64,000 nt of DNA from Dehalobacter sp. DCA (GTDB taxonomy: Bacteria > Bacillota > Desulfitobacteriia > Desulfitobacteriales > Syntrophobotulaceae): the NCBI RefSeq assembly GCF_000305775.1, contig NC_018866.1:434001-498000 (forward strand), in the 5' to 3' direction. How positions within the stretch are numbered: position 1 is the stretch's first letter; every line of letters begins with the position of its first letter. Shown here in pieces: positions 1-64,000 of the stretch. Below the pieces are notes generated by a model. That model searched no databases and had not been told where the DNA came from. It saw only the letters and a program-made list of their open reading frames with translations. The position numbers and the translations under genes are program-made.

Positions 1-2
1 AA

Positions 3-164
3 TTTATCTTGCAGGTATTGGGCGCAGACAGGATCATATTCTCTGTAGATTATCCTTATATCGGCAACGAGCGCGCGCGGGCGTTTCTTGAAAATGCGCC
101 AATCAGCGCATCCGATAAGGAAAAGATTGCCCATGGCAATGTTGAACGTCTGCTCAAGCTGTAA
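3..164 (+). CDS. Amidohydrolase family protein, C-terminal end (partial)
   Basis: The reading frame is open from the window edge and ends at TAA 162-164, giving 53 residues. It reads GADRIIFSVDYPY, then FLENAPIS and KIAHGNVERLLKL. This is the usual C-terminal end of amidohydrolase-2 (TIM-barrel, decarboxylase-like) proteins, in which the Asp of the SVDYP segment is near the metal site. The start and most of the barrel lie outside the window, so the substrate cannot be judged. A hairpin terminator follows directly. Confidence 0.75.
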   Translation, partial: FILQVLGADRIIFSVDYPYIGNERARAFLENAPISASDKEKIAHGNVERLLKL

Positions 165-180
165 ATTTCAACTTCATATT

Positions 181-228
181 AAAGCAGTTGCCGAGAACAT
201 TTCCCCGGCAGCTGCTTTAATTTGTTTT
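181..228 (+). terminator. Rho-independent terminator after the amidohydrolase
   Basis: A 13-bp stem (AAAGCAGTTGCCG paired with CGGCAGCTGCTTT, one G-U) is followed by a T-rich run. It lies 17 bases past the amidohydrolase stop codon. From here to about 412 the sequence is AT-rich and I see no gene in it. Confidence 0.85.
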
Positions 229-412
229 TACCACCCTAACAACATGATTTAATTTAATCGGTTCATCTTTCGATATATCAAATTCATCAAGTAATTACCA
301 TTTTATCACAAATTAGGAGCTTGGTATTCAGTCTTATTTTTCATCATGGCATAAAGGAAACAGTTCAATCGGTATACTAAGTAAAGAGGAAAATCAATTC
401 GTATAGAGCGGC

Positions 413-555
413 AAGCGAATTATTTTATTAACCGAAGAATTTGTAGGCGCGTACAAATTCTTTAAATTAAAAAATTTTGCCGTATCGAAGATTCACATCG
501 AAAGACTTGACAACAAGTCATGCGGGGAAAGGGAACAACAATGGATGACTGTTAA
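413..555 (+). repeat. Degenerate copy of the DUF3102-gene leader, without its gene
   Basis: This stretch matches, with scattered changes, the reverse complement of 52384-52530, the leader of the DUF3102 gene. Shared parts include the palindrome AAGAATTTGTA-N6-TACAAATTCTT (435-462 here), a TTTTGCCGTAT segment, AAGATTCACATC, and GGGGAAAGGGAA before the start-codon region. Here the ATG and the strong GGGGAGGA ribosome site are lost and no DUF3102 reading frame follows. It is best read as the 5' remnant of a second DUF3102-type gene or of the mobile segment that carried it. Confidence 0.7.
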
Positions 556-635
556 TGATTTGCACATATCCTGTAACAGTAGCATGGTAGACGTAAAGAA
601 AGTAAAGATGTAAAGAATAGAAAGGTGGTTCTGTC

Positions 636-692
636 ATGGAAATATCAAGAATTAGTTCAAAAGGACAAGTTACAATTACGAAGCCTATTTGA
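636..692 (+). pseudogene. AbrB/SpoVT-type regulator, N-terminal stub
   Basis: After an AAAGGTGG ribosome site, an ATG opens an 18-codon frame reading MEISRISSKGQVTITKPI and then TGA. The motif SSKGQVTIxK is the hallmark start of AbrB-like swapped-hairpin DNA-binding domains, such as transition-state regulators and antitoxins. The rest of the domain is missing. Directly after the stop a 17-base unit (GAGACCTTCAATCATTT) occurs twice with a 19-base period (691-707 and 710-726), which marks the break. It is a decayed gene. Confidence 0.6.
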
Positions 693-728
693 GACCTTCA
701 ATCATTTTCGAGACCTTCAATCATTTGA
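691..728. repeat. 19-bp-period tandem duplication
   Basis: GAGACCTTCAATCATTT is present at 691-707 and again at 710-726. It sits exactly at the truncation point of the AbrB-like stub and may be a scar of the rearrangement that removed the rest of that gene. Confidence 0.8.
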
Positions 729-791
729 TTTTGCCTGTCACGTCAGGTAATATATAGACGAGTATAGAAGGATATCAGAAGGAACTAAAAA

Positions 792-2507
792 ATGAGTACA
801 TATATAAAAAGGCAAATACAAAACTTTTCTATATTTCTTTTGGTATTGACAGGATTTGCAAACTTATTGTCGGCGTTGCCTTTTAAGTTTACAAGGCAAG
901 TAGAGCATATTTATGGCAATATTATTAATCCGAGTTATGTCATGGTTCATGGCGTATTATCCTTTATGCTCGGCTTATTGATGCTTCTTCTTGCTTACAG
1001 CTTATTCCAAAGGATTCGTAATGCCTGGATTATCGAAGTCATCTTTTTATCAGCAACATTAGCTTTACAAATTGTACGTTTTCATAAATTTAGTATTCCC
1101 ATCGTGATCATTGAATTGTTCGTTCTGTTAGTACTCGTTCTTTCATATAAGGACTTTTGCCGATTGCCTAATAAAGTAACGTTAAAGTGGGCTTTTGTGT
1201 TTATTGGCATTTCTTTTGTTTTACTCTTTGCCAATGCCTCAATTGGTTTATACATGATGAGGGGTCATATCAACGACGTGCACTCAGTTTTTAGCGCTTT
1301 GGCAGGCTCCATCAAATTATTAATCTTTATGGATGCTTCCGTGCTAGAAATCAAAAGCAATTACGGCCGTATTTATGCGGATACTTTAATCATGATTAAC
1401 TGGATCTGTATTTTTGCTTCGGCGCTGCTTCTGATGAAACCCCTTGTCTACAATTATATTCATGATAAACAGGATATGGAAAAGGTTCGCAGATTAGTGT
1501 TAAAATATGGACAAAACCCGATGTCCTATCTGTCCCTGGAAAAAGACAAACGCTACTTCTTCAGCAGCAGCGTTGACGGCATGTGCTCCTATACAACTAT
1601 CGGGGGCGTTTTGGTCTGCTGTGGCGATATCATCTGTGACGAAAAGGATAGTTTTATTTTTCTTAATGAATTATTATTTTTTTGCAAACAGAATGGCCTT
1701 GACCTTTTACTGCTTAATGTTACCGATTATTTTCTTGATTTATATAAAGCCGCTCAGTTTGGCGTGCTGAAATACGGGGAAGATGCCTGCTTTAATCTTT
1801 CAGAATATACCCTTACAGGCGGAAAAGTGGCCAAAGTGAGGGCAGCGGTCAACTATGCGAATAAAGCGGGGATCACTGTCAAAGAGTATAAACCTGAAGT
1901 AGCACGGGATCTGGAAATAGAAAAGGAGATCCATCAAATTTCAGAAGAATGGTTACGGAATAAACGTACTCCGGAAATGTCCTTTATGCTTGGCGGGGTA
2001 GGGCTAGATAATCCGCTTGACCGGAGATATTTTTATGCAATCAATGCCCAGGAACAAATGCTTGGATTTGTGGTTTTCCTGCCTTATTTAAGTGGTTTAG
2101 GCTATCTGGCCGATGTAACAAGAAGAAGAAAAAATGCCCCTCAGGGAGTTATAGAGAAAATCATTTATGAAGCATTTATGGTCATGAAAGGTGAGGGTGT
2201 ACAGTGGGGCAATATGGGACTTTCTCCTCTTTATAATGTGGCGTCAGGGGACAAAACCACACTGAATGAAAAGTTTTTTGCCTACATCTATGATAATTTG
2301 AATTATGCGTACGATTTTAAGGCTTTGCATCATGCCAAGGCTAAATATGCGCCCACACATTGGGAAAACCGATATCTTGCTTATTTTCCAAAGCCCTTCT
2401 CATTGCAATATGCTTATGCCATTGTAAAGTCTCAATGTCCGCAAAACATACCCAAACTCGTACTTTCCCAAATTACAATGGAGAAGAAGGACAAGAATAA
2501 GAAGTAA
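792..2507 (+). CDS. MprF-like membrane protein with DUF2156 (phosphatidylglycerol lysyltransferase C-terminal) domain
   Basis: The protein has 571 aa. About the first 225 residues form five to seven membrane segments, for example near 12-34, 50-72, 76-95, 102-122, 133-155 and 195-215. The soluble C-terminal half (about 235-560) reads like the DUF2156 GNAT-type domain that in MprF moves an aminoacyl group from aminoacyl-tRNA to phosphatidylglycerol (family knowledge). It includes KVRAAVNYANKAGI, EWLRNKRTPEMSFMLGG and GMEWGNMGLSPL-like segments. It is shorter than full MprF (about 840 aa) because it lacks most of the flippase half. The start ATG follows AGAAGGA. It stands alone. A separate flippase-like protein is encoded at 30593-31612, but a link between the two is only speculative. 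Confidence 0.75.
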   Translation: MSTYIKRQIQNFSIFLLVLTGFANLLSALPFKFTRQVEHIYGNIINPSYVMVHGVLSFMLGLLMLLLAYSLFQRIRNAWIIEVIFLSATLALQIVRFHKFSIPIVIIELFVLLVLVLSYKDFCRLPNKVTLKWAFVFIGISFVLLFANASIGLYMMRGHINDVHSVFSALAGSIKLLIFMDASVLEIKSNYGRIYADTLIMINWICIFASALLLMKPLVYNYIHDKQDMEKVRRLVLKYGQNPMSYLSLEKDKRYFFSSSVDGMCSYTTIGGVLVCCGDIICDEKDSFIFLNELLFFCKQNGLDLLLLNVTDYFLDLYKAAQFGVLKYGEDACFNLSEYTLTGGKVAKVRAAVNYANKAGITVKEYKPEVARDLEIEKEIHQISEEWLRNKRTPEMSFMLGGVGLDNPLDRRYFYAINAQEQMLGFVVFLPYLSGLGYLADVTRRRKNAPQGVIEKIIYEAFMVMKGEGVQWGNMGLSPLYNVASGDKTTLNEKFFAYIYDNLNYAYDFKALHHAKAKYAPTHWENRYLAYFPKPFSLQYAYAIVKSQCPQNIPKLVLSQITMEKKDKNKK

Positions 2508-2554
2508 ATAAAGCTGACAGAAACCCTTTGCATGAGGCGCATTGACAGCACTTT

Positions 2555-2722
2555 CTACATGTTGGAGCCTCTTTGGCCAAGAATCGCTGATATCGTGGAT
2601 GTTTTACCATTCCTCAGGTAAGTGACCGAAATCTTATCGCCGACTTGATGTTTATAAATTTCATGAATCAAGTCGGAAGACCTTTGAACCGGGATATTGT
2701 CAATTTTGGTGATGATATCTCC
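2555..2722 (-). pseudogene. HtrA/DegP-like PDZ domain remnant
   Basis: On the minus strand a frame bounded upstream by TAG at 2728-2726 reads GDIITKIDNIPVQRSSDLIH, then VGDKISVTYLRNGK and a short tail to TAG 2557-2555. This is the second half of a PDZ domain as found at the C-terminus of HtrA/DegP-type serine proteases (GDIIxxIdgxxV, then the hydrophobic VTYLRNGK strand). The protease domain and first half of the PDZ are gone. No plausible start codon or ribosome site precedes it. It explains most of the 324-base gap between the flanking genes. Confidence 0.65.
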
Positions 2723-2831
2723 TTTCTATTGTGTCTGGTTGATCGTTAAAGCTGTCAAAGACCTACTTGATAAAAAAGAACCTGACAACCTTGATCCCCA
2801 TAATATGGAAATGTAGAAAGGGGTAGGGCCG

Positions 2832-3338
2832 TTGAAAAAGTATGCAATAAAGTCAGGAGATACATTTTTCCTTTTAGCCAGCCAAAACGGGTGCTGCTGG
2901 CAGGATATCAGCAAAGCAAACCCCGGCATTGATCCCTGCGCTTTGGTCATCGGACAGCTCATCAATATTCCGGATCGTCAGGCTTCCGGTTATGGTGCTT
3001 CCGGATCTGCCGGTTCAGCTTACGCCAACAATCCAGGCAATTCTTTTACCGGTGCCCAAAAACGGTATGATGATGTAATCCTTGAAGTAGAAGGTGTAAA
3101 AATCCGGGTTGCCAGAATCGGCGAACCGACAGTTCCGCATGAGGTGCATTTTATCCTGCCAAGGACTGAAATCCGGAAAGTGGAATGTCCCGGAAATGGA
3201 GTTATTGAAACCAGCATCATGCTGAGCAATATTAACATTGTCAATTCTCCGCGGATCGAAGGCGAAAAATCCGCACTTGGGGTTATTTATCCTCAGACCC
3301 AGAACAGTGAGAAGACGAACAGCGAAGCGCCAAAATAG
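2832..3338 (+). CDS. LysM-domain protein, probably spore-coat or cell-wall associated
   Basis: The protein has 168 aa and a TTG start preceded by AAAGGGGTAGG. Residues 3-48 form one LysM module (YAIKSGDTFFLLASQNGCCWQD... ALVIGQLINIP), a peptidoglycan-binding fold. A Gly/Ser/Ala-rich linker (about 52-75) leads to an unrecognised C-terminal domain of about 90 residues. There is no signal peptide, which is common for LysM proteins that join the spore envelope from the mother cell. The setting among spore genes supports such a role, but this is inference. Confidence 0.7.
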   Translation: MKKYAIKSGDTFFLLASQNGCCWQDISKANPGIDPCALVIGQLINIPDRQASGYGASGSAGSAYANNPGNSFTGAQKRYDDVILEVEGVKIRVARIGEPTVPHEVHFILPRTEIRKVECPGNGVIETSIMLSNINIVNSPRIEGEKSALGVIYPQTQNSEKTNSEAPK

Positions 3339-3500
3339 ATGTCCCTGACGCGGTTCATAACGATTTGAAAGAAATCACTAAAATGATTTTAATAATCTTC
3401 ATTTTTTCGTTATAATGAGATATGCCTTATTTTAGATAGAAAAAGGCTATGTCATTATTTTGTTTTCTATAGAAAATAATAGATAAAGAAGGAGAGACCT

Positions 3501-3998
3501 ATGAACCGTATTCATGTTTTCCATGGTGTCAATCTTCATCTTCTCGGGCAGAGAGAACCGGATATATACGGCAGAATAACCCTTGATGAAGTGAACGGCA
3601 GACTGATCGAGACGGGCCAAACACATGGCTTCACTGTCGAGTGCCGTCAGACGAACTATGAAGGAGAGCTTGTGGACTGGATTACAAAGTTAACGCCGGT
3701 TGATTTTTTAATCCTTAACCCCGGGGCCTGGACCCATACGAGCTATGCGCTTTACGATGCGATCAAAGGGGTCAGCGTACCCGCTCTCGAAGTGCATCTG
3801 TCGAATATTTACGCCCGGGAAAGTTTCCGTTCCCATTCGGTGATCGCCGGAGCTTGCGTCGGGCAAATCAGCGGACTCGGGACAGACAGTTATTTTCTGG
3901 CCTTAGCCTATGCGCTGGAATTTCAAAAGTACCGTCAGAAAGAAAGGAATAGCAACCATGAGGCTGGAAAAGATTCGCCGGAGACTGGCCGAGAATAA
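3501..3998 (+). CDS. aroQ: 3-dehydroquinate dehydratase, type II
   Basis: This enzyme dehydrates 3-dehydroquinate to 3-dehydroshikimate in the shikimate pathway. Visible family motifs are GVNLHLLGQREPDIYG (the active-site Tyr is in IYG), QTNYEGELVDWI, LNPGAWTHTSYAL and EVHLSNIYARE with the catalytic His. The first motif is usually GPNLNLLG, so Pro-to-Val and Asn-to-His are unusual. At 165 aa it runs about 20 residues past the usual length, and the extra tail overlaps the next gene by 41 bases. The ATG follows AAGGAGAG. The order aroQ-pepP-efp matches Bacillus yqhS-yqhT-efp. Confidence 0.92.
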   Translation: MNRIHVFHGVNLHLLGQREPDIYGRITLDEVNGRLIETGQTHGFTVECRQTNYEGELVDWITKLTPVDFLILNPGAWTHTSYALYDAIKGVSVPALEVHLSNIYARESFRSHSVIAGACVGQISGLGTDSYFLALAYALEFQKYRQKERNSNHEAGKDSPETGRE

Positions 3999-5016
3999 AC
4001 TTGATGCGCTGATCGTGACCTCACCGCCCAATATTTTTTATTTGAGCGGTTTCACGGGAACCAGTGCAACCTTGCTGATCGAACCAGAACGTTCCATTCT
4101 GTTCACAGACTTCCGGTACATGGAACAGGCCGCAGCGGAAGCTCCGGGTTTTGAAATTGTCAAAGTGACCGGAGATCCCTATACAGTCATCGGGGAAATG
4201 CTTAAAGGGTTGATCGTGATAGGGATTGAGGAAGAGGCTTTGTCCCTGGGCGATTTCCAGAAACTGCAGAAAACTCTTGACGGGCGCAGATTCGAGAATG
4301 CCTCAGCACTCTTCAAGAAGCTTCGACAAATTAAGGATGAAACAGAAATTGCGCTGATTCGCCAAGCGATTGGAATCACGGACCATGCCTTTGCCCAGAC
4401 GCTTAGCAAGATTTATCCGGGAATGACGGAAGAAGAGCTTTCTCTGGAACTAGAATTCTCGCAAAGAAAAATGGGGGCCAGCGGCCGTTCGTTTGACTAT
4501 ATTGTGGCCTCAGGGATACGCTCCTCGTTACCGCACGGTACAGCTTCCAGTAAAAAGATGCAAAAAGGGGAATTTTTAACGCTCGATATTGGAGCGGTCT
4601 ACCAAAGGTATTGTTCCGATTTCACACGGACGCTGTTTTTGGGAAAGCCTGAGAGCAAGCACCTGGAAGTTTACGATATCGTGCTCGAGGCGCAGCTGGC
4701 CGGGCTTAAAGCTCTGAAGCCCGGCGTTAAGGCCAAAGATGTCGACGCGGCAGCCAGAGAAGTGATTACACGTGCCGGTTACGGTGAATATTTCGGTCAC
4801 AGTCTGGGGCACTCCCTCGGGATCGAGATCCATGAGACGCCGTATTTAAATACCCGTGATGAAACGATACTTGAACCGGGGATGGTGCTTACGATTGAAC
4901 CCGGAATTTATATCCCTGACTGGGGCGGCGTCAGAATTGAAGATGTCGCGTTAGTCACAAATTCTGGTTCGGAAGTATTGACACAGACGCCAAAGCAGTG
5001 CATTATTATTGATTAG
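3958..5016 (+). CDS. M24-family Xaa-Pro aminopeptidase
   Basis: This is a 352-aa metallopeptidase of the creatinase/aminopeptidase P type, which removes N-terminal residues ahead of proline. The N-terminal creatinase-like domain covers about 1-120 and the pita-bread catalytic domain about 130-352. Metal ligands are visible in LTLDIGAVYQRYCSDFTRT (two Asp), GHSLGHSLGIEIHE (His), TIEPGIY (Glu) and RIEDV (Glu). The start was chosen at the ATG after GAAAGGAAT, with the N-terminus MRLEKIRRRL; it lies inside the end of aroQ, which implies coupled translation. It corresponds in position to Bacillus yqhT. Confidence 0.9.
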   Translation: MRLEKIRRRLAENKLDALIVTSPPNIFYLSGFTGTSATLLIEPERSILFTDFRYMEQAAAEAPGFEIVKVTGDPYTVIGEMLKGLIVIGIEEEALSLGDFQKLQKTLDGRRFENASALFKKLRQIKDETEIALIRQAIGITDHAFAQTLSKIYPGMTEEELSLELEFSQRKMGASGRSFDYIVASGIRSSLPHGTASSKKMQKGEFLTLDIGAVYQRYCSDFTRTLFLGKPESKHLEVYDIVLEAQLAGLKALKPGVKAKDVDAAAREVITRAGYGEYFGHSLGHSLGIEIHETPYLNTRDETILEPGMVLTIEPGIYIPDWGGVRIEDVALVTNSGSEVLTQTPKQCIIID

Positions 5017-5081
5017 TGGTATGACTTGTATCCGTTATTGATACATAAAAGAATCTACAATATTATAGGAGGATCAGCAAA

Positions 5082-5639
5082 ATGATTTCTTCAAACGATT
5101 TTAAAACCGGAGTGACTATTGAACTGGATGGCGATATATTTCAGATAGTCGAATTCCAACACGTGAAACCTGGAAAAGGCGCTGCTTTTGTGCGTGCCAA
5201 AGTCAAAAATGTCAGAACGGGCGGCGTTGTCGAAAAGAAATTCAATGCTGGGGAGAAAGTTCCCAGAGCCCGTCTGGATCGCCGTGAGATGCAGTATTTG
5301 TATAAAGACGGTGATCAATTCGTTGTGATGGACAATGAAAGCTATGAGCAGATTATGCTGACCGAGGCTCAAATTGGCCAGGAAGTCAAGTGGCTCAAAG
5401 AAAATATGAACCTTGGCGTCTTGCTCTATAATAGTGAAGTCATTGGGGTAGACCTTCCCAATACAGTTGTGCTTAAAGTAACGGAATGTGAGCCCGGAGT
5501 CAAGGGTGATACGGCCACAGGCGGTACCAAAGCGGCGACTGTCGAGACTGGCGCTACGGTTCAGGTTCCATTCTTTGTGAATGAAGGCGATGTCCTGATT
5601 ATCGACACCAGAAGCGGAGCGTATGTTTCCCGGGCTTAA
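5082..5639 (+). CDS. efp: Elongation factor P
   Basis: EF-P relieves ribosome stalling at polyproline stretches. The 185-aa length and the KOW-like N-terminal domain ([21 protein letters not shown]) followed by two OB folds fit the family. The Lys of PGKG is at the loop tip that is modified in many bacteria. The signature [25 protein letters not shown] is present. The ATG follows ATAGGAGGATC. It ends the aroQ-pepP-efp run and is closed by a strong terminator shared with the convergent downstream gene. Confidence 0.97.
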
Positions 5640-5675
5640 TAAGCTTGTCTGTCATAAAAAGAATAATTAGAATAA

Positions 5676-5723
5676 AAAGGGTTGTTGGGCAAGTAATTTC
5701 TTGAGCAACAACCCTTTATTATT
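5676..5723. terminator. Bidirectional terminator between efp and the LysM/GH18 gene
   Basis: The stem AAAGGGTTGTTG pairs with CAACAACCCTTT around an 18-base loop. A-rich sequence precedes it and T-rich sequence follows, so it can act in both directions between two convergent genes. Confidence 0.9.
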
Positions 5724-5763
5724 TGTGAAACGTAAGAATCTATTTGAGGAATCTCTCATTTCC

Positions 5764-7173
5764 TCATTTCCGGATCGTAAAATTATCTTCCAGCAAAGCC
5801 CAGTTTTGAGGGAAGGGATAGGCTAAAGCCCAATAACTAATACCTCTTAAGCCATAAGCTTTGACGGTATCAAATTTGGCCTGGGCACTGCGGGCATCCT
5901 CAAACCACACTTCGTGACCGTTTCCCTGCGTATCCGTATACCGGTAGAAAGGGGACTGGGGAACCGTGTCGTACTGGATCTCAGCATGGTATCGAAGGGC
6001 CCTGGACATTGCTTCATCCATCCCAAAGGTTTCGGCAATTTGGCCGGAGACATGCGGCAAAAGCCAGTCTCTGGCATAAATTTGAAAGCCAAAAAAGATT
6101 TTTTCTCTTGGAATGACTGAAGCAGCATAGTCCAAAACCCGTTTAATCTGATTCAAGGGAGAAATTGCCTGCGGTGAAGCACCACGCCACCCCCATTCAT
6201 AGGTCATGAGAACAACGAAATCTACAATTCGGCCATGGGCTGGATAATCGTGCGCCTCATATAGCAGTCCCCGTTGTTCAGCACTTAATTTTGGCGCTAA
6301 AGCCGTTGAGACGAAGAAACCCTCTGCATGAAGACGGGTTACGGCTGTTTGAAGCAAAGCGTTATAAGCTTCCCTGTCTTCGGGAAGCACGTTTTCAAAA
6401 TCAATGTTAAGTCCCCGATAACCCTTTTCTTTCATGATATTGATGGCATTTGTCAATAACCGATTAATGGCTTCAGTATTGGTTAAAACGAGATGAGCAA
6501 GATTTTCTCCACGCGTAGTCGACGTAAAGTTGGTAATAGACATCATAGGGGTCACCTTTTTTGATATGGCAGCTTGAATGAGCGGAAGATCATCAATTGT
6601 CTGCAGGCTTCCATCCTCTCTAATCAAGTAGGCAAAAGGACTTAAATATGTAAGATGTTCAGCTTCCCGATTGACAGTAGCAACCGCGTCCTGACTGAAG
6701 CGATAGATATAGCCATTGACATCGATGGTTGGTCGAGGTTTACGCGGGATAATGAGTACAGTGCCCGGATAGATCAAATTGGCGTTCGTGATGTTATTGA
6801 CTTTAATGAGGTTTTGTAAAGAGACTTGATATTTTTGAGCAATAAACCATAAAGTCTCCCCAGCAAGGACGCGATGCCGTCTGGCAGGAATGGTGATCAA
6901 CTGACCAGGATAAATATTGGCAGGGTTCGTAATTTGATTGTTTCCGAGAATGACTTGTACGGTCGTTCCATAAGTCTGGGCAATTCTCCATAATGTTTCT
7001 CCCGATTTCACAGTATGGAGGACATCTTCAGTTGGTATAACTAATGCTAGTCCGGTCAGCAGTTGTACAGGTTCAACAAGTCCATTCACGCTTATGATTG
7101 ATGCCGGCGAGATCCGATATGTAATTGCAATCTGATCCAAAGTTTGATTCGCTTTGACGACATGGATAAGCAT
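5764..7173 (-). CDS. LysM/GH18 spore peptidoglycan hydrolase (SleL/YaaH-like)
   Basis: The protein has 469 aa. Three LysM modules lie at about 2-47 (HVVKANQTLDQIA), 51-96 (HTVKSGETLWRIA) and 100-143 (HRVLAGETLWFIA). A glycoside hydrolase 18 barrel covers about 150-465, with GLNIDFENV holding the catalytic Glu of the DxxDxDxE motif in reduced form. The family includes cortical fragment lytic enzymes and spore-coat proteins such as YaaH (two LysM there, three here). The start at 7173 has GGGAGGTG at good spacing; an upstream in-frame start lacks a ribosome site. There is no signal peptide, in line with assembly from the mother-cell side. Confidence 0.88.
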   Translation of the reverse strand: MLIHVVKANQTLDQIAITYRISPASIISVNGLVEPVQLLTGLALVIPTEDVLHTVKSGETLWRIAQTYGTTVQVILGNNQITNPANIYPGQLITIPARRHRVLAGETLWFIAQKYQVSLQNLIKVNNITNANLIYPGTVLIIPRKPRPTIDVNGYIYRFSQDAVATVNREAEHLTYLSPFAYLIREDGSLQTIDDLPLIQAAISKKVTPMMSITNFTSTTRGENLAHLVLTNTEAINRLLTNAINIMKEKGYRGLNIDFENVLPEDREAYNALLQTAVTRLHAEGFFVSTALAPKLSAEQRGLLYEAHDYPAHGRIVDFVVLMTYEWGWRGASPQAISPLNQIKRVLDYAASVIPREKIFFGFQIYARDWLLPHVSGQIAETFGMDEAMSRALRYHAEIQYDTVPQSPFYRYTDTQGNGHEVWFEDARSAQAKFDTVKAYGLRGISYWALAYPFPQNWALLEDNFTIRK

Positions 7174-7367
7174 AGAGCACCTCCCACTCCTTTTCATGTA
7201 GGATATGTAGAAAGGAGACTCAAGGTGATTTATCTTTGGCAAGGAGCCTTTCATATTTAATTTTCCTTAAAACGGCCATTGAGGTTGTTTTTTATTTTCT
7301 CCGAACAAACTGGTAATTCTAAAAACGTTTTTTAGGACATACCTTCTAATACAGAGGAGGTTAAAAC

Positions 7368-8426
7368 ATGAAGGTAAGCTTTGCTTCACCTTTAACGGAA
7401 GTTCCTAGGAATAAAAATGATGTACTCTTTAATCAGGAATCAGAGGGTGAAGGGATTATCCGTTGGTTTGGGGAACGGTTGGGCGGAATGATCCGCAAGG
7501 CGGCAGGGGCTTTACCCGACACGGAAAATATTGAAGAAATTCGTCTCAGAATCAACCAGCCTGTCCTCTTCAGAACAGGAACCAGGGAATATTTCTGTAC
7601 TTCGGCGGGGCAAACCGGAACAAAGAATCTAGCATATATTGTCAAGCGTGAAGACCTGTTGGAAACGCTGGAAAAAATGACCTTCAGTTCTGTATATGCC
7701 GCTGAGGAGGAATTACGGCAGGGTTTTCTGACTTTGCCCGGTGGGCACCGCGTGGGATTAAGCGGAGAAACAGTCGTTGAACATGGCAAGATCAGGATTA
7801 TGCGCCATATTTCCGCTTTGAATATTCGTTTAGCGAGACAGCCGGAAATGATCATTCCGGAATTGCTGGGCTTACTGATCAATCAGGAAAATACAGTCTG
7901 CCATACGTTACTTGTTTCACCTCCGAGAGCAGGGAAGACCACAATGCTGAGATTCTTAGTTAAAAATCTCAGCAACGGTGTACCTCAACTCAACCTGAAA
8001 GGTCATACTGTCGGCGTGGTTGATGAAAGAAGTGAGATTGCCGGAATGTGGCAAGGCATTCCTTCTTTTGATCTTGGCTGCCGCACAGATGTGCTGGACA
8101 GATGTCCCAAGGCCCAGGGGCTGATCATGTTGATCAGGTCTATGGCGCCTGAGGTGGTTGCTGTTGATGAACTGGGGGGGCGGGAAGATGCCGCGGCGCT
8201 TGGGGAGGCCGTTCGCTGCGGCGTAAAAATTCTGGCTACGGTCCATGCCGGTTCTCTGGACGAACTGCAAAAAAGGGCCCATCTCAGGGAATTGCTGAAT
8301 AGAGAGACGTTTGAAAGGATTGTTGTGTTAAGCAGGGCAAACGGTCCGGGCACGGTGGAGACCGTTTATGACATGGCGAGCGGCGTTAATTTGTTCAATA
8401 AGCCTTCCATGGCATCGCGACATTAG
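7368..8426 (+). CDS. spoIIIAA: Stage III sporulation protein AA (ATPase)
   Basis: This is the 352-aa secretion-type ATPase of the SpoIIIA-SpoIIQ channel between mother cell and forespore. Walker A is SPPRAGKTTML, and the downstream EVVAVDELGG segment provides the Walker B-like acidic residues. The ATG follows AGAGGAGG. The last residues (NKPSMASRH) are encoded by a copy of the dispersed palindromic repeat, so the C-terminus has been replaced or extended. The usual tight junction with spoIIIAB is lost, leaving a gap of 177 bases. Confidence 0.95.
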   Translation: MKVSFASPLTEVPRNKNDVLFNQESEGEGIIRWFGERLGGMIRKAAGALPDTENIEEIRLRINQPVLFRTGTREYFCTSAGQTGTKNLAYIVKREDLLETLEKMTFSSVYAAEEELRQGFLTLPGGHRVGLSGETVVEHGKIRIMRHISALNIRLARQPEMIIPELLGLLINQENTVCHTLLVSPPRAGKTTMLRFLVKNLSNGVPQLNLKGHTVGVVDERSEIAGMWQGIPSFDLGCRTDVLDRCPKAQGLIMLIRSMAPEVVAVDELGGREDAAALGEAVRCGVKILATVHAGSLDELQKRAHLRELLNRETFERIVVLSRANGPGTVETVYDMASGVNLFNKPSMASRH

Positions 8427-8472
8427 GCCATCCGTGGCCGTCAAAAAGCCGCGCTCCGCATCGTGCTCCGCT
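8407..8472 (-). repeat. Dispersed palindromic repeat, copy 1 (at the spoIIIAA 3' end)
   Basis: These 66 bases match the reverse complement of 19432-19497 with one mismatch by eye. The core GACGGCCACGGATGGCC is also present near 22831 and 48734. This copy overlaps the last 20 bases of spoIIIAA and supplies its stop codon. Confidence 0.9.
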
Positions 8473-8603
8473 CACAGCGGTATTGTACCCCACAGACTGA
8501 TGATAAGTTTGCTTATGTTGGTCTTAAACCAAGAGGGTCTTTATATGAAGAATGTTTTGCTAGTTGATCGGTCCGCTTTATTAGGCCGTTGGAGGCGAAA
8601 AGT

Positions 8604-9113
8604 ATGTTGGTTGCAGGGTATCTTGGGCTGATTATTGGATTTGGCTGTTTGGGGATTATCAGAGCAAATCAAATTAAGAAACGTCCGCAGGAAATCAGGG
8701 AAATGATCAATGCCTTGGCGCTGCTGGATACGGAGATATACTGGGGAGCAACACCGTTGCCGGATGCTTTCCAGGTACTAAAGGAAAGAACTGGTCCTCC
8801 CTGGCAGCTGTTTTTTGCCAGTCTTGAGGAATGGATCAGAGCCGGAGAAAATGCTTCTCAGGCCTGGAAAAAAAGTATTGAAACGCACCGCCGGAAAACC
8901 TGCCTGACAGATGACGATTGGCTGGTGATCAGCGGAATCAGTCAGGGATTGGGCAGGTCGGACCGGAATGAACAGCATAAACAACTCGAACTTGTTCAGC
9001 GGCATTTGGCAGGCGTAGACGAAAAGGCCAGGCAGCAGGCAGAAAGCAGGGCAAAGATGTGGTCTTACCTCGGTTTCCTGGGCGGAATTGCGGTTGTCAT
9101 TATGATCATGTGA
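8604..9113 (+). CDS. spoIIIAB: Stage III sporulation protein AB
   Basis: The 169-aa protein has an N-terminal membrane segment (MLVAGYLGLIIGFGCLGII), a helical middle part resembling type II secretion GspF-like domains, and a C-terminal membrane segment (YLGFLGGIAVVIMIM). The motif EIREMINALALLDTEIYWG matches the family. The start ATG was preferred over an in-frame TTG 15 bases upstream, because GGAGG lies 8 bases before it. It belongs to the SpoIIIA transenvelope complex. Confidence 0.92.
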   Translation: MLVAGYLGLIIGFGCLGIIRANQIKKRPQEIREMINALALLDTEIYWGATPLPDAFQVLKERTGPPWQLFFASLEEWIRAGENASQAWKKSIETHRRKTCLTDDDWLVISGISQGLGRSDRNEQHKQLELVQRHLAGVDEKARQQAESRAKMWSYLGFLGGIAVVIMIM

Positions 9114-9129
9114 GGGGGTAGGGTTCGCG

Positions 9130-9327
9130 ATGAGTATTGACCTCATTTTGAAGGTAGCAGGTATTGGTCTATTGGTGGGCATTTGTGCAATTATCCTGAA
9201 TGAGGCCGGTAAGAAAGAGCAGGCCCAGATGGTTACCATTGCCGGGGTTGTGGTCGTGTTGTATCTGGTTATCCAGGGAATCTCCGATCTGTTTGTTCTG
9301 GTGAAAAGCGTATTTAATCTATACTAG
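9130..9327 (+). CDS. spoIIIAC: Stage III sporulation protein AC
   Basis: This is a 65-aa protein with two membrane segments (about 5-22 and 33-57), the normal size for SpoIIIAC. It includes NEAGKKEQAQMV between the helices. GAGGGGGTAGGG precedes the ATG. It sits between spoIIIAB and spoIIIAD, as in all spoIIIA operons. Confidence 0.95.
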   Translation: MSIDLILKVAGIGLLVGICAIILNEAGKKEQAQMVTIAGVVVVLYLVIQGISDLFVLVKSVFNLY

Positions 9328-9339
9328 GGGGCTCTGGCA

Positions 9340-9726
9340 ATGGAAATAGCACAAGTGATTGGACTCGCCATCATTGTCACGGTTCTCGGAGCTGTTCTGA
9401 AACAAATTAAACCTGAGATTGCAATTCAGCTAAGCATTCTGGCAGGGGTAACCATATTTCTACTGATCATGGACAAAATCAGACTGGTGGTTGATCTGCT
9501 GCAGAAACTGGCTGATCAGGCAGATATCAGTTCCTACTACTTGTTCATTGTTCTTAAAATCGTGGGAGTAGCCTATTTGGCGGAATTGGGAGGCCAAATC
9601 TGCCGGGATGCCGGAGAGAATGCACTGGCCACAAAAGTTGAAATTGCAGCCAAAGTATTCGTGGTCATTTTGGCTATCCCGATCATTGCAGCGATCATGG
9701 AATCCGTGATGAAGCTGCTGGCGTGA
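9340..9726 (+). CDS. spoIIIAD: Stage III sporulation protein AD
   Basis: The 128-aa protein has four predicted membrane helices and the family sequence YLAELGGQICRDAGENALATKVE. It starts 12 bases after spoIIIAC and ends 12 bases before spoIIIAE, as part of one tight operon for the SpoIIIA channel. Confidence 0.95.
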   Translation: MEIAQVIGLAIIVTVLGAVLKQIKPEIAIQLSILAGVTIFLLIMDKIRLVVDLLQKLADQADISSYYLFIVLKIVGVAYLAELGGQICRDAGENALATKVEIAAKVFVVILAIPIIAAIMESVMKLLA

Positions 9727-9738
9727 GGAGCGATACGG

Positions 9739-10983
9739 ATGACAAAAAAAGTCTTGGCTGCGCTGGGGCTTGCCATATGGATGACCCTGGTATTTGCTTT
9801 TCCAGTGGTGACCCTGGCGGCAGAAAGTCAGGAGACGAGTTACACAGGGACGGAGGCGGATAAACGATTTGCGGAAGCAGAGACTTCCGGGGAGATGGGT
9901 GTGTCCGGAAAAGTAGATTTGTCAGAGGAGATCGATTTATCTAAAGTCAGAGAATTTTTGAATCAACTGGACCGCGATGTTCAGGACGCTCTGCCTGATT
10001 TTTCTTTAACAGAGATCTTTGAAAGCATTAAAAACGGCGAGGTTAATTTTAGTCTGCAGGGCATCGGCAGCAGTATTGTCAAGGCTCTGCTAAAACAGGT
10101 AGTCACCAACGCGCCTTTGATTGCAAAGCTGCTGGTGCTCGCTGTGATCTGCGCAATCATCAATCAACTGCAGTCTGCTTTTACAGGCGAAGTAAGCAGG
10201 ATAGCCCGAATGCTCGTATATCTTGTTCTGTTGGCGCTTGCGATGACATCTTTTCGTATTGCGCTGGATGTTGGCAATGCGTCCATTGACAATATGGTTT
10301 CTTTTATGCAGATCATCCTCCCGGCCATGTATACCGTCCTGCTGACCATGGGCAGTCTGACCAGCGCAGCCTTGTTTAAACCGATGGTCATCGGCAGTCT
10401 GATTTTTTTGGCTACGGTAATCAAAAACATTGTGTTGCCGCTTTTTTTCCTGAGCATTATCCTGAGGCTGTTCAATAACATTTCCGAACAGTTCAAGCTC
10501 AGTAAATTAGCCTCTCTGCTGGAGTTCGGAGGTAAACTCAGTATTGGTATCGTCATGACGGTTTTTATCGGCATTATGTCGGTACAAGGCGTAACAGGGG
10601 GCGTAGCCGACGGTGTCACGCTGAGGACGGTAAAATATGCAGCAGATTTGATCCCGGTTGCCGGCAAATTTTTCAAAGACGCTGTTGAGATCGTGGCAAG
10701 CTCAGGTCTCTTGCTTAAGAACGCGCTGGGGATCGTAGCAATGATTGCGATTATCGTCATTACCTTTCTGCCGGCGATTAAGATTATCGCGATGATGTTT
10801 ACTTTTAAACTGGCTGCGGCGCTGGTCGAACCTCTGGGAGAAAAAGAACTTGCGGATAGTCTTCAGGACATGTCCAAAGGCTTATTATATATTTTTGTAA
10901 CCGTTACATCCGTCGGCATCATGTTTTTTATGACGATTGTGATCATTGTCGGGACTGGAAATTTGGCGGTAATGCTTCGCTGA
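9739..10983 (+). CDS. spoIIIAE: Stage III sporulation protein AE
   Basis: The protein has 414 aa with a cleavable signal sequence (about 1-28, ending near VTLAAES), an extracytoplasmic region, and six to eight membrane helices from about residue 115 on. It is the largest membrane part of the SpoIIIA complex. GAGGAGCG precedes the ATG. A long minus-strand open frame inside it (10164-10760) is a shadow. Confidence 0.95.
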   Translation: MTKKVLAALGLAIWMTLVFAFPVVTLAAESQETSYTGTEADKRFAEAETSGEMGVSGKVDLSEEIDLSKVREFLNQLDRDVQDALPDFSLTEIFESIKNGEVNFSLQGIGSSIVKALLKQVVTNAPLIAKLLVLAVICAIINQLQSAFTGEVSRIARMLVYLVLLALAMTSFRIALDVGNASIDNMVSFMQIILPAMYTVLLTMGSLTSAALFKPMVIGSLIFLATVIKNIVLPLFFLSIILRLFNNISEQFKLSKLASLLEFGGKLSIGIVMTVFIGIMSVQGVTGGVADGVTLRTVKYAADLIPVAGKFFKDAVEIVASSGLLLKNALGIVAMIAIIVITFLPAIKIIAMMFTFKLAAALVEPLGEKELADSLQDMSKGLLYIFVTVTSVGIMFFMTIVIIVGTGNLAVMLR

Positions 10984-11000
10984 TTTTGAGGTGTGGGAAA

Positions 11001-11618
11001 ATGGAAGGATTAAAGACGCTGATCCGCAACCTGGCTTTCATTCTATTGCTGGCCTCCTTTCTCGAGATGCTTCTGCCGAATAAATCCATGCGGGGATTTG
11101 TGCAGATGGTCATGGGGCTGTTTGTGATTGCGGCAATCCTGAATCCGTTGGCAGATCTACTGAATTGGGACTTTGAAAATAGCGTGCCGGCCTGGGCCGG
11201 CAGTTCTTCCGGAGACTTGCCTGTTCTGGCACAGGAAAATAGTTCTGACGGAGAAGACAATTCTTCCACGGAAGCAAATGCTCTGGTGATCGAACAATAC
11301 CGCAGGATTCTGGTTAGCCAGATTCAGGCCCTTGTATCCGGGGTGGAAGGGGTCAAAAGCTCGGATACGAATGTTGAACTGGAGGACGGTGGAGAGGGAT
11401 TTGCCGACTATCCGCAAATCCAAAAAGTCGAGATCCATTTCAGTCAGCAAAGTGTCAGCATTGAGCCCGTTAAGCCGGTCATTATCGGAGGCGTCAACAC
11501 CGACCAGGCCGAGAGTCAGGGAACGGCTGAGTCAGCGAAAGCAATGGAAATAAAAAAACAGGTTGCAGCACTCATGCAGCTGCCGGAAGAAATCGTGTTT
11601 GTGCAGGAAGAAAAATAG
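11001..11618 (+). CDS. spoIIIAF: Stage III sporulation protein AF
   Basis: The 205-aa protein has two N-terminal membrane helices (LIRNLAFILLLASFLEMLLP and GFVQMVMGLFVIAAILNPL) and a soluble C-terminal ring-building-motif-like domain with KVEIHFSQQSVSIEPV. The ATG with GAGGTG upstream was chosen over a TTG 15 bases earlier. It is the sixth gene of the operon. Confidence 0.92.
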   Translation: MEGLKTLIRNLAFILLLASFLEMLLPNKSMRGFVQMVMGLFVIAAILNPLADLLNWDFENSVPAWAGSSSGDLPVLAQENSSDGEDNSSTEANALVIEQYRRILVSQIQALVSGVEGVKSSDTNVELEDGGEGFADYPQIQKVEIHFSQQSVSIEPVKPVIIGGVNTDQAESQGTAESAKAMEIKKQVAALMQLPEEIVFVQEEK

Positions 11619-11634
11619 GAGGAAGGAAGTCAGT

Positions 11635-12192
11635 ATGGGATTTTTCAAGCAGGTGATCACAGAAAAGATTACGTTGGCCGTGATCTTGCTGGTAATCGTT
11701 GCAGCCATTCTTATTTTTACCTCACAGGAGGATCAGTCCGCTGCATCAGTCCAACCCCCGGCTGAAACGGTAACAGCCGTTCCAGAAAATGAATCGGGTT
11801 TTACTGCACTGGAAAAACAACTTGAAGAAAAACTTGCAGCTAATCTGGAAAAAATCCAGGGCGTTGGCAAAACGAAGGTCCTGGTTACCCTGACCTCCGA
11901 TGTAAAAAAACAGTATGCCAGAGATGAAAGCGTTACGAAAAAAACTTCAAAGGAAACGGATAAAGACGGCGGAACCAGAGAGACGGAAGAGGTAACTCAG
12001 AATAACAAGATCGTGGTCGTCGGCGAAAATGCTTTAATCATTACGGAAGAACGTCCGGAGGTCGCGGGAGTGCTGGTTATCGCGCAGGGAGCAAGTGATC
12101 CCAAAATAAAGGAACAAGTATTTGAAGCGGTCAGGACGCTGCTGAATATTCAGCCGGCCAAAATCAGTGTTGTTCCAATGGGGGGCATCTGA
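11635..12192 (+). CDS. spoIIIAG: Stage III sporulation protein AG
   Basis: The 185-aa protein has one membrane helix near 11-29 (ITLAVILLVIVAAILIF) and a periplasm-side domain with KIQGVGKTKVLVTLTSDVKKQYA and PEVAGVLVIAQGASDPKIKEQVFEAVRTLL. SpoIIIAG forms a large ring in the intermembrane space (family knowledge). AGGAGGAAGG lies 7 bases before the ATG. Confidence 0.95.
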   Translation: MGFFKQVITEKITLAVILLVIVAAILIFTSQEDQSAASVQPPAETVTAVPENESGFTALEKQLEEKLAANLEKIQGVGKTKVLVTLTSDVKKQYARDESVTKKTSKETDKDGGTRETEEVTQNNKIVVVGENALIITEERPEVAGVLVIAQGASDPKIKEQVFEAVRTLLNIQPAKISVVPMGGI

Positions 12193-12198
12193 ATTAAC

Positions 12199-12747
12199 AT
12201 GAAAATAAATACATCTTTGATCTGGATCATTGGGGTTCCGGCCATCGCGGTATGCTGCATTGTTTGGTTAAGCCAAGCATGTTTTGGGAAGCAAGATGAA
12301 GAAGGCATACCGGTCAATATCTCGGATTCAGTCTGTTTTTCAGCGGAAATTATTGAACTGACGGAAAATGAGGGAGAAAACTACTTTGTTAATTACAGGA
12401 TCAAACGGGAACAGACCAGACAGGAAATACTTAACATGCTGGAGCCTCTGCTGGCGTCCGATATCACGGAGACACGCAGTCAGGCCCAGCAGCGATGGCT
12501 GGCCTTAAGTGACAAGATCAGCAGGGAAGACGAGATCGAGAATGCACTGAAGATGAAAGGTTTTAAAGATATTGTTTCGGAAGTCAACACGCAAAAGGCT
12601 ACGGTTACAGTCCTGACAAATGAATTGAAGGTTCAGGATATGTTTATCATTCAAAACACGGCATCGGAAATTACCGGTTTTTCAGTTGATCAAATCGAAG
12701 TAGTAGTCGTCAAAGAAACGCCGGAAAAATTTGATGATCGGGTCTGA
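12199..12747 (+). CDS. spoIIIAH: Stage III sporulation protein AH
   Basis: The protein has 182 aa with an N-terminal membrane anchor (about 5-25) and a ring-building domain (about 105-180, with EDEIENALKMKGFKDIV and TVTVLTNEL). In Bacillus it docks SpoIIQ of the forespore across the engulfed space. The start has only a weak ribosome site and lies 6 bases after spoIIIAG, so coupling is likely. It is the last gene of the operon. Confidence 0.93.
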   Translation: MKINTSLIWIIGVPAIAVCCIVWLSQACFGKQDEEGIPVNISDSVCFSAEIIELTENEGENYFVNYRIKREQTRQEILNMLEPLLASDITETRSQAQQRWLALSDKISREDEIENALKMKGFKDIVSEVNTQKATVTVLTNELKVQDMFIIQNTASEITGFSVDQIEVVVVKETPEKFDDRV

Positions 12748-12809
12748 TGGGAAATATAATATATTTTCATTATTCAGGAAGTAAATCTACGTTAAGCAGG
12801 CAGGGGGAT

Positions 12810-12837
12810 TTGCGGCAACGGGGGATTCTGTTATAAT
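12810..12837 (+). promoter_or_regulatory. Sigma-A-type promoter for the asp23 gene
   Basis: TTGCGG is separated by 16 bases from a perfect TATAAT. It sits 42 bases before the Asp23 gene start and after the end of the spoIIIA operon, so the Asp23-nusB group can be expressed in vegetative cells. Confidence 0.55.
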
Positions 12838-12878
12838 AAGGCTAATAACAGGTTGAAGATGGAAAATGAGGTGTAATG

Positions 12879-13316
12879 ATGGATAATAACAAAATAGATC
12901 ATTCAATCGGTTCAGTTAAAATTGCTGATGAGGTCGTCGAAGTGATTGCAGGGATGGCTGCTTCGGAAGTCGAAGGAGTTGCTGAGTTAAGCGGAGGCTT
13001 TGCCCAGGATATTGCCAATATTTTAGGTCGAGGCAAAAATACATCCAAGGGGTCCAGGGGAATCAAAGTTGAAATTGACGAAAAAGAAGCTTCTGTCGAT
13101 TTGTTTATTGCCGTCCAGTACGGGGTGTCAATTCCTGATGTAGCCCAGAAGGTACAGATCGTTGTGAAAGAAGCGATTGAAGGGATGACTGGATTAACCG
13201 TCATGGTCATCAACGTTCATATTCAAGGCATTGCGTTCAAAAACACGGCTGAGATCAAGGACGTCAAAGACAGCAAAGATAAAACGAATAAAGAAAAAGA
13301 TTTGAAAGAAAAATAG
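12879..13316 (+). CDS. Asp23/Gls24 family envelope stress protein (YqhY-like)
   Basis: The 145-aa protein has the Asp23 family signature: GSVKIADEVVEVIAGMAASEVEGVAEL, VEIDEKEASVDLFIAVQYGVSIPDVAQKVQ and VNVHIQGIAF. The tail is rich in Lys and Asp/Glu. In Bacillus, YqhY sits between the acc genes and nusB; here accB/accC are absent but nusB still follows. Two ATG codons overlap (12876 and 12879); the second has better spacing from GAGGTG. Its role in cell-envelope or acetyl-CoA carboxylase control is family-level knowledge. Confidence 0.9.
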   Translation: MDNNKIDHSIGSVKIADEVVEVIAGMAASEVEGVAELSGGFAQDIANILGRGKNTSKGSRGIKVEIDEKEASVDLFIAVQYGVSIPDVAQKVQIVVKEAIEGMTGLTVMVINVHIQGIAFKNTAEIKDVKDSKDKTNKEKDLKEK

Positions 13317-13338
13317 AACAGTGCAGCAGGGTGGAGAG

Positions 13339-13608
13339 ATGAGCAATTTCTGGAGAAGTATCGGGGATAAACTCAATATTTTTTTTCTATGGTGTCTTGA
13401 TAATCATCCTGGTAAATTTTTTGGTTTTTTGATTGGCTTTTTTGTGGCTTTGATGTTTATTTTGCTGGGATTTTGGCAGACACTGCTTTTAGCTGCCTTA
13501 TCCTGCGGGGGATATTACTTGGGAAAATGCTGGGATGATGGGGTTTGGCCTACCGGACTGAGCAAAGTAATACATAGAATACCTTTTTGGGGCAAACATA
13601 AAACGTAG
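13339..13608 (+). CDS. DUF2273 small membrane protein
   Basis: The 89-aa protein has a hydrophobic centre with two membrane segments (about 29-45 and 48-66), preceded by WCLDNHPGKFFGFLIGF. Proteins of this family sit beside Asp23 genes and probably anchor Asp23 at the membrane, as AmaP does. The ATG after GGTGGAGAG was taken; an in-frame GTG 18 bases upstream lacks a site. Confidence 0.8.
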   Translation: MSNFWRSIGDKLNIFFLWCLDNHPGKFFGFLIGFFVALMFILLGFWQTLLLAALSCGGYYLGKCWDDGVWPTGLSKVIHRIPFWGKHKT

Positions 13609-13631
13609 AATGAAATTCCGGAGGCATATTC

Positions 13632-14054
13632 ATGAGTAAAATAATGGGCCGAAGAAAGGCCCGCGAAACGGCACTGCAAATACTTTATCAAATTGATATA
13701 ACGGGAGAAACGGACAAGCGGGAACAAGTCCTGCAGCATTGGATCCAGGAATTTGCCGTCTCTGATAAGACGGCAGATTTTATTAGGGAACTGGTTGAAG
13801 GAACCCTGCAGAACAAAACGGATATTGATGCCAAGCTTGCTTCGACTTCCCACGAATGGGCTCTGGACAGGATGGGCAATGTGGACCGTAATCTGATGCG
13901 GCTTGCTGCCTATGAAATGCTGTACAGCCCCGGCACGCCCCAGCGGGTCACTTTAAATGAAGCGATTGAGATTGCCAAAAGGTTCGGCGGGGATGATTCA
14001 GCAAAATTCATTAACGGTATTTTAGACAAGCTGATGGACGAGAGTGAAAAATGA
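13632..14054 (+). CDS. nusB: Transcription antitermination factor NusB
   Basis: The 140-aa protein matches the all-helical NusB fold: MGRRKARETALQILYQIDIT at the start, DRNLMRLAAYEMLY, and TLNEAIEIAKRFGGDDSAKFINGILDKL at the end. NusB with S10 binds boxA RNA in rRNA antitermination. CCGGAGG precedes the ATG, and the stop overlaps the next gene start (ATGATG). Confidence 0.96.
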   Translation: MSKIMGRRKARETALQILYQIDITGETDKREQVLQHWIQEFAVSDKTADFIRELVEGTLQNKTDIDAKLASTSHEWALDRMGNVDRNLMRLAAYEMLYSPGTPQRVTLNEAIEIAKRFGGDDSAKFINGILDKLMDESEK

Positions 14055-15004
14055 TGTTCTTAGGTCTTGATACAAGCGCATACACGACATCCGTTGCCGT
14101 GGTGGATCAAGAAAAGCATCTGGTCTGGGAAAAAAGACGCCTACTCGAAGTTCCTCAGGGAGAGAAAGGCTTGGCCCAGTCGGAAGCTCTTTTTAATCAT
14201 ATTAAAAATCTTCCGGAACTACTGGCTCTGGTTCCGCCAACGATATGGCCGGAAATTGCCGGCATTGGCGTCAGTACGGCGCCTCGTCCGGCAGAGCAAT
14301 CCTATATGCCGGTCTTTCTGGCAGGAAGGTCGGTTGCTTCATCTCTGGCCAGCGCTTTAAATGTAAAGCTTGTAACGACGAGTCATCAGGAAGGACATCT
14401 GGCTGCAGGATTGGAATCCGCCGAAGGTTTTGCTTTGACGGATTTTTTGGCTGTCCACCTTTCGGGAGGAACAACGGAAGTATTGAAAGTCCGGAAGGAT
14501 TCTCCGGGAAAACTAAGTTTGCAGATTCTTGGCGGAAGCAGAGATCTGCATGCCGGTCAATTTGTAGACAGGGTCGGCGTGCGTCTGGGACTATCTTTCC
14601 CGGCGGGAAAGGAGCTCGAAAAACTGGCTTTAAAATCAGCGCCTGGATCTGCTTCCCTGCTGCCTTCCTCGGTCAAAGGATATGAGATGAGTTTTTCGGG
14701 CGTCGAGTCGGCAGTTCAGCGTCTGATCGAAGAAGAAAAACGTCCGGCCGATCTGGCCCGGGCGGTGGAAGGCTGTATTGTCCGGACGATTTATAAGGTC
14801 TTGACCAAAGCTGTTGATGATACCGGACTCAGAGATATTCTGATTGTCGGCGGAGTAGCCTCAAATCAATATCTAAGGAATCAGCTTGAAAAGAAGCTGG
14901 AATCTCAGGCCAGATTATTTTGGGCAAAGCCGGGATGGAGTTCGGATAATTCGATTGGGGTCGCACTTCTGACGCGGGAAGCGGTGCTGTCGGACAATCA
15001 TTAA
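14051..15004 (+). CDS. TsaD/Gcp-like ASKHA-family protein (M22 peptidase-like paralogue)
   Basis: The 317-aa protein has an ASKHA ATPase-type fold: FLGLDTSAYTTSVAVVD at the start, the metal-binding SHQEGHLAAG (HxxxH), VHLSGGTTEVL and LIVGGVASNQYLR. TsaD makes the threonylcarbamoyl-adenosine tRNA modification, but genuine TsaD is longer (about 340 aa) with an HMEGH motif. This is more likely the shorter clostridial paralogue, whose function is not established. It overlaps nusB by 4 bases. Confidence 0.75.
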   Translation: MMFLGLDTSAYTTSVAVVDQEKHLVWEKRRLLEVPQGEKGLAQSEALFNHIKNLPELLALVPPTIWPEIAGIGVSTAPRPAEQSYMPVFLAGRSVASSLASALNVKLVTTSHQEGHLAAGLESAEGFALTDFLAVHLSGGTTEVLKVRKDSPGKLSLQILGGSRDLHAGQFVDRVGVRLGLSFPAGKELEKLALKSAPGSASLLPSSVKGYEMSFSGVESAVQRLIEEEKRPADLARAVEGCIVRTIYKVLTKAVDDTGLRDILIVGGVASNQYLRNQLEKKLESQARLFWAKPGWSSDNSIGVALLTREAVLSDNH

Positions 15005-15116
15005 TTGTTTTATCTTCTACAAAGAGATTTAGGAAAAAAGAGATTTAGAAAAAATCTAAAAATATGATATATAATGAGTTTTTTCGAGCCCTAAGGACAT
15101 TTTACAATTAAAAGAC

Positions 15117-15146
15117 TTGATTTCGAGGCAAAAGTTCATTTATAAT
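15117..15146 (+). promoter_or_regulatory. Sigma-A-type promoter ahead of nfnAB
   Basis: TTGATT is separated by 18 bases from a perfect TATAAT, about 125 bases before the nfnA start. The rest of the 268-base gap is AT-rich, with no other clear element. Confidence 0.55.
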
Positions 15147-15272
15147 AAACAAGGTAAAGTATCAAATACGTGTCACTGTGCCAAACATAGATGTATATAC
15201 TTGTATAGTTTAGAAAAGGGGACCATTCATCCGTTTGGTCGGTACAACGAATAATCCTGAGGGGGAGACAAC

Positions 15273-16115
15273 GTGTATAAGGTAGTCAAAAGAAGGCAGT
15301 TGGCGGACATTATTACACTGCTGGAAGTAGAAGCTCCGGAAGTCGCCAAGAAAGCCCAACCCGGCGAATTTGTCATTGTTCGACAAAATGAGGAATCTGA
15401 AAGGATCCCTTTGACCATCATGGACTTTAATCGGGATAAAGGGACAATCACCATCGTCATCCAGGAAGTAGGCTATTCATCCAATCTGATTACCCGGATG
15501 CAGGAAGGGGATTCTTTTGTTACATTTGTAGGTCCGCTCGGACAAGCCACCGAAATCGAGAATTACGGTACGGTTCTGTGCATTGGCGGCGGCGTGGGCG
15601 TCGCGCCGGTTCATCCGATTGCGCGCGGCCTGAAAGAAGCAGGCAACAAGGTCATCTCCATTCTCGGAGCAAGAACCAAAGACCTGCTGATCCTCGAAGA
15701 CGAAATGCGGGCTGTAAGTGATGAAGTCATCATTACAACCGATGACGGGACTTATGGTATGAAAGGTTTTGTCACGCACGGCATTCAGTCCGTTTTGGAC
15801 CAGGGCATCAAAGTTGATGCGATCTGGGCGATTGGTCCGGTCGTTATGATGAAATCCGTAGCGAATTTCACCAGACCTCTTGGCATCAAGACCATCGTCA
15901 GTATGAATCCTGTCATGGTCGACGGAACAGGAATGTGCGGTGCCTGCAGACTCGATGTCGGCGGCGAAACCAAATTTGCCTGTGTTGACGGGCCGGAATT
16001 TGACGGCCACAAGGTAGATTTTGACCTGGCCATGAAACGTTCGGCCTTCTTTAAAAACGAAGAAGCTGTCGCTTACGGTAAAGTCAAGTGCCAGTGTGCA
16101 AAGGAGGGCAAATAA
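15273..16115 (+). CDS. nfnA: NADH-dependent ferredoxin:NADP+ oxidoreductase, subunit A (NfnA-like)
   Basis: The protein has 280 aa with an N-terminal FAD-binding beta-barrel (about 1-95, with RIPLTIMD), an NAD-binding domain (CIGGGVGVAPVHPIARGL, WAIGPVVMM), and a C-terminal 2Fe-2S segment with CGACRLDVGGETKFAC. It resembles dihydroorotate dehydrogenase electron-transfer subunits, but the paired downstream GltA-type gene marks it as NfnA. NfnAB links NADH, reduced ferredoxin and NADP+ by electron bifurcation in anaerobes. The GTG start follows GAGGGGGAG. Confidence 0.85.
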   Translation: MYKVVKRRQLADIITLLEVEAPEVAKKAQPGEFVIVRQNEESERIPLTIMDFNRDKGTITIVIQEVGYSSNLITRMQEGDSFVTFVGPLGQATEIENYGTVLCIGGGVGVAPVHPIARGLKEAGNKVISILGARTKDLLILEDEMRAVSDEVIITTDDGTYGMKGFVTHGIQSVLDQGIKVDAIWAIGPVVMMKSVANFTRPLGIKTIVSMNPVMVDGTGMCGACRLDVGGETKFACVDGPEFDGHKVDFDLAMKRSAFFKNEEAVAYGKVKCQCAKEGK

Positions 16116-16117
16116 TC

Positions 16118-17506
16118 ATGGCATCAAAAGCACCACGACATGATATGCCCTGTCAGGACCCAATTGTCCGAGGGAAAAATTTTAGCGAAGTTGCGCTGGG
16201 ATACACGGTAGAGACTGCTGCAGAAGAGGCCGAACGCTGTATTCAGTGCAAAAAGCCAAAATGTGTGGAAGGCTGCCCGGTAGGGGTAGATATTCCGCAG
16301 TTTATCAATAAAATAGCCGAGGGTGAACACCTCGAAGCCGCGTCCATCTTAAAAGGTAAAAATACTCTGCCGGCAATTTGCGGACGTGTCTGCCCGCAGG
16401 AATCCCAGTGTGAAGCCCAGTGTATCCTTGGCGTAAAGGGCGAACCGGTTGCAATCGGCCGTTTGGAGCGCTTTGCAGCGGATTATGAAATGGCCAACGG
16501 CACAAGCAAATTAGAAAAAGCAACGCCGTCAGGCAAAAAAGTAGCCGTCATTGGTGCTGGTCCTGCCGGACTGACCTGTGCAGCTGAGCTTGCCCGCAAA
16601 GGCCATGCCGTAACCGTTCTGGAAGCCTTGCATGTGGCCGGCGGCGTACTGATGTACGGAATTCCTGAATTCCGTCTGCCGAAAGCCATTGTTCAGAAAG
16701 AAATCAACAGCTTAAAAGATATGGGCGTCGAAATCCTGGTTAACGAGGTTGTCGGCAAAGTCACTTCTGTTCAGGAGTTGCTGGCAAACGGCTATGATGC
16801 CGTATTTATCGGCACCGGCGCTGGGCTGCCATACTTTATGAAGATTCCAGGTGAAAATTACAACGGCGTATATTCCGCCAATGAGTTTCTGACCCGGTCG
16901 AACCTGATGAAAGCCTATGATTTCCCGAATCATGCGACCCCGATCAAAGTAGGGGAGCAGGTCGCGGTACTTGGCGGCGGCAACGTGGCCATGGACGCAG
17001 CCAGAACAGCACTTCGTCTCGGCGCCAAAGACGTATACATCGTTTATCGCCGTTCCATGACCGAACTGCCGGCGCGTGTTGAGGAAGTGCATCATGCTGA
17101 AGAAGAAGGAATTCAATTTAAGATCTTGACCAATCCGATTGCGATCAATGGTGACGAAAACGGTAATGTCAAGAGCATGACCTGTCTGAAATATGAGCTG
17201 GGTGAGCCGGATGCATCCGGACGCCGCCGTCCGGTAGCGATTGAAGGTTCCGAGTTTGACCTGCCGGTGCAGACCGTCGTAGTCTCGATCGGCCAGGGAC
17301 CGAATCCGCTCGTGACCACCACGACAGCAGGTTTGGAACTGAACAAGTGGGGGAACATCGTTGCCGATGAGACGACCATGGCGACCTCGATTCCGGGTGT
17401 GTATGCCGGCGGAGACATCGTGACCGGCGCAGCCACTGTCATTCTCGCAATGGGCGCTGGAAAAACGGCTGCAGCTTCGATCGACGCGTATTTAATGACA
17501 AACTAG
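16118..17506 (+). CDS. nfnB: NfnB / NADPH-dependent glutamate-synthase small-chain-like oxidoreductase
   Basis: The 462-aa protein starts 3 bases after nfnA with GGAGGG upstream. The N-terminal domain carries cysteines for two 4Fe-4S clusters (CIQCKKPKCVEGCPVGVDIP and CGRVCPQESQCEAQCILG). FAD- and NAD(P)-binding folds follow, with VAVIGAGPAGLTCAAELA near 150 and VAVLGGGNVAMDAARTA near 285, then GGDIVTGAATVILAMGAGK. It was often named gltA (homotetrameric glutamate synthase); next to nfnA the NfnB assignment is preferred. It is the last gene before an IS remnant. Confidence 0.87.
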   Translation: MASKAPRHDMPCQDPIVRGKNFSEVALGYTVETAAEEAERCIQCKKPKCVEGCPVGVDIPQFINKIAEGEHLEAASILKGKNTLPAICGRVCPQESQCEAQCILGVKGEPVAIGRLERFAADYEMANGTSKLEKATPSGKKVAVIGAGPAGLTCAAELARKGHAVTVLEALHVAGGVLMYGIPEFRLPKAIVQKEINSLKDMGVEILVNEVVGKVTSVQELLANGYDAVFIGTGAGLPYFMKIPGENYNGVYSANEFLTRSNLMKAYDFPNHATPIKVGEQVAVLGGGNVAMDAARTALRLGAKDVYIVYRRSMTELPARVEEVHHAEEEGIQFKILTNPIAINGDENGNVKSMTCLKYELGEPDASGRRRPVAIEGSEFDLPVQTVVVSIGQGPNPLVTTTTAGLELNKWGNIVADETTMATSIPGVYAGGDIVTGAATVILAMGAGKTAAASIDAYLMTN

Positions 17507-17540
17507 TTGACCCGTTAAAGTTGTTCCTTGTATTGGTTAT

Positions 17541-17826
17541 GGGGCTGTAACACAACTTAGCCCTAAATAAAAGACGTCAATGTTAATGTGCACCCCAAAT
17601 GTTGGACAAAAAAACGAACATTTGGAGGTGCATTTTTCTTGGGCAGTTGCAGCCTCGCACAAAATACACCGTTCACTCGTTATCGCAGCTATAAACGGGA
17701 AGCCACGCTAACATTCCAAAACCTCTGGGCTTACATCTTCCATAAAGAAGCCAGTAAGAAATGAAAAGAGGATATAACGAAAACCCAGAATTTCACCTAT
17801 GACCATGAAAACGATGAATATATTGC
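17541..17826 (+). mobile_element. IS1182-family remnant (deleted copy)
   Basis: The left part (GGGGCTGTAACACAACTTAG, AAAGACGTCAAT, TCGCACA...CGCAGCTA, CGCTAACAT) follows the left end of the intact element at 55649. The part at about 17731-17824 then matches bases inside its transposase gene (about 57116-57207: AAAGAAGCCAGTAAGAAATG, TTCACCTATGACCATGAAAA). About 1.3 kb between the two and the whole right end are missing. The reading frame is broken, so it is an inactive relic. Confidence 0.85.
17589..17638 (+). terminator. Hairpin terminator after nfnB, within the IS relic
   Basis: TGCACCCCAAATGTT and AACATTTGGAGGTGCA form a stem with a bulge around a 13-base loop, followed by TTTTT. It interrupts the IS relic near its left end and probably ends nfnAB transcription. 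Confidence 0.7.
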
Positions 17827-18000
17827 TTAGCACCATCCAAAAAATTGTAAAAAATTTAAAAACTATCACGTAAAGTACTTGTATACCCATGTGATTTGTG
17901 ATATATTGTACATGTCGGACGGTGGTATGACCACCTGACAAGTTACAATAGGATGAACGGGAATTTTATTCAATTCGGTGTCCAAAAAATTATTATAAAA

Positions 18001-18034
18001 AATGGCCGGTACGTGTTCAGCCGGTCATTTTTCA
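18001..18034 (+). terminator. Hairpin terminator
   Basis: AATGGCCGG pairs with CCGGTCATT (one G-U) around an 11-base loop, followed by TTTTCATT. No gene is seen directly before it. It may end a short RNA starting near the TATATTGTACATG region at about 17900, or be left over from a lost gene. Confidence 0.6.
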
Positions 18035-18045
18035 TTAATGTTTGA

Positions 18046-18360
18046 CTTATGCCTGATTAGAGAGTATATTTTTTATAGGCCTCGAAAGACTTTTGAAACA
18101 TTAGAGTCTTTTTTCAGTGAAACGAAGGCGACTGCCAAAAGGCTTGGCATCAGCCAAGTTTTCTAAAAATGAAAGCAGGTGAGAAAACTGGACGGTGACG
18201 GTTCCTACGGAGGAATAGAAATCTACAATAGTATAAAGCAGGAAAAAGTCTTAGTTTTCTTACGATTTTTTGAAGATTGAAAATAGTTCTGTCATCAAGC
18301 AGATAGCTTTTTTCATTTGGATTCTGAGACTTTCTTCCTGCGGAAAACGGGGGGGAAGCT
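18046..18360 (+). promoter_or_regulatory. corA: Long structured leader ahead of corA, class not identified
   Basis: The region holds several possible hairpins: CTTGGC-ATCA-GCCAAG (18144-18159), GTTTTCT paired with AGAAAAC (about 18158-18192), and GGTTCCTACGGAGGAAT. A purine-rich stretch and a T-rich segment (GCTTTTTTCATT) follow at 18307-18318, before the gene. A leader of this size before a CorA-type transporter suggests a metal-sensing RNA. I could not match it from memory to the M-box, NiCo, yybP-ykoY or c-di-GMP consensus, so the class is left open. Confidence 0.35.
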
Positions 18361-19314
18361 GTGCTCAGAATCTATAAAAACGATGGAATTAATTACCAGG
18401 AACATGACCTGAACAGCCTGACGCGAAATGCCTGGGTCAACCTTGTTAATCCTGCGTCAGATGAACTTGTTCTGATTGCGGAAAAAACCAACTGCCCGCT
18501 TGATTTTCTCAAAGCGGCGCTTGATGAGGAAGAACGTCCGCGTATTGAAATTGAAGATGATTCTGCGCTTATTCTTATTAATATACCGGTCATGTTAAGT
18601 GAGACGAGTTATGACACGTTGCCTTTGGGTATCGTTATAACGACTGAAAACATTATCACGGTCTGTCTCGAAAATAACCCCGTTGTTCTCGAATTTAATG
18701 AGTATAACCGGCGGTCTTTCAATACGGCCAAGCGAACAAGGTTTTTGTTTCAGATCCTCTACAAGTCCGCAACGTATTATTTAAGATATCTGCGCCAAAT
18801 CAGCAGGTTAAGTGAACAAATTGAAGTGGATCTGCGCAGAACCATGAAAAACAAACAACTATTCGAACTGATGGATCTCCAGCAGGGTTTAACGTACTTT
18901 ACTTCCTCGCTTCGTTCCAATGGCATTGTTATGGATCGGCTGCTGCGTATCCGCTCGAATAATCAGTGCCGGCATCTCATTCAGATTCATGAAGAAGATG
19001 AAGATTTGCTGGAAGATGTCATCATTGAAAATAATCAGGCTGTTCAGATGGTTGAGATGTACAGCAGGATCCTTACGAATCTGACAGATACGTTTGCATC
19101 CATTATTTCGAACAACTTGAATATGGTCATGAAATTCTTAACGTCGATGACGATTATTTTAGCGATCCCGACGATGATCGCAAGTTTCTGGGGAATGAAT
19201 GTCAATGTCCCTTTCCGCGATTCAAATCCATATGGGTTTGTCTTCGTCGTGGCGATTGCTGCGCTGGTTACGGGAACTGCAGTATATATCCTGATTCGAA
19301 GGAAGATATTATAA
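18361..19314 (+). CDS. corA: CorA-family magnesium/cobalt transporter
   Basis: The 317-aa protein has a soluble N-terminal domain (about 1-245) and two C-terminal membrane helices (MKFLTSMTIILAIPTMIASFWGMNVNV and FVFVVAIAALVTGTAVYILI). The diagnostic GMN motif at the end of the first helix is present (SFWGMNVNVPF). CorA forms pentameric Mg2+ channels that can also pass Co2+ and Ni2+. The start is GTG after a G-rich site (CGGGGGGGAAGCT). A short tandem repeat and a terminator follow. Confidence 0.95.
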   Translation: MLRIYKNDGINYQEHDLNSLTRNAWVNLVNPASDELVLIAEKTNCPLDFLKAALDEEERPRIEIEDDSALILINIPVMLSETSYDTLPLGIVITTENIITVCLENNPVVLEFNEYNRRSFNTAKRTRFLFQILYKSATYYLRYLRQISRLSEQIEVDLRRTMKNKQLFELMDLQQGLTYFTSSLRSNGIVMDRLLRIRSNNQCRHLIQIHEEDEDLLEDVIIENNQAVQMVEMYSRILTNLTDTFASIISNNLNMVMKFLTSMTIILAIPTMIASFWGMNVNVPFRDSNPYGFVFVVAIAALVTGTAVYILIRRKIL

Positions 19315-19356
19315 GAAAAGATATTCAGTCTAAGAAAAAAGATATTCAGTCTAAGA
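19315..19356. repeat. Short tandem repeat after corA
   Basis: AAGATATTCAGTCTAAGA occurs twice in a row (around 19318 and 19339) just past the corA stop codon. Confidence 0.75.
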
Positions 19357-19358
19357 TG

Positions 19359-19383
19359 GCGCTTCATTTGAGGCGCTTTTCCT
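19359..19383 (+). terminator. corA: Terminator of corA
   Basis: GCGCTTCA pairs with TGAGGCGC (one G-U) with a 2-base loop, followed by TTTT, 45 bases after corA. Confidence 0.8.
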
Positions 19384-19406
19384 ATTACTTTATATACTCA
19401 AAATCA

Positions 19407-19560
19407 ACGCCATGTAGTCTATCCGCGCCCAAGCGGAGCACGATGCGGAGCGCGGCTTTTTGACGGCCACGGATGGCCTAATGTCGCGGTGCCATGGATG
19501 GCAAGGAGCGACGCGCCAAGGAGGGCGCAATAGCCGAAGAGCGGTTAGGGTACATGGCGT
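19407..19560. repeat. Dispersed palindromic repeat, copy 2 (154 bp, inverted ends)
   Basis: The ends ACGCCATGTA and TACATGGCGT are perfect inverted repeats, and the pairing continues inwards as CTATCCGC against GCGGTTAG. The interior contains the 66-base core shared with 8407-8472, and a module GCGCCAAGGAGGGCGC...CCGAAGAGCGG that recurs in the two elements near 39.3 and 39.6 kb. It has no coding capacity and resembles a MITE or REP-type element. It fills the gap between corA and the DUF2148 gene. Confidence 0.85.
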
Positions 19561-19663
19561 AAACCCAAAATGATAAGAAAATACCGCTAATAGTTTTGTG
19601 AGCTATTAGCAGTATACGAATACAAAAGATTCTTTACAAAAAAGACTAAGTAAGAATAGAACA

Positions 19664-20182
19664 TTAGCGGTCAAAATAGATGTTTTTGCTGCTCGCATTC
19701 AGCGGGATTGCGACAGCGATATCCCCCTCTATTAACCCTATTTTTTTCGCAACGGCGCCTGCGGAATACATGATGCGGTTATCCGCGTTGAGCGTTCCGG
19801 CTGTCTTTACGGCTGACCCGAGTGCAATACCCAGGTCAATCAGGCGCCAGGGACAAAGCGGACCGTTAAATTCCGGCCCTTGCGCGACAGCTTCGAGCAT
19901 CGTGCAGTTTGGATGGCCGCAGGCGCCGCAGTTTAAGCCGGCATGTTTGGCATCCTTCAGAGAAAGTAAAACCAGCGCCTGAGAATTACGTATATTGGCA
20001 GCATCACGGTTGAAAAACTTCTTCCCATTTTCCTCGCTGCACTTCGACATTTCATCGGCCAGATAGGTCAGTACAGCTGGCTCTGTAATGACCTTTACGT
20101 TTATGTAATCCTGTCCTTTTGCTTTCGGGGCGGTGACTGCGGACAAAGCCATAAGCTCAGCTACGGTTTTCATAATTTCCAT
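19664..20182 (-). CDS. DUF2148 ferredoxin-like protein
   Basis: The 172-aa protein contains GLNCGACGHPNCTMLEAV and a further GPLCPWRLIDLGIALGSAV, a cysteine pattern (CGxCGxxxC plus C) suited to a 4Fe-4S cluster. This matches the DUF2148 domain found in anaerobes, whose function is not known. The ATG is preceded on its strand by GGGAG. It is transcribed away from xseA, so the 180-base gap between them holds two divergent promoters. Confidence 0.8.
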   Translation of the reverse strand: MEIMKTVAELMALSAVTAPKAKGQDYINVKVITEPAVLTYLADEMSKCSEENGKKFFNRDAANIRNSQALVLLSLKDAKHAGLNCGACGHPNCTMLEAVAQGPEFNGPLCPWRLIDLGIALGSAVKTAGTLNADNRIMYSAGAVAKKIGLIEGDIAVAIPLNASSKNIYFDR

Positions 20183-20362
20183 ATTCCTGTTTCTCCCTTC
20201 AAAATGGTGCGCTGTTCTAGTGTTTTTGATATTTTGTAAGTATAATAGTACTATTATTATAACGAATTACCAGAACTTTGTAAAAATCTGCACGCCATTA
20301 TATCCATGTTTTTTAAGATCGACAAGGGTATTTAAAGGGTATTTAAATGAGGTGGAACTGAT

Positions 20363-21571
20363 TTGACCGAAAAAATATTGACAGTATCGGAAATCAACCG
20401 GGAAATCAATGACGCGCTGAAAAAACATAACGGTTTATGGAATTGCTGGGTGACAGGCGAGATATCCAATTTCAAAGATCATATTCCGTCAGGTCACTGG
20501 TATTTTACGTTGAAAGATAAAGAAGCCGGCATTAAAACCGTAATGTTTAAAACCAGGAATCTGACGGCCGGTTTTCAGCCTCAAAACGGAATGAAGGTGT
20601 TGATCCGGGGAAGTATCCGTCTTTATGAAAAAGACGGCAGCGTCCAGCTGTATGCGGAAGAAATCTGCCCGAGCGGCATCGGCGCTTTATATCTGGCATT
20701 TGAACAGCTAAAGAGCCGGCTGGCTGCCGAAGGACTGTTCGCCACAGAGAAGAAGAAACCGATTCCAAGATTTCCTTCGAGGGTGGCCATTGTGACCAGT
20801 TCTACCGGAGCAGCGCTGAAGGACATCTTGCATATTGCCCGAAGACGCAATCCATTGGTTTCTTTAATCATTATTCCTTCTGCGGTTCAGGGTGAGGCAG
20901 CACCGGGAGAAATCGTCCGAGCTATTCAGCGAGCCAATCATTATGGAGAGATTGACCTGCTGATTGTCGGCAGAGGAGGCGGTTCCCTGGAAGAACTATG
21001 GGCTTTTAACACCGAGGAGGTGGCAAGAGCCATTGCCGCTTCCAGCATACCGGTCGTTTCTGCTGTCGGTCATGAAGTCGATTATACGATTGCGGATTTT
21101 GTTGCCGATTTAAGAGTGCCGACGCCGTCGGCTGCTGCAGAATTGGTCATTCCGGTCCTTAACGAATTGAAAGACGGTATTCGTTATTATGAAGAAAAAC
21201 TTACACAAAGAATCCAAAGCGTTCTGCGAACCAAAAGGCATAAAGTGGAAGAACTGATGTCCAACTCTGCTTTGGCCCGCCCGGGCTGGCGTGTCGAACA
21301 GTCCAGACAGAATCTGGACTATCTCTCCACGCGTCTTGTCGAGGGAATGACTGGATTTCTGACAGAAAAGAATGGTATACTTAGGTTGTTAAGCGCGAAA
21401 ATTGACTTATTAAGTCCTTTGAATATACTGGGAAGAGGATATTCTTTAGCCTATGATACCGAGGGGAAATTAATCAAAACGGTGAGACAGGCCGCGGCAG
21501 GGGACACTTTATCCGTGCGGCTCAGCGATGGGAAGTTAATCTGCGAAGTAACAGATACAGTAGAACGATAA
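20363..21571 (+). CDS. xseA: Exodeoxyribonuclease VII large subunit
   Basis: The 402-aa protein has an N-terminal OB-fold (LWNCWVTGEISNFKDHIPSGHWYFTLKD) and a catalytic domain with VAIVTSSTGAALKDI, DLLIVGRGGGSLEELWAFN and VVSAVGHEVDYTIADFVADLRVPTPSAAAEL. It degrades single-stranded DNA together with XseB, which is encoded 44 bases downstream. The start is TTG after GAGGTGG. folD, present upstream of xseA in Bacillus, is absent here. Confidence 0.97.
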   Translation: MTEKILTVSEINREINDALKKHNGLWNCWVTGEISNFKDHIPSGHWYFTLKDKEAGIKTVMFKTRNLTAGFQPQNGMKVLIRGSIRLYEKDGSVQLYAEEICPSGIGALYLAFEQLKSRLAAEGLFATEKKKPIPRFPSRVAIVTSSTGAALKDILHIARRRNPLVSLIIIPSAVQGEAAPGEIVRAIQRANHYGEIDLLIVGRGGGSLEELWAFNTEEVARAIAASSIPVVSAVGHEVDYTIADFVADLRVPTPSAAAELVIPVLNELKDGIRYYEEKLTQRIQSVLRTKRHKVEELMSNSALARPGWRVEQSRQNLDYLSTRLVEGMTGFLTEKNGILRLLSAKIDLLSPLNILGRGYSLAYDTEGKLIKTVRQAAAGDTLSVRLSDGKLICEVTDTVER

Positions 21572-21615
21572 GCGTTAAGCGATTCAAACGTCAAGAGAGG
21601 ATTACCAGGATTGCC

Positions 21616-21852
21616 ATGAAAAAGAATAATGATAAAGAAGCCCTCAGCTTTGAAAAGGGGATTGAAAAGCTGGAACAAATTATTAATGACCTCGACCAGA
21701 ACAATGTGCAGCTCGAGCAGGCCCTGGAATTGTTTGGGGAAGGAATTGACCTGATCAAACAATGCAACGGCCTTCTGGATTCGGCCGAAGCAAAAGTCAA
21801 AGTGTTGTTGGAAAACAGTAAAGGCGAACTGGTCTTAACCGATCAAGATTAG
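21616..21852 (+). CDS. xseB: Exodeoxyribonuclease VII small subunit
   Basis: The 78-aa helical protein has the family sequence LSFEKGIEKLEQIINDLDQNNVQLEQALELFGEGIDLIKQC. It binds the long helical part of XseA and lies in the same operon, ahead of ispA. Confidence 0.96.
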   Translation: MKKNNDKEALSFEKGIEKLEQIINDLDQNNVQLEQALELFGEGIDLIKQCNGLLDSAEAKVKVLLENSKGELVLTDQD

Positions 21853-21868
21853 GAGTACAGACAGAAAA

Positions 21869-22735
21869 ATGTTTAAAGAACGCTATCATGACTATTTAGA
21901 GATGGTTGAACAATATCTCAATCATTTGCCGCTGGATCAGAATATCCTGGGCAGGAGCATGAACTATTCCCTGGTCGGCGGAGGTAAAAGGATTCGGCCC
22001 GTATTGGCTCTGGCCTGTGCAGAGCTTGTCGGCGGCCGTCCGGAAGAGCTTGTCTCGGAAGCTGCCGCGATCGAGCTTATCCATACCTATTCTCTGATTC
22101 ATGACGATCTTCCGGCCATGGATGATGATGATTATCGCCGAGGTAAACTGTCGAACCATAAAGTGTTCGGAGAAGCGGGAGCCATTTTGGCGGGTGATGC
22201 CTTGCTTACGCTTGCTTTTGAGCTGCTGGCCGGGCCTTCGGCAATAGAGGCTCAGAAAAAATTAAGGGTCATCCGAGAGACCGCTCAAGCCGCCGGCTGG
22301 CAGGGCATGGTCGGAGGGCAGAGCCTGGATACGCTTGGCAACCTGGAAAACAGTACGCTGGCTGATATCGAGCAGGTCCATCATTTAAAGACCGGCGCTC
22401 TTCTAAAGGCTTCAGCTCGTCTTGGCGCAATTCTAGGCGGAGGATCGGAACCGGAGATTGAAATCCTGACAAGCTATGCTTTATACTTAGGATTAGCCTT
22501 TCAAATCAAAGACGATATTCTTGATGTTGTAGGAGAAAGTGCGGTTATCGGTAAATCCGCCGGTAAGGACCAGAAATCCGGCAAACCGACCTATCCGTCG
22601 CTGCTGGGGCTTGAGGGGGCCAGGGAACAACTGGAAAAAACGATCTTTCTGGCGAAAGAATCCCTATCTTGTTTTGGCCCGAAAGCGGCGTTTTTATTAT
22701 CTCTGGCTGACTACACCGCTGAAAGAACAAACTAG
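21869..22735 (+). CDS. ispA: Farnesyl/geranylgeranyl diphosphate synthase
   Basis: This 288-aa trans-prenyltransferase condenses isopentenyl diphosphate with allylic diphosphates. The first aspartate-rich motif is DDLPAMDDDDYRRGK and the second is FQIKDDILDVVG. GGGKRIRPVLALA is the isopentenyl-binding segment. It lies between xseB and dxs, as in Bacillus, although two small genes and a repeat have come between ispA and dxs. The stop codon abuts the left end of the repeat at 22736. Confidence 0.95.
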   Translation: MFKERYHDYLEMVEQYLNHLPLDQNILGRSMNYSLVGGGKRIRPVLALACAELVGGRPEELVSEAAAIELIHTYSLIHDDLPAMDDDDYRRGKLSNHKVFGEAGAILAGDALLTLAFELLAGPSAIEAQKKLRVIRETAQAAGWQGMVGGQSLDTLGNLENSTLADIEQVHHLKTGALLKASARLGAILGGGSEPEIEILTSYALYLGLAFQIKDDILDVVGESAVIGKSAGKDQKSGKPTYPSLLGLEGAREQLEKTIFLAKESLSCFGPKAAFLLSLADYTAERTN

Positions 22736-22942
22736 TACCATGTAACCCCTAAATCTCATATATCCTGGCGGCGGATTTCTTTTCATACTGCGTTGTCATC
22801 AATCGCCATACACTCGGTATGGCTCGCCTCCGACGGCCATGGATGGCCTAGTGTCGCGGTGCCATGGATGGCAGAGAGCGACCGCCTTGTCTTAAAAGAA
22901 ATCTGCTCACCATTATATTACAATTTTAGGGGTTACAAGGTA
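22736..22942. repeat. MITE-like element, 207 bp, containing the dispersed repeat core (copy 3)
   Basis: The ends TACCATGTAACCCCTAAA (22736-22753) and TTTAGGGGTTACAAGGTA (22925-22942) are inverted repeats with one mismatch. Further inverted pairing follows inwards (GCGGATTTCTTTT against AAAAGAAATCTGC). The centre (about 22831-22881) carries the GACGGCCATGGATGGCC...GCCATGGATGGCA core seen in copies 1, 2 and 4. It inserts immediately after the ispA stop codon. No gene is visible inside. Confidence 0.85.
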
Positions 22943-23032
22943 CAGATAAAAATGACGAATGACGGGAACAATGACAGAAACATCATCATGATAGAAAAAA
23001 TTAATCAGGATGAGAGAGGATGATTCATCTCC

Positions 23033-23491
23033 ATGAACCCAGTCTCTTCGATATTGAACAACAATATCATGTGGGTTTCGCTTTTTGCCTGGATACTTGC
23101 CCAATTCTTAAAGATCCTGATCAATTTTGTGATTGAGAAGGAATGGGATTTTGATCTTCTGACAAGTTCCGGCGGATTTCCAAGTTCGCATACAGCGATT
23201 GTGTGTGCCTTGGCCATCAGCATTGGCAAAACCGATGGCTGGGAATCTTCTCTGTTTGCGATTGCTGTTACGCTGGCTGTTATTGTCATGTATGATGCTG
23301 CCGGTGTCCGGCGCGCAGCCGGAAATCATGCCAGAATTATCAACTATCTTGTGGAATGGATGCGGCAGCACCCGACAGATTTTTTGGGTTATAATATTCA
23401 AGAGGAAAAGTTTAAGGAACTAATCGGTCATACGCCTTTTGAAGTGTTTGGTGGCGCAATTCTGGGCTGCGCAGTCGGTTTGATCTTTTAG
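23033..23491 (+). CDS. Divergent PAP2 family membrane protein (YuiD-like, DUF212)
   Basis: The 152-aa protein has four membrane segments and the family motifs GGFPSSHTAIVCALA (phosphatase motif 2-like) and YDAAGVRRAAGNHARIIN (motif 3-like). It resembles acid phosphatase/vanadium peroxidase proteins, but its substrate is not known; a role with lipid phosphates made by IspA would fit the place and is inference. GAGAGAGGATG lies upstream. Confidence 0.82.
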   Translation: MNPVSSILNNNIMWVSLFAWILAQFLKILINFVIEKEWDFDLLTSSGGFPSSHTAIVCALAISIGKTDGWESSLFAIAVTLAVIVMYDAAGVRRAAGNHARIINYLVEWMRQHPTDFLGYNIQEEKFKELIGHTPFEVFGGAILGCAVGLIF

Positions 23492-23567
23492 TGACGCCAG
23501 AATGCAGCCCATTCTCGTGTCGTTATTTTGAGAACAGGGTATAGGATTAGAAAGGCAGGATAGACTT

Positions 23568-24146
23568 TTGGTTCGCAAGAAACAAAGTGTTCGCTATATT
23601 ATTACCGTATTTATTGCCACGTTTTTTATTGCTTCACTTCTGGGAAGCGGAACAGAGGCTTTTTTAAGGTTTTTTTCGGTAAGCCTGACCTGGATATTGC
23701 TGATGGTTGTGATTACGGTCGGAATCCTGTTTGATATCATCGGTATTGCGGTGACGGCTGCTGATGAAGCGCCTCACCATGCCCGGGCAGCCAAAAAAAT
23801 TTTTGGCGCCAAGCAGTCTGTCTATTTAATCAAACACGCCGATAAAGTCGCCAATTTCGCCAATGATATTGTCGGCGATATCACGGGAACATTAAGCGGG
23901 GCAATGGGCGCGACCATTATCTTAAGCTTAATCGCTAAATTTTCTGTTTTAAGTACCTGGAAGGTACTTTTAAATGTGTTGATTTTGGCCTTGATTGCTT
24001 CGCTTACTGTGACGGGAAAGGCCTGGGGCAAAACCATTGCGATTAACGAAGCAAATCGGATTGTTGATATGACCGGCAGAGTGATTGCCAGTGTGGAAAA
24101 GGTAACTGGACTGAGCATGACAAAAAATAAACGAGGAGGAAAATAA
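23568..24146 (+). CDS. Conserved membrane protein of unknown function
   Basis: The 192-aa protein has about four membrane segments (near 10-28, 35-60, 110-127 and 132-150). A charged, possibly cytoplasmic part lies between the second and third (AADEAPHHARAAKKIFGAKQSVYLIKHADKVANFANDIVGD). I do not recognise the family. It starts with TTG and ends 1 base before the dxs start codon, so it is probably co-transcribed with dxs. Confidence 0.7.
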   Translation: MVRKKQSVRYIITVFIATFFIASLLGSGTEAFLRFFSVSLTWILLMVVITVGILFDIIGIAVTAADEAPHHARAAKKIFGAKQSVYLIKHADKVANFANDIVGDITGTLSGAMGATIILSLIAKFSVLSTWKVLLNVLILALIASLTVTGKAWGKTIAINEANRIVDMTGRVIASVEKVTGLSMTKNKRGGK

Positions 24147-24147
24147 T

Positions 24148-26022
24148 TTGCGGCTTCTGGACAAAATTGATTCTCCGACCGATCTGAAAAGCTTAAGCGA
24201 AAGTGACCTGACAGTTCTGGCTGAAGAACTCCGTCAGGAGATGATAGATATTATTTCAGTGAATGGCGGTCATCTGGCATCAAACCTCGGCGTTGTGGAA
24301 CTGACCCTGGCGCTGCATAGAGTATTTGACACCCCAACCGACAAGATTATCTGGGATGTTGGTCATCAGGCCTATGGTCATAAGATTCTAACCGGAAGGA
24401 AGGAAGCTTTTAAGACGATCCGGCAATTTCACGGTTTGGCAGGTTTTCCGAAGAGAGAGGAAAGCGAATACGACTGTTTTGATACCGGACATGCCAGCAC
24501 TTCCATCTCAGCTGCACTGGGCTTCGCCAAAGCCAGGGACATTAAGAAGGAAAATTATCATGTTGTTGCTGTGATTGGTGATGGAGCAATGAGCGGCGGG
24601 ATGGCCTATGAAGCGATGAATCATGCCGGTAACAGCGACAGCAATTTAATTATTGTTTTAAATGATAACGAAATGTTTATCTCCCAGAATGTCGGCGCAA
24701 TGTCCTCGTATCTGAACAAGATCAGGACAGATCCATCTTATGACAGAAGGAAGAAAGATGTCCAAAAGTTCATAAGAAATATCCCGTGTATTGGGTCCTC
24801 CATGGCTAAAGCAGCTGGAAGGGCTAAAGACGGCATTAAATATTTCCTGGTACCCGGTCTGTTGTTCGAGGAGCTGGGCCTGACCTATCTCGGGCCAATT
24901 AATGGACATGATATTGCGTCACTGGAAAAGGTTCTCCACCAGGCCAAACAAAAAAAAGGTCCGGTTCTGGTTCACATTAAGACCTGCAAAGGCAATGGGT
25001 ATGAGCCGGCCAAGCAAAGCCCGGATATCTTCCATGGGGTAGGGCCATTTTCCAAAGAAACGGGTGAAATGGTTAAAAAGAATGCGCCGCCGACTTATAC
25101 GGAAGTATTTGGACGGACCATTTGTGAATTGGCGGAAGAGGATAACAGGATCGTTGCAGTTACGGCAGCCATGGGATCAGGGACAGGTCTGAGCAATTTT
25201 GGCCAAAATTACCCCGAAAGATTTTTTGATGTCGGAATTGCCGAACCGCACGCGGTAACTTTTGCTGCGGCACTCGCGCTGGAGGGACTGAAACCGGTTG
25301 TTTCCATGTATTCCACGTTCTATCAGAGAGCGTATGACCAGGTCCTGCATGATGTCTGCCTGCAAAATGCCAGGGTCGTGTTTGCGGTCGATAGGGCCGG
25401 CGTCGTCGGCGAGGACGGGAAGACGCATCACGGTATATTCGATATTTCTTTTTTCAGAACGATCCCGAACCTTACCTTGATGGCGCCTAAAGATGAAAAT
25501 GAACTTAAACATATGATTCATACAGCGCTCACCTTGGACAACCCGGTAGCTGTCCGGTACCCGAGGTCGGCCGGTGTCGGTGTGAAGATTGATAAGGAAT
25601 TCAAAACATTGCCGAAAGGCAAAGCGGAACTGCTGCGAGAGGGCCAGGATATTACCCTGATCGGTTTTGGGCCGGTTGTAAATTTTTGTATGGAGGCTGC
25701 TAAGCAGCTGGAGTCTGAAGGTATTCAGGCCGGTGTGATTAATTTGCGTTTTATCAATCCGATCGATCGGGAAATGGTGACTGCCGAGGTCCAAAAAACA
25801 GGGAGGCTGGTTACGGTTGAGGACCATATCCTCGCCGGAGGGATGGGCAGCGCGGTACTGGAAGTTCTTGAGGAGGAAGGAATTCAAGGCACAGCAGTCG
25901 AACGGATAGGATATGATGATTATGTTGAACACGGTGCAATTTCGCTTCTCCATCAAGACTGCGGCATTACGATTGAGCATATTGTCAGTGTTTCCAGAGA
26001 ACTGATGAAGAATAGATTTTAA
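24148..26022 (+). CDS. dxs: 1-deoxy-D-xylulose-5-phosphate synthase
   Basis: This 624-aa thiamine diphosphate enzyme makes DXP from pyruvate and glyceraldehyde 3-phosphate, the first step of the MEP isoprenoid route. Motifs: DVGHQAYGHKILTGR, the TPP-binding GDGAMSGGMAYEAMNHAG...LNDNEMFISQNVGAMS, and the pyrimidine part with FDVGIAEPHAVTFAAALA. The TTG start has GAGGAGGAAAATAA before it. With ispA it supplies polyprenyl precursors. Confidence 0.98.
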   Translation: MRLLDKIDSPTDLKSLSESDLTVLAEELRQEMIDIISVNGGHLASNLGVVELTLALHRVFDTPTDKIIWDVGHQAYGHKILTGRKEAFKTIRQFHGLAGFPKREESEYDCFDTGHASTSISAALGFAKARDIKKENYHVVAVIGDGAMSGGMAYEAMNHAGNSDSNLIIVLNDNEMFISQNVGAMSSYLNKIRTDPSYDRRKKDVQKFIRNIPCIGSSMAKAAGRAKDGIKYFLVPGLLFEELGLTYLGPINGHDIASLEKVLHQAKQKKGPVLVHIKTCKGNGYEPAKQSPDIFHGVGPFSKETGEMVKKNAPPTYTEVFGRTICELAEEDNRIVAVTAAMGSGTGLSNFGQNYPERFFDVGIAEPHAVTFAAALALEGLKPVVSMYSTFYQRAYDQVLHDVCLQNARVVFAVDRAGVVGEDGKTHHGIFDISFFRTIPNLTLMAPKDENELKHMIHTALTLDNPVAVRYPRSAGVGVKIDKEFKTLPKGKAELLREGQDITLIGFGPVVNFCMEAAKQLESEGIQAGVINLRFINPIDREMVTAEVQKTGRLVTVEDHILAGGMGSAVLEVLEEEGIQGTAVERIGYDDYVEHGAISLLHQDCGITIEHIVSVSRELMKNRF

Positions 26023-26081
26023 TGAATAGATCTTAATGATGAAAATAGATATCTATCTACTAGAGCAAGGATGGGCATATC

Positions 26082-26900
26082 GTGGCCAAAAATAAATCCC
26101 GACTCGATCTTCTTCTAGTCCAAAAAGGATTGGTTGAAAGCAGAGAAAAAGCTAAAGCTTTAATTATGGCCGGAAAAGTCTATAAGGACAATCTTCGTCT
26201 TGACAAACCAGGCATCATGCTGGAAGAAGATACGGGTCTGATTGTCAAGGGAGAGATCCATCCTTACGTTTCGCGCGGAGGTCTGAAACTGGCCAAGGCG
26301 ATGGACGTATTTCAGCTGGATCTGAAGGATAAGGTCATTGCCGATATCGGGGCGTCTACCGGCGGATTTACAGATTGCGCACTGCAGAATGGGGCTTCCA
26401 GGGTCTATGCGGTCGATGTTGGCTACGGTCAGCTGGCTTGGAGGCTGCGCAGTGACGAAAGAGTGGTCTGCCTGGAAAGAACCAATGCGCGTTACCTGAC
26501 TGCGGACAGTCTTCCGGAAAAAGTGGACTGGATCGTATGTGATGTTTCATTTATTTCCCTGACCAAGATTTTTCCCTCGATGACAGCGATTTTGAAAGAA
26601 AGCGGACAGGCGCTGGTCCTCATCAAACCGCAATTTGAGGCCGGACCCGAGAATGTCGGCAAAAACGGTGTTGTCAGAGACCCGCAAGTTCACCGGGGGG
26701 TTCTGCAAAACGTCCTGTCTGAAGCTCAAAAACAGGGATTTCAGGTCAAGGGACTGGATTTTTCGCCAATTCGCGGTCCCGAAGGAAATATAGAATTTTT
26801 AGCCTGGCTCCACAACGGAAATGAGCAAGAGGCAGCGGTATTCGACTGGAATCCTTGTCTGACTGAGCTTGTTCTGAAGGCTCAGGCAGGAACGGAGTGA
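26082..26900 (+). CDS. TlyA-family rRNA methyltransferase (YqxC-like)
   Basis: The 272-aa protein has an N-terminal S4 RNA-binding domain (RLDLLLVQKGLVESREKAKALIMAGKVY) and an FtsJ-like SAM-binding domain (VIADIGASTGGFTDCALQNGASRVYAVDVGYGQLAW). Members methylate 2'-OH groups in rRNA or act as haemolysin-like proteins. The position between dxs and argR is that of Bacillus yqxC. It starts with GTG. Confidence 0.9.
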   Translation: MAKNKSRLDLLLVQKGLVESREKAKALIMAGKVYKDNLRLDKPGIMLEEDTGLIVKGEIHPYVSRGGLKLAKAMDVFQLDLKDKVIADIGASTGGFTDCALQNGASRVYAVDVGYGQLAWRLRSDERVVCLERTNARYLTADSLPEKVDWIVCDVSFISLTKIFPSMTAILKESGQALVLIKPQFEAGPENVGKNGVVRDPQVHRGVLQNVLSEAQKQGFQVKGLDFSPIRGPEGNIEFLAWLHNGNEQEAAVFDWNPCLTELVLKAQAGTE

Positions 26901-26904
26901 ACGG

Positions 26905-27723
26905 ATGGGAAACAAGGTAGGGATATGGATTAACCATTCTAAAATTACGAAAGAGAGCATCACCCCTCAGCTGATCAATTGGTTCAACAGTCAGGGATGG
27001 GAAACTGTACCGGAATGGGACCAGGAGATTACGGAAGATGTTGACTTTGTACTTTCCCTTGGCGGAGACGGCACAGTCTTGAAAGCTGCCAGAGAAGCCG
27101 CCCGGTTCAACATCCCGGTTCTCGGCGTGAATTACGGCCGGCTTGGTTTTTTATGCGAGGTTGAACGCGGCGAAATCTATTCTGCCTTAAAAAAGGTGCT
27201 GCGCAATGAATATACGGTCGATGAGAGACTCATGATGATTACTTCATATTTCAAAGACGGTCAAAAACAGCAGGATATGGTTCTGAATGATGTCGTTTTT
27301 ATCCGGGACAGTGAAGAGACGCTGATAACGCTTCAGGTCAAGCTTTCCGGTGAACCGATTGCGAGTCCGCCTTCGGACGGCTTGATTATTGCAACCCCGA
27401 CAGGTTCGACCGCCTATTCACTTTCAGCCGGCGGACCTGTTGTGAGCCCGGATGTTCAGGCCATGTTGATCACGCCGCTGGCTGCCCATGCGCTTTCGTC
27501 CCGGCCCATGGTCATATCAAACAAGGAAAAAATAGATATCAGTCTGACCAGAGGCAATAAATGCCGGGTGACCGTCGACGGGAAGTATCTGACGACCATG
27601 AATTCCGGAGATGCGGTCCGGATTGAGACGGCTCCGATTAAAGCAAGATTTATCCGGCTTGGAGGAAGGAGCTTCCCGAAGGTTGTCCGGGAGAAACTCC
27701 GGGACCGCTGGCATGAATCATGA
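26905..27723 (+). CDS. nadK: NAD kinase
   Basis: The 272-aa enzyme phosphorylates NAD to NADP. The diagnostic GGDGT is in FVLSLGGDGTVLKAAREA, followed by the NE-type motif VLNDVVFIR and the glycine-rich TPTGSTAYSLSAGGPVV. It starts 4 bases after the tlyA-like gene and overlaps the next gene by 11 bases. Confidence 0.96.
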   Translation: MGNKVGIWINHSKITKESITPQLINWFNSQGWETVPEWDQEITEDVDFVLSLGGDGTVLKAAREAARFNIPVLGVNYGRLGFLCEVERGEIYSALKKVLRNEYTVDERLMMITSYFKDGQKQQDMVLNDVVFIRDSEETLITLQVKLSGEPIASPPSDGLIIATPTGSTAYSLSAGGPVVSPDVQAMLITPLAAHALSSRPMVISNKEKIDISLTRGNKCRVTVDGKYLTTMNSGDAVRIETAPIKARFIRLGGRSFPKVVREKLRDRWHES

Positions 27724-28324
27724 GGGCATGAACGGTGTCTTTAATCCGAAGGGGATCGAAAATACGCAGACAATGTTAAAAATGTATCTGCAGCACCTTA
27801 TCCAGCCGGGAGATCAGGTGATTGATGCTACGGCAGGACGCGGCAAGGACACCCTTTTTCTGGCGGAATGCGTGGGTCCTGAAGGCCGGGTGTTTGCGTT
27901 TGATATTCAGGAAGAAGCTATCCAATCAACCCGGGAACTGCTCACAGCGCATAAGATGCTCGACAGGGTCGCCTTATTCCGGGAGAGTCACACAGAGATT
28001 GGGTGCCTTGTTCCGCAAGGAATCAGAGCTGCCGTTTTCAATCTCGGATATTTGCCCGGGAGCAGTCAGACAATCATTACCGAGCCGGAGACAACGCTTC
28101 GGGCGGTAAATGATACGTTGAAGCTGCTGGTTGCCAAAGGGGTCATCATGTTGACCGTCTATCGCGGACACAGCCGCAGCTTGGAAGAAGCAAATACACT
28201 GAATGCCTATGCAGCAGAACTGTCCAAGAAGGATTTTCATGTCCTGCAGGGAATGTATCTAAATCAAGGTGAGACATCTCCATATTGGCTAACAATTCAG
28301 AAGAACAGAGGTGATCATTCATGA
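27713..28324 (+). CDS. Class I SAM-dependent methyltransferase (YtqB/rRNA methylase-like)
   Basis: The 203-aa protein has SAM motif I (QVIDATAGRGKDTLFLAECVGPEGRVFAFDIQ), then AAVFNLGYLPGS, where the NLGYLPG motif is typical of YtqB-like putative rRNA methylases, and a final PYWLTIQK. The start ATG lies within the end of nadK; an in-frame ATG at 27728 is possible. The stop overlaps the argR start (ATGA), so the nadK-MTase-argR genes are coupled. Confidence 0.82.
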   Translation: MNHEGMNGVFNPKGIENTQTMLKMYLQHLIQPGDQVIDATAGRGKDTLFLAECVGPEGRVFAFDIQEEAIQSTRELLTAHKMLDRVALFRESHTEIGCLVPQGIRAAVFNLGYLPGSSQTIITEPETTLRAVNDTLKLLVAKGVIMLTVYRGHSRSLEEANTLNAYAAELSKKDFHVLQGMYLNQGETSPYWLTIQKNRGDHS

Positions 28325-28770
28325 AAAGCCGCCGTCAGAAAAAAATCCAGGAACTGATTACCAATGAACCGGTTAAAACGCAGGAAGAATTAGCGCAAAG
28401 GCTGCTCGAAGAGGGCTTTAATGTCACACAGGCCACTGTTTCGCGGGATATCAAGGAGATGGGTCTGATCAAGATATCCGGCTCGGACGATGAATACCGT
28501 TATGCCATTCAGGCTGAAGCGCATCCTCCCGGGTATCAGGAAAGATTGAAACGAATGTTCAAGGAAGTCGTGATCTCGTTCGACAGCAGCGGAAACATCA
28601 TTGTGATCAAGACCATACCGGGGAATGCGCAGGCGATGGCGTTGCTGCTTGACAATATCGGCTGGAAAGAAGTGATCGGCACTGTAGCCGGCGATGATAC
28701 CATCTTTCTTCTGATCAAACCTAAAGAACAAACAGAAATCATTCTGGAAAGACTAACCGAACTGAGCTGA
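28321..28770 (+). CDS. argR: Arginine repressor ArgR/AhrC
   Basis: The 149-aa protein has an N-terminal winged helix (RRQKKIQELITNEPVKTQEELAQRL...VTQATVSRDIKEMGLIKI) and a C-terminal arginine-binding hexamer domain (GNAQAMALLLDNIGWKEVIGTVAGDDTIFLLIK). It follows the Bacillus order yqxC-ahrC-recN. GAGGTGATC precedes the ATG. Confidence 0.97.
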   Translation: MKSRRQKKIQELITNEPVKTQEELAQRLLEEGFNVTQATVSRDIKEMGLIKISGSDDEYRYAIQAEAHPPGYQERLKRMFKEVVISFDSSGNIIVIKTIPGNAQAMALLLDNIGWKEVIGTVAGDDTIFLLIKPKEQTEIILERLTELS

Positions 28771-28821
28771 GCCATGCCTTAAAATCATGGATTGACTGAG
28801 TATGCAAAGAGGAGGAGACCT

Positions 28822-30492
28822 ATGCTCGTAGAACTTCGCATCAAAGATTTTGCACTGATGGAAGATGTCCATTTGGTTTTTGATAAAGGCTTGTCTGTTT
28901 TTACAGGGGAGACAGGAGCCGGAAAATCCATGCTGGTCGATGCGTTGGGTTTGCTTCTGGGCGGAAGAGCCAGCAATGAATTTCTGCGGCATGGCAAGGA
29001 CAAAGCGTGTGTGGAAGGGATTTTTTCCAATCTGCCGCTGAAATTGACTGAAATGTTGCAGGACGAAGGATATCCGCTCGAAGATGATCTGCTGTATCTG
29101 TATCGGGAAATCAATGATTCCGGCCGGAATGTCTGCCGTGTTCAGGGCAGAACCGTCCCGTTATCCCTGTACCGGACATTCTGTGAAGGACTCGTAGACA
29201 TTCACGATCAGATGGAGCACCAGTCACTGCTGCAGGCCGAAACCCAAAGGGAGCTCTTAGACAGTTTCGGCGGCGAGGAGCATTTAAAACTGCTGAAACA
29301 AGTCAGGGACGCGGCTGTCAATTACCGGAACACCATGTCCAGAGAAAGAGAACTCCTGCGTTCGGAGCGGGACAGGGAGAAAAGGGAAGAAATACTGCGT
29401 TACCAGATTGAGGAAATTGACCGGATTGCACCGGTTTCCGGTGAAGAGGAATCTCTGGAACAGGAGAAAAAGTTTCTGCTGAATGCCGAGAAGATCGTCA
29501 GTCTTGTCAATGAAGCCTATGATGAACTATATGCCGGAACCAAAGAAACCTCTGATTCTGCTTTTGATATGATTGGGTCAGCCACAGAAAAAATGGGGGA
29601 ACTCTCGGCGCTTGATCCTGAGATTGAAGAGCTGCATAAGAACCTTGAAGAGATCTATTTCAGTCTTGAAGATTATGTGACCAAACTGCGGTCCTATAAA
29701 GACAGGCTGGATTTTGAACCAGGAAGGCTTGACGAAATTGAAACCCGCCTGATTGATCTCGGTAAGCTCAGAAAATATGCGTATACGATTGAAGCTGTTT
29801 TGGAAAGACGGGTTGAAATGGGAGAAGAACTTGAAGAAATTGCCCATCTTCAGGATGAAAAGGAAAATATCCGGCGCGAAAAGAAAGAAGCGCTGACAAC
29901 GTATAATAATCTGGCGGAGGAACTCAGCCTGAACCGCGGGATTCAGGCTGAACGAATTGAAAAGGGCCTGGCAGACGAATTGCTCGATTTGGGGTTAAAC
30001 GAGGCCAGAATCGAAATCATATTCTCACCAGTCACTGAACCGTCGCCCGAAGGTGCGGAACAGATCGAATTTTATTTTTCCGCGAATGTCGGAGAACCTC
30101 CCAAGCCTTTGGCCAAAGTGGCTTCAGGCGGAGAAATGGCCAGGATCATGCTGGCTTTCAAAAGCTTATTATCGAAAGTGGAAACTGTGGATACGTTTGT
30201 TTTCGATGAAGTGGACAGCGGAGTCGGCGGCAGAACGATCATGAAGGTCGCTGAAAAGCTTGAAAAAATATCTGAGAACAGACAAGTGCTCTGCATTACC
30301 CACTCGGCGCCTATCGCGGCATTTGCCGACAGCCATTTTGGCATTGATAAAGTCGTTGTGGAAGACCGGACACAGACCAAAGTCAATCGGCTTGGCGAAA
30401 GTGAAAGGGTCCAGGAAATGGCCCGAATGCTTGGCGGTGAAAGCGTCGCGCTAAGCCTTGCGGAGGAATTATGGCAGCAGGCCAAAAAATAA
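28822..30492 (+). CDS. recN: DNA repair protein RecN
   Basis: This 556-aa SMC-like ATPase acts at double-strand breaks. Walker A is TGETGAGKSMLVDALGLLLGGRAS, the signature is LAKVASGGEMARIMLAFKSLL, and Walker B is TFVFDEVDSGVGGRT, with long coiled coils at about 160-380 between them. The ATG at 28822 (N-terminus MLVELRIKDFALMEDV) has AGGAGGAG before it and was preferred to an upstream in-frame codon. Confidence 0.97.
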   Translation: MLVELRIKDFALMEDVHLVFDKGLSVFTGETGAGKSMLVDALGLLLGGRASNEFLRHGKDKACVEGIFSNLPLKLTEMLQDEGYPLEDDLLYLYREINDSGRNVCRVQGRTVPLSLYRTFCEGLVDIHDQMEHQSLLQAETQRELLDSFGGEEHLKLLKQVRDAAVNYRNTMSRERELLRSERDREKREEILRYQIEEIDRIAPVSGEEESLEQEKKFLLNAEKIVSLVNEAYDELYAGTKETSDSAFDMIGSATEKMGELSALDPEIEELHKNLEEIYFSLEDYVTKLRSYKDRLDFEPGRLDEIETRLIDLGKLRKYAYTIEAVLERRVEMGEELEEIAHLQDEKENIRREKKEALTTYNNLAEELSLNRGIQAERIEKGLADELLDLGLNEARIEIIFSPVTEPSPEGAEQIEFYFSANVGEPPKPLAKVASGGEMARIMLAFKSLLSKVETVDTFVFDEVDSGVGGRTIMKVAEKLEKISENRQVLCITHSAPIAAFADSHFGIDKVVVEDRTQTKVNRLGESERVQEMARMLGGESVALSLAEELWQQAKK

Positions 30493-30524
30493 ATTAACAG
30501 GCCAAAAAATGAATTAAAATGTAA

Positions 30525-30580
30525 TAAAAAAAGTACCCTGTTATTTCGCATACAAAAGCGACAGCAGGGTACTTTTTTAA
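30525..30580. terminator. Bidirectional terminator between recN and the convergent flippase-like gene
   Basis: AAAAAGTACCCTG pairs with CAGGGTACTTTTT; the top of the stem is extended by CTGT/ACAG. Runs of A before and T after make it work on both strands. Confidence 0.9.
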
Positions 30581-30592
30581 TACGGGCTTCCT

Positions 30593-31612
30593 TTACGACT
30601 TCTTTAAGCTTTGTTTATACAGGTAATCGATCAGTACGACAATCCCGCCCACGAACAAATTTAAATAATAGACGATGAATCTCCAGAGCATGATCGCATA
30701 GATCATAACACCGGAAGGAAAAACCAGCCCGAATATCAGGTAAAATCCTCCCTCAGATGCTCCGGCATTTCCAGGCGTCGGAATGTAATTAATCGCCATG
30801 TAATGCAAAGACTGCACAGCAAGAATATCAAACAGGGACGCGTCTCTTAAACCAAATGACAGATAGACAAAATAGGTTACGCAAAAGTACACGATGACTT
30901 GAATCAACGTATAGAGACAGGTTAGAAGCAGAGCTTTGCGGTCTCTCAGGAACAAGCGCAGAGAACTTCTGTATTCCTCAATATGACTGGAAAAGATTTG
31001 ATCATTCATATTCTTGGCCAGTTTGATTTTATGAAGCAATCTTAAGATCAGAAGGCAGACCTTTTTCACAATCAAACTGTTGTAACAGAGCAAAAGAAGA
31101 GCCAGCGTCGATATGATATTGATCATAAAACCTATAGCAATGAAGGTTTTGCTGACAGCACCCTGCTCAAAGATAAAATCATACTTAAAAATAGCCATAA
31201 CCAAGGCGAAGGCAGTCACAATAATATGATAGATCGTAAATTTATTGATCGTGACTGATGTAGCCAGCCCCAGCGGGATTTTATAGTCATTTTTCATCGT
31301 ATAGACCTGCGCGACAGGCTGTCCTCCGCCAGAAAAAGGAGTAATGGAACTATAATACTGTCCAATCAGCGCTATTTTCATATACTGCCAAAAACGGATA
31401 CCTTGATCAGAGATCTCAACAATCACTTTAATAATTAACGCATCAAAAAACCAAAAAAGGACCATGCAGACAAATGCCAGGAATAACAGCCCTCCATCAG
31501 TTATGGCGATCAGGTGAGGTATAATACTAAATTTCGAACTGGAAATCAATATCCAGACGGTCACGGCAATGACCAGGGCTGTAAAAAAATAATTTACAAA
31601 TATTTTTTTCAT
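30593..31612 (-). CDS. Lysylphosphatidylglycerol synthase TM region/UPF0104 family (flippase-like) protein
   Basis: The 339-aa protein has seven or eight membrane segments throughout. The motif QYYSSITPFSGGGQPVAQVYTM and the later NYIPTPGNAGASEGGFYLIFG are typical of the AglD/MprF N-terminal flippase family. Substrates are unknown for most members. The start ATG at 31612 follows AAAGGAAAC; an in-frame codon 16 residues upstream lacks a site. It is inserted, relative to Bacillus order, between recN and spoIVB on the opposite strand. Confidence 0.83.
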   Translation of the reverse strand: MKKIFVNYFFTALVIAVTVWILISSSKFSIIPHLIAITDGGLLFLAFVCMVLFWFFDALIIKVIVEISDQGIRFWQYMKIALIGQYYSSITPFSGGGQPVAQVYTMKNDYKIPLGLATSVTINKFTIYHIIVTAFALVMAIFKYDFIFEQGAVSKTFIAIGFMINIISTLALLLLCYNSLIVKKVCLLILRLLHKIKLAKNMNDQIFSSHIEEYRSSLRLFLRDRKALLLTCLYTLIQVIVYFCVTYFVYLSFGLRDASLFDILAVQSLHYMAINYIPTPGNAGASEGGFYLIFGLVFPSGVMIYAIMLWRFIVYYLNLFVGGIVVLIDYLYKQSLKKS

Positions 31613-31762
31613 CGTTTGTTTCCTTTTATGACTATTATGAAGCCTATTATAACCCAACAAATGACAAGAGTGCTAGCTTTTGTCATTTTTTTATTTCGCC
31701 ATAAATTTAAGAAATCCTAGAAAACATTTCACAGGATGAAACCTTTTTATAAGGGAAATCTA

Positions 31763-31792
31763 ATACTGCAATAAAAAATTTTATTGTAGTAT
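31763..31792. promoter_or_regulatory. spoIVB: 14-bp palindrome upstream of spoIVB
   Basis: ATACTGCAATAAAA and TTTTATTGTAGTAT pair fully (one G-U) with a 2-base gap. It lies about 85 bases before the annotated spoIVB start and about 150 bases before the divergent flippase-like gene. It may be an operator or an RNA hairpin. No clear sigma-F/G promoter could be fixed by eye. Confidence 0.45.
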
Positions 31793-31847
31793 CTCTGCAG
31801 AGAAAAAAATACGTGAGGAGGGTGAAAAACTGAAGGGAAAAAACGGT

Positions 31848-33008
31848 TTGCATAAAAAACTAACCCGTATTATTTTCCGAATAGGAATTCTCCTCGTTTT
31901 TACCCTTAGTATTCAACAAATTGCAGGATTCTATCAGAAAACAGAAACCAGTCGTTTTTACCCGGTAATCAATTATCTCGATTTTTTTTCAGCAGGCAAG
32001 GAAGTCAATAAAGTACGGCCATCCGTTGTTCCAGGCGGACAATCCATTGGAGTGACCTTACAGACCAAAGGAGTCTTGGTCGTAGGATATGCTCCGATCA
32101 CGAACAAGGAAGGCAAACAGTCTTATCCTGCAAAGGATTCTGGAATAGAAGTCGGGGACATCATTTTAAAAATTAATGGCATCACAGCAACGAATGATTT
32201 TCAGGTAGCACAGGAAATCGATAAAAAATGCAAAGAAAACAAAACCATTGTACTTGAGATCAAACACAAAGAAAAAATTCTGGAAAAAAAGATTCAGCCG
32301 GTATTCTGCTCAGAAACCCAAAGATATCGGATAGGGCTGTTTATCAGGGATGAGGCTGCAGGAGTGGGAACTCTGACGTTTACTGAACCCGATACGAAAA
32401 TATTCGGGGCTTTGGGACACGTCATCACGGATATTGATACCAATGACCAAATTGAATTAAGTGACGGCAAAATCGTTGAATCCACAATCTACGCCATTGA
32501 AAAAGGTCAAAGAGGAGACCCCGGAGAAAAAATTGGTACGTTTATGCTTCAGTCAAATTTCACCGGTAAAATTGCCAAGAATTCAGCCAGCGGGATATTT
32601 GGTATTTATGAAGGTGAAGTCCGGAATCCGTATTTCAGTACCATTGTCCCTATAGCCTGGAAATCCGAGGTTGAGGTTGGGCCGGCTAAAATCTATACGG
32701 TTTTAAAAGACAATACCATCGAAGAATTTGACATTAAAATAGAAAAAATTATGCAGTACCGGACTGACAACAAAAACATGATTATCAGGATCACCGATCC
32801 GGAATTGCTGGAAAAAACGGGAGGGATCGTCCAAGGTATGAGCGGCAGCCCGATTATTCAAAATGGCAAAATTGTTGGCGCCGTTACGCATGTATTTGTC
32901 AATGATTCTACCCGGGGATACGGAATATTTATTGAGAAAATGATAGACGAATCAGGTATAACGAGTAAAGCAGCAGCCGCCCGCGAGGGCGGTTTCTTCA
33001 ATACATGA
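31848..33008 (+). CDS. spoIVB: Stage IV sporulation protein B (signalling serine protease)
   Basis: SpoIVB is secreted from the forespore and triggers pro-sigma-K processing. This 386-aa protein has an N-terminal membrane signal (IIFRIGILLVFTLSIQQIAGF), a PDZ domain (about 85-145: KDSGIEVGDIILKINGITATND) and the S55 peptidase domain, with the catalytic Ser in GGIVQGMSGSPIIQNGKIVGAVTHVF. The listed start is TTG 31848, but the only good ribosome site (GAGGAGGG at 31815-31822) fits an in-frame CTG at 31830, so the true protein may be six residues longer. spo0A follows, as in Bacillus. Confidence 0.95.
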   Translation: MHKKLTRIIFRIGILLVFTLSIQQIAGFYQKTETSRFYPVINYLDFFSAGKEVNKVRPSVVPGGQSIGVTLQTKGVLVVGYAPITNKEGKQSYPAKDSGIEVGDIILKINGITATNDFQVAQEIDKKCKENKTIVLEIKHKEKILEKKIQPVFCSETQRYRIGLFIRDEAAGVGTLTFTEPDTKIFGALGHVITDIDTNDQIELSDGKIVESTIYAIEKGQRGDPGEKIGTFMLQSNFTGKIAKNSASGIFGIYEGEVRNPYFSTIVPIAWKSEVEVGPAKIYTVLKDNTIEEFDIKIEKIMQYRTDNKNMIIRITDPELLEKTGGIVQGMSGSPIIQNGKIVGAVTHVFVNDSTRGYGIFIEKMIDESGITSKAAAAREGGFFNT

Positions 33009-33084
33009 ATGCTTATTATATTTTCTTATTATATTTTATAAAATGATACTTCATACTGAATATATATATTTTTCCAATAGATCA

Positions 33085-33113
33085 GAAGGAATTGGTAAAT
33101 TCTTGTCGAAGAG
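33085..33113 (+). promoter_or_regulatory. spo0A: Sigma-H-type promoter with overlapping 0A box ahead of spo0A
   Basis: GAAGGAATT (33085-33093) fits the sigma-H -35 consensus RnAGGAwWT. After 11 bases, GTCGAAGAG (33105-33113) resembles the -10 RnnGAATww. A perfect 0A box, TTGTCGAA, lies at 33103-33110 over the -10 element. This suggests sigma-H-driven, Spo0A-controlled expression. The same layout occurs before spoIIAA. Function is inferred from the known consensus sequences. Confidence 0.7.
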
Positions 33114-33172
33114 TAACAGGATTGGATTTATATGTTTTTTTGGCGTATCTTTGGAAACTGGAGGATAGTTCG

Positions 33173-33979
33173 ATGGAAACAATAAAAGTTTTGTTGGCTG
33201 ACGATAACCGCGATTTTATTGAAGTATTAAAGGAATATATAAGCAATCAAAAGGACATGGTGCTTTCGGGTGTAGCTTATAACGGAAACGACGCACTGGA
33301 TATGATCAAAAAAGAGGAACCTGATGTCGTGGTCCTGGATATAATTATGCCTCATCTTGACGGATTAGGCGTCATGGAAAAACTAATAAACACGATCAAA
33401 AGGCCCAAAGTGATCATTTTAACTTCTTTTGGCCAGGAAAATATGACACAGCGGGCAGTTCAGCTGGGGGCTGACTATTACATATTGAAACCGTTTGATT
33501 TGGAAACGTTAGGGAAAAGAATACGGCAGCTGGTCGGGGTTTATGAAGCCGCTCCTTCGTTTAACAATATTTCAAATGCGATGTTATCTTCGAATATGAG
33601 CAGTGTTATCCAGGTTAACGCCAAGAATTCCAAGATGATTGAAGTTGAAGTTACCAAGATGATCCAGCAGATGGGAGTACCCGCGCATGTTAAGGGCTAT
33701 CAGTATCTGAGAGACGCTATTGTCTCCGTGATCAAAGATGTTTCTCTGCTTGGTGCTGTGACCAAAGAATTGTATCCCATGATCGCCAAAAATTATGGGA
33801 CGACTCCCAGCAGAGTGGAAAGGGCAATCCGCCATGCGATTGAACTAGCCTGGGACAGAGGAAATATTGATTTCATGAACAAATTTTTTGGCTATACGAT
33901 TAATGTTGACCGCGGGAAACCGACAAATTCCGAATTTATCGCTATGGTCGCAGATAAATTGAGAATTGCTGATAATTGA
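33173..33979 (+). CDS. spo0A: Stage 0 sporulation protein A, master response regulator
   Basis: The 268-aa protein has a receiver domain (about 1-125) with acidic pocket DDNRDF, phosphoacceptor Asp in [15 protein letters not shown] and conserved Lys in YILKPFD. The Spo0A-type DNA-binding domain (about 150-268) contains [21 protein letters not shown] and the recognition-helix region [24 protein letters not shown]. The ATG at 33173 has GGAGGATAG before it; a longer in-frame extension to 33092 runs through the promoter and was rejected. Confidence 0.98.
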
Positions 33980-33996
33980 TTGCCTGCTGAGCTCAG

Positions 33997-34038
33997 CACC
34001 TCAGAATTTTATTTCGAATAAATTCTGAGGTGTTTTAA
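33997..34038. terminator. spo0A: Terminator of spo0A
   Basis: CACCTCAGAATTTTAT and AATAAATTCTGAGGTG form a long stem with a TTCG loop, followed by TTTT. It sits 18 bases after spo0A and also faces the convergent gene at 34071. Confidence 0.92.
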
Positions 34039-34070
34039 ATTGTTCAACTATATACGTATTGAATGGCGGT

Positions 34071-34637
34071 CTAGGTTTTGCCAAGGTATTGGATGATCTG
34101 ATCCTTGTCTTCCCTAGAAGCATGATAAATTGGCTGAAGCTGACCTTTGGAGATACCGGCCCATCGTAAATAGATAATTTGTTCATATTGTTTTTCAAAT
34201 ACCGGATCAAAATATTTTAGATTTAAAATAATATAATGCTGATTGACCTGTCCGGTATCCATTCCCTGGGTCTGAATATCGACGGTGACAACTAAATCCA
34301 CAGTGGAATCAGGAGAAACATAATTGGCGAGGGAGATCTGATCAACCTGGAGCGGTTCGGCATTTAAATCAATGTCTGCAAAGATGGCCTGACAATGGAG
34401 TGAAGCTGCCGGATGCGCACCGACGTTGGTGAAATGAAAACTGAATGTCAGATCTTTTTTATTGAGGATCTCCACAGAAGGAGATTGCGTAAAGGTAAGG
34501 TAGGGTCTGACTGCTTCCCGTTCTTCCTTCCAGGCTGTCAGGGAAATATAGACGGTAATCATGGAGGTAACAGCAAAGATAAAGGTTGTTATCGTTACCA
34601 GCAGCTGATAGGTGTTATGATGAGATTCAGTCGACAT
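34071..34637 (-). CDS. Hypothetical protein with one N-terminal membrane helix
   Basis: The 188-aa protein has a membrane segment at about 10-33 (YQLLVTITTFIFAVTSMITVYISL). A mostly beta-type soluble domain follows (LTFSFHFTNVGAHPAASLHCQAI, VDLVVTVDIQTQ, HYIILNLKYFDPVFEKQYEQII), suggesting an immunoglobulin-like outer domain. I do not recognise a family. It lies on the opposite strand between spo0A and nudF. Confidence 0.65.
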   Translation of the reverse strand: MSTESHHNTYQLLVTITTFIFAVTSMITVYISLTAWKEEREAVRPYLTFTQSPSVEILNKKDLTFSFHFTNVGAHPAASLHCQAIFADIDLNAEPLQVDQISLANYVSPDSTVDLVVTVDIQTQGMDTGQVNQHYIILNLKYFDPVFEKQYEQIIYLRWAGISKGQLQPIYHASREDKDQIIQYLGKT

Positions 34638-34770
34638 ATTTACGCCCCCCAGACCAAACAGATCTATTCTATCTTAGTATGGAGGAAGACAATAATATGC
34701 CGGAAGCCGGTACAAAAAACCATCATGAAGAGTGCAATCCACAGATTTTATGGAATACAGGAGGTTTAGC

Positions 34771-35295
34771 ATGGACAAAATCGGCCTGACAGAAAAATGT
34801 ATTGCCGAACAGACCGTATATTCCGGAAAGTTCATCAGTGTCCATCAGGATACCGTTGAACTACCGAATGGAAAAACGTCTATTCGGGAAATTGTAAGGC
34901 ATCCGGGTGCTGTAGCCATCGTGCCTGAACACGAAGGCAAGATCTTGATGGTTCGCCAGTACCGCTATGCGCTGGCCAAAGAAACGCTGGAAATTCCAGC
35001 CGGTAAAATGGATCCGGGTGAAGATCCGGAAACCTGCGCCTTAAGAGAATTAAGAGAGGAAACAGGTTATGAAGGAGAACTGAACTATCTTGGCTCCTTT
35101 TATACATCACCGGGTTTTACCGATGAAATTATCCATATCTACCGGGCACAGCATCTGAGCTGGTCTCCTCTGGACTGTGATGAGGATGAGTTTCTGAATG
35201 TCGTAGCTGTTCCGAGGGAACAGGCCCTGCAAATGGCAGGGAGTAGCGGGTTCTTTGATGCCAAAACTGCTATTGGTCTGCTTCTGGCTCTATAA
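34771..35295 (+). CDS. nudF: ADP-ribose pyrophosphatase, Nudix hydrolase
   Basis: The 174-aa enzyme carries a full Nudix box: GKMDPGEDPETCALRELREETGYEG (G-x5-E-x7-REUxEExGU). The flanking sequences EIVRHPGAVAIVP, MVRQYRYALAKETLEIPAG and SPGFTDEIIHIY are typical of the ADP-ribose pyrophosphatase group. The start is the ATG after CAGGAGG. The order nudF-spoIIM-xerD-deoB-punA matches Bacillus. Confidence 0.93.
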   Translation: MDKIGLTEKCIAEQTVYSGKFISVHQDTVELPNGKTSIREIVRHPGAVAIVPEHEGKILMVRQYRYALAKETLEIPAGKMDPGEDPETCALRELREETGYEGELNYLGSFYTSPGFTDEIIHIYRAQHLSWSPLDCDEDEFLNVVAVPREQALQMAGSSGFFDAKTAIGLLLAL

Positions 35296-35377
35296 AGAAA
35301 AAAATTTCCTCAGTGTTTTACACGGATTTTAGGGTCACTGTACATCATTCTTTAAATGAGTAGGCATATTTGGGTCT

Positions 35378-35389
35378 GGTCTGCAGACC
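35378..35389. promoter_or_regulatory. 12-bp perfect palindrome between nudF and spoIIM
   Basis: GGTCTGCAGACC is self-complementary and lies 115 bases before spoIIM. A TTGACA with a weak GAATAT 17 bases later (35439-35467) may form a promoter downstream of it. Either could control spoIIM; this is inference. Confidence 0.35.
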
Positions 35390-35504
35390 TAACTCTGGAG
35401 TAACCATTTGTGTAACTAATTTGAGAATGTTGTACGAGTTGACATAGTCTTCTGCCTTCCTGAATATGATTTTCTTGAGGACAAGTCTTCGGGGAGGTAG
35501 AACG

Positions 35505-36104
35505 ATGAAGAAAATGCTGTACGATCATATCAAGCAGTACTGGGTTATCTATCTGACGCTCTGCTGCGTATTTCTGGCAGGAGGTGTTTTCGGAGCAGTT
35601 GGGGTCGGTTCATTGGGCATAGAAAAAGCGAAAGAACTAACCGGTTTTTTCAACAGCCTGCTCGGAGAACAACCAACCGCCATCGACACGTCATTCCTTC
35701 AGCAGCTGGCCAGGGATAACTTTATTATGATGGCAGGGATATGGGTCCTCGGCTTGACGGTGATTGGAGCTCCGCTGGTGTACCTGATCGTCTTTACGAG
35801 AGGATTTATCTTCGGTTTTACCGTTGTGTTTATTATTCAGCTGAAAAAAATGATGGGCTTGGGCTTGGTCCTGTTTACGGTTCTTTTTCCATCTTTTCTG
35901 GCGGTTCCGTGTCTTCTGCTCGGAGCCGGTCTAGCGACTGTTTTTTCGTTTCTTCTGCTGCAGGGCAGGATGCGGGGCGATTTTCTGAAGAATAACTTTC
36001 TCCACTACTGTGGCATGGCGTTATTGATCTCCATCGCGGCTTTAGCCACCGGGGTGATACAGGGATATTTCACCATACTGGGAGCCCGCCTTTTTGGTTT
36101 ATAG
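35505..36104 (+). CDS. spoIIM: Stage II sporulation protein M
   Basis: SpoIIM is part of the DMP complex (SpoIID-SpoIIM-SpoIIP) that remodels peptidoglycan during engulfment. The 199-aa protein has five membrane segments and the family sequences YWVIYLTLCCVFLAGGVFGAVGVGSL and GAPLVYLIVFTRGFIFGFTVVFI. GGGGAGG precedes the ATG; the earlier in-frame start lacks a ribosome site. Confidence 0.95.
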   Translation: MKKMLYDHIKQYWVIYLTLCCVFLAGGVFGAVGVGSLGIEKAKELTGFFNSLLGEQPTAIDTSFLQQLARDNFIMMAGIWVLGLTVIGAPLVYLIVFTRGFIFGFTVVFIIQLKKMMGLGLVLFTVLFPSFLAVPCLLLGAGLATVFSFLLLQGRMRGDFLKNNFLHYCGMALLISIAALATGVIQGYFTILGARLFGL

Positions 36105-36206
36105 ACAGGGTACGAGCCTTATTTTTTAAATTAAATGTGAACGATAATCCCTAAAGAAAAGGATAATTCCTCCTTGCGTAGAAATGAACTGCGGGGAGGA
36201 TATTTT

Positions 36207-37178
36207 ATGTCTAAAAATAGCAAATTAAGGGATGATCTGTTAGAAGATTATCTGTACCATCTGCGTGTTGAAAGAGGGCTTTCCGTAAATACCTGTTCCA
36301 ATTACAGCAGGGACCTCTATAAATTTGTGCTTTTTGTTCAGGAAAATGGCAGGACAGTTTTGCAGTGCAGTACCTCAGACCTGATCACTTTCATTCTGGA
36401 CGAAAAGAAGCAGGGAAAATCTGCAAGAACACTGGCCAGGTATACGGCAGCTTTAAGGGGATTTTACGGGTATCTGCTTCAGGAAGACAAAAGAAATGAC
36501 GATCCAACGGTTTTTCTGGCGGCCCCTAAACTCGAACAAAAGCTCCCCCACGTCTTGTCGGAAATCAATCTGACCAGGGCAATTGACCAGAACGATAGTC
36601 AAAATGATCTCAGCAGCAGAGACCGGGCGATTGTCGAGGTGCTCTATGGAAGCGGGCTCAGGGTCTCAGAGCTGATTGGACTCAGCCTGAACGATATTTC
36701 CTATCATTTAGGATATATTCGCTGCCGGGGCAAAGGGAATAAAGAAAGAATCGTACCTTTGGGTGAGCCCGGTATCCTTATCTTAAAGGCATACATTGAT
36801 TCCACAAGGCAAATGCTGCTCGCCCGCAACCCGAAACCAACAGCAGAAGCCAGGAATATCCTTTTTCTTAATTCACGCGGCAAACCGCTGACGCGGCAGG
36901 GTGTCTGGCTAATCCTGAAAAAATGGGCAGCGGAAAACAACCTGGGATCAAGTGTCTATCCGCATCTGTTGAGACATAGTTTTGCAACGCATTTGCTTGA
37001 TAATGGCGCTGATTTGCGTTCGGTTCAAGAAATGCTCGGACATGCCGATATATCAACCACTCAGATCTATACGCATTTAACAAGAAAACGCCTGCTGGAT
37101 GTTTTCCGCAAATCACATCCGCGGGCTAAAAAAGGAGGAAATACAGATGGTTCGGGCGATACTGATCGTAATGGATAG
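36207..37178 (+). CDS. xerD: Site-specific tyrosine recombinase XerD
   Basis: The 323-aa protein has a SAM-like core-binding N-terminus (LLEDYLYHLRVERGLSVNTCSNYSRDLYKF) and a catalytic domain with Arg in EVLYGSGLRVSELIGL, the HLLRHSFATHLL box with His and Arg, and nucleophile Tyr in TTQIYTHLTRKRL. It resolves chromosome dimers with its partner at dif. GGGGAGG precedes the ATG. It overlaps deoB by 32 bases. Confidence 0.94.
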   Translation: MSKNSKLRDDLLEDYLYHLRVERGLSVNTCSNYSRDLYKFVLFVQENGRTVLQCSTSDLITFILDEKKQGKSARTLARYTAALRGFYGYLLQEDKRNDDPTVFLAAPKLEQKLPHVLSEINLTRAIDQNDSQNDLSSRDRAIVEVLYGSGLRVSELIGLSLNDISYHLGYIRCRGKGNKERIVPLGEPGILILKAYIDSTRQMLLARNPKPTAEARNILFLNSRGKPLTRQGVWLILKKWAAENNLGSSVYPHLLRHSFATHLLDNGADLRSVQEMLGHADISTTQIYTHLTRKRLLDVFRKSHPRAKKGGNTDGSGDTDRNG

Positions 37179-38331
37179 TGTTGGCATCGGAGCAATGCCG
37201 GATGCAGCCCAATATGGCGATGAAGGAAGCAATACACTTGCGAATATATCCAAGCAGGCAGGCGGATTGAGAATCCCGAATCTTGAGCGTATGGGTCTTG
37301 GAAACGCACGCGAAATTCCTTTTGTTTCTCCCCAAAGCAATCCTGCCGCAAATTACGGGTTCATGGCTGAAAGATCAAAAGGCAAGGATACCATCACCGG
37401 CCATTGGGAAATGACCGGTATCATTCTGGATCAGGCCTTTCCAACTTTTCCGACCGGCTTTCCAGATGATTTTATCAGAAGGTTTGAAGAACGAATCGGC
37501 CGGCTGACTTTAGGCAATGAGGTGGTATCCGGCACGGAAATTATGCAGCGCCTCGGGGCAGAACATGTCAGGACAGGAAAACCAATCGTTTATACCTCGG
37601 CCGATTCAGTATTCCAGATTGCAGCGCATGAAGAGGTCATCCCGCTAAGCGAACTGATGGAAATATGCAGAATTGCCCGGGAAATGCTGCAGGGTGAATT
37701 ACGGGTTGCCCGCGTTATTGCGCGTCCTTTTCTCGGTGAAGCAGGCAATTATCAAAGAACGACCAACAGGCATGATTTTGCAGTTGACCCTCCTGCCAGA
37801 ACACTGCTGGACAGGATTGCTGAAGCCGGGCAGAAGGTGTTAGCAGTCGGCAAAATCAACGATATCTTTAATGGCAAAGGAGTCAGTGAGCATGTCAGCT
37901 CCCGCGGAAATGACGATGGAATCAGCAAGACCATTGAATATCTGCGGCGGGACGACCCCGGCTTGATTTTTACAAACCTTGTTGATTTTGATATGGTTTA
38001 TGGACACCGCAATAATGTCAGGGGTTATGCCGAAGCCCTTGAGGCCTTTGATGCCAGAATCCCGGAAATTACCGGCATTCTCAGGCAGGATGATATCCTG
38101 TTTATTACGGCCGACCATGGCTGTGATCCGACGACAGCAAGCACAGATCATTCCCGGGAATACGTTCCGCTGCTTGTATACGGGCCGAAGCTGAAGCAGG
38201 GAGTGAATCTTGGACAGAGAGCCTGCTTTGCAGATCTTGGAGCGACCATTGCCGAATATTTGGGGGTACAGCCGCTTGAAAACGGAACCAGTTTTTATAC
38301 GGAATTAAAAGGAGAGAAGCAGCATGATTAA
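37147..38331 (+). CDS. deoB: Phosphopentomutase
   Basis: The 394-aa enzyme interconverts (deoxy)ribose 1- and 5-phosphate. It belongs to the alkaline-phosphatase-like fold: VRAILIVMDSVGIGAMPDAAQYGDEGSNTL (metal Asp and nucleophile), TITGHWEMTGI, and FITADHGCDPTT near the end. It begins inside xerD with AAGGAGGAAA upstream and overlaps punA by 8 bases, forming a nucleoside salvage unit with punA and pdp. Confidence 0.97.
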   Translation: MVRAILIVMDSVGIGAMPDAAQYGDEGSNTLANISKQAGGLRIPNLERMGLGNAREIPFVSPQSNPAANYGFMAERSKGKDTITGHWEMTGIILDQAFPTFPTGFPDDFIRRFEERIGRLTLGNEVVSGTEIMQRLGAEHVRTGKPIVYTSADSVFQIAAHEEVIPLSELMEICRIAREMLQGELRVARVIARPFLGEAGNYQRTTNRHDFAVDPPARTLLDRIAEAGQKVLAVGKINDIFNGKGVSEHVSSRGNDDGISKTIEYLRRDDPGLIFTNLVDFDMVYGHRNNVRGYAEALEAFDARIPEITGILRQDDILFITADHGCDPTTASTDHSREYVPLLVYGPKLKQGVNLGQRACFADLGATIAEYLGVQPLENGTSFYTELKGEKQHD

Positions 38332-39157
38332 TGAACAAGTCATGACGACATGGCTGAATGACGCCCAAAATTTTCTGCTCAAGAAAATCCCATATATTCC
38401 TGAACTAGGAATAATTCTGGGCTCAGGTCTTGGCAAGCTGGCCGAACTTGTGGAAGATGCGGTCGTTATTCCGTACAGTGAGATCCCGCATTTTCCTGTG
38501 TCTACCGTTACAGGGCATTCCGGCAGGCTGATTGTCGGAACACTGGGGGATAGAAATGTCATGGTTCTCCAGGGACGTTTCCATTATTACGAAGGTTATG
38601 AGATGCATGAAGTGACTTTCCCGGTCCGTCTGATGCAAACGATCGGGATGAAAGGTTTGGTCGTGACCAATGCCGCCGGCGGCATCCATCCGGATTACCG
38701 CCCCGGTGATCTGATCGTGATCAAAGACCATATCAATCTGACTGGAAGCAATCCGCTGCGCGGAGCGAATCTCAGCAATCTTGGACCGCGTTTTCCGGAT
38801 CTCAGTGAAGCCTATGACGGCAAATGGAGAGGGCTGGCGCTCTCCCTGATGACGGAGTACGGCTTGAATCCCCGGCAGGGAGTCTATGCGGCGCTCAGCG
38901 GGCCGAGCTATGAGACGCCTTCAGAGATTCGTTATTTAAGAACGATTGGAGCCGATCTTGTTGGGATGTCCACCGTACCGGAAGTCATTGTTGCGAATCA
39001 TGGCGGGATGAAAGTGCTCGGCATTTCATGTGTGACCAACATGGCCGCCGGGATCTTGGAGCAAAAGCTTGACCATCAGGAGGTTCTGGCGACGGCGGAT
39101 CGAATTGAGGAGACGTTTCTGCGGTACATGAGGCAGCTAATCGCGTTGCTGGACTAA
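38324..39157 (+). CDS. punA: Purine nucleoside phosphorylase
   Basis: The 277-aa enzyme belongs to the trimeric PNP family: LGIILGSGLGKLAELVED, TVTGHSGRLIVGTLGDRNVMVLQGRFHYYEGY, VTNAAGGIHPDYRPGDLIVIKDHINLTG and GLSGPSYETPSE-type AALSGPSYETPSEIR. It releases purine bases and ribose 1-phosphate, which feeds DeoB. Confidence 0.96.
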   Translation: MINEQVMTTWLNDAQNFLLKKIPYIPELGIILGSGLGKLAELVEDAVVIPYSEIPHFPVSTVTGHSGRLIVGTLGDRNVMVLQGRFHYYEGYEMHEVTFPVRLMQTIGMKGLVVTNAAGGIHPDYRPGDLIVIKDHINLTGSNPLRGANLSNLGPRFPDLSEAYDGKWRGLALSLMTEYGLNPRQGVYAALSGPSYETPSEIRYLRTIGADLVGMSTVPEVIVANHGGMKVLGISCVTNMAAGILEQKLDHQEVLATADRIEETFLRYMRQLIALLD

Positions 39158-39261
39158 CGATGTCCAGTCCGATTTGCGTGTTATTCCTTACGAATTGAGC
39201 AAGTCTTTTTATCATTTTGATTTGGTATCGGTCTGCCTGCTGAAAGGCAACTTTGGGGCTG

Positions 39262-39367
39262 GTCTGCGTGCCACAGCACCGCTCTTCGGCAGTTGCGCCC
39301 TCCATGGCGCAAATTGCCGCGCTACGCAATCCTTGCTCCGCTTTTCGCGGAGCCGTGGCACGCAGAC
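39262..39367. repeat. 106-bp palindromic element with 13-bp inverted ends (copy 5)
   Basis: GTCTGCGTGCCAC (39262-39274) and GTGGCACGCAGAC (39355-39367) are perfect inverted repeats. The interior is GC-rich, with CCGCTCTTCGGC, TTGCGCCCTCCATGGCGC and CTCCGCTTTTCGCGG modules related to copy 2. It has the same length as the element at 39583. Confidence 0.88.
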
Positions 39368-39582
39368 TGGTCTGAGGGTTTTATTTCAGCGCAGATAATC
39401 GCAGATGATTGTTGATCCAATGATAACCCCATTTCTTTAGCTGGAAGCCTCATCTATTAACTGTGAGCCTTGTTCATCTGTGGATGTAGGGCTGTCGCTT
39501 TCGTATTGAAATGCTTGCAACAATGCCATGGTAAAACGCTTCTTACATCATGACATGCAGAATAGACTTGGACTTATAATTA

Positions 39583-39688
39583 GTCAGGGTGCCACAGCTC
39601 CGCGAAAAGCGGAGCACGGACAGCGCAGCGCGGCTGTTAGCGCCAGGAGGGCGCTATCTGCCGAAAAGCGAAGCTGTGGCACCCTGAC
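39583..39688. repeat. 106-bp palindromic element with 17-bp inverted ends (copy 6)
   Basis: GTCAGGGTGCCACAGCT (39583-39599) and AGCTGTGGCACCCTGAC (39672-39688) are perfect inverted repeats. The interior carries CCGCGAAAAGCGGAGCACGGA and GCGCCAGGAGGGCGC modules in the opposite order to copy 5. Together copies 5 and 6 occupy much of the 574-base gap between punA and pdp. The rest of that gap shows no gene. Confidence 0.88.
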
Positions 39689-39731
39689 CAACCCAAGCAA
39701 AACTATTGTTAATAGAAAGTGGCGGATAAAT

Positions 39732-41036
39732 ATGATGAGAATGGTTGAGCTGATTGAAAAGAAGAAGAGCGGCTATCCGCTGACGCGGGAGGAGATCAGG
39801 TTTATCGTTCAGGGTTATGTTCAGGGAATCATACCGGACTACCAGGTCTCGGCCTGGGCGATGGCGGTCTATTTTAAGGGGATGACGGTCCAGGAGACAT
39901 CGGAGCTGACCATGGCGATGGCGGAGAGCGGAGACCAGCTTGAACTGTCCCTTCCGGGGAAAGTATTTGTCGATAAGCATAGTTCCGGAGGTGTCGGGGA
40001 CAAGACTACGCTGGTTGTTGCTCCGCTGGTGGCGGCCTGCGGCGTTCCGGTTGCCAAGATGTCCGGTAGAGGACTCGGACACACCGGGGGAACCATCGAC
40101 AAGCTTTCCGCTATTCCCGGATTCCGGGTCGAGTTAGGGGAGCGGGAATTCCTGCAGCAGGTCGGCAGGATCGGCTTAGCGGTTATCGCTCAGACCGGAA
40201 GGATGGTTCCAGCAGATAAAAAACTCTATGCCTTACGGGATGTTACGGCAACCATCGATTCGATTCCGATGATCGCTTCTTCGATCATGAGCAAAAAAAT
40301 TGCTGCGGGCGCCCACGGAATTGTGCTGGATGTAAAATACGGCTCGGGTGCCTTTATGGCGACTTTGGAAGAAGCTGAAACACTGGCGGAAATCATGGCC
40401 GGGATCGGTAAAAATCTGGGCAGAGATATGGTGGCGGTACTGAGCAGTATGGATCAGCCGCTCGGGAGGGCCGTCGGCAATGGTATTGAAGTTCTCGAGG
40501 CGATTGAGTGTCTGCAGGGGAACGGACCTGATGATTTAATGGAAGTGTGTTTGGAACTGGCAAGCTGGATGCTTGTACTCGGGAAGAAAGCCGCTACAAT
40601 CACGGAAGCTGCAGAGATACTGAAAGATACACTGCAGAGCGGCAGGGCCTGGGAGAAGTTTTTGGCGTTTATTCAAGCCCAGGGAGGCGATACGGCCGTG
40701 CTGCATGCCAAAAACCTGCCCCTGGCTTCAGAAAAAATCATTTATAAAGCCGAAAGAGCAGGTTATATTCAGCATATTGATGCCCGGAAGATTGGACTTC
40801 TGGCCATGGTTCTTGGAGCCGGCCGGGAAAACAAAGACAGTGAAATTGACCTTGGAGCAGGCGTTTATCTGTTGAAAAAGGCCGGTGACGCAGTGCAAGC
40901 CGGTGAGCCATTATGCATGCTGTATACTTCTTCTGCCGAAAAAAGTTCGCTTGGATTAGTAAAGGCTGCAGAGGCGATTACAATTGGCGAAGAAAGGCCA
41001 CTGCTTAAACCGACGGTTTCGACAGTGATCCGCTAA
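39732..41036 (+). CDS. pdp: Pyrimidine-nucleoside (thymidine) phosphorylase
   Basis: The 434-aa protein has FVDKHSSGGVGDKTTLVVAPLVA, KMSGRGLGHTGGTIDKLSAIPGF and DVKYGSGAFM, all signature parts of thymidine/pyrimidine-nucleoside phosphorylases. It splits uridine or thymidine to base plus sugar 1-phosphate. The N-terminus MMRMVELIEKKKSGYPLT matches the family. The upstream in-frame extension to 39528 runs through repeat copy 6 and was rejected. The repeats separate pdp from deoB-punA. Confidence 0.95.
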   Translation: MMRMVELIEKKKSGYPLTREEIRFIVQGYVQGIIPDYQVSAWAMAVYFKGMTVQETSELTMAMAESGDQLELSLPGKVFVDKHSSGGVGDKTTLVVAPLVAACGVPVAKMSGRGLGHTGGTIDKLSAIPGFRVELGEREFLQQVGRIGLAVIAQTGRMVPADKKLYALRDVTATIDSIPMIASSIMSKKIAAGAHGIVLDVKYGSGAFMATLEEAETLAEIMAGIGKNLGRDMVAVLSSMDQPLGRAVGNGIEVLEAIECLQGNGPDDLMEVCLELASWMLVLGKKAATITEAAEILKDTLQSGRAWEKFLAFIQAQGGDTAVLHAKNLPLASEKIIYKAERAGYIQHIDARKIGLLAMVLGAGRENKDSEIDLGAGVYLLKKAGDAVQAGEPLCMLYTSSAEKSSLGLVKAAEAITIGEERPLLKPTVSTVIR

Positions 41037-41044
41037 AAAGACCG

Positions 41045-41140
41045 TTATATTTTATATTCGGACATCTGGGCGATGAACTTATTGCCGAAAATCTCAAACT
41101 GCTCTAATACCGGAATAAATTCCTGGCCGATCTTACTAAG
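41045..41140 (-). pseudogene. HxlR-family regulator, C-terminal remnant
   Basis: Minus-strand codons read GSLSKIGQEFIPVLEQFEIF, then GNKFIAQMSEYKI and TAA. The pattern LT/SxxGxxxxPVLxxxxxWG is the usual end of HxlR (winged-helix) regulators. The N-terminal DNA-binding part is missing. The break lies next to that of the oppositely oriented PPOX fragment. Confidence 0.5.
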
Positions 41141-41143
41141 AGA

Positions 41144-41410
41144 ACCAATAATCAAAAAAATGTCTTTGCACAATTGCTTAAGAACCCGAAAGTTGAAATT
41201 TCCGGAATGGTTGGAGACAAATGGATCCGTCTCGTCGGGGAAGTTGCCGTTGATCCGCGCCCTGAAGCACGTGAAGCGATGTTCGAAACCAATCCGAGTT
41301 TAAGAAATATGTACAAGTGCGATGACGGCCTTTGTGAGGTTCTGTACTTTACGCAAGCCACAGCAGCGATTTATTCCTTTACCGCAGACCCGCTGGAGAT
41401 CACGTTCTGA
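41144..41410 (+). pseudogene. Pyridoxamine 5'-phosphate oxidase (PPOX) family protein, C-terminal remnant
   Basis: The 88-codon fragment reads TNNQKNVFAQLLKNPKVEIS, then WIRLVGEVAVDPRPEAREAM and GLCEVLYFTQATAAIYSFT before TGA. This matches the C-terminal two thirds of short flavin-binding PPOX proteins common in clostridia. The N-terminal strand and any start or ribosome site are absent. With the HxlR remnant it seems to be what is left of a divergent regulator-enzyme pair. Confidence 0.7.
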
Positions 41411-41469
41411 GAAATCCAATATCACCTAAAAACTAATATGACTTAAACGAAACAAGACTTAGACGAAAT

Positions 41470-41503
41470 AAAGACTTGAACTGCAAAAGGTTCAGGTCTT
41501 TTT
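41470..41503 (+). terminator. Hairpin terminator
   Basis: AAAGACTTGAAC pairs with GTTCAGGTCTTT (one G-U) around TGCAAAAG, followed by TTTTT. It probably served the PPOX gene. Confidence 0.85.
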
Positions 41504-41657
41504 GTGTCTTCAGGCAATTTTTAGATGCTCATCTCATAGACTATTCTTAAATACAGCTATTTAACGGTTCTTTACATACCTGTTGATCAAACATTTGTAA
41601 ACATTACGCTCATGCGTGGGGTCTAACCCGATACTGACGCTGACTGGAGTGAAACCG

Positions 41658-42146
41658 ATGAAAGAAGCCAAGACGATCTATGCGTTTTCCGGCAGTCTGG
41701 ATACAAGTATGCGGTATGCTGTCTATGCCAGTTCTGACCGTTTTCTGAAGCATAAGCATGCTTGGAAAGCAGCCCATTGTCTTAAGTACTTTGGCTGCAG
41801 GGTCTACCTGGTTGCTCCGGATCTAAAAACATTTGAAGGGAGCAGGGTTTATCCGGATTTAAGCGCACTTCAGGGCAGAGTTGATGTTGTGGTTCCGTGC
41901 CTTAGGGCGGAGCTGATTCAGGACATTGTCAGGAAAACTGTGGAATGCGAGGCCAAAGCAATCTGGTTTCAGGAACAGAATTGGACGCCTGAACTTGACG
42001 CAGCGTGTGTGGAGAATGAAATCGAAGTGGTTCGCGGTTGCGTTTTGAAACATAAAATCTATCCAAGACCATTTGCGTATCTGAATCCTTGTTATTGGCA
42101 CGGCTGGAAGGTTAGTAAAGTACCGGGAAAGTATCAGAGGAGTTAA
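41658..42146 (+). CDS. CoA-binding Rossmann-fold protein or related nucleotide-binding protein
   Basis: The 162-aa protein looks like the short CoA_binding_2 group: HAWKAAHCLKYFGCRVYLVAPDLKTFEGSRVYPDLSAL, VDVVVPCLRAELIQDIVRKTVECEAKAIWFQEQNWTPELDAACVENEIEVVRGCVLKHKI. The last block matches the W.Q.G....A...G......C..........P pattern. Its function is unknown. The ATG at 41658 after GGAGTG was preferred over an in-frame GTG upstream. Confidence 0.68.
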   Translation: MKEAKTIYAFSGSLDTSMRYAVYASSDRFLKHKHAWKAAHCLKYFGCRVYLVAPDLKTFEGSRVYPDLSALQGRVDVVVPCLRAELIQDIVRKTVECEAKAIWFQEQNWTPELDAACVENEIEVVRGCVLKHKIYPRPFAYLNPCYWHGWKVSKVPGKYQRS

Positions 42147-42256
42147 TTCAATCTGAGGAGTTAATCCAATCTGAAGAATATTGGAAACATAACATGATTT
42201 AATTTTATAAGGGCATACTAAAACAACAAACACAATTTAGCTTGGGAGGTTTTAGT

Positions 42257-43429
42257 ATGCCTAAATTTTGTTTACGGATGCTGACAGTGGTTCTGGCCGC
42301 GGCATGTTTGCTCGGATGGATTGCGGCGCCGGTAAAGGCTGCAAATATTGAGACATCTGCTGAAAGTGCCATTCTTATGGATGCGGCAACGGGCAAAATT
42401 CTTTATGAAAAGAATGCTCACAAGGAACTGCCTCCGGCAAGCGTTACGAAGCTGATGACAATGCTGCTGGCAGCAGAAGCTGTCGAAGAGGGCAAAGTCA
42501 AACTGACCGACACGGTGACGGCGAGTGAGAATGCCGCTTCTCTCGGCGGATCGCAAATATATCTTGAACCAGGAGAGAAGTTCACCCTGAAAGAACTTTT
42601 GATCTCGATCGCAGTAGGGTCGGCAAATGATGCCTGCGTGGCTGTTGCGGAACATATCTTCGGAACCCATGAGGAATTCGTGGATTCGATGAACAGAAAG
42701 GCCAAGGAATTAGGACTTAAGAATACCCATTTTGCCAATGCATACGGACTGCCGGCTGAAGGGCATTACACGAGTGCCTATGATTTGGCGATTTTAGGCA
42801 GGGAAGCACTCAAATACCAGCTGGTATCACAGCTGACATCCATGAAGGAATATGAACTGCGCAACGGGGATTTTAAATTGTGGAACACCAATAAACTTTT
42901 ATGGTGGTATGAGGGAACCGATGGATTTAAGACCGGCTGGACGCAGGAAGCAAAATACTGCTTGGCCTCAACCGTAAAAAGAGATGGCCTGAGACTGATC
43001 TGTGTTGTCATGGGAGTCCCGCAGGTCAGAGGCCATTTTCAGGAGTCTATGAAGATGTACAATTATGGTTTTGCCAATTATGTTTATAAAGAATTTGCCC
43101 CTGCCGGTTCCAAGCAGGGAGAAGTCATTGTTCATAAAGGGAAGCTGCAAACAGTTGACCTTGTCAGTCAGGAAGCTGTCGGCTTGTGTGTTGAAAAAGG
43201 GAAGGAGAAAGAATGCCGGATTGAAACCAGGTATTTTGCAAACCCGGTATCCGCACCAATTGCCAAGGGACAGCAGCTCGGAGAGATGATCATTTATTGC
43301 GGTCAGAAAGAAGCAGACAGCATAAAGCTTGTAGCTGGAGAAGCAGTTGGAAAAGCAGGACTGCTGGAGATGTTCAAGCGTACGGTCCGGCAGTCCTACA
43401 GTATGACCCCGCCGATCTATGCCAACTAG
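42257..43429 (+). CDS. dacF: D-alanyl-D-alanine carboxypeptidase DacF
   Basis: This 390-aa penicillin-binding protein trims stem peptides in spore cortex and cell wall. It has a signal peptide (LTVVLAAACLLGWIAAPVKA), the SxxK motif in PPASVTKLMT, SxN in SVGSANDACV-like VGSANDA, KTG in DGFKTGWTQEA, and a C-terminal beta domain (about 285-390). GGGAGG precedes the ATG. In Bacillus dacF leads straight into spoIIA on the same strand; here spoIIA is on the opposite strand and convergent. Confidence 0.95.
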   Translation: MPKFCLRMLTVVLAAACLLGWIAAPVKAANIETSAESAILMDAATGKILYEKNAHKELPPASVTKLMTMLLAAEAVEEGKVKLTDTVTASENAASLGGSQIYLEPGEKFTLKELLISIAVGSANDACVAVAEHIFGTHEEFVDSMNRKAKELGLKNTHFANAYGLPAEGHYTSAYDLAILGREALKYQLVSQLTSMKEYELRNGDFKLWNTNKLLWWYEGTDGFKTGWTQEAKYCLASTVKRDGLRLICVVMGVPQVRGHFQESMKMYNYGFANYVYKEFAPAGSKQGEVIVHKGKLQTVDLVSQEAVGLCVEKGKEKECRIETRYFANPVSAPIAKGQQLGEMIIYCGQKEADSIKLVAGEAVGKAGLLEMFKRTVRQSYSMTPPIYAN

Positions 43430-43524
43430 TAGCGCGATTCCAAAGTAACGTTGCTTCCATTATCTTCAGACTAATCCGAGCAAAGCCACTTTATCTTTGT
43501 TGTTAACGGGATTTACAAAGCGAT

Positions 43525-44307
43525 CTACTCGTAAGGACTGTCGTTCAGAATCTGCTTTAAATGGAGTAAGGCCGCGCGTTCGATCCTGGAAATCTGGACT
43601 TGGGAGAGGTTCATGACTTTAGCAATTTCATTTTGCGTTCTGTCCTCAAAGAATCGCTGATACAGAACCTCTTTTTCCCTTCCGGGCAGTTTATCGAGAA
43701 CTTCCTGCAGGGCAATTTTTTCAAACCATCCCGGATCGGTATCCTTCTCCAGCGGAATTTGATCAATAACATAAATAGGATCAGAATCGTCCTGATAAAG
43801 CGTATCATGTATCGACGACGGGCTTTGCACTGCTTCGATGGCGAGTATGATATCTTCGCTCGGGGTGCCGATATCTTCGGCAATCTCGTTCAGCGTGGGT
43901 TCTCTATTTAATTCCGAGGAAAGCTTTTCCCGGGAACGGTTGATTTTGTAAACCAGCTCTTTATAAGAACGTGGGACTTTAATAGGATGGTCATCTCTCA
44001 AAAATCTTCGGATTTCTCCAATGATCATCGGTACGGCGTACGTGGAAAATTTAACACCGTACGAGAAATCAAATTTATCGATGGCTTTGATGAGACCAAT
44101 GGTGCCAATCTGAAAGAGATCCTCCAGATCATATCCCCTGTGGGAAAAACGCTGGATCATATTAAAAATGAGCTTCAGATTACAATTGACCAAACGCTCC
44201 CGGGCATCGATGTCGCCATTTTGGGCTTTGTGTAAAAGCTCCATCAATTCTTGGTCGGAGAGCAGGGGAAAACGGGGCAGGTTCATATCTGAAAGTCGTT
44301 GAATCAT
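43525..44307 (-). CDS. sigF: RNA polymerase sigma-F factor
   Basis: This 260-aa sigma-70 family protein is the first forespore sigma factor. Region 2 includes ARERLVNCNLKLIFNMIQRF, YDLEDLFQIGTIGLIKAIDKFDFSYGVKFSTYAVPMIIGEIRRFLRDD. Region 3 is YKELVYKINRSREKLSSELNREPTLNEIAEDIG and region 4 LPGREKEVLYQRFFEDRTQNEIAKVMNLSQVQISRIE. The ATG at 44307 lies 8 bases after GAGGGG; a GTG two codons earlier is too close to the site. It is the third gene of spoIIA. Confidence 0.97.
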   Translation of the reverse strand: MIQRLSDMNLPRFPLLSDQELMELLHKAQNGDIDARERLVNCNLKLIFNMIQRFSHRGYDLEDLFQIGTIGLIKAIDKFDFSYGVKFSTYAVPMIIGEIRRFLRDDHPIKVPRSYKELVYKINRSREKLSSELNREPTLNEIAEDIGTPSEDIILAIEAVQSPSSIHDTLYQDDSDPIYVIDQIPLEKDTDPGWFEKIALQEVLDKLPGREKEVLYQRFFEDRTQNEIAKVMNLSQVQISRIERAALLHLKQILNDSPYE

Positions 44308-44321
44308 CTTCACACCCCCTC

Positions 44322-44759
44322 TTAATGAGAGGACGGACGGTTGTGGCTTAAGTATTTCACCATCAATACTTTGGTTCCTTTGTTAACTTCAGATTCAACC
44401 CGCAGTTCATCCATGAAGGACTGCATAAAGATAAAACCAAGTCCCATTCTGTCAGGGTCCGTAGAATAAGAAGCTTGCATGGCCTGATTCACATCGGGGA
44501 TACCGCAGCCGTTATCGGTTACTTGTATGGAAATTTTCGTTTCATCTGCCTCCAGCTCTAACGTGACAAACTGATCAGGTGCATTGCTGTAACCATGGAT
44601 AATTGCGTTGGAAACGGCTTCAGAGACAGCGACCTTCAGTTCTTCAAGCTCGCTTAAGGCCAAATCCATTTGGGCTCCAAGCGAAGAGGCCAACATGCGG
44701 GCGATTGTTACATTCTGCGGCAGACTCGAGAATGTCAGGATTATTTTATTGACTTCCAT
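44322..44759 (-). CDS. spoIIAB: Anti-sigma F factor SpoIIAB
   Basis: The 145-aa GHKL-type kinase binds sigma-F and phosphorylates SpoIIAA. ATP-lid boxes: EAVSNAIIHGYSN (N box), VTDNGCGIPDV (G1) and DRMGLGFIFMQSFMDELRVES (G2). AAAGGAG precedes the ATG. It lies 14 bases ahead of sigF and 30 bases after spoIIAA. Confidence 0.97.
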   Translation of the reverse strand: MEVNKIILTFSSLPQNVTIARMLASSLGAQMDLALSELEELKVAVSEAVSNAIIHGYSNAPDQFVTLELEADETKISIQVTDNGCGIPDVNQAMQASYSTDPDRMGLGFIFMQSFMDELRVESEVNKGTKVLMVKYLSHNRPSSH

Positions 44760-44789
44760 TGATTATTCTCCTTTCAACTCTAAATTCAT

Positions 44790-45107
44790 TTATACGGCAG
44801 GTTCTTTTGGTAAAAATTCTATAATTTTGGGAAGCCCCGACAGTTCCATGATCCGGTAAATATGCGGCGGAGCATTGGCAATTTTAAGTTTTCCTTCGAG
44901 AGGAAGCAGTTTTTTATATCGTCCCAAAATAACCCCTAGACCGGAACTGTCAATGAAATGGAGATCATCCAGATGCAGGATCACCGTCCTGACTCCTTTT
45001 TTCTCTATATCCAGATCAATCACGCTTTTTAGCTCACTGGCATTCTTCATATCTAGTTCGCCCTCAAGATATAAATGCAGGGTTTGTCGTTCAATTCTTT
45101 TATTCAT
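44790..45107 (-). CDS. spoIIAA: Anti-sigma F factor antagonist SpoIIAA
   Basis: The 105-aa STAS-domain protein frees sigma-F by binding SpoIIAB when dephosphorylated. The phosphorylated Ser is in LHFIDSSGLGVILGRYK. The start ATG at 45107 lies 10 bases after AGGAG; a GTG three codons upstream is too close. It is the first gene of the spoIIA operon. Confidence 0.96.
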   Translation of the reverse strand: MNKRIERQTLHLYLEGELDMKNASELKSVIDLDIEKKGVRTVILHLDDLHFIDSSGLGVILGRYKKLLPLEGKLKIANAPPHIYRIMELSGLPKIIEFLPKEPAV

Positions 45108-45143
45108 TGATGCCACGCTCCTATATTACAAGTCGTTAAATCT

Positions 45144-45172
45144 ATCTTCGACATCACCCAAATATTTCCTTC
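45144..45172 (-). promoter_or_regulatory. spoIIAA: Sigma-H-type promoter with 0A-like box ahead of spoIIA
   Basis: Read on the minus strand, GAAGGAAAT (45172-45164) matches the sigma-H -35 consensus exactly. After 11 bases, GTCGAAGAT (45152-45144) resembles the -10. ATGTCGAA (45154-45147) is a 7/8 match to the 0A box TTGTCGAA and overlaps the -10. The layout and spacing equal those before spo0A. The spoIIA operon is sigma-H and Spo0A dependent in Bacillus. Confidence 0.7.
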
Positions 45173-45243
45173 GTGCTTGGTTCTGAAATTATTGACTGAT
45201 TCTGGTATAAAGTTGATAAACAAATAAAACAATTGACAATACC

Positions 45244-45275
45244 TGAATTTCTTAGCGAAAAATCGGGAATTATTA
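45244..45275 (+). promoter_or_regulatory. spoVAC: Possible forespore-type promoter ahead of spoVAC
   Basis: TGAATT (45244-45249) and GGGAATTATTA (45265-45275), 15 bases apart, loosely resemble sigma-F/sigma-G elements. The spoVA operon is a sigma-G target in Bacillus. The match is imperfect, so the call is weak. Confidence 0.3.
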
Positions 45276-45298
45276 ATCAAAAAAAGGGGTGAAAATCA

Positions 45299-45769
45299 TT
45301 GTCGGAATCAAAACTCCGTCCTCCATCCGTTGCGGTGACCCAGGAGGAATATAAACAATTAACAGAAAAGTTTTCGCCAAAACCAACGGTTTTGAAAAAT
45401 GTACTGTCAGCATTTGTTGTTGGCGGAATCATCTGCAGCTTTGGTCAGATGATTGTCAATTTTTACATGAATTACCTCGGGCTGGCTAAGACAGCTGCTC
45501 AGACAGCCGGAACAGCAACGCTGATAATAATAGGGGCTATTTTGACCGGTCTCGGTGTTTATGACACGATTGTCAAATACGGGGGAGCCGGAGGGATCAT
45601 TCCCGTGACCGGTTTTGCGAATTCGATGGTTTCACCGGCACTTGAATATAAGAGAGAAGGCTATGTGTTCGGTGTAGGCGGGAAGCTCTTTACGATTGCC
45701 GGACCAGTTTTGGTTTATGGGATTACAAGTTCAATCATTGTCGGCTTGATCTATTTATGGATCAGATAA
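45299..45769 (+). CDS. spoVAC: Stage V sporulation protein AC
   Basis: The 156-aa membrane protein has about four helices and the family motifs KNVLSAFVVGGIICSFGQMI, GAGGIIPVTGFANSMVSPALEYKREGYVFGVGGKLFTIAGPVLVYG. SpoVAC forms part of the channel that moves dipicolinic acid into the forespore and out at germination. It starts with TTG after AAGGGGTG. Confidence 0.95.
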   Translation: MSESKLRPPSVAVTQEEYKQLTEKFSPKPTVLKNVLSAFVVGGIICSFGQMIVNFYMNYLGLAKTAAQTAGTATLIIIGAILTGLGVYDTIVKYGGAGGIIPVTGFANSMVSPALEYKREGYVFGVGGKLFTIAGPVLVYGITSSIIVGLIYLWIR

Positions 45770-45791
45770 TTACCGAAAGGAGAAAAACATT

Positions 45792-46802
45792 TTGAATTTC
45801 AAAAGAGTAGGCAACCAGACGGTTGTATTTGGTCAGCCGCCGGTTATTCTGGCCGGGTATAACGTTGTCGGACCTAAGGAAGGACAGGGGCCGCTAAAAG
45901 ATACTTTTGACATGGTCTTAAAAGACAGTTATGCGCATGAAAAGACATGGGAGAAAACGGAGATGAAAATGCTGGAGACTTCCATGACGAAAGCTGCAGC
46001 CAAAGCAAATGTCCTGTTGGATTCTGTGGATTATAACCTGGCGGGGGATCTGCTGAACCAGATTATTTCGTCGAACTATGCTGCCAGACAAATCGGTCTT
46101 CCGTTTATCGGCCTCTATGGCGCCTGCTCGACGATGGCGCTTTCCACGGCCCTTGGTGCAATGCTGATCGACGGTGGGTTCGCGTCTAAAGTACTTTGCA
46201 GTGCATCCAGTCATCATGAGACGGCAGAGAGACAATACCGTTTTCCAAATGAGCAGGGCAACCAGAGAGCAATGTATGCCCAGTGGACGGTAACCGGAGC
46301 AGGCAGCATCCTTCTGGCTGATCAAGGAGAAGGCCCTAAAATCACAAGTGCAACGATTGGCCGGGTCTTAGACTACGGTGAGACCGATACCAATAATATG
46401 GGTGCGGCCATGGCGCCTGCTGTTGCCGACACCATCCTGAATCATTTTCAGGACCTCAGCCGTCAGCCGGATTACTATGACATGATTATTACCGGAGATC
46501 TTGGGATGGTAGGTCTTCAACTTTTGCTTGAGGTTTTGAAACGAAGCGGCCTGCAGCTGTCCAATAACTTCGCGGATTGCGGGGTGATGATTTACAGCAG
46601 CAAACAGGATACGCATGCCGGCGGGAGCGGGTGCGGCTGTTCCGCGGTCGTGCTGACAGGGCATCTCCTGAATAAATTGAAAAGTCGTGAACTGCAAAAA
46701 ATCTTATTTGTCGGAAGCGGAAGCCTTCATAGTTCTGTATCATCTCAACAGGGTGAATCCATGCCGGCCATTGGTCATGCCGTGTCGATTGAAATGAGTT
46801 AA
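45792..46802 (+). CDS. spoVAD: Stage V sporulation protein AD
   Basis: The 336-aa protein has a thiolase-like fold and binds dipicolinic acid in Bacillus. Seen here: PFIGLYGACSTMALSTALGAMLIDGGFASKVLCSASSHHETAERQYRFPNEQGNQRA, typical of SpoVAD with the thiolase-type Cys. It starts with TTG after AAAGGAG and has no membrane segment. Confidence 0.96.
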   Translation: MNFKRVGNQTVVFGQPPVILAGYNVVGPKEGQGPLKDTFDMVLKDSYAHEKTWEKTEMKMLETSMTKAAAKANVLLDSVDYNLAGDLLNQIISSNYAARQIGLPFIGLYGACSTMALSTALGAMLIDGGFASKVLCSASSHHETAERQYRFPNEQGNQRAMYAQWTVTGAGSILLADQGEGPKITSATIGRVLDYGETDTNNMGAAMAPAVADTILNHFQDLSRQPDYYDMIITGDLGMVGLQLLLEVLKRSGLQLSNNFADCGVMIYSSKQDTHAGGSGCGCSAVVLTGHLLNKLKSRELQKILFVGSGSLHSSVSSQQGESMPAIGHAVSIEMS

Positions 46803-46815
46803 GGGAGGTCTTTTG

Positions 46816-47178
46816 ATGCTGAATAACATTCTACCTGCTTTTCTGGTTGGCGGACTTCTGTGCGTCGGCGGACAGCTGCTGATGGACCTGACGAAAGCCA
46901 AAATCACGCCGGCACATGTGCTGGTCGGGTACGTGACCGGCGGAGTTATTCTTGGCGGACTAGGGCTTTATGAACCTCTGGTCAAAATCGGAGGTGCCGG
47001 TGCAACCGTGCCGCTTTCCGGTTTTGGATATACGCTGGTCAAAGGTGCGATCGAAGGAGCACAAAGCGGTGGCATACTTGGGGTTCTGGCCGGCGGTGTT
47101 CAGACCGGTGCAACAGGAATTGCCGTTGCGGTTTTGTTCGGCTATCTGACAGCAATTGTATTTAATCCGAAAGGTTGA
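46816..47178 (+). CDS. spoVAE: Stage V sporulation protein AE (AEb type)
   Basis: The 120-aa protein has three or four membrane helices: ILPAFLVGGLLCVGGQLLMDLT and GGAGATVPLSGFGYTLVKGAIEGAQSGGILGVLAGG. It resembles SpoVAC in its second half. GGGAGG precedes the ATG. spoVAA and spoVAB are absent, as in many clostridia where AC-AD-AE form the minimal set. Confidence 0.95.
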   Translation: MLNNILPAFLVGGLLCVGGQLLMDLTKAKITPAHVLVGYVTGGVILGGLGLYEPLVKIGGAGATVPLSGFGYTLVKGAIEGAQSGGILGVLAGGVQTGATGIAVAVLFGYLTAIVFNPKG

Positions 47179-47182
47179 TGAT

Positions 47183-48706
47183 ATGAGCTCAACAGCAGAA
47201 ACGACAATGAGCATTTCCAAAAACTATCAGGAAAACGTCACTTATTTGAATCAAAAACTCGGCGTACCTGAAAGCTTTGACATTGTACTTCGGGAAATGA
47301 ACATCGGCGGCAAAAAGATTGCAATCTATTCCGTCAATGGAATGATCAGCAGACCTGCCAGCAATATGATTCTGGAAGTGCTTTCGAAGATCGAACGTGT
47401 GGAACTCGCCGTGAATGCGGTAGACAAGCTTGTAAAGTCCAAAATAGTTGACCTGCAGGTTTCGGAAGTCGAAGCCATGGATGAAGTCATCTACTTTCTG
47501 TTATCCGGAACAATGGCGATACTGATTGAGGGAAGAACGCAGGCTATCATTGTAGATCTAAGGACTTATCCGGGCCGCATGCCACAGGAACCGGATATTG
47601 AGCGAGTAACAAGGGGTTCACGCGATGGGTTCACGGAGACACTGGTTTTTAATACAATTTTAATCCGCCGCCGGCTGCGTGATCCAGGCCTGCGGATGAA
47701 GCTCGTGAAAGCAGGCAGCCGCTCCAAGACGGATGTTTGCATTGCTTATATTGAAGATATAACGAATCCCAAAATGGTGGAGTATATTGAAAAAGAAATT
47801 AAAAATATAAAAATTGACGGTATACCCATGGCGGAAAAAACGGTTGAAGAGTTCATCCTCGGCAGTAAATTCTGGAATCCGTTTCCAAGAGTCAGGTACA
47901 CAGAAAGGCCTGATGTAGCAGCAATACATCTGCTTGAAGGCAATGTTATTGTGATGGTCGACACTTCTCCAAGTATTATTATCGCACCTTGTACGTTCTG
48001 GCATCATGTCCAGCATGCGGAAGAATACCGCCAAGAACCGGTTGTGGGTATGTATTTGCGGTGGGTCAGGTTTATCGCGATATTTCTGTCCGTATTTCTT
48101 ACCCCGCTTTGGCTCGCTGCAGCTTTGAATCCTCAGCTGCTTCCCGAAGGACTTCAGTTTATTGGAGTGCAAAAACCGGCTAGAATTCCTTTGTTGTTTC
48201 AGGTGCTAATGGGAGAATTGTCAATCGATATGCTGAGGATGGCGGCGATTCATACCCCTTCGCCTCTGGCTACAGCCCTGGGTTTAATCGCGGTGTTCAT
48301 GATGGGTGATGTGGCTATACAGGTTGGGCTGTTTACACCGGAGGTTGTGATGTATACCGCCATTGCGGCAGTCGGGACATTTGCGACACCAAGTTATGAA
48401 CTGGCTCAGGCGAACAGGCTTGTCCGCCTATTCCTTGTCCTGGCTGCCGGGCTGTTTAATTTCTGGGGATTTGGAGCAGGCGTCTTGCTTGTTTTATTTG
48501 TTCTGCTGCGGACCAATTCCTTTGGTGTACCGTATCTCTGGCCGTTAATTCCAATGGATATCAAGGCGCTGTCCACAATCCTGATACGTAATCCGGTCCC
48601 GATTAACAACCTTAGACCGAGCATCTTCAAACCGAAGGACCGAATCAGGCAGCCTAAGGATAAACAAACGAAGGAAAAACAGCCTAAAGAAAGAACAAAT
48701 CCCTAG
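47183..48706 (+). CDS. spoVAF: Stage V sporulation protein AF (GerA-family membrane protein)
   Basis: The 507-aa protein is related to germinant-receptor A subunits. Its large N-terminal domain includes LLSGTMAILIEGRTQAIIVDLRTYPGRMPQEPDIERVTRGSRDGFTETLVFNTILIRRRLRDPGLRMKL. About five membrane helices lie at 280-470 and a Lys/Pro-rich tail at the end. It starts 4 bases after spoVAE. The 3' side meets a palindromic repeat copy only a few bases after the stop. Confidence 0.94.
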   Translation: MSSTAETTMSISKNYQENVTYLNQKLGVPESFDIVLREMNIGGKKIAIYSVNGMISRPASNMILEVLSKIERVELAVNAVDKLVKSKIVDLQVSEVEAMDEVIYFLLSGTMAILIEGRTQAIIVDLRTYPGRMPQEPDIERVTRGSRDGFTETLVFNTILIRRRLRDPGLRMKLVKAGSRSKTDVCIAYIEDITNPKMVEYIEKEIKNIKIDGIPMAEKTVEEFILGSKFWNPFPRVRYTERPDVAAIHLLEGNVIVMVDTSPSIIIAPCTFWHHVQHAEEYRQEPVVGMYLRWVRFIAIFLSVFLTPLWLAAALNPQLLPEGLQFIGVQKPARIPLLFQVLMGELSIDMLRMAAIHTPSPLATALGLIAVFMMGDVAIQVGLFTPEVVMYTAIAAVGTFATPSYELAQANRLVRLFLVLAAGLFNFWGFGAGVLLVLFVLLRTNSFGVPYLWPLIPMDIKALSTILIRNPVPINNLRPSIFKPKDRIRQPKDKQTKEKQPKERTNP

Positions 48707-48714
48707 ACGGATGG

Positions 48715-49203
48715 TCACGAAAGACAAGGCTCGGCGACGGCCACGGATGGCCTAGTGCCGCGATGCCATGGACGGCAAAGAGCGGCGACGGCCACGGATG
48801 GCAAAGAGCGGCCCGGCCGTACAAACACCAAGTCCAGGGAAACAAGAAGTAAAATGGCGATTAGGATCTTATTCAGATTATTTGCAGAGACAGTCACCTG
48901 TTGGGCGGCAGGCACCGGATAGCCGTTTTGATAAGAACCTGGAAGAATAGAAGAGGGGAGAACAGGACTTCGCAGAACCGGTCCCGGCAGGAGTGTACCA
49001 GGCAGATTTGCAGCCGGTAGAACGGTACCAGGTAAAAATGCCGTCGGAAGTACGGCCCTTGGCTGTCCTGTCTGTCCTGTGCGGGAATACGGGTATGAAA
49101 CTGTCCGGGGATTACCGTAATTCTCTCTGGCCATAGAAAAATAACGCGGATCGTTTGCAGCTGGGACCAAAGACATATGGTTGGTAAACAACATATTGCT
49201 CAT
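48715..49203 (-). CDS. Hypothetical Pro/Leu-repeat protein with one membrane helix
   Basis: The 162-aa protein has a repetitive middle (about 48-90: LPTAFLPGTVLPAANLPGTLLPGPVLRS and so on, xLPGxxLP units) and one membrane segment (about 111-123, ILIAILLLVSLDLVF). The last 35 residues (PSVAVAALCRPWHRGTRPSV...) are encoded inside the dispersed repeat, so the original C-terminus was lost or extended. AGGAG precedes the ATG. I know no family; a spore-surface role is only suggested by its neighbours. Confidence 0.6.
   Translation of the reverse strand: MSNMLFTNHMSLVPAANDPRYFSMARENYGNPRTVSYPYSRTGQTGQPRAVLPTAFLPGTVLPAANLPGTLLPGPVLRSPVLPSSILPGSYQNGYPVPAAQQVTVSANNLNKILIAILLLVSLDLVFVRPGRSLPSVAVAALCRPWHRGTRPSVAVAEPCLS
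48734..48812 (+). repeat. Dispersed palindromic repeat, copy 4 (with internal duplication)
   Basis: GGCGACGGCCACGGATGGC occurs at about 48733 and again at about 48784. The full core GGCCTAGTGCCGCGATGCCATGGACGGCAAAGAGCGG lies between. It matches the cores of copies 1-3. It forms the 3' end of the minus-strand gene and lies 27 bases after spoVAF. Confidence 0.85.
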
Positions 49204-49383
49204 GTTGATCTCCTAAATTTATTCGTACCGGATACCTGATTTGGAGGCATTAAAACTCAACAAAAATATGATATGATTAGTTATGATTAAGAAAGAATAT
49301 AAAAAGTTAATAATGCTAAGGTATTATACGAAATAAAATACCATTGTGCTACATAAATGGCAATATATGGGGGGTAATTAATT

Positions 49384-49656
49384 GTGATCATAGGTTTTGG
49401 TTTTGGAAGTCCGCTGATGGCGCTTTTGATGCTGGTCGTCACCGCGTCACTGTCTTATTTTTTCTTTAAAGCGATCAGAGGCCGGCGGAACGGTGACTGG
49501 ACTGGTGGGGGGGACAGTGATATCTCAGAACTCAGGCGGAGAAAACGTACCTATTATTATGAACAAAGACAGAGAGCCAGGGAATTGATGGACGAATATG
49601 ATCTGACCGATCAGGAGATAGAGGAGAGAATTAACCGTGAGTTAGACGGGAATTAG
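49384..49656 (+). CDS. Small membrane protein of unknown function
   Basis: The 90-aa protein has a hydrophobic N-terminus (about 1-28: GFGFGSPLMALLMLVVTASLSYFFFKAI) followed by a highly charged helical tail (LRRRKRTYYYEQRQRARELMDEYDLTDQEIEERINREL). A GTG start follows a G-run (GGGGGG) at 10-base spacing. The tail end recalls short-helix SHOCT-type oligomerisation motifs, but this is not certain. Confidence 0.6.
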   Translation: MIIGFGFGSPLMALLMLVVTASLSYFFFKAIRGRRNGDWTGGGDSDISELRRRKRTYYYEQRQRARELMDEYDLTDQEIEERINRELDGN

Positions 49657-49679
49657 ACGGGGAAAAGTAATATAGTACG

Positions 49680-49700
49680 AAGCCCTAATGATCAGGGCTT
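49680..49700. terminator. Short hairpin after the small membrane protein
   Basis: AAGCCCT and AGGGCTT pair around a 7-base loop, 23 bases after the stop codon. No T run follows, so its strength is doubtful. Confidence 0.4.
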
Positions 49701-49817
49701 GCCTGTGCCTGTCTACGTACTGCAATGAAAGGCGATTTATATGAAAACAGATTACCACTAATGCTTTCAATCCGGGATTGCTTACAGTTACTGATTTGAG
49801 AGTTAATTTATTATTAT

Positions 49818-49880
49818 AGATGCTTTTTAGAAATATGGCCTGCCGTCAAGGAGATGCCAGATTCAAAAGCATCTTTTTTG
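49818..49880 (+). terminator. Large hairpin with T run in the 49.66-50.17 kb gap
   Basis: AGATGCTTTT pairs with AAAAGCATCT around a 37-base loop that holds a smaller ATGGC/GCCAG hairpin, then TTTTTT. It lies 160 bases after the nearest gene, so it could end an unseen short RNA. No gene is visible in the rest of this 516-base gap; the part from 49900 to 50170 is AT-rich and featureless apart from ACATGG...CCATGT near 49948-49973. Confidence 0.65.
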
Positions 49881-50172
49881 TATTATTGAGTAAGATTTGG
49901 GTTAAAGATAGAAAATTTTTATAAACAAACCAAATGATTATAAAAAACATGGAAGTTGGTCACGCACCATGTTATATTAGAAATAAATTTCCAGTTATAA
50001 CCTTGGGTTATTTAACCAATTATTAATAAGGAAGCAGGTTAAAGAAACAGAGATGGAAATCAGAAACAACGCGGCTTGCTTACAAGATACTTTGAATAAT
50101 ATACCTGACCATGTCAATGAAATATCAGTATGGAAGGGTTTTATGCAATAAAGGATTAAACAGGAGGATCGT

Positions 50173-50640
50173 ATGGAGTACAGAGAATTAAAAACCGATA
50201 ATTTAGCCGAGGCTTCAAGCCTTATATGGATTGTTTTTTCACAATATGTCGCGCCTGGCTATTCTCAGGAGGGGATTGATACATTTAGAAAATTCATACA
50301 GCCGAAAGAACTTAAAATATTACTGGAAGGCGGAAGATTTTTTATATCAGGCTGTTTTGACGGCGAAGAACTTGTAGGTGTCATAGCGATGAGGGACCAT
50401 AGTCATATCAGCCTGCTTTTTGTTAATAAAGCATATCACGGCAGGGGAATTGCCAAAGCCCTTTTTTCAGAAGCTTTAAAGAAGTGTGTTCAGAAAAAAT
50501 CAGAGATTGGCGAGATAAGTGTAAATTCGTCGCCATATGCAGTTGAAATATATAAAAAACTTGGGTTTGAAGTAACAGGACAACAAACTACGAAGGATGG
50601 AATAACATTTGTACCCATGAAGATGATGGTGTCCTTGTGA
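50173..50640 (+). CDS. GNAT-family N-acetyltransferase
   Basis: The 155-aa protein has the acetyl-CoA-binding motif A in ISLLFVNKAYHGRGIAKALFSEALKKC, and the closing VNSSPYAVEIYKKLGFEVTGQQ typical of GNAT enzymes. The substrate is unknown. AGGAGGATC lies 7 bases before the ATG. The stop overlaps the next reading frame. Confidence 0.85.
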   Translation: MEYRELKTDNLAEASSLIWIVFSQYVAPGYSQEGIDTFRKFIQPKELKILLEGGRFFISGCFDGEELVGVIAMRDHSHISLLFVNKAYHGRGIAKALFSEALKKCVQKKSEIGEISVNSSPYAVEIYKKLGFEVTGQQTTKDGITFVPMKMMVSL

Positions 50641-51353
50641 TTGTTAATAATCTGACAAGGGGAGCAAAGCCGTATGGATTGATCGAAAATGTCGTTACGC
50701 ACGAGGGTTATCGCAATAAAGGGTACGGTACAAGGTTGCTGAAAGAAGCACTGGAAATCGGGCAGGGAGAAGGCTGCTATAAAGTGATGCTGAAGAGGTT
50801 TTTTAAAGTAATAATAATTGCCGGTCTACTATGGTTTCTGTCACATACTATTTTGATCACGATTGATGGATTAGCCGATAACCTGGGTCAGTGTGATGTT
50901 GGGATCGTTTTAGGAAATAAGGTTGAATTGGATGGAACTCCGTCACAAAGATTGCAGGGTAGATTAGATAAAGCCGCAGAACTCTATAAAGACAAATACT
51001 TTCAATATATCATTGTCAGTGGAGGCACAGGTAAGGAAGGGTTTGACGAAGCCAAAGTAATGAAAAATTACTTGGTAAAAGCAGGAATACCTGAAAATGT
51101 GATCATTGAAGACAGCCATGGTGTTGATACATTTATGACCGCTAAGAATTCTAAGGTTATTATGAATCGGAATAATTTTCAAAGTGCAATGGTTATTACC
51201 CAGTACTACCATATAACCCGAACAACATTAGCAATGCACAAGGTTGGTATTAATAAGGTTTATTCTGCTCATGCAAGAACCTTTGAACTACGTGATTTAT
51301 ACTCCTTAACAAGAGAATTTATTGGCTATTATATGTATCTTCTAATAAAGTAG
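50637..51353 (+). CDS. Chimeric ORF: GNAT fragment fused to a DUF218 (YdcF/SanA-like) membrane protein
   Basis: The 238-residue frame joins two unrelated parts. Residues about 1-49 read NVVTHEGYRNKGYGTRLLKEALEIG, a piece of GNAT motif A. From residue 51 (ATG 50787) it is a DUF218 protein with a membrane anchor (FFKVIIIAGLLWFLSHTILI), then CDVGIVLGNKV, RLQGRLDKAAELY and YIIVSGGTGKEGFDEAKVMKNYLVKAGIP. DUF218 proteins are linked to envelope metabolism. The authentic gene probably began near 50787, and the GNAT piece reflects a deletion fusion. Whether translation starts at 50637 or 50787 cannot be told. Confidence 0.72.
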   Translation: MIVNNLTRGAKPYGLIENVVTHEGYRNKGYGTRLLKEALEIGQGEGCYKVMLKRFFKVIIIAGLLWFLSHTILITIDGLADNLGQCDVGIVLGNKVELDGTPSQRLQGRLDKAAELYKDKYFQYIIVSGGTGKEGFDEAKVMKNYLVKAGIPENVIIEDSHGVDTFMTAKNSKVIMNRNNFQSAMVITQYYHITRTTLAMHKVGINKVYSAHARTFELRDLYSLTREFIGYYMYLLIK

Positions 51354-51419
51354 GATATTTTTCTTTAGGCAAGATAAAAAACATCGCCGTCTAACAGTGT
51401 GCTGTTGTTTTAAGAAATA

Positions 51420-51461
51420 AAGCTGCCAATCGGGGGACAATCCCACCGACCGACAGCTTTC
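51420..51461. terminator. Imperfect hairpin between convergent genes
   Basis: AAAGCTGCCAATCGGGGG and the complement-like CCCACCGACCGACAGCTTT form a stem with a few mismatches, just past the DUF3102 stop. It probably ends the minus-strand transcript and may serve both strands. Confidence 0.55.
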
Positions 51462-51471
51462 TTAAGAGCGC

Positions 51472-52386
51472 TCATGGGGCGGGAGCTTTAGGAGTTGCCG
51501 GAACTTCGGGAGCAGCGGGAACAGCTTTCTCAATTCGCTTTAACTTCTTCGACATTTTTGATATAAACTGGTTGGTATGAATTAAATAAAGCTTGAAAGC
51601 ATTCGGGTCCGCTGCGGCCATTTCGCTCATAGCGATAAACAGTTCGTCGAATCCTTTGGCTATCAGAACGAAGCGGGCGTCTGCCTGGGTCATGGACAGG
51701 TTGAGCTTTAAGATCTTACTTTCAAGTTCTATCTCGGTGATGCGCTTGGCCGTCGCATTTTCATTTTCAAGTACGTCAAGCTTCCGCTGCAGCTTCAAAA
51801 CATTTCCCTGCTCGGCCCATACGGCTTGCAGGTTATCCGTGGCTTCTTTTTTCGCCTGGCCAAGCTCATTGGATAATTTGGAGATGGTGCTCTTTTGGGC
51901 GTCACGGTCTTTCTGCAGCGCTTCTTTCTCAGCGAGGGCCTGTTTCCTGTCATTGACCGCCTGCTGCAGCTCGCGGACGGCCATGTTCTCAAGATCAAAT
52001 TGGGTAATGAATTCCTCACGTTCCTCTGCCGGGATCCCCAGGAGGAGGAACGCCTGGGTATAGCCCAGCTTAGCAAACGGCTCTATTTTCTCGCTGACGC
52101 CGGGGGCGGTGGTGCCCGAGTCGGCGGTGCCGGACAGATCGGGCCCGTACGCTTCAGCTATGCGCATGAGTTTATAGGCCGTGCTCTCCGAATACTCCAC
52201 GGCATTCTCCAACCATGCGACAAATTCGCCATAAGGGATCTTTTCCTTGGCCTCCATAAGACGACGTCCAATTTCCACGGCGCTGACGAGCAGGATTTTT
52301 TTTGTTTGCTCTTTGATTGCCACTATTTCACCAGCGATAATATCCGGTGTTCTTACACTTATATCTGTGATATGGTTTACCTTCAT
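51472..52386 (-). CDS. DUF3102 domain protein
   Basis: The 304-aa protein has an N-terminal DUF3102-type region (about 15-125: EIVAIKEQTKKILLVSAVEIGRRLMEAKEKIPYGEFVAWLENAVEYSESTAYKLMRIAEAYG) found on plasmids, phages and integrative elements. A long coiled coil (about 130-235) and a Pro/Ala-rich tail (PAAPEVPATPKAPAP) follow. The ATG at 52386 lies after GGGGAGGA; 39 further in-frame upstream residues run through the leader and were excluded. Its function is unknown; the N-terminal helix-rich part may bind DNA. Confidence 0.8.
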   Translation of the reverse strand: MKVNHITDISVRTPDIIAGEIVAIKEQTKKILLVSAVEIGRRLMEAKEKIPYGEFVAWLENAVEYSESTAYKLMRIAEAYGPDLSGTADSGTTAPGVSEKIEPFAKLGYTQAFLLLGIPAEEREEFITQFDLENMAVRELQQAVNDRKQALAEKEALQKDRDAQKSTISKLSNELGQAKKEATDNLQAVWAEQGNVLKLQRKLDVLENENATAKRITEIELESKILKLNLSMTQADARFVLIAKGFDELFIAMSEMAAADPNAFKLYLIHTNQFISKMSKKLKRIEKAVPAAPEVPATPKAPAP

Positions 52387-52480
52387 GATTAACGGTCCTC
52401 CCCGGTTATTCCCTTTCCCCGTATGATATGTTGACAAGCCTTTTGATGTGAATCTTCCATACGGCAAAATCTCTGAATTT

Positions 52481-52510
52481 GAAGAATTTGTATGCGCGTA
52501 CAAATTCTTC
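52481..52510. promoter_or_regulatory. 12-bp-arm palindrome in the DUF3102 leader
   Basis: GAAGAATTTGTA and TACAAATTCTTC are perfect inverted arms with a 6-base GC-rich centre (TGCGCG). It lies about 95 bases upstream of the DUF3102 start. The same palindrome stands at 435-462 in the leader copy near the start of the window. It is a candidate operator. Confidence 0.6.
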
Positions 52511-52531
52511 GGTTATTGAAGTAAAATAATA

Positions 52532-52561
52532 ATTAACGGCGGCCTTGTGGCCGCCGTTAAT
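52532..52561. terminator. Strong GC hairpin
   Basis: ATTAACGGCGGCC and GGCCGCCGTTAAT form a perfect 13-bp stem with a TTGT loop. T-rich sequence follows on both strands. It separates the DUF3102 leader from the transglutaminase-like gene and has no obvious gene to terminate. Confidence 0.7.
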
Positions 52562-52681
52562 TTGGCTGATTTTTAAAAGACTACATGATGCAGCCCATGG
52601 GAAGAATAATCATATAACCAGGCAGGAAAGCAAAATGTTTTATCAAAATTTGGAATCTAAGCAATGTTGAAGGAGTATTTC

Positions 52682-53836
52682 ATGTTTAACGCAGACTTTC
52701 TGACACTGATTTTGATTGCAATATTTGCGCTGCCCATACTCATAGGGGCTTTTACGGAATTTTCCCGTAAAAAAATCCAATTATCCTTACGGTCATTGGG
52801 CGATGGCTTAGCGTTTATATTGGTGCTTTTTCTTGCGATTTATCTGACCCGGGGGATTTTCTTCCAGCATAATTACGGCATATTTACCCGGATCTATCAT
52901 GAGATTCCCGATCAGATCCGGGTACTGCTGGCCGGTAAGGATGTACTGATATACATGGTCGCCGTCCCGCTGATCGCTTCGCTGCTCAGCGGTCTGATCG
53001 GATTTATTACCCGTCCGGTTTATAATGCTGTATTAAGTCCTCTGGCTAATGGTTTGTATAAGCTGTTAATTCTCGCCGGCAGCGGGTTGAGACGTATAAT
53101 TGGGGCTTTGGTCCAGCTACCCCGGGCTGCCGTAATGGTCTTTATTTCCGTGCTGCTACTGAATTTCTATGCCTATTATTTTCCTTCCCAGCCTTTGACC
53201 CGGATGATGAATGATTCGGGCGGTTATCAGTTTATCTACAAAAATGCCGTTTCTCCCGTCCTGAACTCCAATCTTGCACAAAAGATACCGGTGCTGGTCA
53301 ATGACTATTTCAGGCAAAATGCGGTTTCCGACCCCACGAAGAGTAAGGGGTGGGTAATTACCTATTTTAATGGGGTAACCCTGGATGAAGCCGTTCAATC
53401 AGATCCGCAAATCGACGCCGTCGCACGCCGGGTGGCAGGTGATGCGCAGAACAACCGTCAAAAAGCCTATTTCATCTACCAATGGATCACCCGGAATATA
53501 ACCTATGATGAGCAGAAAGCCGCTCAGCTCAGTAAAGATTTAAGCGGAATGAATTCGGGTTCGGTCATGGCATTCAATACCCGCAGAGGTGTCTGTTTCG
53601 ATTACGCGTGTCTCTATGTCTCCATGTGCCGGGCGGTCGACCTGAAGGTCCGACTGGTTACCGGTCTGGGATACAGCGGATCAAGCTGGGGCGATCATGC
53701 CTGGAATCAGGTTTATCTACCGGAAGAGGACAGGTGGGCTAATGTTGACGCTACTTTCGGAACGGTAAACAATTATTTTGACAAACCGGATTTCAGTGTT
53801 GACCATCGGGATGCGGAAGTGCAAGGGGAGTGGTAA
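52682..53836 (+). CDS. Transglutaminase-like membrane protein
   Basis: The 384-aa protein has four or five N-terminal membrane segments (about 4-25, 42-62, 92-115, 125-145, 150-170) and an extracytoplasmic transglutaminase-like domain (about 240-384). The catalytic triad is visible: Cys in RRGVCFDYACLYVSMCR, His in WGDHAWNQVYL and Asp in WANVDATFG. Such proteins act as peptidases or cross-linkers at the cell surface. The ATG at 52682 after GAAGGAG was preferred to one 18 bases upstream. Confidence 0.82.
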   Translation: MFNADFLTLILIAIFALPILIGAFTEFSRKKIQLSLRSLGDGLAFILVLFLAIYLTRGIFFQHNYGIFTRIYHEIPDQIRVLLAGKDVLIYMVAVPLIASLLSGLIGFITRPVYNAVLSPLANGLYKLLILAGSGLRRIIGALVQLPRAAVMVFISVLLLNFYAYYFPSQPLTRMMNDSGGYQFIYKNAVSPVLNSNLAQKIPVLVNDYFRQNAVSDPTKSKGWVITYFNGVTLDEAVQSDPQIDAVARRVAGDAQNNRQKAYFIYQWITRNITYDEQKAAQLSKDLSGMNSGSVMAFNTRRGVCFDYACLYVSMCRAVDLKVRLVTGLGYSGSSWGDHAWNQVYLPEEDRWANVDATFGTVNNYFDKPDFSVDHRDAEVQGEW

Positions 53837-53992
53837 CTACGTGTGAAGTGTGTGAGTGCTGCCTCAAACCCCGTTCTCGCCGGAACGCAACCGGTTATAC
53901 TGACCGGAATCAAAAGGATGTTGAGTAACTGTAGGCATTATACCAACGACAACTGAATTAACAGGCCGGAAAGTAACAATCAGTCAATCATC

Positions 53993-54026
53993 AGATGATT
54001 TCTGAATTCAGGAGTCATCTTTTTTA
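53993..54026 (+). terminator. Terminator in the 53.84-54.24 kb gap
   Basis: AGATGATTTCTGA and TCAGGAGTCATCT form a stem with G-U pairs, followed by TTTTTT. It lies 157 bases after the transglutaminase-like gene. The rest of this 404-base gap has no gene; a CCGGT...ACCGG pair near 53900 is the only other structure. Confidence 0.75.
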
Positions 54027-54044
54027 CATTATTAAAGACCATAT

Positions 54045-54061
54045 TTGTAAAATGATTACAA
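54045..54061. promoter_or_regulatory. TTGTAA-N5-TTACAA inverted repeat upstream of the response regulator
   Basis: TTGTAA (54045-54050) and TTACAA (54056-54061) are perfect inverted half-sites about 180 bases before the response regulator. The same half-site occurs in the operator-like repeat at 55010-55035, which hints at autoregulation. The region is AT-rich, so chance is possible. Confidence 0.35.
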
Positions 54062-54240
54062 CAAATTTTGGATTTTACAGAGAAAGCGCAGTAAGTAATT
54101 ATTGACGAATGGGGATATTTATTCTACAGAAAGTGTTGCAAAAGTTGCCTTAGCTTGTCTATTAAATAAAGTGAATAAAAAACACAATTCTAATACATTA
54201 TTTTTTGAGTTTATTTACGGTTCTTTAGGAGGATACAATA

Positions 54241-54939
54241 GTGAAACGTCCCAAAATCAAGGTTTTGATTGCAGATGGGCAGACACTTTTTGCTGAACGG
54301 ATGGCCTCGCTATTATTGCAGGAATCAGATATTGAAGTTGTGGGTATCGCACTAAATACAGCGGATTGTCTTAAAATAGCAAAAAAAGCTTATCCGGATG
54401 TTGTGTTGTTGGATATCAATTTGTCAGATGTTTGCAGTGTCGACATAATGGACGGGATTAATAAAGAATTTCCTGACACAAAGATTATTATCCTTACCGG
54501 ACAAAGCCCAGAGGAATTTATAGAAGTATCTTTTGTTCAAGGGTTAGCAGGATTTCTCTTAAAAGACTGTACAAAAAACGAAATAGTTACAGCCATCAGA
54601 AAAGCAATTAAGGGAGAGGTGTATCAATCCCAAAACCTTTCGGTTTATTTAAAACCAATTGCTGCACATTTACGGAGTAGAATGAATGATCCCGATCCAT
54701 TTTTGTTTCATGATGCTTCTTTAAATGTGAAGGATTGGCAAGAAGTTCTGACAGAGAGGGAATCTGAAATCCTCGTTCTAATTACAAAAGGTTTAAGAAA
54801 TAAGGAAATTGCCGCAAGTTTGGGAATTTCTAAACGTACGGTGGAGTATCATGTTAGCAACATTTTGGAAATGCTTGGAGTTAAATCTCGGTTGGAAGCA
54901 GTATTGAATTATAAAGAAATAAGGCGTGGAATAATGTAA
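54241..54939 (+). CDS. NarL/FixJ-type response regulator (LuxR HTH)
   Basis: The 232-aa protein has a receiver domain (about 5-120) with DGQTLF, phosphoacceptor Asp in PDVVLLDINLSDV and Lys in GFLLKDC. The LuxR-type HTH covers about 168-228 (LTERESEILVLITKGLRNKEIAASLGISKRTVEYHVSNILEMLGVKSRLEAV). No histidine kinase gene is adjacent, so its input is unknown. The GTG start follows TAGGAGGAT. It precedes the secreted-peptide gene and is a likely regulator of it. Confidence 0.92.
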   Translation: MKRPKIKVLIADGQTLFAERMASLLLQESDIEVVGIALNTADCLKIAKKAYPDVVLLDINLSDVCSVDIMDGINKEFPDTKIIILTGQSPEEFIEVSFVQGLAGFLLKDCTKNEIVTAIRKAIKGEVYQSQNLSVYLKPIAAHLRSRMNDPDPFLFHDASLNVKDWQEVLTERESEILVLITKGLRNKEIAASLGISKRTVEYHVSNILEMLGVKSRLEAVLNYKEIRRGIM

Positions 54940-55009
54940 TATTCGGCAATCTGAAATAGAGTTTTGTTAAGGATTACCTGTAGTAAATACGGTTTACATT
55001 ATGTGGAAA

Positions 55010-55035
55010 TTATTACAAAATGTAAATTGTAATAA
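55010..55035. promoter_or_regulatory. Operator-like inverted repeat TTATTACAA-N8-TTGTAATAA
   Basis: These are two perfect 9-base arms between the response regulator and the leader ORF. The form suits a dimeric LuxR-type regulator. The right arm overlaps the left arm of a larger inverted repeat (55033-55122). Confidence 0.5.
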
Positions 55036-55122
55036 CATTAATCTCAAATCAAAATGCAAGCCAATTAAAGTGAAAAAAAGACCTGTTTAGAAATTAACTC
55101 TGAAATTATGAGATTAATGTTA
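55033..55122. repeat. 14-bp perfect inverted repeat with 62-base spacing in the leader
   Basis: TAACATTAATCTCA (55033-55046) and TGAGATTAATGTTA (55109-55122) are exact reverse complements. They lie directly upstream of the small leader ORF. They could form a long RNA hairpin in the 5' leader or a pair of protein sites. Confidence 0.65.
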
Positions 55123-55162
55123 CTTCCCAAAGGTTTATGTCACAAAGGGAGGTGGACAGGCT

Positions 55163-55249
55163 ATGGCCCATATAAGATCTCCGTCTACGTTAAAAGGATC
55201 TCTCATCAGATACTATAAAAAGAGGATGAAAGGATTGGTGTTCACATGA
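55163..55249 (+). CDS. 28-codon leader ORF coupled to the secreted protein gene
   Basis: A strong ribosome site (AAAGGGAGGTGG) lies 8 bases before an ATG that opens a 28-residue, very basic peptide starting MAHIRSPSTLKGSLIRYYKK. The stop overlaps the next start in the arrangement ATGA (start 55246, stop 55247-55249). The ribosome site is much better than that of the following gene, so translation of the secreted protein may depend on this ORF. I know no homologue. Confidence 0.55.
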   Translation: MAHIRSPSTLKGSLIRYYKKRMKGLVFT

Positions 55250-55626
55250 AAACAAAAAGTAGAAAAAAATTAACCGTATTACTTGCTTTATCTCTGTGTT
55301 TATCCCTTGCACTTCCTGTTGCATCATATGCAGAATCGACTCTTGTAAATGCGAGTAGATCAGGATCAAGTTATTTCATTACTGCTTGGACGGATTATGC
55401 AACAAAGTCCTATTTAGGATCTACGGAAAGACTGGATTATGGATTTAATACTTTCTTGATTAATGAAGATGTTGCGTATTCTTATAGTGATGGAAGCATA
55501 CATTGCGCTAGAATTAAAAACGGAAGTGGGACTCATAATGGACCCATGGTAGTTGCAAGAGAAGACTCGAATCTTGAAGTACAACATTCCGGAACCACAG
55601 TGAATTATTATAGTATTGCACAATAA
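55246..55626 (+). CDS. Secreted small protein, bacteriocin-like candidate
   Basis: The 126-aa protein has a clear signal peptide: MKTKSRKK, a hydrophobic core LTVLLALSLCLSLALPVASYA, and cleavage near AYA/ES. The mature part of about 96 residues is rich in Ser, Tyr, Thr and Asn with one Cys (SIHCARIKN), suggesting a beta-rich fold. I do not recognise a family. It does not show the usual lactococcin 972 sequence, but the DUF1430 permease and ABC ATPase genes beyond the IS are of the type found with lactococcin-972-like bacteriocins. Substrate or toxin role is therefore inferred from context. Confidence 0.6.
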   Translation: MKTKSRKKLTVLLALSLCLSLALPVASYAESTLVNASRSGSSYFITAWTDYATKSYLGSTERLDYGFNTFLINEDVAYSYSDGSIHCARIKNGSGTHNGPMVVAREDSNLEVQHSGTTVNYYSIAQ

Positions 55627-55648
55627 GCTTAATATTTGAATAATACAT

Positions 55649-57678
55649 GGGGCTGTATCACAACTTAGCCCCAAGCGAAAGACGTCAATTTAAAAAAATG
55701 GCGTCTTTTCTTTTTGGGGTAGTGCAGACTCGCACAGTCCACCGCTCCCCCGTTCTCGCAGCTAAAAACAGAAACCCTCGCTAACATGCCAAAACCCCGC
55801 TGTTTACTGCAAGTTAACCGTTGGCATGTTTTAACGCTGCGGATTTCTGTTTTTTAACGCTGCTGCCACTAACGTCCGCTTGTGAATCTGTGCAAGTCTG
55901 CAATATTTGAAGAAATCAGCAGATATAGGGAGATATTTTGACGTGAATGTGGTATAATGTCTATGGATATAAATATTGCCATATTTGGAGGTATTTGAAT
56001 GTCTAAGAAAGGGCAGAAAGTACATACCAAGAAAGTATTTAAACCTTATGTGCAGGAACAACAAACACTGCCGTTAAGCATCGACAGCCTGATTCCTCAA
56101 AACCATGTCGTCCGAGTTGTGAATCGTGCTATCGATCGCATGAATCTCGAACCCTTGTTTGCCAAATATCCTGGAGGCGGCCGTTCCAGCTTTCACCCTG
56201 TCATGATGACCAAGTTATTGGTTTATGCGTATACGGACAGGGTTTTTTCATGCCGCCGGATAGCAAAAGCGGCCCGTGAAAATATTATGTATATGTGGCT
56301 GTGCGGCGGCAATCAGCCGGATTTCATGTCAGTTAACCGCTTCCGGAGTGAACGGATGAAAGAGGTTATTCTAGAAGTATTTGCTGAAGTTATTGAACTC
56401 TTAGTCAAAGAAAAATACATCAAGCTGGAAAATTATTTTTTAGACGGGACAAAAATTGAGGCCAATGCCAATAAATACAGTTGGGTATGGGGCAAATCCA
56501 CGAAGCGCTATAAAGAAGCGTTAAGGGAGAAATGCCGGGAATTATTTAAAGAAATCGATCAGATCAATGAAGAAGAAAATGCGGAATACGGCGACAGTGA
56601 TTTAGAAGAGCTAGGCAATGGCAAGCCCATTGACTCAGAGGCTATTGAAGAAGCCGTAAGGAAAATTGACGAGAGACTGGCTAAGAAATCGGAAGAAGAG
56701 ACAGTAGATGCTGAAACCAAAAAGTTAAAGAAAACAAGAAACACCCTTACGAAAGATTATCTGCCAAGAATGCAGAAATATGAACAGCAAGAACTGATCC
56801 TGGAAGAAAGAAACAGTTACTCCAAGACAGATCACGATGCCACCTTTATGCGAATGAAAGAAGACCATATGAAAAACGGTCAGTTAAAGCCAGGTTACAA
56901 TGTCCAGATCGGGACGGAGAACCAGTTTGTGGTCGGTTACAGTGTTCATCAGAGACCGGGCGATACCAGCTGTATGAAGGATCACCTGGAAGAATTAAAA
57001 ACGCTCCTGCATGGGGAATTACCAAAGAATATTATTGCCGATGCCGGCTATGGCAGCGAAGAAAATTACGACTATCTGCAGGAGAAAAAGCTTGTGTCTT
57101 ATGTCAAATATAATACCTTCCACAAAGAAGCCAGTAAGAAATGGAAAGAAGACATAACGAAACCACAGAACTTCACCTATGACCATGAAAATGATGAATA
57201 TATCTGCGGTTATGGGAGAACACTCATTTTCTTATACGAGCGGCACCAAAAAAGTGACAATGGCTATAGGAGTTTGATCCGAATCTATGAATGCCTGAAT
57301 TGTTCCGGGTGTCCTCATCGGAACCAGTGCGTGAAGTCATCCGATCCATACGCTAACAGAAGAATATATGTCAATCGCAAACTGAATGCCTATAAAGAAC
57401 AGGCCCGCAGGAATTTGTGTTCAGAAGAAGGTTTGCGCATGAGGAGCTTGAGGCCGGTCGAGGTTGAAAGCGTCTTTGGAGACATTAAAGGGAATCACGG
57501 TATGCGAAGATTCCTGTTAAAAGGGCTAGAAAAGGTTAAAATTGAGTGGGGATTACATTGCATCGCTCATAATATGAGAAAAATGGCGTTGATCACTGGA
57601 TAGGAAACTAAATTTTAAAAAAATTCACCATAAAAAGTGAGGGGGCGCAACCGAAACCTAAAGTTTCGTTACGCCCCC
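55649..57678 (+). mobile_element. IS1182-family insertion sequence, apparently intact
   Basis: The left end GGGGCTGTATCACAACTTAG and the reverse complement of the right end, GGGGGCGTAACGAAACTTTAG, are imperfect inverted repeats that bracket one full transposase gene. The outer bases TACAT...ATGTA also mirror each other. A deleted relative lies at 17541-17826. The element stands 22 bases after the secreted-protein stop codon and 114 bases before the DUF1430 gene. Exact ends are uncertain by a few bases. Confidence 0.85.
55999..57603 (+). CDS. IS1182-family transposase
   Basis: The 534-aa DDE transposase has an N-terminal DUF772-type domain (about 20-110: LPLSIDSLIPQNHVVRVVNRAIDRMNLEPLF..., CGGNQPDFMSVNRFRSE), then YFLDGTKIEANANKYSWVWGK with the first Asp, IIADAGYGSEENYDYL with the second, a zinc-like CLNCSGCPHRNQCVK, and VESVFGDIKGNHGMRRFLLKGLEKVKIEWGLHCIAHN with the catalytic Glu. 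The length and order are normal and no break is seen. AGGAGG-like GGAGG lies upstream. Confidence 0.95.
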   Translation: MSKKGQKVHTKKVFKPYVQEQQTLPLSIDSLIPQNHVVRVVNRAIDRMNLEPLFAKYPGGGRSSFHPVMMTKLLVYAYTDRVFSCRRIAKAARENIMYMWLCGGNQPDFMSVNRFRSERMKEVILEVFAEVIELLVKEKYIKLENYFLDGTKIEANANKYSWVWGKSTKRYKEALREKCRELFKEIDQINEEENAEYGDSDLEELGNGKPIDSEAIEEAVRKIDERLAKKSEEETVDAETKKLKKTRNTLTKDYLPRMQKYEQQELILEERNSYSKTDHDATFMRMKEDHMKNGQLKPGYNVQIGTENQFVVGYSVHQRPGDTSCMKDHLEELKTLLHGELPKNIIADAGYGSEENYDYLQEKKLVSYVKYNTFHKEASKKWKEDITKPQNFTYDHENDEYICGYGRTLIFLYERHQKSDNGYRSLIRIYECLNCSGCPHRNQCVKSSDPYANRRIYVNRKLNAYKEQARRNLCSEEGLRMRSLRPVEVESVFGDIKGNHGMRRFLLKGLEKVKIEWGLHCIAHNMRKMALITG

Positions 57679-57690
57679 ATGTACTTTCGA

Positions 57691-57696
57691 TATAAT
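57691..57696 (+). promoter_or_regulatory. TATAAT just beyond the IS right end
   Basis: A perfect -10 hexamer lies 12 bases outside the IS end. TTACGC in the IS end, 16 bases earlier, could act as a poor -35. A hybrid promoter could thus drive the DUF1430 and ABC genes, now cut off from their original upstream region. This is inference. Confidence 0.35.
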
Positions 57697-57792
57697 ATAA
57701 GTGAGTTTAAAGGTTTGGTTACGATATGACGATATGGAGGCATTCTTTAGCCCCGTATTTGCCACAATTAATAGAGAAGGGTTTTCTGTATT

Positions 57793-59775
57793 ATGAAGAA
57801 AATAAAAGTGATCGTCATATACTTGTTAATCACTATAGGCTTTATTTTTAATGGGGAATTGTTCATTCTTTATCTGGACGGCTTTCAAGAATCCTATTAC
57901 CAGTCGGGATTTGATTTTGTGAATCGAGAAGCTGCTATCGGGGAAAAAGAAGTCATCCAGGATTTTCTCGATGCAGGAAAGGAGTATGATGTCGATTTCT
58001 TCTTTGTGGACAGTACGATTATCTCGGCCTACGCAAAAGAGATCACGGTATTCGGCACGCCCAACGCTTTGAAAACATTACAAATCAAAGGTATTCTTGA
58101 AGGAAAGCATAACAGCCTTTTTATGGGAGAAACACAAGTTAGATATGCGGATTTCAGTAAGATTAAGACGATGGAAAAGTTCAAAGATTGTTATTACATC
58201 GGCGATCAATCCCAACTGATAGCCATGCGCTTATTTAAAGCGAGCCTGGTAGGTAAATACGGAGGCGGACTCCCTAAATTGTTCAGTTCCGATAAAGAGA
58301 CTTGGCTGAATCTATTGGCGGTTTGGTCTATCGTTTTTGGCTTGATCTTGCTGCTGACGATTTATGAAATCATCAGCCTGAAGAAGGAGATCACGGTGCG
58401 GATAACCCTTGGGGAGGATGTCCGAACTGTTTTTGGCAAAAATGCTTTGGCTGATATCGGTATCCTGGTCAGTGCCTTCCTTAGCTTGCCGTTCATATTA
58501 AGCCTATTATCCAATTCCAATGTACTTTTTAAAATTAAAGCCCTTGCCCTGTCCTTTCTGGTGTTAATAATTGTGAATACCCTGATCAATGCGGCAATTT
58601 TGCGCGTTAACTTTAAAAAAGATATCGCCGTCAGACGCTCCGGCGGCGGACTGCTTACAGCCAACTATATCCTGAAAACCATAACCACCATACTCACCCT
58701 CATTGTCTTGTCCAGCAATTTCTCCATCCTAGCTCAAGGGTATCTGATGTATAAGCAGCATGATTTTTTCTCCGAACATAAGGATTATAGTTACTATCAA
58801 TTGAATTACAGGGTGAATAATCACTTAGGTAAAACAATATCAGATGAAAGCATGATGAATCAAGAATTCTATAAACGGTTTCAAAAATATTCCTTGCAAT
58901 ACAACGATTTGACAGCTAATTTCAGCAGCCCGTACCCTGTTATCTTAATCAATAGAAACGCCTTTGAAGAAATATCAAGAGTAAGCAATGCCTTGACAGC
59001 GACGGTCAAAAGCGCCGACGACGATTATTATATCCTGATCCCGTCCGGCATATCGGAGGATTCTCAGGAATGTCTTATTGCGAAAGAAATGATCACTGCT
59101 TTTTTTGGAGAAAAAATTCTTTCAAGCGTTAAAACCAAAGTATATGACGGCGACATGAGTTTTGTGGGCATTCATAATCAGCCGAACAAGTACGTAAGCC
59201 GACCAATGGCGAACCCGATCATAATTTTCAATAATACGCTTCAAAAAATTGATGAATATCAGGCAGGTAACGATATGTACTATGCCTATGATACGATGTA
59301 CAATATCCCCGAACAGGACTTCAATCAGTTCATCGCGGAGTATCAGCTGTCTGATCAAATCAGGGTCAAATCCAATGCCCTGGATATCTATGAACACAAT
59401 TGGGCGATTATCTTACGCAATGTGAAATTAGTCGTTATTTTATCGATCTTTTTGCTGGCTCTGGAAATCGCGCTGATCAGTTTTATTATCAAACTGGAGT
59501 ATCAGTTCAACGCAATGGAACTGGCGCTGAAAAAAGTACTTGGATACTCACTCTTTGCCAGAAATAAGAGGTTGATACTTATCACGTTAGTCGTTTTTCT
59601 GGTGAGCATCATCCTGGCGTTTTTATTTAGAGAGCTTTTAGGGATTGCCGAAGGTGCCGATCTCATCTGGGGAGGGCTCATTTTGCTGGCGGTTGAGTTA
59701 ATATTTATTGCTAAGAAGGCAAGTACAGTGGAAAAAGCCAATGTACCTGCCATTCTAAAAGGAAGGGTATTATGA
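57793..59775 (+). CDS. DUF1430 bacteriocin-associated integral membrane protein (ABC permease)
   Basis: The 660-aa protein has an N-terminal helix (about 7-28), a large outer domain, three helices at about 178-265, another near 294-318, and three helices at about 545-650. This is a FtsX/MacB-like permease topology. Family members (bacteriocin-associated integral membrane proteins) accompany lactococcin-972-type genes and an ABC ATPase. The stop overlaps the ATPase start by 4 bases (ATGA), so the two are coupled. Confidence 0.82.
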   Translation: MKKIKVIVIYLLITIGFIFNGELFILYLDGFQESYYQSGFDFVNREAAIGEKEVIQDFLDAGKEYDVDFFFVDSTIISAYAKEITVFGTPNALKTLQIKGILEGKHNSLFMGETQVRYADFSKIKTMEKFKDCYYIGDQSQLIAMRLFKASLVGKYGGGLPKLFSSDKETWLNLLAVWSIVFGLILLLTIYEIISLKKEITVRITLGEDVRTVFGKNALADIGILVSAFLSLPFILSLLSNSNVLFKIKALALSFLVLIIVNTLINAAILRVNFKKDIAVRRSGGGLLTANYILKTITTILTLIVLSSNFSILAQGYLMYKQHDFFSEHKDYSYYQLNYRVNNHLGKTISDESMMNQEFYKRFQKYSLQYNDLTANFSSPYPVILINRNAFEEISRVSNALTATVKSADDDYYILIPSGISEDSQECLIAKEMITAFFGEKILSSVKTKVYDGDMSFVGIHNQPNKYVSRPMANPIIIFNNTLQKIDEYQAGNDMYYAYDTMYNIPEQDFNQFIAEYQLSDQIRVKSNALDIYEHNWAIILRNVKLVVILSIFLLALEIALISFIIKLEYQFNAMELALKKVLGYSLFARNKRLILITLVVFLVSIILAFLFRELLGIAEGADLIWGGLILLAVELIFIAKKASTVEKANVPAILKGRVL

Positions 59776-60380
59776 TTGAAGGAATTAATATCACCAAAAA
59801 GTTTGAGGATCTGACTCTATTTCAAGACTATAATTTTCTCATCAAGGATCAGGAATTCGTCTGCTTTTCCGGTGCCAGCGGAACGGGAAAGACCACATTA
59901 TTAAACATTATTGGCTTAATAGAGCCCATTGACGCCGGAAGTTTGAGAATTAACGGAATGGAGTACACGACGAATAAGCAAAAATTGGCATATTTCCGCT
60001 CTGTCGTCGGTTTTCTCTTTCAAAATTTTGCGCTGATCGAGAGTAAAACAGTTGAACAGAACCTTGAGTTGATCAGGCGGGACAGCCGCACGAATTATAA
60101 GATTGAAGAAGTGCTGGAAAGAGTCGGGCTAGAAAGTAAACTGAATAGTAAGGTTTATACACTGTCCGGCGGAGAGCAGCAGCGCGTGGCGTTGGCCCGT
60201 TTATTTCTTAAAAAATGCGACATCATTTTAGCTGACGAACCAACAGGATCACTGGACGGCAAAAACGCTCAAATTATTATGGATATTCTGCTTTCGCTGA
60301 ACGCTGAAGGGAAAACCGTCATTATCGTGACACATGATCAAAAAATTAAAGATAAAGCGCGAAGGGTTATCGAACTATAA
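59772..60380 (+). CDS. ABC transporter ATPase of the bacteriocin-export/immunity type
   Basis: The 202-aa ATPase has Walker A in CFSGASGTGKTTLLNIIGL, Q-loop in FLFQNFALIE, signature LSGGEQQRVALARLF, Walker B in CDIILADEPTGSLDGKNA and H-loop in IIVTHD. It belongs to the MacB/LolD-like group and pairs with the DUF1430 permease. It may export the secreted protein or, more likely as the latter has a Sec signal, give immunity or envelope protection. Confidence 0.9.
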   Translation: MIEGINITKKFEDLTLFQDYNFLIKDQEFVCFSGASGTGKTTLLNIIGLIEPIDAGSLRINGMEYTTNKQKLAYFRSVVGFLFQNFALIESKTVEQNLELIRRDSRTNYKIEEVLERVGLESKLNSKVYTLSGGEQQRVALARLFLKKCDIILADEPTGSLDGKNAQIIMDILLSLNAEGKTVIIVTHDQKIKDKARRVIEL

Positions 60381-60496
60381 ATTTCGATTTGAACGTATAC
60401 GTATGTAACGTTATTTACAAGTCAATATGAAACAGCGAAAGAAAAAACTGGCCGGGACGTGATCAATGAGTGCCAGCTAATTTAGTTAAATTTAAA

Positions 60497-61220
60497 TTAT
60501 TTGAAGGATTTCAGAAAGTTATCTTTTTGGACGGTTTTCAGCGCCCCAATTCCGCTGGTCGAAGAATATGGCGTTATGAAGCTTTGGTTGACATAACCGC
60601 GTTTTCTGCCGGAGGTTGAGTTAAATTCAATGTAGTACCAGGAAGAGGAGTCCTTTTCCTGGATAACCACGTATTCTCCCAGGTAAACAACTTCCTCCGG
60701 TAACGTAGTCGCTGCGCGGGCCGGTATAAACTGTAGGTGATGCTGCTGTGACGTCTGACAGCACGCCCCTGTTTCTGCCTGCAAGCTGGCTGGTCAGGGC
60801 ATATCCCCGTTTGGTTCCCAACGATGTGCTGTATTCAATATAGGTATAGCCTCCGCTGGTTTCGTTAAAACGCGTGAAGCCTTCCGTAGCGTAAACCGTA
60901 CCAGGAGATGGATAAGTAGTTGATGTTTCCGGGCCTGTACATACCGTAATATTCTGAATCGAGACATCAGCATAGCCGGTAAAGGACCGAGTAGGGACGC
61001 TGGCTGCGACCGTCGCTGCATTGTTGATCTTGCTGTACGTAACATAGCCTCTTTTCTTTGTAGTGGCACCTGTAGAATACTCAATAAAGAACCAATTTTT
61101 CTCCATAGCATAGACTTGGACGGACTCGTTCAAACTTACGCTGCCGACAGTGGCATAGTTGCTGGAATTGGGTCCATGATAGACTGTCGAGGCACTTGAC
61201 ATAGTTGCTGAAGTAGGCAT
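60497..61220 (-). pseudogene. Three-repeat SH3-like protein gene with a frameshift
   Basis: Read on the minus strand, the frame from ATG 61220 (site AAAGGAGAG) encodes two SH3-like repeats and the start of a third: VYHGPNSSNYATVGSVSLNE...IEYSTGATTKKRGYV, then VCTGPETS...IEYSTSLGTKRGYA, then VYTGPRSDYVTGGS. Near 60690 the frame breaks. The next frame continues the third repeat (VYLGEYVVIQEKDSSSWYYI, EFNSTSGRKRGYV) to the stop at 60497. Removing one T restores a protein of about 240 aa. It is either a recent pseudogene or a sequence error. There is no signal peptide. Confidence 0.8.
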
Positions 61221-61245
61221 AATATCTCTCCTTTGATTAAAAATT

Positions 61246-61263
61246 TTGAATCAAATGATTCAA
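61246..61263. promoter_or_regulatory. Palindrome upstream of the SH3-repeat gene
   Basis: TTGAATCA-AA-TGATTCAA is a perfect inverted repeat 26 bases before the start codon of the minus-strand SH3 gene. It is a candidate operator. Confidence 0.45.
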
Positions 61264-61579
61264 TTAGTAAAAAGAAGAAATATGGATATTTGTAAACCTG
61301 CTTTATTAGGGCTCGATAAAATTAAGAATATAATTTAGTTGATCTGTGAATATTTCTTCTTTTGGCCTGTTATATTAGCAACTTGTTAATCCAGGTAAGA
61401 TTTTAAAATATTAGGATAGTATGAGGGTATTTTTTCAAGAAATTGAGTGCCTGCAGCATTGTCTGCTTTTGATGCAGCAATACTACTGTTTTTTGTACAT
61501 AACTTTGTGACAATGATTATTCACTGCTGGATATTTTTTTTTGAAAAGTTAAAAAATTAAGCAAAACTTTGTATGGAAA

Positions 61580-61640
61580 TACAAAAATGCCAGTTGGAGC
61601 TGTTGCCTTTTTAGGAACAGTGATAACTGGCATTTTTGTA
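61580..61640. terminator. Bidirectional hairpin in the 61.22-61.90 kb gap
   Basis: TACAAAAATGCCAGTT and AACTGGCATTTTTGTA form a 16-bp stem, with a second CTGTT/GAACAG stem inside the loop. A run of T follows on either strand. Neighbouring genes point away from it, so it may end a small unseen transcript. No gene is visible in the remaining parts of this 675-base AT-rich gap. Confidence 0.7.
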
Positions 61641-61895
61641 TAACTTTTAGTTTTTAATAAATTTGCAGGTGCCAATCGGTTAAATAATTGTGGCTAAGGT
61701 GTTGCAGAACTATTCAAATATTGTCTTTATATTCACCAGGAAACAATTGTCAAATATATAAAATTAAAATAGAAAGTTGGTGAATCTAATGACTATAATT
61801 TTACCAATTTACTAAAATTTTGTTATTTGCGGGTTGCTAAATCATATATTTCTCTCTTTTTAATTACTGGAAATCATTTGCAAGAGAGGGAAGAT

Positions 61896-62417
61896 ATGAG
61901 TGATCTGTATTTATTGGCACAGAGTGCCAGGGATGGCAACAAAGATGCGAAAGAAAAAATTATATGGAGATTCATACCTTTGATCAAAAAATATTCGAGA
62001 AAATTAAATTATGACGGAGCGGAATCTGATTTGATTATCGCTCTCTTGGAAATTATCAATAATTTCCCGTTTTATAAAAAAAGCAACAATGAAAAGGAAT
62101 TTATTGCTTATATAACCGTGTCGATTAAAAATGAGTATATCAAGTTATCAAAAAAATACTGTAAAATTCTCAACTTTGAAGTTGAACTTAAAGAAGATAT
62201 TTATAAGGATCCATTGATGGACATTGACCCTGAAAATATGGTTTTATTAAACATGTTACTTGAAGAATTGCCGGAAAATCAACAAAAAATTTTAAAAGAG
62301 TTATTTATTAATGGTTTTTCTGAAAATGATTTGGCCGAAAAACTCAGAGTAACACATCAGGCGGTAAATAAAACCAAAAGAAAGGCGATTAATAATTTAA
62401 AAAGGTTAATTGGATAA
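61896..62417 (+). CDS. Small sigma-70 family RNA polymerase sigma factor
   Basis: The 173-aa protein has a region 2-like part (LLAQSARDGNKDAKEKIIWRFIPLIKKYSRKLNYDGAESDLIIALLEIINNF) and region 4 (LLEELPENQQKILKELFINGFSENDLAEKLRVTHQAVNKTKRKAINNLKRLI). The size and sequence type recall the clostridial UviA/TcdR/BotR group, which switches on toxin or bacteriocin genes; the resemblance is by eye. The ATG at 61896 follows GAGAGGGAAG; the in-frame upstream extension was excluded. Confidence 0.8.
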   Translation: MSDLYLLAQSARDGNKDAKEKIIWRFIPLIKKYSRKLNYDGAESDLIIALLEIINNFPFYKKSNNEKEFIAYITVSIKNEYIKLSKKYCKILNFEVELKEDIYKDPLMDIDPENMVLLNMLLEELPENQQKILKELFINGFSENDLAEKLRVTHQAVNKTKRKAINNLKRLIG

Positions 62418-62460
62418 GATAAGAAAAGATACATAAAAAAACAAATTTAATCAGCAAAGG

Positions 62461-62511
62461 AAAAAAAGGATACTATGCCTATATCTAACAGGAAGTAGCC
62501 TTTTTTCTTGA
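62461..62511 (+). terminator. Terminator of the sigma factor gene
   Basis: AAAAAAAGGATACT pairs imperfectly with AAGTAGCCTTTTTT, ending in a T run, 44 bases after the stop codon. It also faces the convergent lipoprotein gene. Confidence 0.75.
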
Positions 62512-62572
62512 CTGTCTTTAAGAAACTCAAGGATAGTGAAGAAAACCCAGCATATATGTTGCAAAAAGGTAT

Positions 62573-63820
62573 TTATTTCAAACCCTTAGAGGTCAGTACG
62601 CGGTCTGCCTCTTCAAAATAATCTTTAATAGATCTCCATGCTCCATTGAAGAATACTTCTTCTTTTTTTGCTCCAGCTTCTCCAGTGATTGGGATACGGG
62701 TTGTAAGAATCTCCCCGATATAATAGGAACTTCCGGTCAAAACTAAGTAATCCTGAGTAATATCGAAAGCATGGATATTCATTTTATCTAAAGCTCCGTT
62801 TACCGCTGATCCTTGGGTATCTACCGGGCTATGATAAATAAAGATAAGACGCTTGTCTGTACCGTCTAAATTCATTGAAGTATAGATATGTTTTTCTGAA
62901 GATGAATATTCTTCCGCGTAGATCCGATTGTTATTAATTTTAAAAGATTGGATTTTAGTGCCGTCAGGAGTATATACTTTTTCGCTGTGTCCCCCTGTAA
63001 TATTGATGCGTTGGATGCTGTAATCTTTCACAAAATAAACGGAGTCTTGATACGGTTGAATAAGTGATACTTTATAATAATCTTCACTCATCAGGAGATC
63101 TTTTTTTGACCCGTCTGCCGAGAGTTCCCATATCTTGGACGTAGTAATAATCTTTTGAGGTTTTCTTACAGTTTCTCTTTCAATAACGAGTATAAAATCT
63201 CCCCGTGCGATAAGAGAGTCCAAGTCCGCGAATTCAGCAATTTTTTGAGGTTTAGCCCCATGGGTTGCTAAATCCAGGCGATAAAGCGAGGAATCTTTTT
63301 TATCCCAATAAAAAGCCCAATGGTCATAAAGGGAATATAAGTTTACGTCTTCTTTAACTATTTCTTCTTTCGGATTCGCCGTTTTGGTATTGATACGGCA
63401 TAATTGCATTAAATGATATACGTTAGCTTCTCCTTGTTTAAGATAATAAACATAATCTCCCGCAGTTTGGAGATATTCAATCTGACCAATGGCCAGGCGC
63501 ACCGCAGAGGATTCATTAATACCCTGACGATAAAGGCTGGTATCAACAAGGTAACCGGCTCTGTCTCCGTCATGTGAAAGAAAATAGCGATGACTATCTT
63601 TTTCAGCAACGATTGAGTTTAACGGGACGTTACCTTGCAGCGCGGGATTATCTTCGGAAGAAATCTGGTTATTCTCAGTTGAATTAGAAGAGGTATTGGA
63701 ATTTAGATTTGCTGGGTTCGTGCCAGTTTTTTGACAGCCTGAGACAACAAGAACTAAAGACAGGATCACTAGAATATAGGTAATAGTAATAAAAGAGTGA
63801 TGGATTCTCCTAAAAATCAT
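62573..63820 (-). CDS. Lipoprotein with DUF5050-like beta-propeller repeats
   Basis: The 415-aa protein has a signal sequence with lipobox (ILSLVLVVSGCQKTGTN; the Cys is lipid-modified), an Asn/Ser-rich linker, and repeating strands such as DYVYYLKQGEANVYHLMQLCRI, DSSLYRLDLATHGA and DSVYFVKDYSIQRINI. These resemble DUF5050 or TolB-type propeller blades. The ATG at 63820 has AGGAAGG upstream. It may be a cell-surface sensor or anti-sigma partner for the adjacent convergent sigma factor, but this is not shown. Confidence 0.72.
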   Translation of the reverse strand: MIFRRIHHSFITITYILVILSLVLVVSGCQKTGTNPANLNSNTSSNSTENNQISSEDNPALQGNVPLNSIVAEKDSHRYFLSHDGDRAGYLVDTSLYRQGINESSAVRLAIGQIEYLQTAGDYVYYLKQGEANVYHLMQLCRINTKTANPKEEIVKEDVNLYSLYDHWAFYWDKKDSSLYRLDLATHGAKPQKIAEFADLDSLIARGDFILVIERETVRKPQKIITTSKIWELSADGSKKDLLMSEDYYKVSLIQPYQDSVYFVKDYSIQRINITGGHSEKVYTPDGTKIQSFKINNNRIYAEEYSSSEKHIYTSMNLDGTDKRLIFIYHSPVDTQGSAVNGALDKMNIHAFDITQDYLVLTGSSYYIGEILTTRIPITGEAGAKKEEVFFNGAWRSIKDYFEEADRVLTSKGLK

Positions 63821-63921
63821 ATAAACCTTCCTATCGATAAAAGATAGTGCTGCTCGAACGATCATGTTAGAGATTATACCATAACTTCAGAACAAATATT
63901 ACAAAATATTGAAATAAATAC

Positions 63922-63957
63922 AAAGAGAGGGATCCAAAAGAAGGATCCCTCTCTTTG
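63922..63957. terminator. Hairpin terminator near the window end
   Basis: AAAGAGAGGGATCC and GGATCCCTCTCTTT form a perfect 14-bp stem with a 7-base loop. It lies upstream of the lipoprotein gene and probably ends a gene outside the window. Confidence 0.8.
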
Positions 63958-64000
63958 ATTATGCAAAGTGTCCCAGATCGATCAATCAATAAGGCTCTTC

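What the first reader, a model, noticed from the sequence alone, without database searches (positions are those of the whole stretch)
55163..55249. Strong-site 28-codon basic ORF translationally coupled to the secreted protein
AAAGGGAGGTGG stands 8 bases before an ATG, the peptide carries eight Lys/Arg in 28 residues, and the stop overlaps the next start (ATGA). The downstream gene has only a poor ribosome site of its own. The ORF is too short for ordinary gene finding. It could be a regulatory leader peptide or a second active peptide.
Basis: partly seen in the sequence, partly recalled or inferred. Interest (0 to 1): 0.65.

Follow-up and report, generated by a model that had tools for sequence, protein, structure and literature searches.

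The report
Conserved leader cistron before a bacteriocin
The short reading frame is real: its strong ribosome site and first 15 codons form an undescribed start cassette that related bacteria carry before quite different secreted-protein genes, and here it runs directly into the gene of a mediterrocin-type bacteriocin, most likely as a translated leader rather than a second toxin.

Summary
The ORF at 55163-55249 exists as described, with one miscount: 7 Lys/Arg, not 8. Its ribosome site is the strongest of 2,176 ATGs in the window; the other five ATGs of that class all open frames of 120-462 aa. The downstream gene (55246-55626) encodes a mediterrocin-family bacteriocin (NCBIfam NF052268, 103 bits, cut-off 40). 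Its immunity-type DUF1430 and ABC genes are displaced by an IS1182 insertion.

The leader is not part of known mediterrocin clusters: no inspected homologue carries it. Instead the ribosome site plus codons 1-15 (MAHIRSPSTLKGSLI) recurs at four other loci (three genera of the class counting this one) before unrelated secreted or lipoprotein genes. Protein-level constraint appears in the reading frame only (P 0.01-0.04 for four of six pairs; alternative frames 0.47-0.99). A fifth copy is frameshifted. Codons 16-28, which hold 5 of the 7 basic residues, and the ATGA overlap exist only here.

Best reading: a translated leader cistron from a shared promoter/5'-UTR cassette, here fused to the bacteriocin so that ribosomes terminating at TGA can reinitiate. 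Coupling is inferred, not shown. mRNA protection by the ribosome site, or decay from a small HTH regulator gene, remain open. "Second active peptide" has no support.

The parts
54241..54939 (+). LuxR/NarL-type response regulator gene, GTG start; nearest upstream gene, possible regulator
   Evidence: Pfam Response_reg + GerE. Best homologues in relatives are not beside the cassette, so a regulatory role is a guess.
55010..55035 (.). palindromic block TTATTACAA-N8-TTGTAATAA, possible operator or promoter region
   Evidence: the repeat finder I5/I1; function inferred
55030..55125 (+). promoter/5'-UTR cassette (R2): AATCTCAAATCAAAATGCAAGCCAATTA ... ATGAGATTAATGTTACT
   Evidence: Covariance model R2: 7 copies in G068, 1 in G040, 1 in this genome, none in the other 79 genomes of the class
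55033..55046 (+). left arm of a 14-bp perfect inverted repeat
   Evidence: the repeat finder I2; 7 bp (AATCTCA/TGAGATT) kept in most of 6 copies, no covariation
55109..55122 (+). right arm of the 14-bp inverted repeat
55144..55155 (+). Shine-Dalgarno AAAGGGAGGTGG of the leader cistron
   Evidence: -12.8 kcal/mol, strongest in the window; GGAGGTGGACAGGC-ATG conserved in 5 genomes
55163..55249 (+). 28-codon leader ORF
   Evidence: no Pfam/NCBIfam match
55163..55207 (+). conserved part of the leader, codons 1-15 MAHIRSPSTLKGSLI
   Evidence: homologues in G068, G040, G018, G015; frame-specific conservation
55208..55249 (+). codons 16-28 plus stop, RYYKKRMKGLVFT*, unique to this locus
   Evidence: 24-36% base identity to the other copies; overlaps the weak ribosome site of the next gene
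55246..55626 (+). mediterrocin-family (lactococcin-972-like) bacteriocin precursor with signal peptide, 126 aa
   Evidence: NCBIfam NF052268 103.3 bits, cut-off 40; aligned with mature mediterrocin
55999..57603 (+). IS1182-family transposase, inserted between the bacteriocin and its immunity/ABC genes
   Evidence: NF033551 449 bits; identical element ends at 4 other genome sites
57793..59775 (+). DUF1430 multi-pass membrane protein (probable immunity/export partner)
   Evidence: PF07242 above cut-off; TIGR01654 below its cut-off
59772..60380 (+). ABC ATPase of the lactococcin-972 export type
   Evidence: TIGR03608 238 bits, cut-off 255

Best explanation
The ORF is a translated leader cistron. 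It belongs to a start cassette (promoter/5'-UTR block, strong Shine-Dalgarno, about 15-17 codons) that bacteria of this class use before several unrelated secreted or lipoprotein genes. In relatives the leader stops 17-22 codons in and the gene behind it starts separately. In this genome the cassette has been joined to a mediterrocin-family bacteriocin gene that has only a weak ribosome site. The ancestral leader stop was lost, so the frame runs on for 13 codons and ends on the bacteriocin's start codon (ATGA). Ribosomes recruited by the strong site would translate the 28 codons, keep the purine-rich region before the bacteriocin start open, terminate at TGA and reinitiate on the overlapping ATG. 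Shown: the anatomy, the conservation of the cassette, its frame-specific codon conservation, and its absence from other mediterrocin loci. Inferred: that it is translated, that reinitiation drives bacteriocin synthesis, and that the cassette is a co-regulated promoter unit.
For: Strongest ribosome site among 2,176 ATGs, others of that class all heading real-length frames. GGAGGTGGACAGGC-ATG and codons 1-15 at 73-80% base identity between the window and G068, G040, G018; next 45 bases only 24-36%. In-frame residue conservation exceeds random substitution (47/56 kept, P=0.003; window branch 6 base changes, 13/14 residues kept, P=0.005). Pairwise P 0.011, 0.014, 0.038, 0.012 for four of six pairs, while the two other frames give 0.47-0.99. 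The genes behind the copies are unrelated: Amidase_6 protein, SurA-like 250-aa protein, lipoprotein, bacteriocin, so the cassette is not carried along by a conserved gene. All copies point towards the gene behind them. Bacteriocin ribosome site is weak (-7.4, 11-nt spacing) where most gut homologues have AAAGGAGGT at -13.1. ATGA overlaps are established to allow termination-reinitiation (PMC6728339).
Against: Coupling geometry is found in one genome only and could be accidental. Only four independent sequences carry the codon test; two pairs (G068a-G040, G068a-G018) show no constraint. One copy (G068d) is frameshifted to MA*. Some conservation may be RNA-level: an 8-bp stem can form over the leader's own ribosome site. 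Predicted accessibility of the bacteriocin site does not change with a ribosome at the leader stop (0.35 vs 0.35). No expression data.
Confidence: 0.5

Rival explanations
1. STAB-SD / RNA-level element: the strong Shine-Dalgarno near the 5' end binds ribosomes and protects the mRNA, or the hairpin over it acts as an RNA switch; the peptide itself is irrelevant.
For: The most conserved bases are the SD and spacer (75-95% identity). A consensus stem GUGGAC-GG/CC-GUCUAC over the SD is kept in most copies. The leader lies well upstream of, and not coupled to, the gene in relatives. G068d keeps the SD region but not the frame.
Against: Frame-specific residue conservation and synonymous changes in codons 2-15 are not expected. 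The stem shows no convincing covariation (1 of 11 pairs with a double change, 2 of 5 sequences broken there).
Confidence: 0.2
2. Evolutionary remnant: the cassette is the 5' end of a small GerE-type HTH regulator gene that decayed; the leader ORF is what remains of its N-terminus and the overlap with the bacteriocin is accidental.
For: In G068b the same start block (ACAGGCTATGGTTCATAGAAG..CTCCGT) opens an intact 71-aa GerE HTH gene. In G068d a broken leader precedes an HTH-like fragment closed by a terminator-like hairpin.
Against: Beyond about codon 9 the leader and the HTH gene are unrelated. The other loci share the same non-HTH continuation (PST.KGSLI..Q*), with synonymous change, which decay would not give.
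Confidence: 0.15
3. Ribosome-arrest / attenuation leader: the nascent MAHIRxPSTxKGSLI peptide or its codons sense a small molecule or translation status and switch expression of the gene behind.
For: Conserved short peptide in front of unrelated genes of similar class. In G018/G015 a CCTC just after the leader stop could pair with the GGAGG of the next gene (sequence).
Against: Modelled accessibility of the downstream SD hardly responds to a ribosome at the leader stop. In the window the post-leader sequence is replaced. No terminator found at 54900-55720.
Confidence: 0.1
4. Second active peptide: a secreted cationic antimicrobial or signal peptide made with the bacteriocin, like the Spp peptides upstream of cereolysin O in the Bacillus cereus group.
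For: Seven Lys/Arg and no acidic residue. Precedent of a small multicopy peptide gene before a secreted-protein gene, antibacterial only at millimolar concentration (PMC1913518).
Against: 5 of the 7 basic residues lie in the locus-specific tail; the conserved part has only R5 and K11. No signal peptide or double-glycine motif by eye. None of the inspected mediterrocin loci outside the class has it.
Confidence: 0.05

Closest known systems
Spp peptides upstream of cereolysin O, Bacillus cereus group (PMC1913518)
   Same: Short multicopy peptide gene (26 aa), lineage-restricted, one copy co-transcribed ahead of an unrelated secreted-protein gene under a common regulator; product function unresolved.
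   Different: Spp has a double-glycine motif and is PlcR-regulated; no sequence comparison was run. Here only about 15 codons are conserved, the genes behind differ, and the stop overlaps the next start in one genome.
Termination-reinitiation at ATGA overlaps (PMC6728339)
   Same: Stop/start overlap ATGA with a strongly initiated upstream ORF and a weak site for the downstream ORF.
   Different: The upstream ORF is a 28-codon leader, not a full gene, and the overlap is not seen at the other copies.
STAB-SD leaders (Agaisse and Lereclus 1996, cry3A; seen here only in the reference list of PMC1913518)
   Same: Strong Shine-Dalgarno in a long 5' region ahead of a secreted or abundant product.
   Different: STAB-SD works without translation (own knowledge); this site is followed by a conserved, frame-constrained ORF.
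Mediterrocin gene cluster of Mediterraneibacter gnavus (PMC12345188, NCBIfam NF052268)
   Same: Bacteriocin, DUF1430 membrane protein, ABC ATPase, regulator and mobile elements nearby.
   Different: Mediterrocin loci outside this class have a ribosome site directly before the bacteriocin and no leader cassette; here an IS1182 element separates bacteriocin from immunity genes.

Membership tests
Mediterrocin / lactococcin-972-like bacteriocin (gene 55246-55626) | Sequence match to the curated family | tested here: met
   NF052268 103.3 bits, cut-off 40; 35% identity to mature mediterrocin, shared YG.NT..INED block
Mediterrocin / lactococcin-972-like bacteriocin (gene 55246-55626) | DUF1430 membrane protein and ABC ATPase in the cluster | tested here: met
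   PF07242 above cut-off; TIGR03608 just under its cut-off; separated from the bacteriocin by IS1182
Mediterrocin / lactococcin-972-like bacteriocin (gene 55246-55626) | Secreted antibacterial activity | not testable with these tools
   needs bench assay
Translationally coupled (termination-reinitiation) gene pair | Overlapping stop and start codons | tested here: met
   ATGA at 55246-55249
Translationally coupled (termination-reinitiation) gene pair | Downstream translation depends on translation of the upstream ORF | not testable with these tools
   needs reporter with leader stop mutations
Translationally coupled (termination-reinitiation) gene pair | Overlap conserved among orthologous loci | tested here: inconclusive
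   No intact orthologous locus found; absent at the other leader copies, which precede other genes
Leader-peptide cistron | Short ORF with its own ribosome site, conserved at codon level | tested here: met
   modest statistics, four independent sequences
Leader-peptide cistron | Alternative RNA structures controlled by leader translation | tested here: inconclusive
   fold models show no clear switch
STAB-SD element | Strong SD in the 5' region that stabilises mRNA without translation | tested here: inconclusive
   strong SD shown; stability not testable here, and frame conservation argues against SD alone
Spp-type secreted small peptide | Conserved double-glycine motif or signal sequence | tested here: not met
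   none in any of five copies, by reading the sequences
Known structured RNA (Rfam 15) | Match to a covariance model | tested here: not met
   only chance-level hits far under gathering scores

The most novel reading that the evidence does not exclude
The cassette (R2 5'-UTR block, strong SD and the MAHIRxPSTxKGSLI leader) is an undescribed regulatory unit that a lineage of anaerobes places in front of bacteriocin, immunity, ECF sigma and other secreted-protein genes, with a nascent-peptide or codon-dependent step that tunes their synthesis; here it was captured by a horizontally acquired mediterrocin gene.
Probability: 0.2. Interest if true: 0.65.

Novelty: new member of a known kind. Interest (0 to 1): 0.42.

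Why it matters
It shows how a bacteriocin gene can acquire expression by joining a host start cassette instead of bringing its own ribosome site, and it names a small conserved leader that gene finders miss. If the cassette is a regulatory unit it links bacteriocin, immunity, sigma-factor and secreted-protein genes in this class of anaerobes into one testable group. It is also a clean case for measuring termination-reinitiation from a 28-codon leader.

Tried and rejected
Direct homologue search with the bacteriocin alone found nothing in genome contigs, viral contigs or plasmids and one weak phage-collection record; the alignment search gave 15 loci. The 28-aa peptide has no match in Pfam, NCBIfam, plasmids or phages. 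Six viral contigs with GGAGGTGGACAGGCNATG are unrelated stretches. Rfam: nothing. Pattern search over 398 genomes of the phylum found only G000 and G068. A weak R1 hit in G013 lies inside an ordinary gene region and is a chance match. The idea that the adjacent response regulator is the conserved partner of the cassette was dropped: its best homologues lie elsewhere in relatives. Attenuation by pairing of the downstream SD was modelled and not supported. A Pfam hit to a neurotoxin domain at E=0.07 is chance.

Full report
OBSERVATION. The ribosome site AAAGGGAGGTGG pairs with the 16S tail at -12.8 kcal/mol. Of 2,176 ATGs on both strands only six reach -12.0, this is the strongest, and the other five open frames of 120-462 aa. 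The peptide has 7 Lys/Arg, two in codons 1-15 and five in codons 16-28. The tail's lysines and arginines come from reading the purine-rich region ahead of the next start (AAA AAG AGG ATG AAA GGA).

THE GENE BEHIND. 55246-55626 is a mediterrocin-family bacteriocin (NF052268, 103.3 bits against a cut-off of 40). This family was named in 2025 from Mediterraneibacter gnavus (PMC12345188). Downstream, after an IS1182 transposase, come the DUF1430 membrane protein and the ABC ATPase typical of lactococcin-972-like clusters. The genome is a 3.07-Mb chromosome.

ORTHOLOGOUS LOCI. Fifteen bacteriocin homologues were fetched, plus one from a Bacillus-like genome (probably the same contig as L029). Most have their own ribosome site directly before the bacteriocin, often AAAGGAGGT at -13.1 kcal/mol, and none of those searched carries the leader. 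The two nearest relatives are uninformative: in G001 only about the last 49 codons survive, and in G049 the contig starts inside the gene.

A SHARED CASSETTE. A DNA search of the class showed that the leader region recurs elsewhere. Copies lie in G068 (C1:1025100-1025186), G040 (C1:3225053-3225138), G018 (C1:3169842-3169927) and G015 (C69:29053-29138). They encode MMHLRSPSTTKGSLIILVITNL, MAHIRPPSTIIGSRIFQ, MAHIGLPSTIKGSLISQ and MAHIWLPSTIKGSLISQ. A profile of the block finds these, the window, and one more copy in G068 (C1:1245146-1245231), and nothing else convincing in 82 genomes. A degenerate pattern finds only G000 and G068 among 398 genomes of the phylum. The window matches the others at 80-95% over the 20 bases before the ATG and 73-80% over codons 1-15, then only 24-36%: codons 16-28 and the ATGA overlap are local. 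The genes behind the copies are unrelated (an Amidase_6 protein, a SurA-like 250-aa secreted protein, a 197-aa lipoprotein), so a common neighbour does not explain the conservation.

PEPTIDE OR RNA. Against a consensus, codons 2-15 keep 47 of 56 residues across four independent sequences (random substitution P=0.003); the window's branch has six base changes and keeps 13 of 14 residues (P=0.005). Pairwise, four of six comparisons are significant in frame 0 (0.011-0.038), while frames 1 and 2 give 0.47-0.99. Two pairs with G068a show nothing, so the support is modest. An 8-bp stem can form over the leader's SD, without convincing covariation, so an RNA role is not excluded. The G068 copy at 1245146 is frameshifted to MA* and lies before an HTH-like fragment and a strong hairpin followed by T's.

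UPSTREAM BLOCK. Before the leader lies a second conserved block with AATCTCAAATCAAA...TGAGATT; in the window the repeat is a perfect 14-bp inverted repeat 62 nt apart. A model of it finds seven copies in G068, one in G040 and one here, and none in the other 79 genomes. They precede DUF1430 genes, an HTH gene, an ECF sigma gene and secreted-protein genes, always pointing at the gene. This looks like a promoter/5'-UTR unit; no Rfam family matches. One copy opens directly into a 71-aa GerE HTH gene whose first codons resemble the leader's, which is why decay from such a gene is kept as a rival.

MECHANISM. The best-supported account is a leader cistron of a shared start cassette, captured by a bacteriocin gene with a weak ribosome site. 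Ribosomes from the strong site would translate through the weak one and reinitiate at ATGA. ATGA reinitiation is an established process (PMC6728339). What is shown is anatomy and conservation; translation and coupling are inferred. Modelled accessibility of the bacteriocin site does not change with a ribosome at the leader stop, so the structural part of the mechanism is not supported by folding.

COMPARISON. It works most like a coupled leader ORF, and the nearest published parallel is Spp, a small multicopy peptide gene ahead of cereolysin O (PMC1913518). It is not part of the published mediterrocin cluster description.

VERDICT. A real, undescribed, lineage-restricted leader; ordinary in kind. 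The coupling claim is plausible and unproven; the second-peptide claim is not supported.

Noticed in passing
window 55640-57690: An IS1182 element sits between the bacteriocin gene and its DUF1430/ABC genes, near the position where the related G049 locus has a long hairpin between the two genes; identical element ends occur at four other sites in the genome.
   Followed up: partly
L070 2834-13643 (G068:C1:1019333-1030142): One relative carries three DUF1430 genes, two of them followed by lactococcin-972-type ABC ATPase genes, in tandem, interspersed with small secreted proteins and repeated copies of the 5' cassette: an expanded bacteriocin-like island.
   Followed up: partly
L117 1501-2213 (G068:C1:104578): The 5' cassette also precedes an ECF-sigma-like gene followed by an anti-sigma-like gene (by eye), hinting that this sigma factor could control the cassette regulon.
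   Followed up: no
L075 12660-14930 (G001): In the same-genus relative the bacteriocin gene is reduced to its C-terminal part and lies next to a sigma/anti-sigma-like pair, while DUF1430 and ABC genes stay intact: immunity kept, toxin lost.
   Followed up: partly
L015 5880-5995 (Oscillibacter valericigenes): The closest full-length bacteriocin homologue has an ATG with a strong AAAGGAG site followed at once by a stop (ATG CAG TAA) about 107 nt upstream, another strong-site mini-ORF before a bacteriocin.
   Followed up: no
G000:C1:716169-716429: A fragment of a paralogue of the adjacent response regulator (82% identical over its C-terminal 87 residues, one stop inside) lies elsewhere in the genome.
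   Followed up: no
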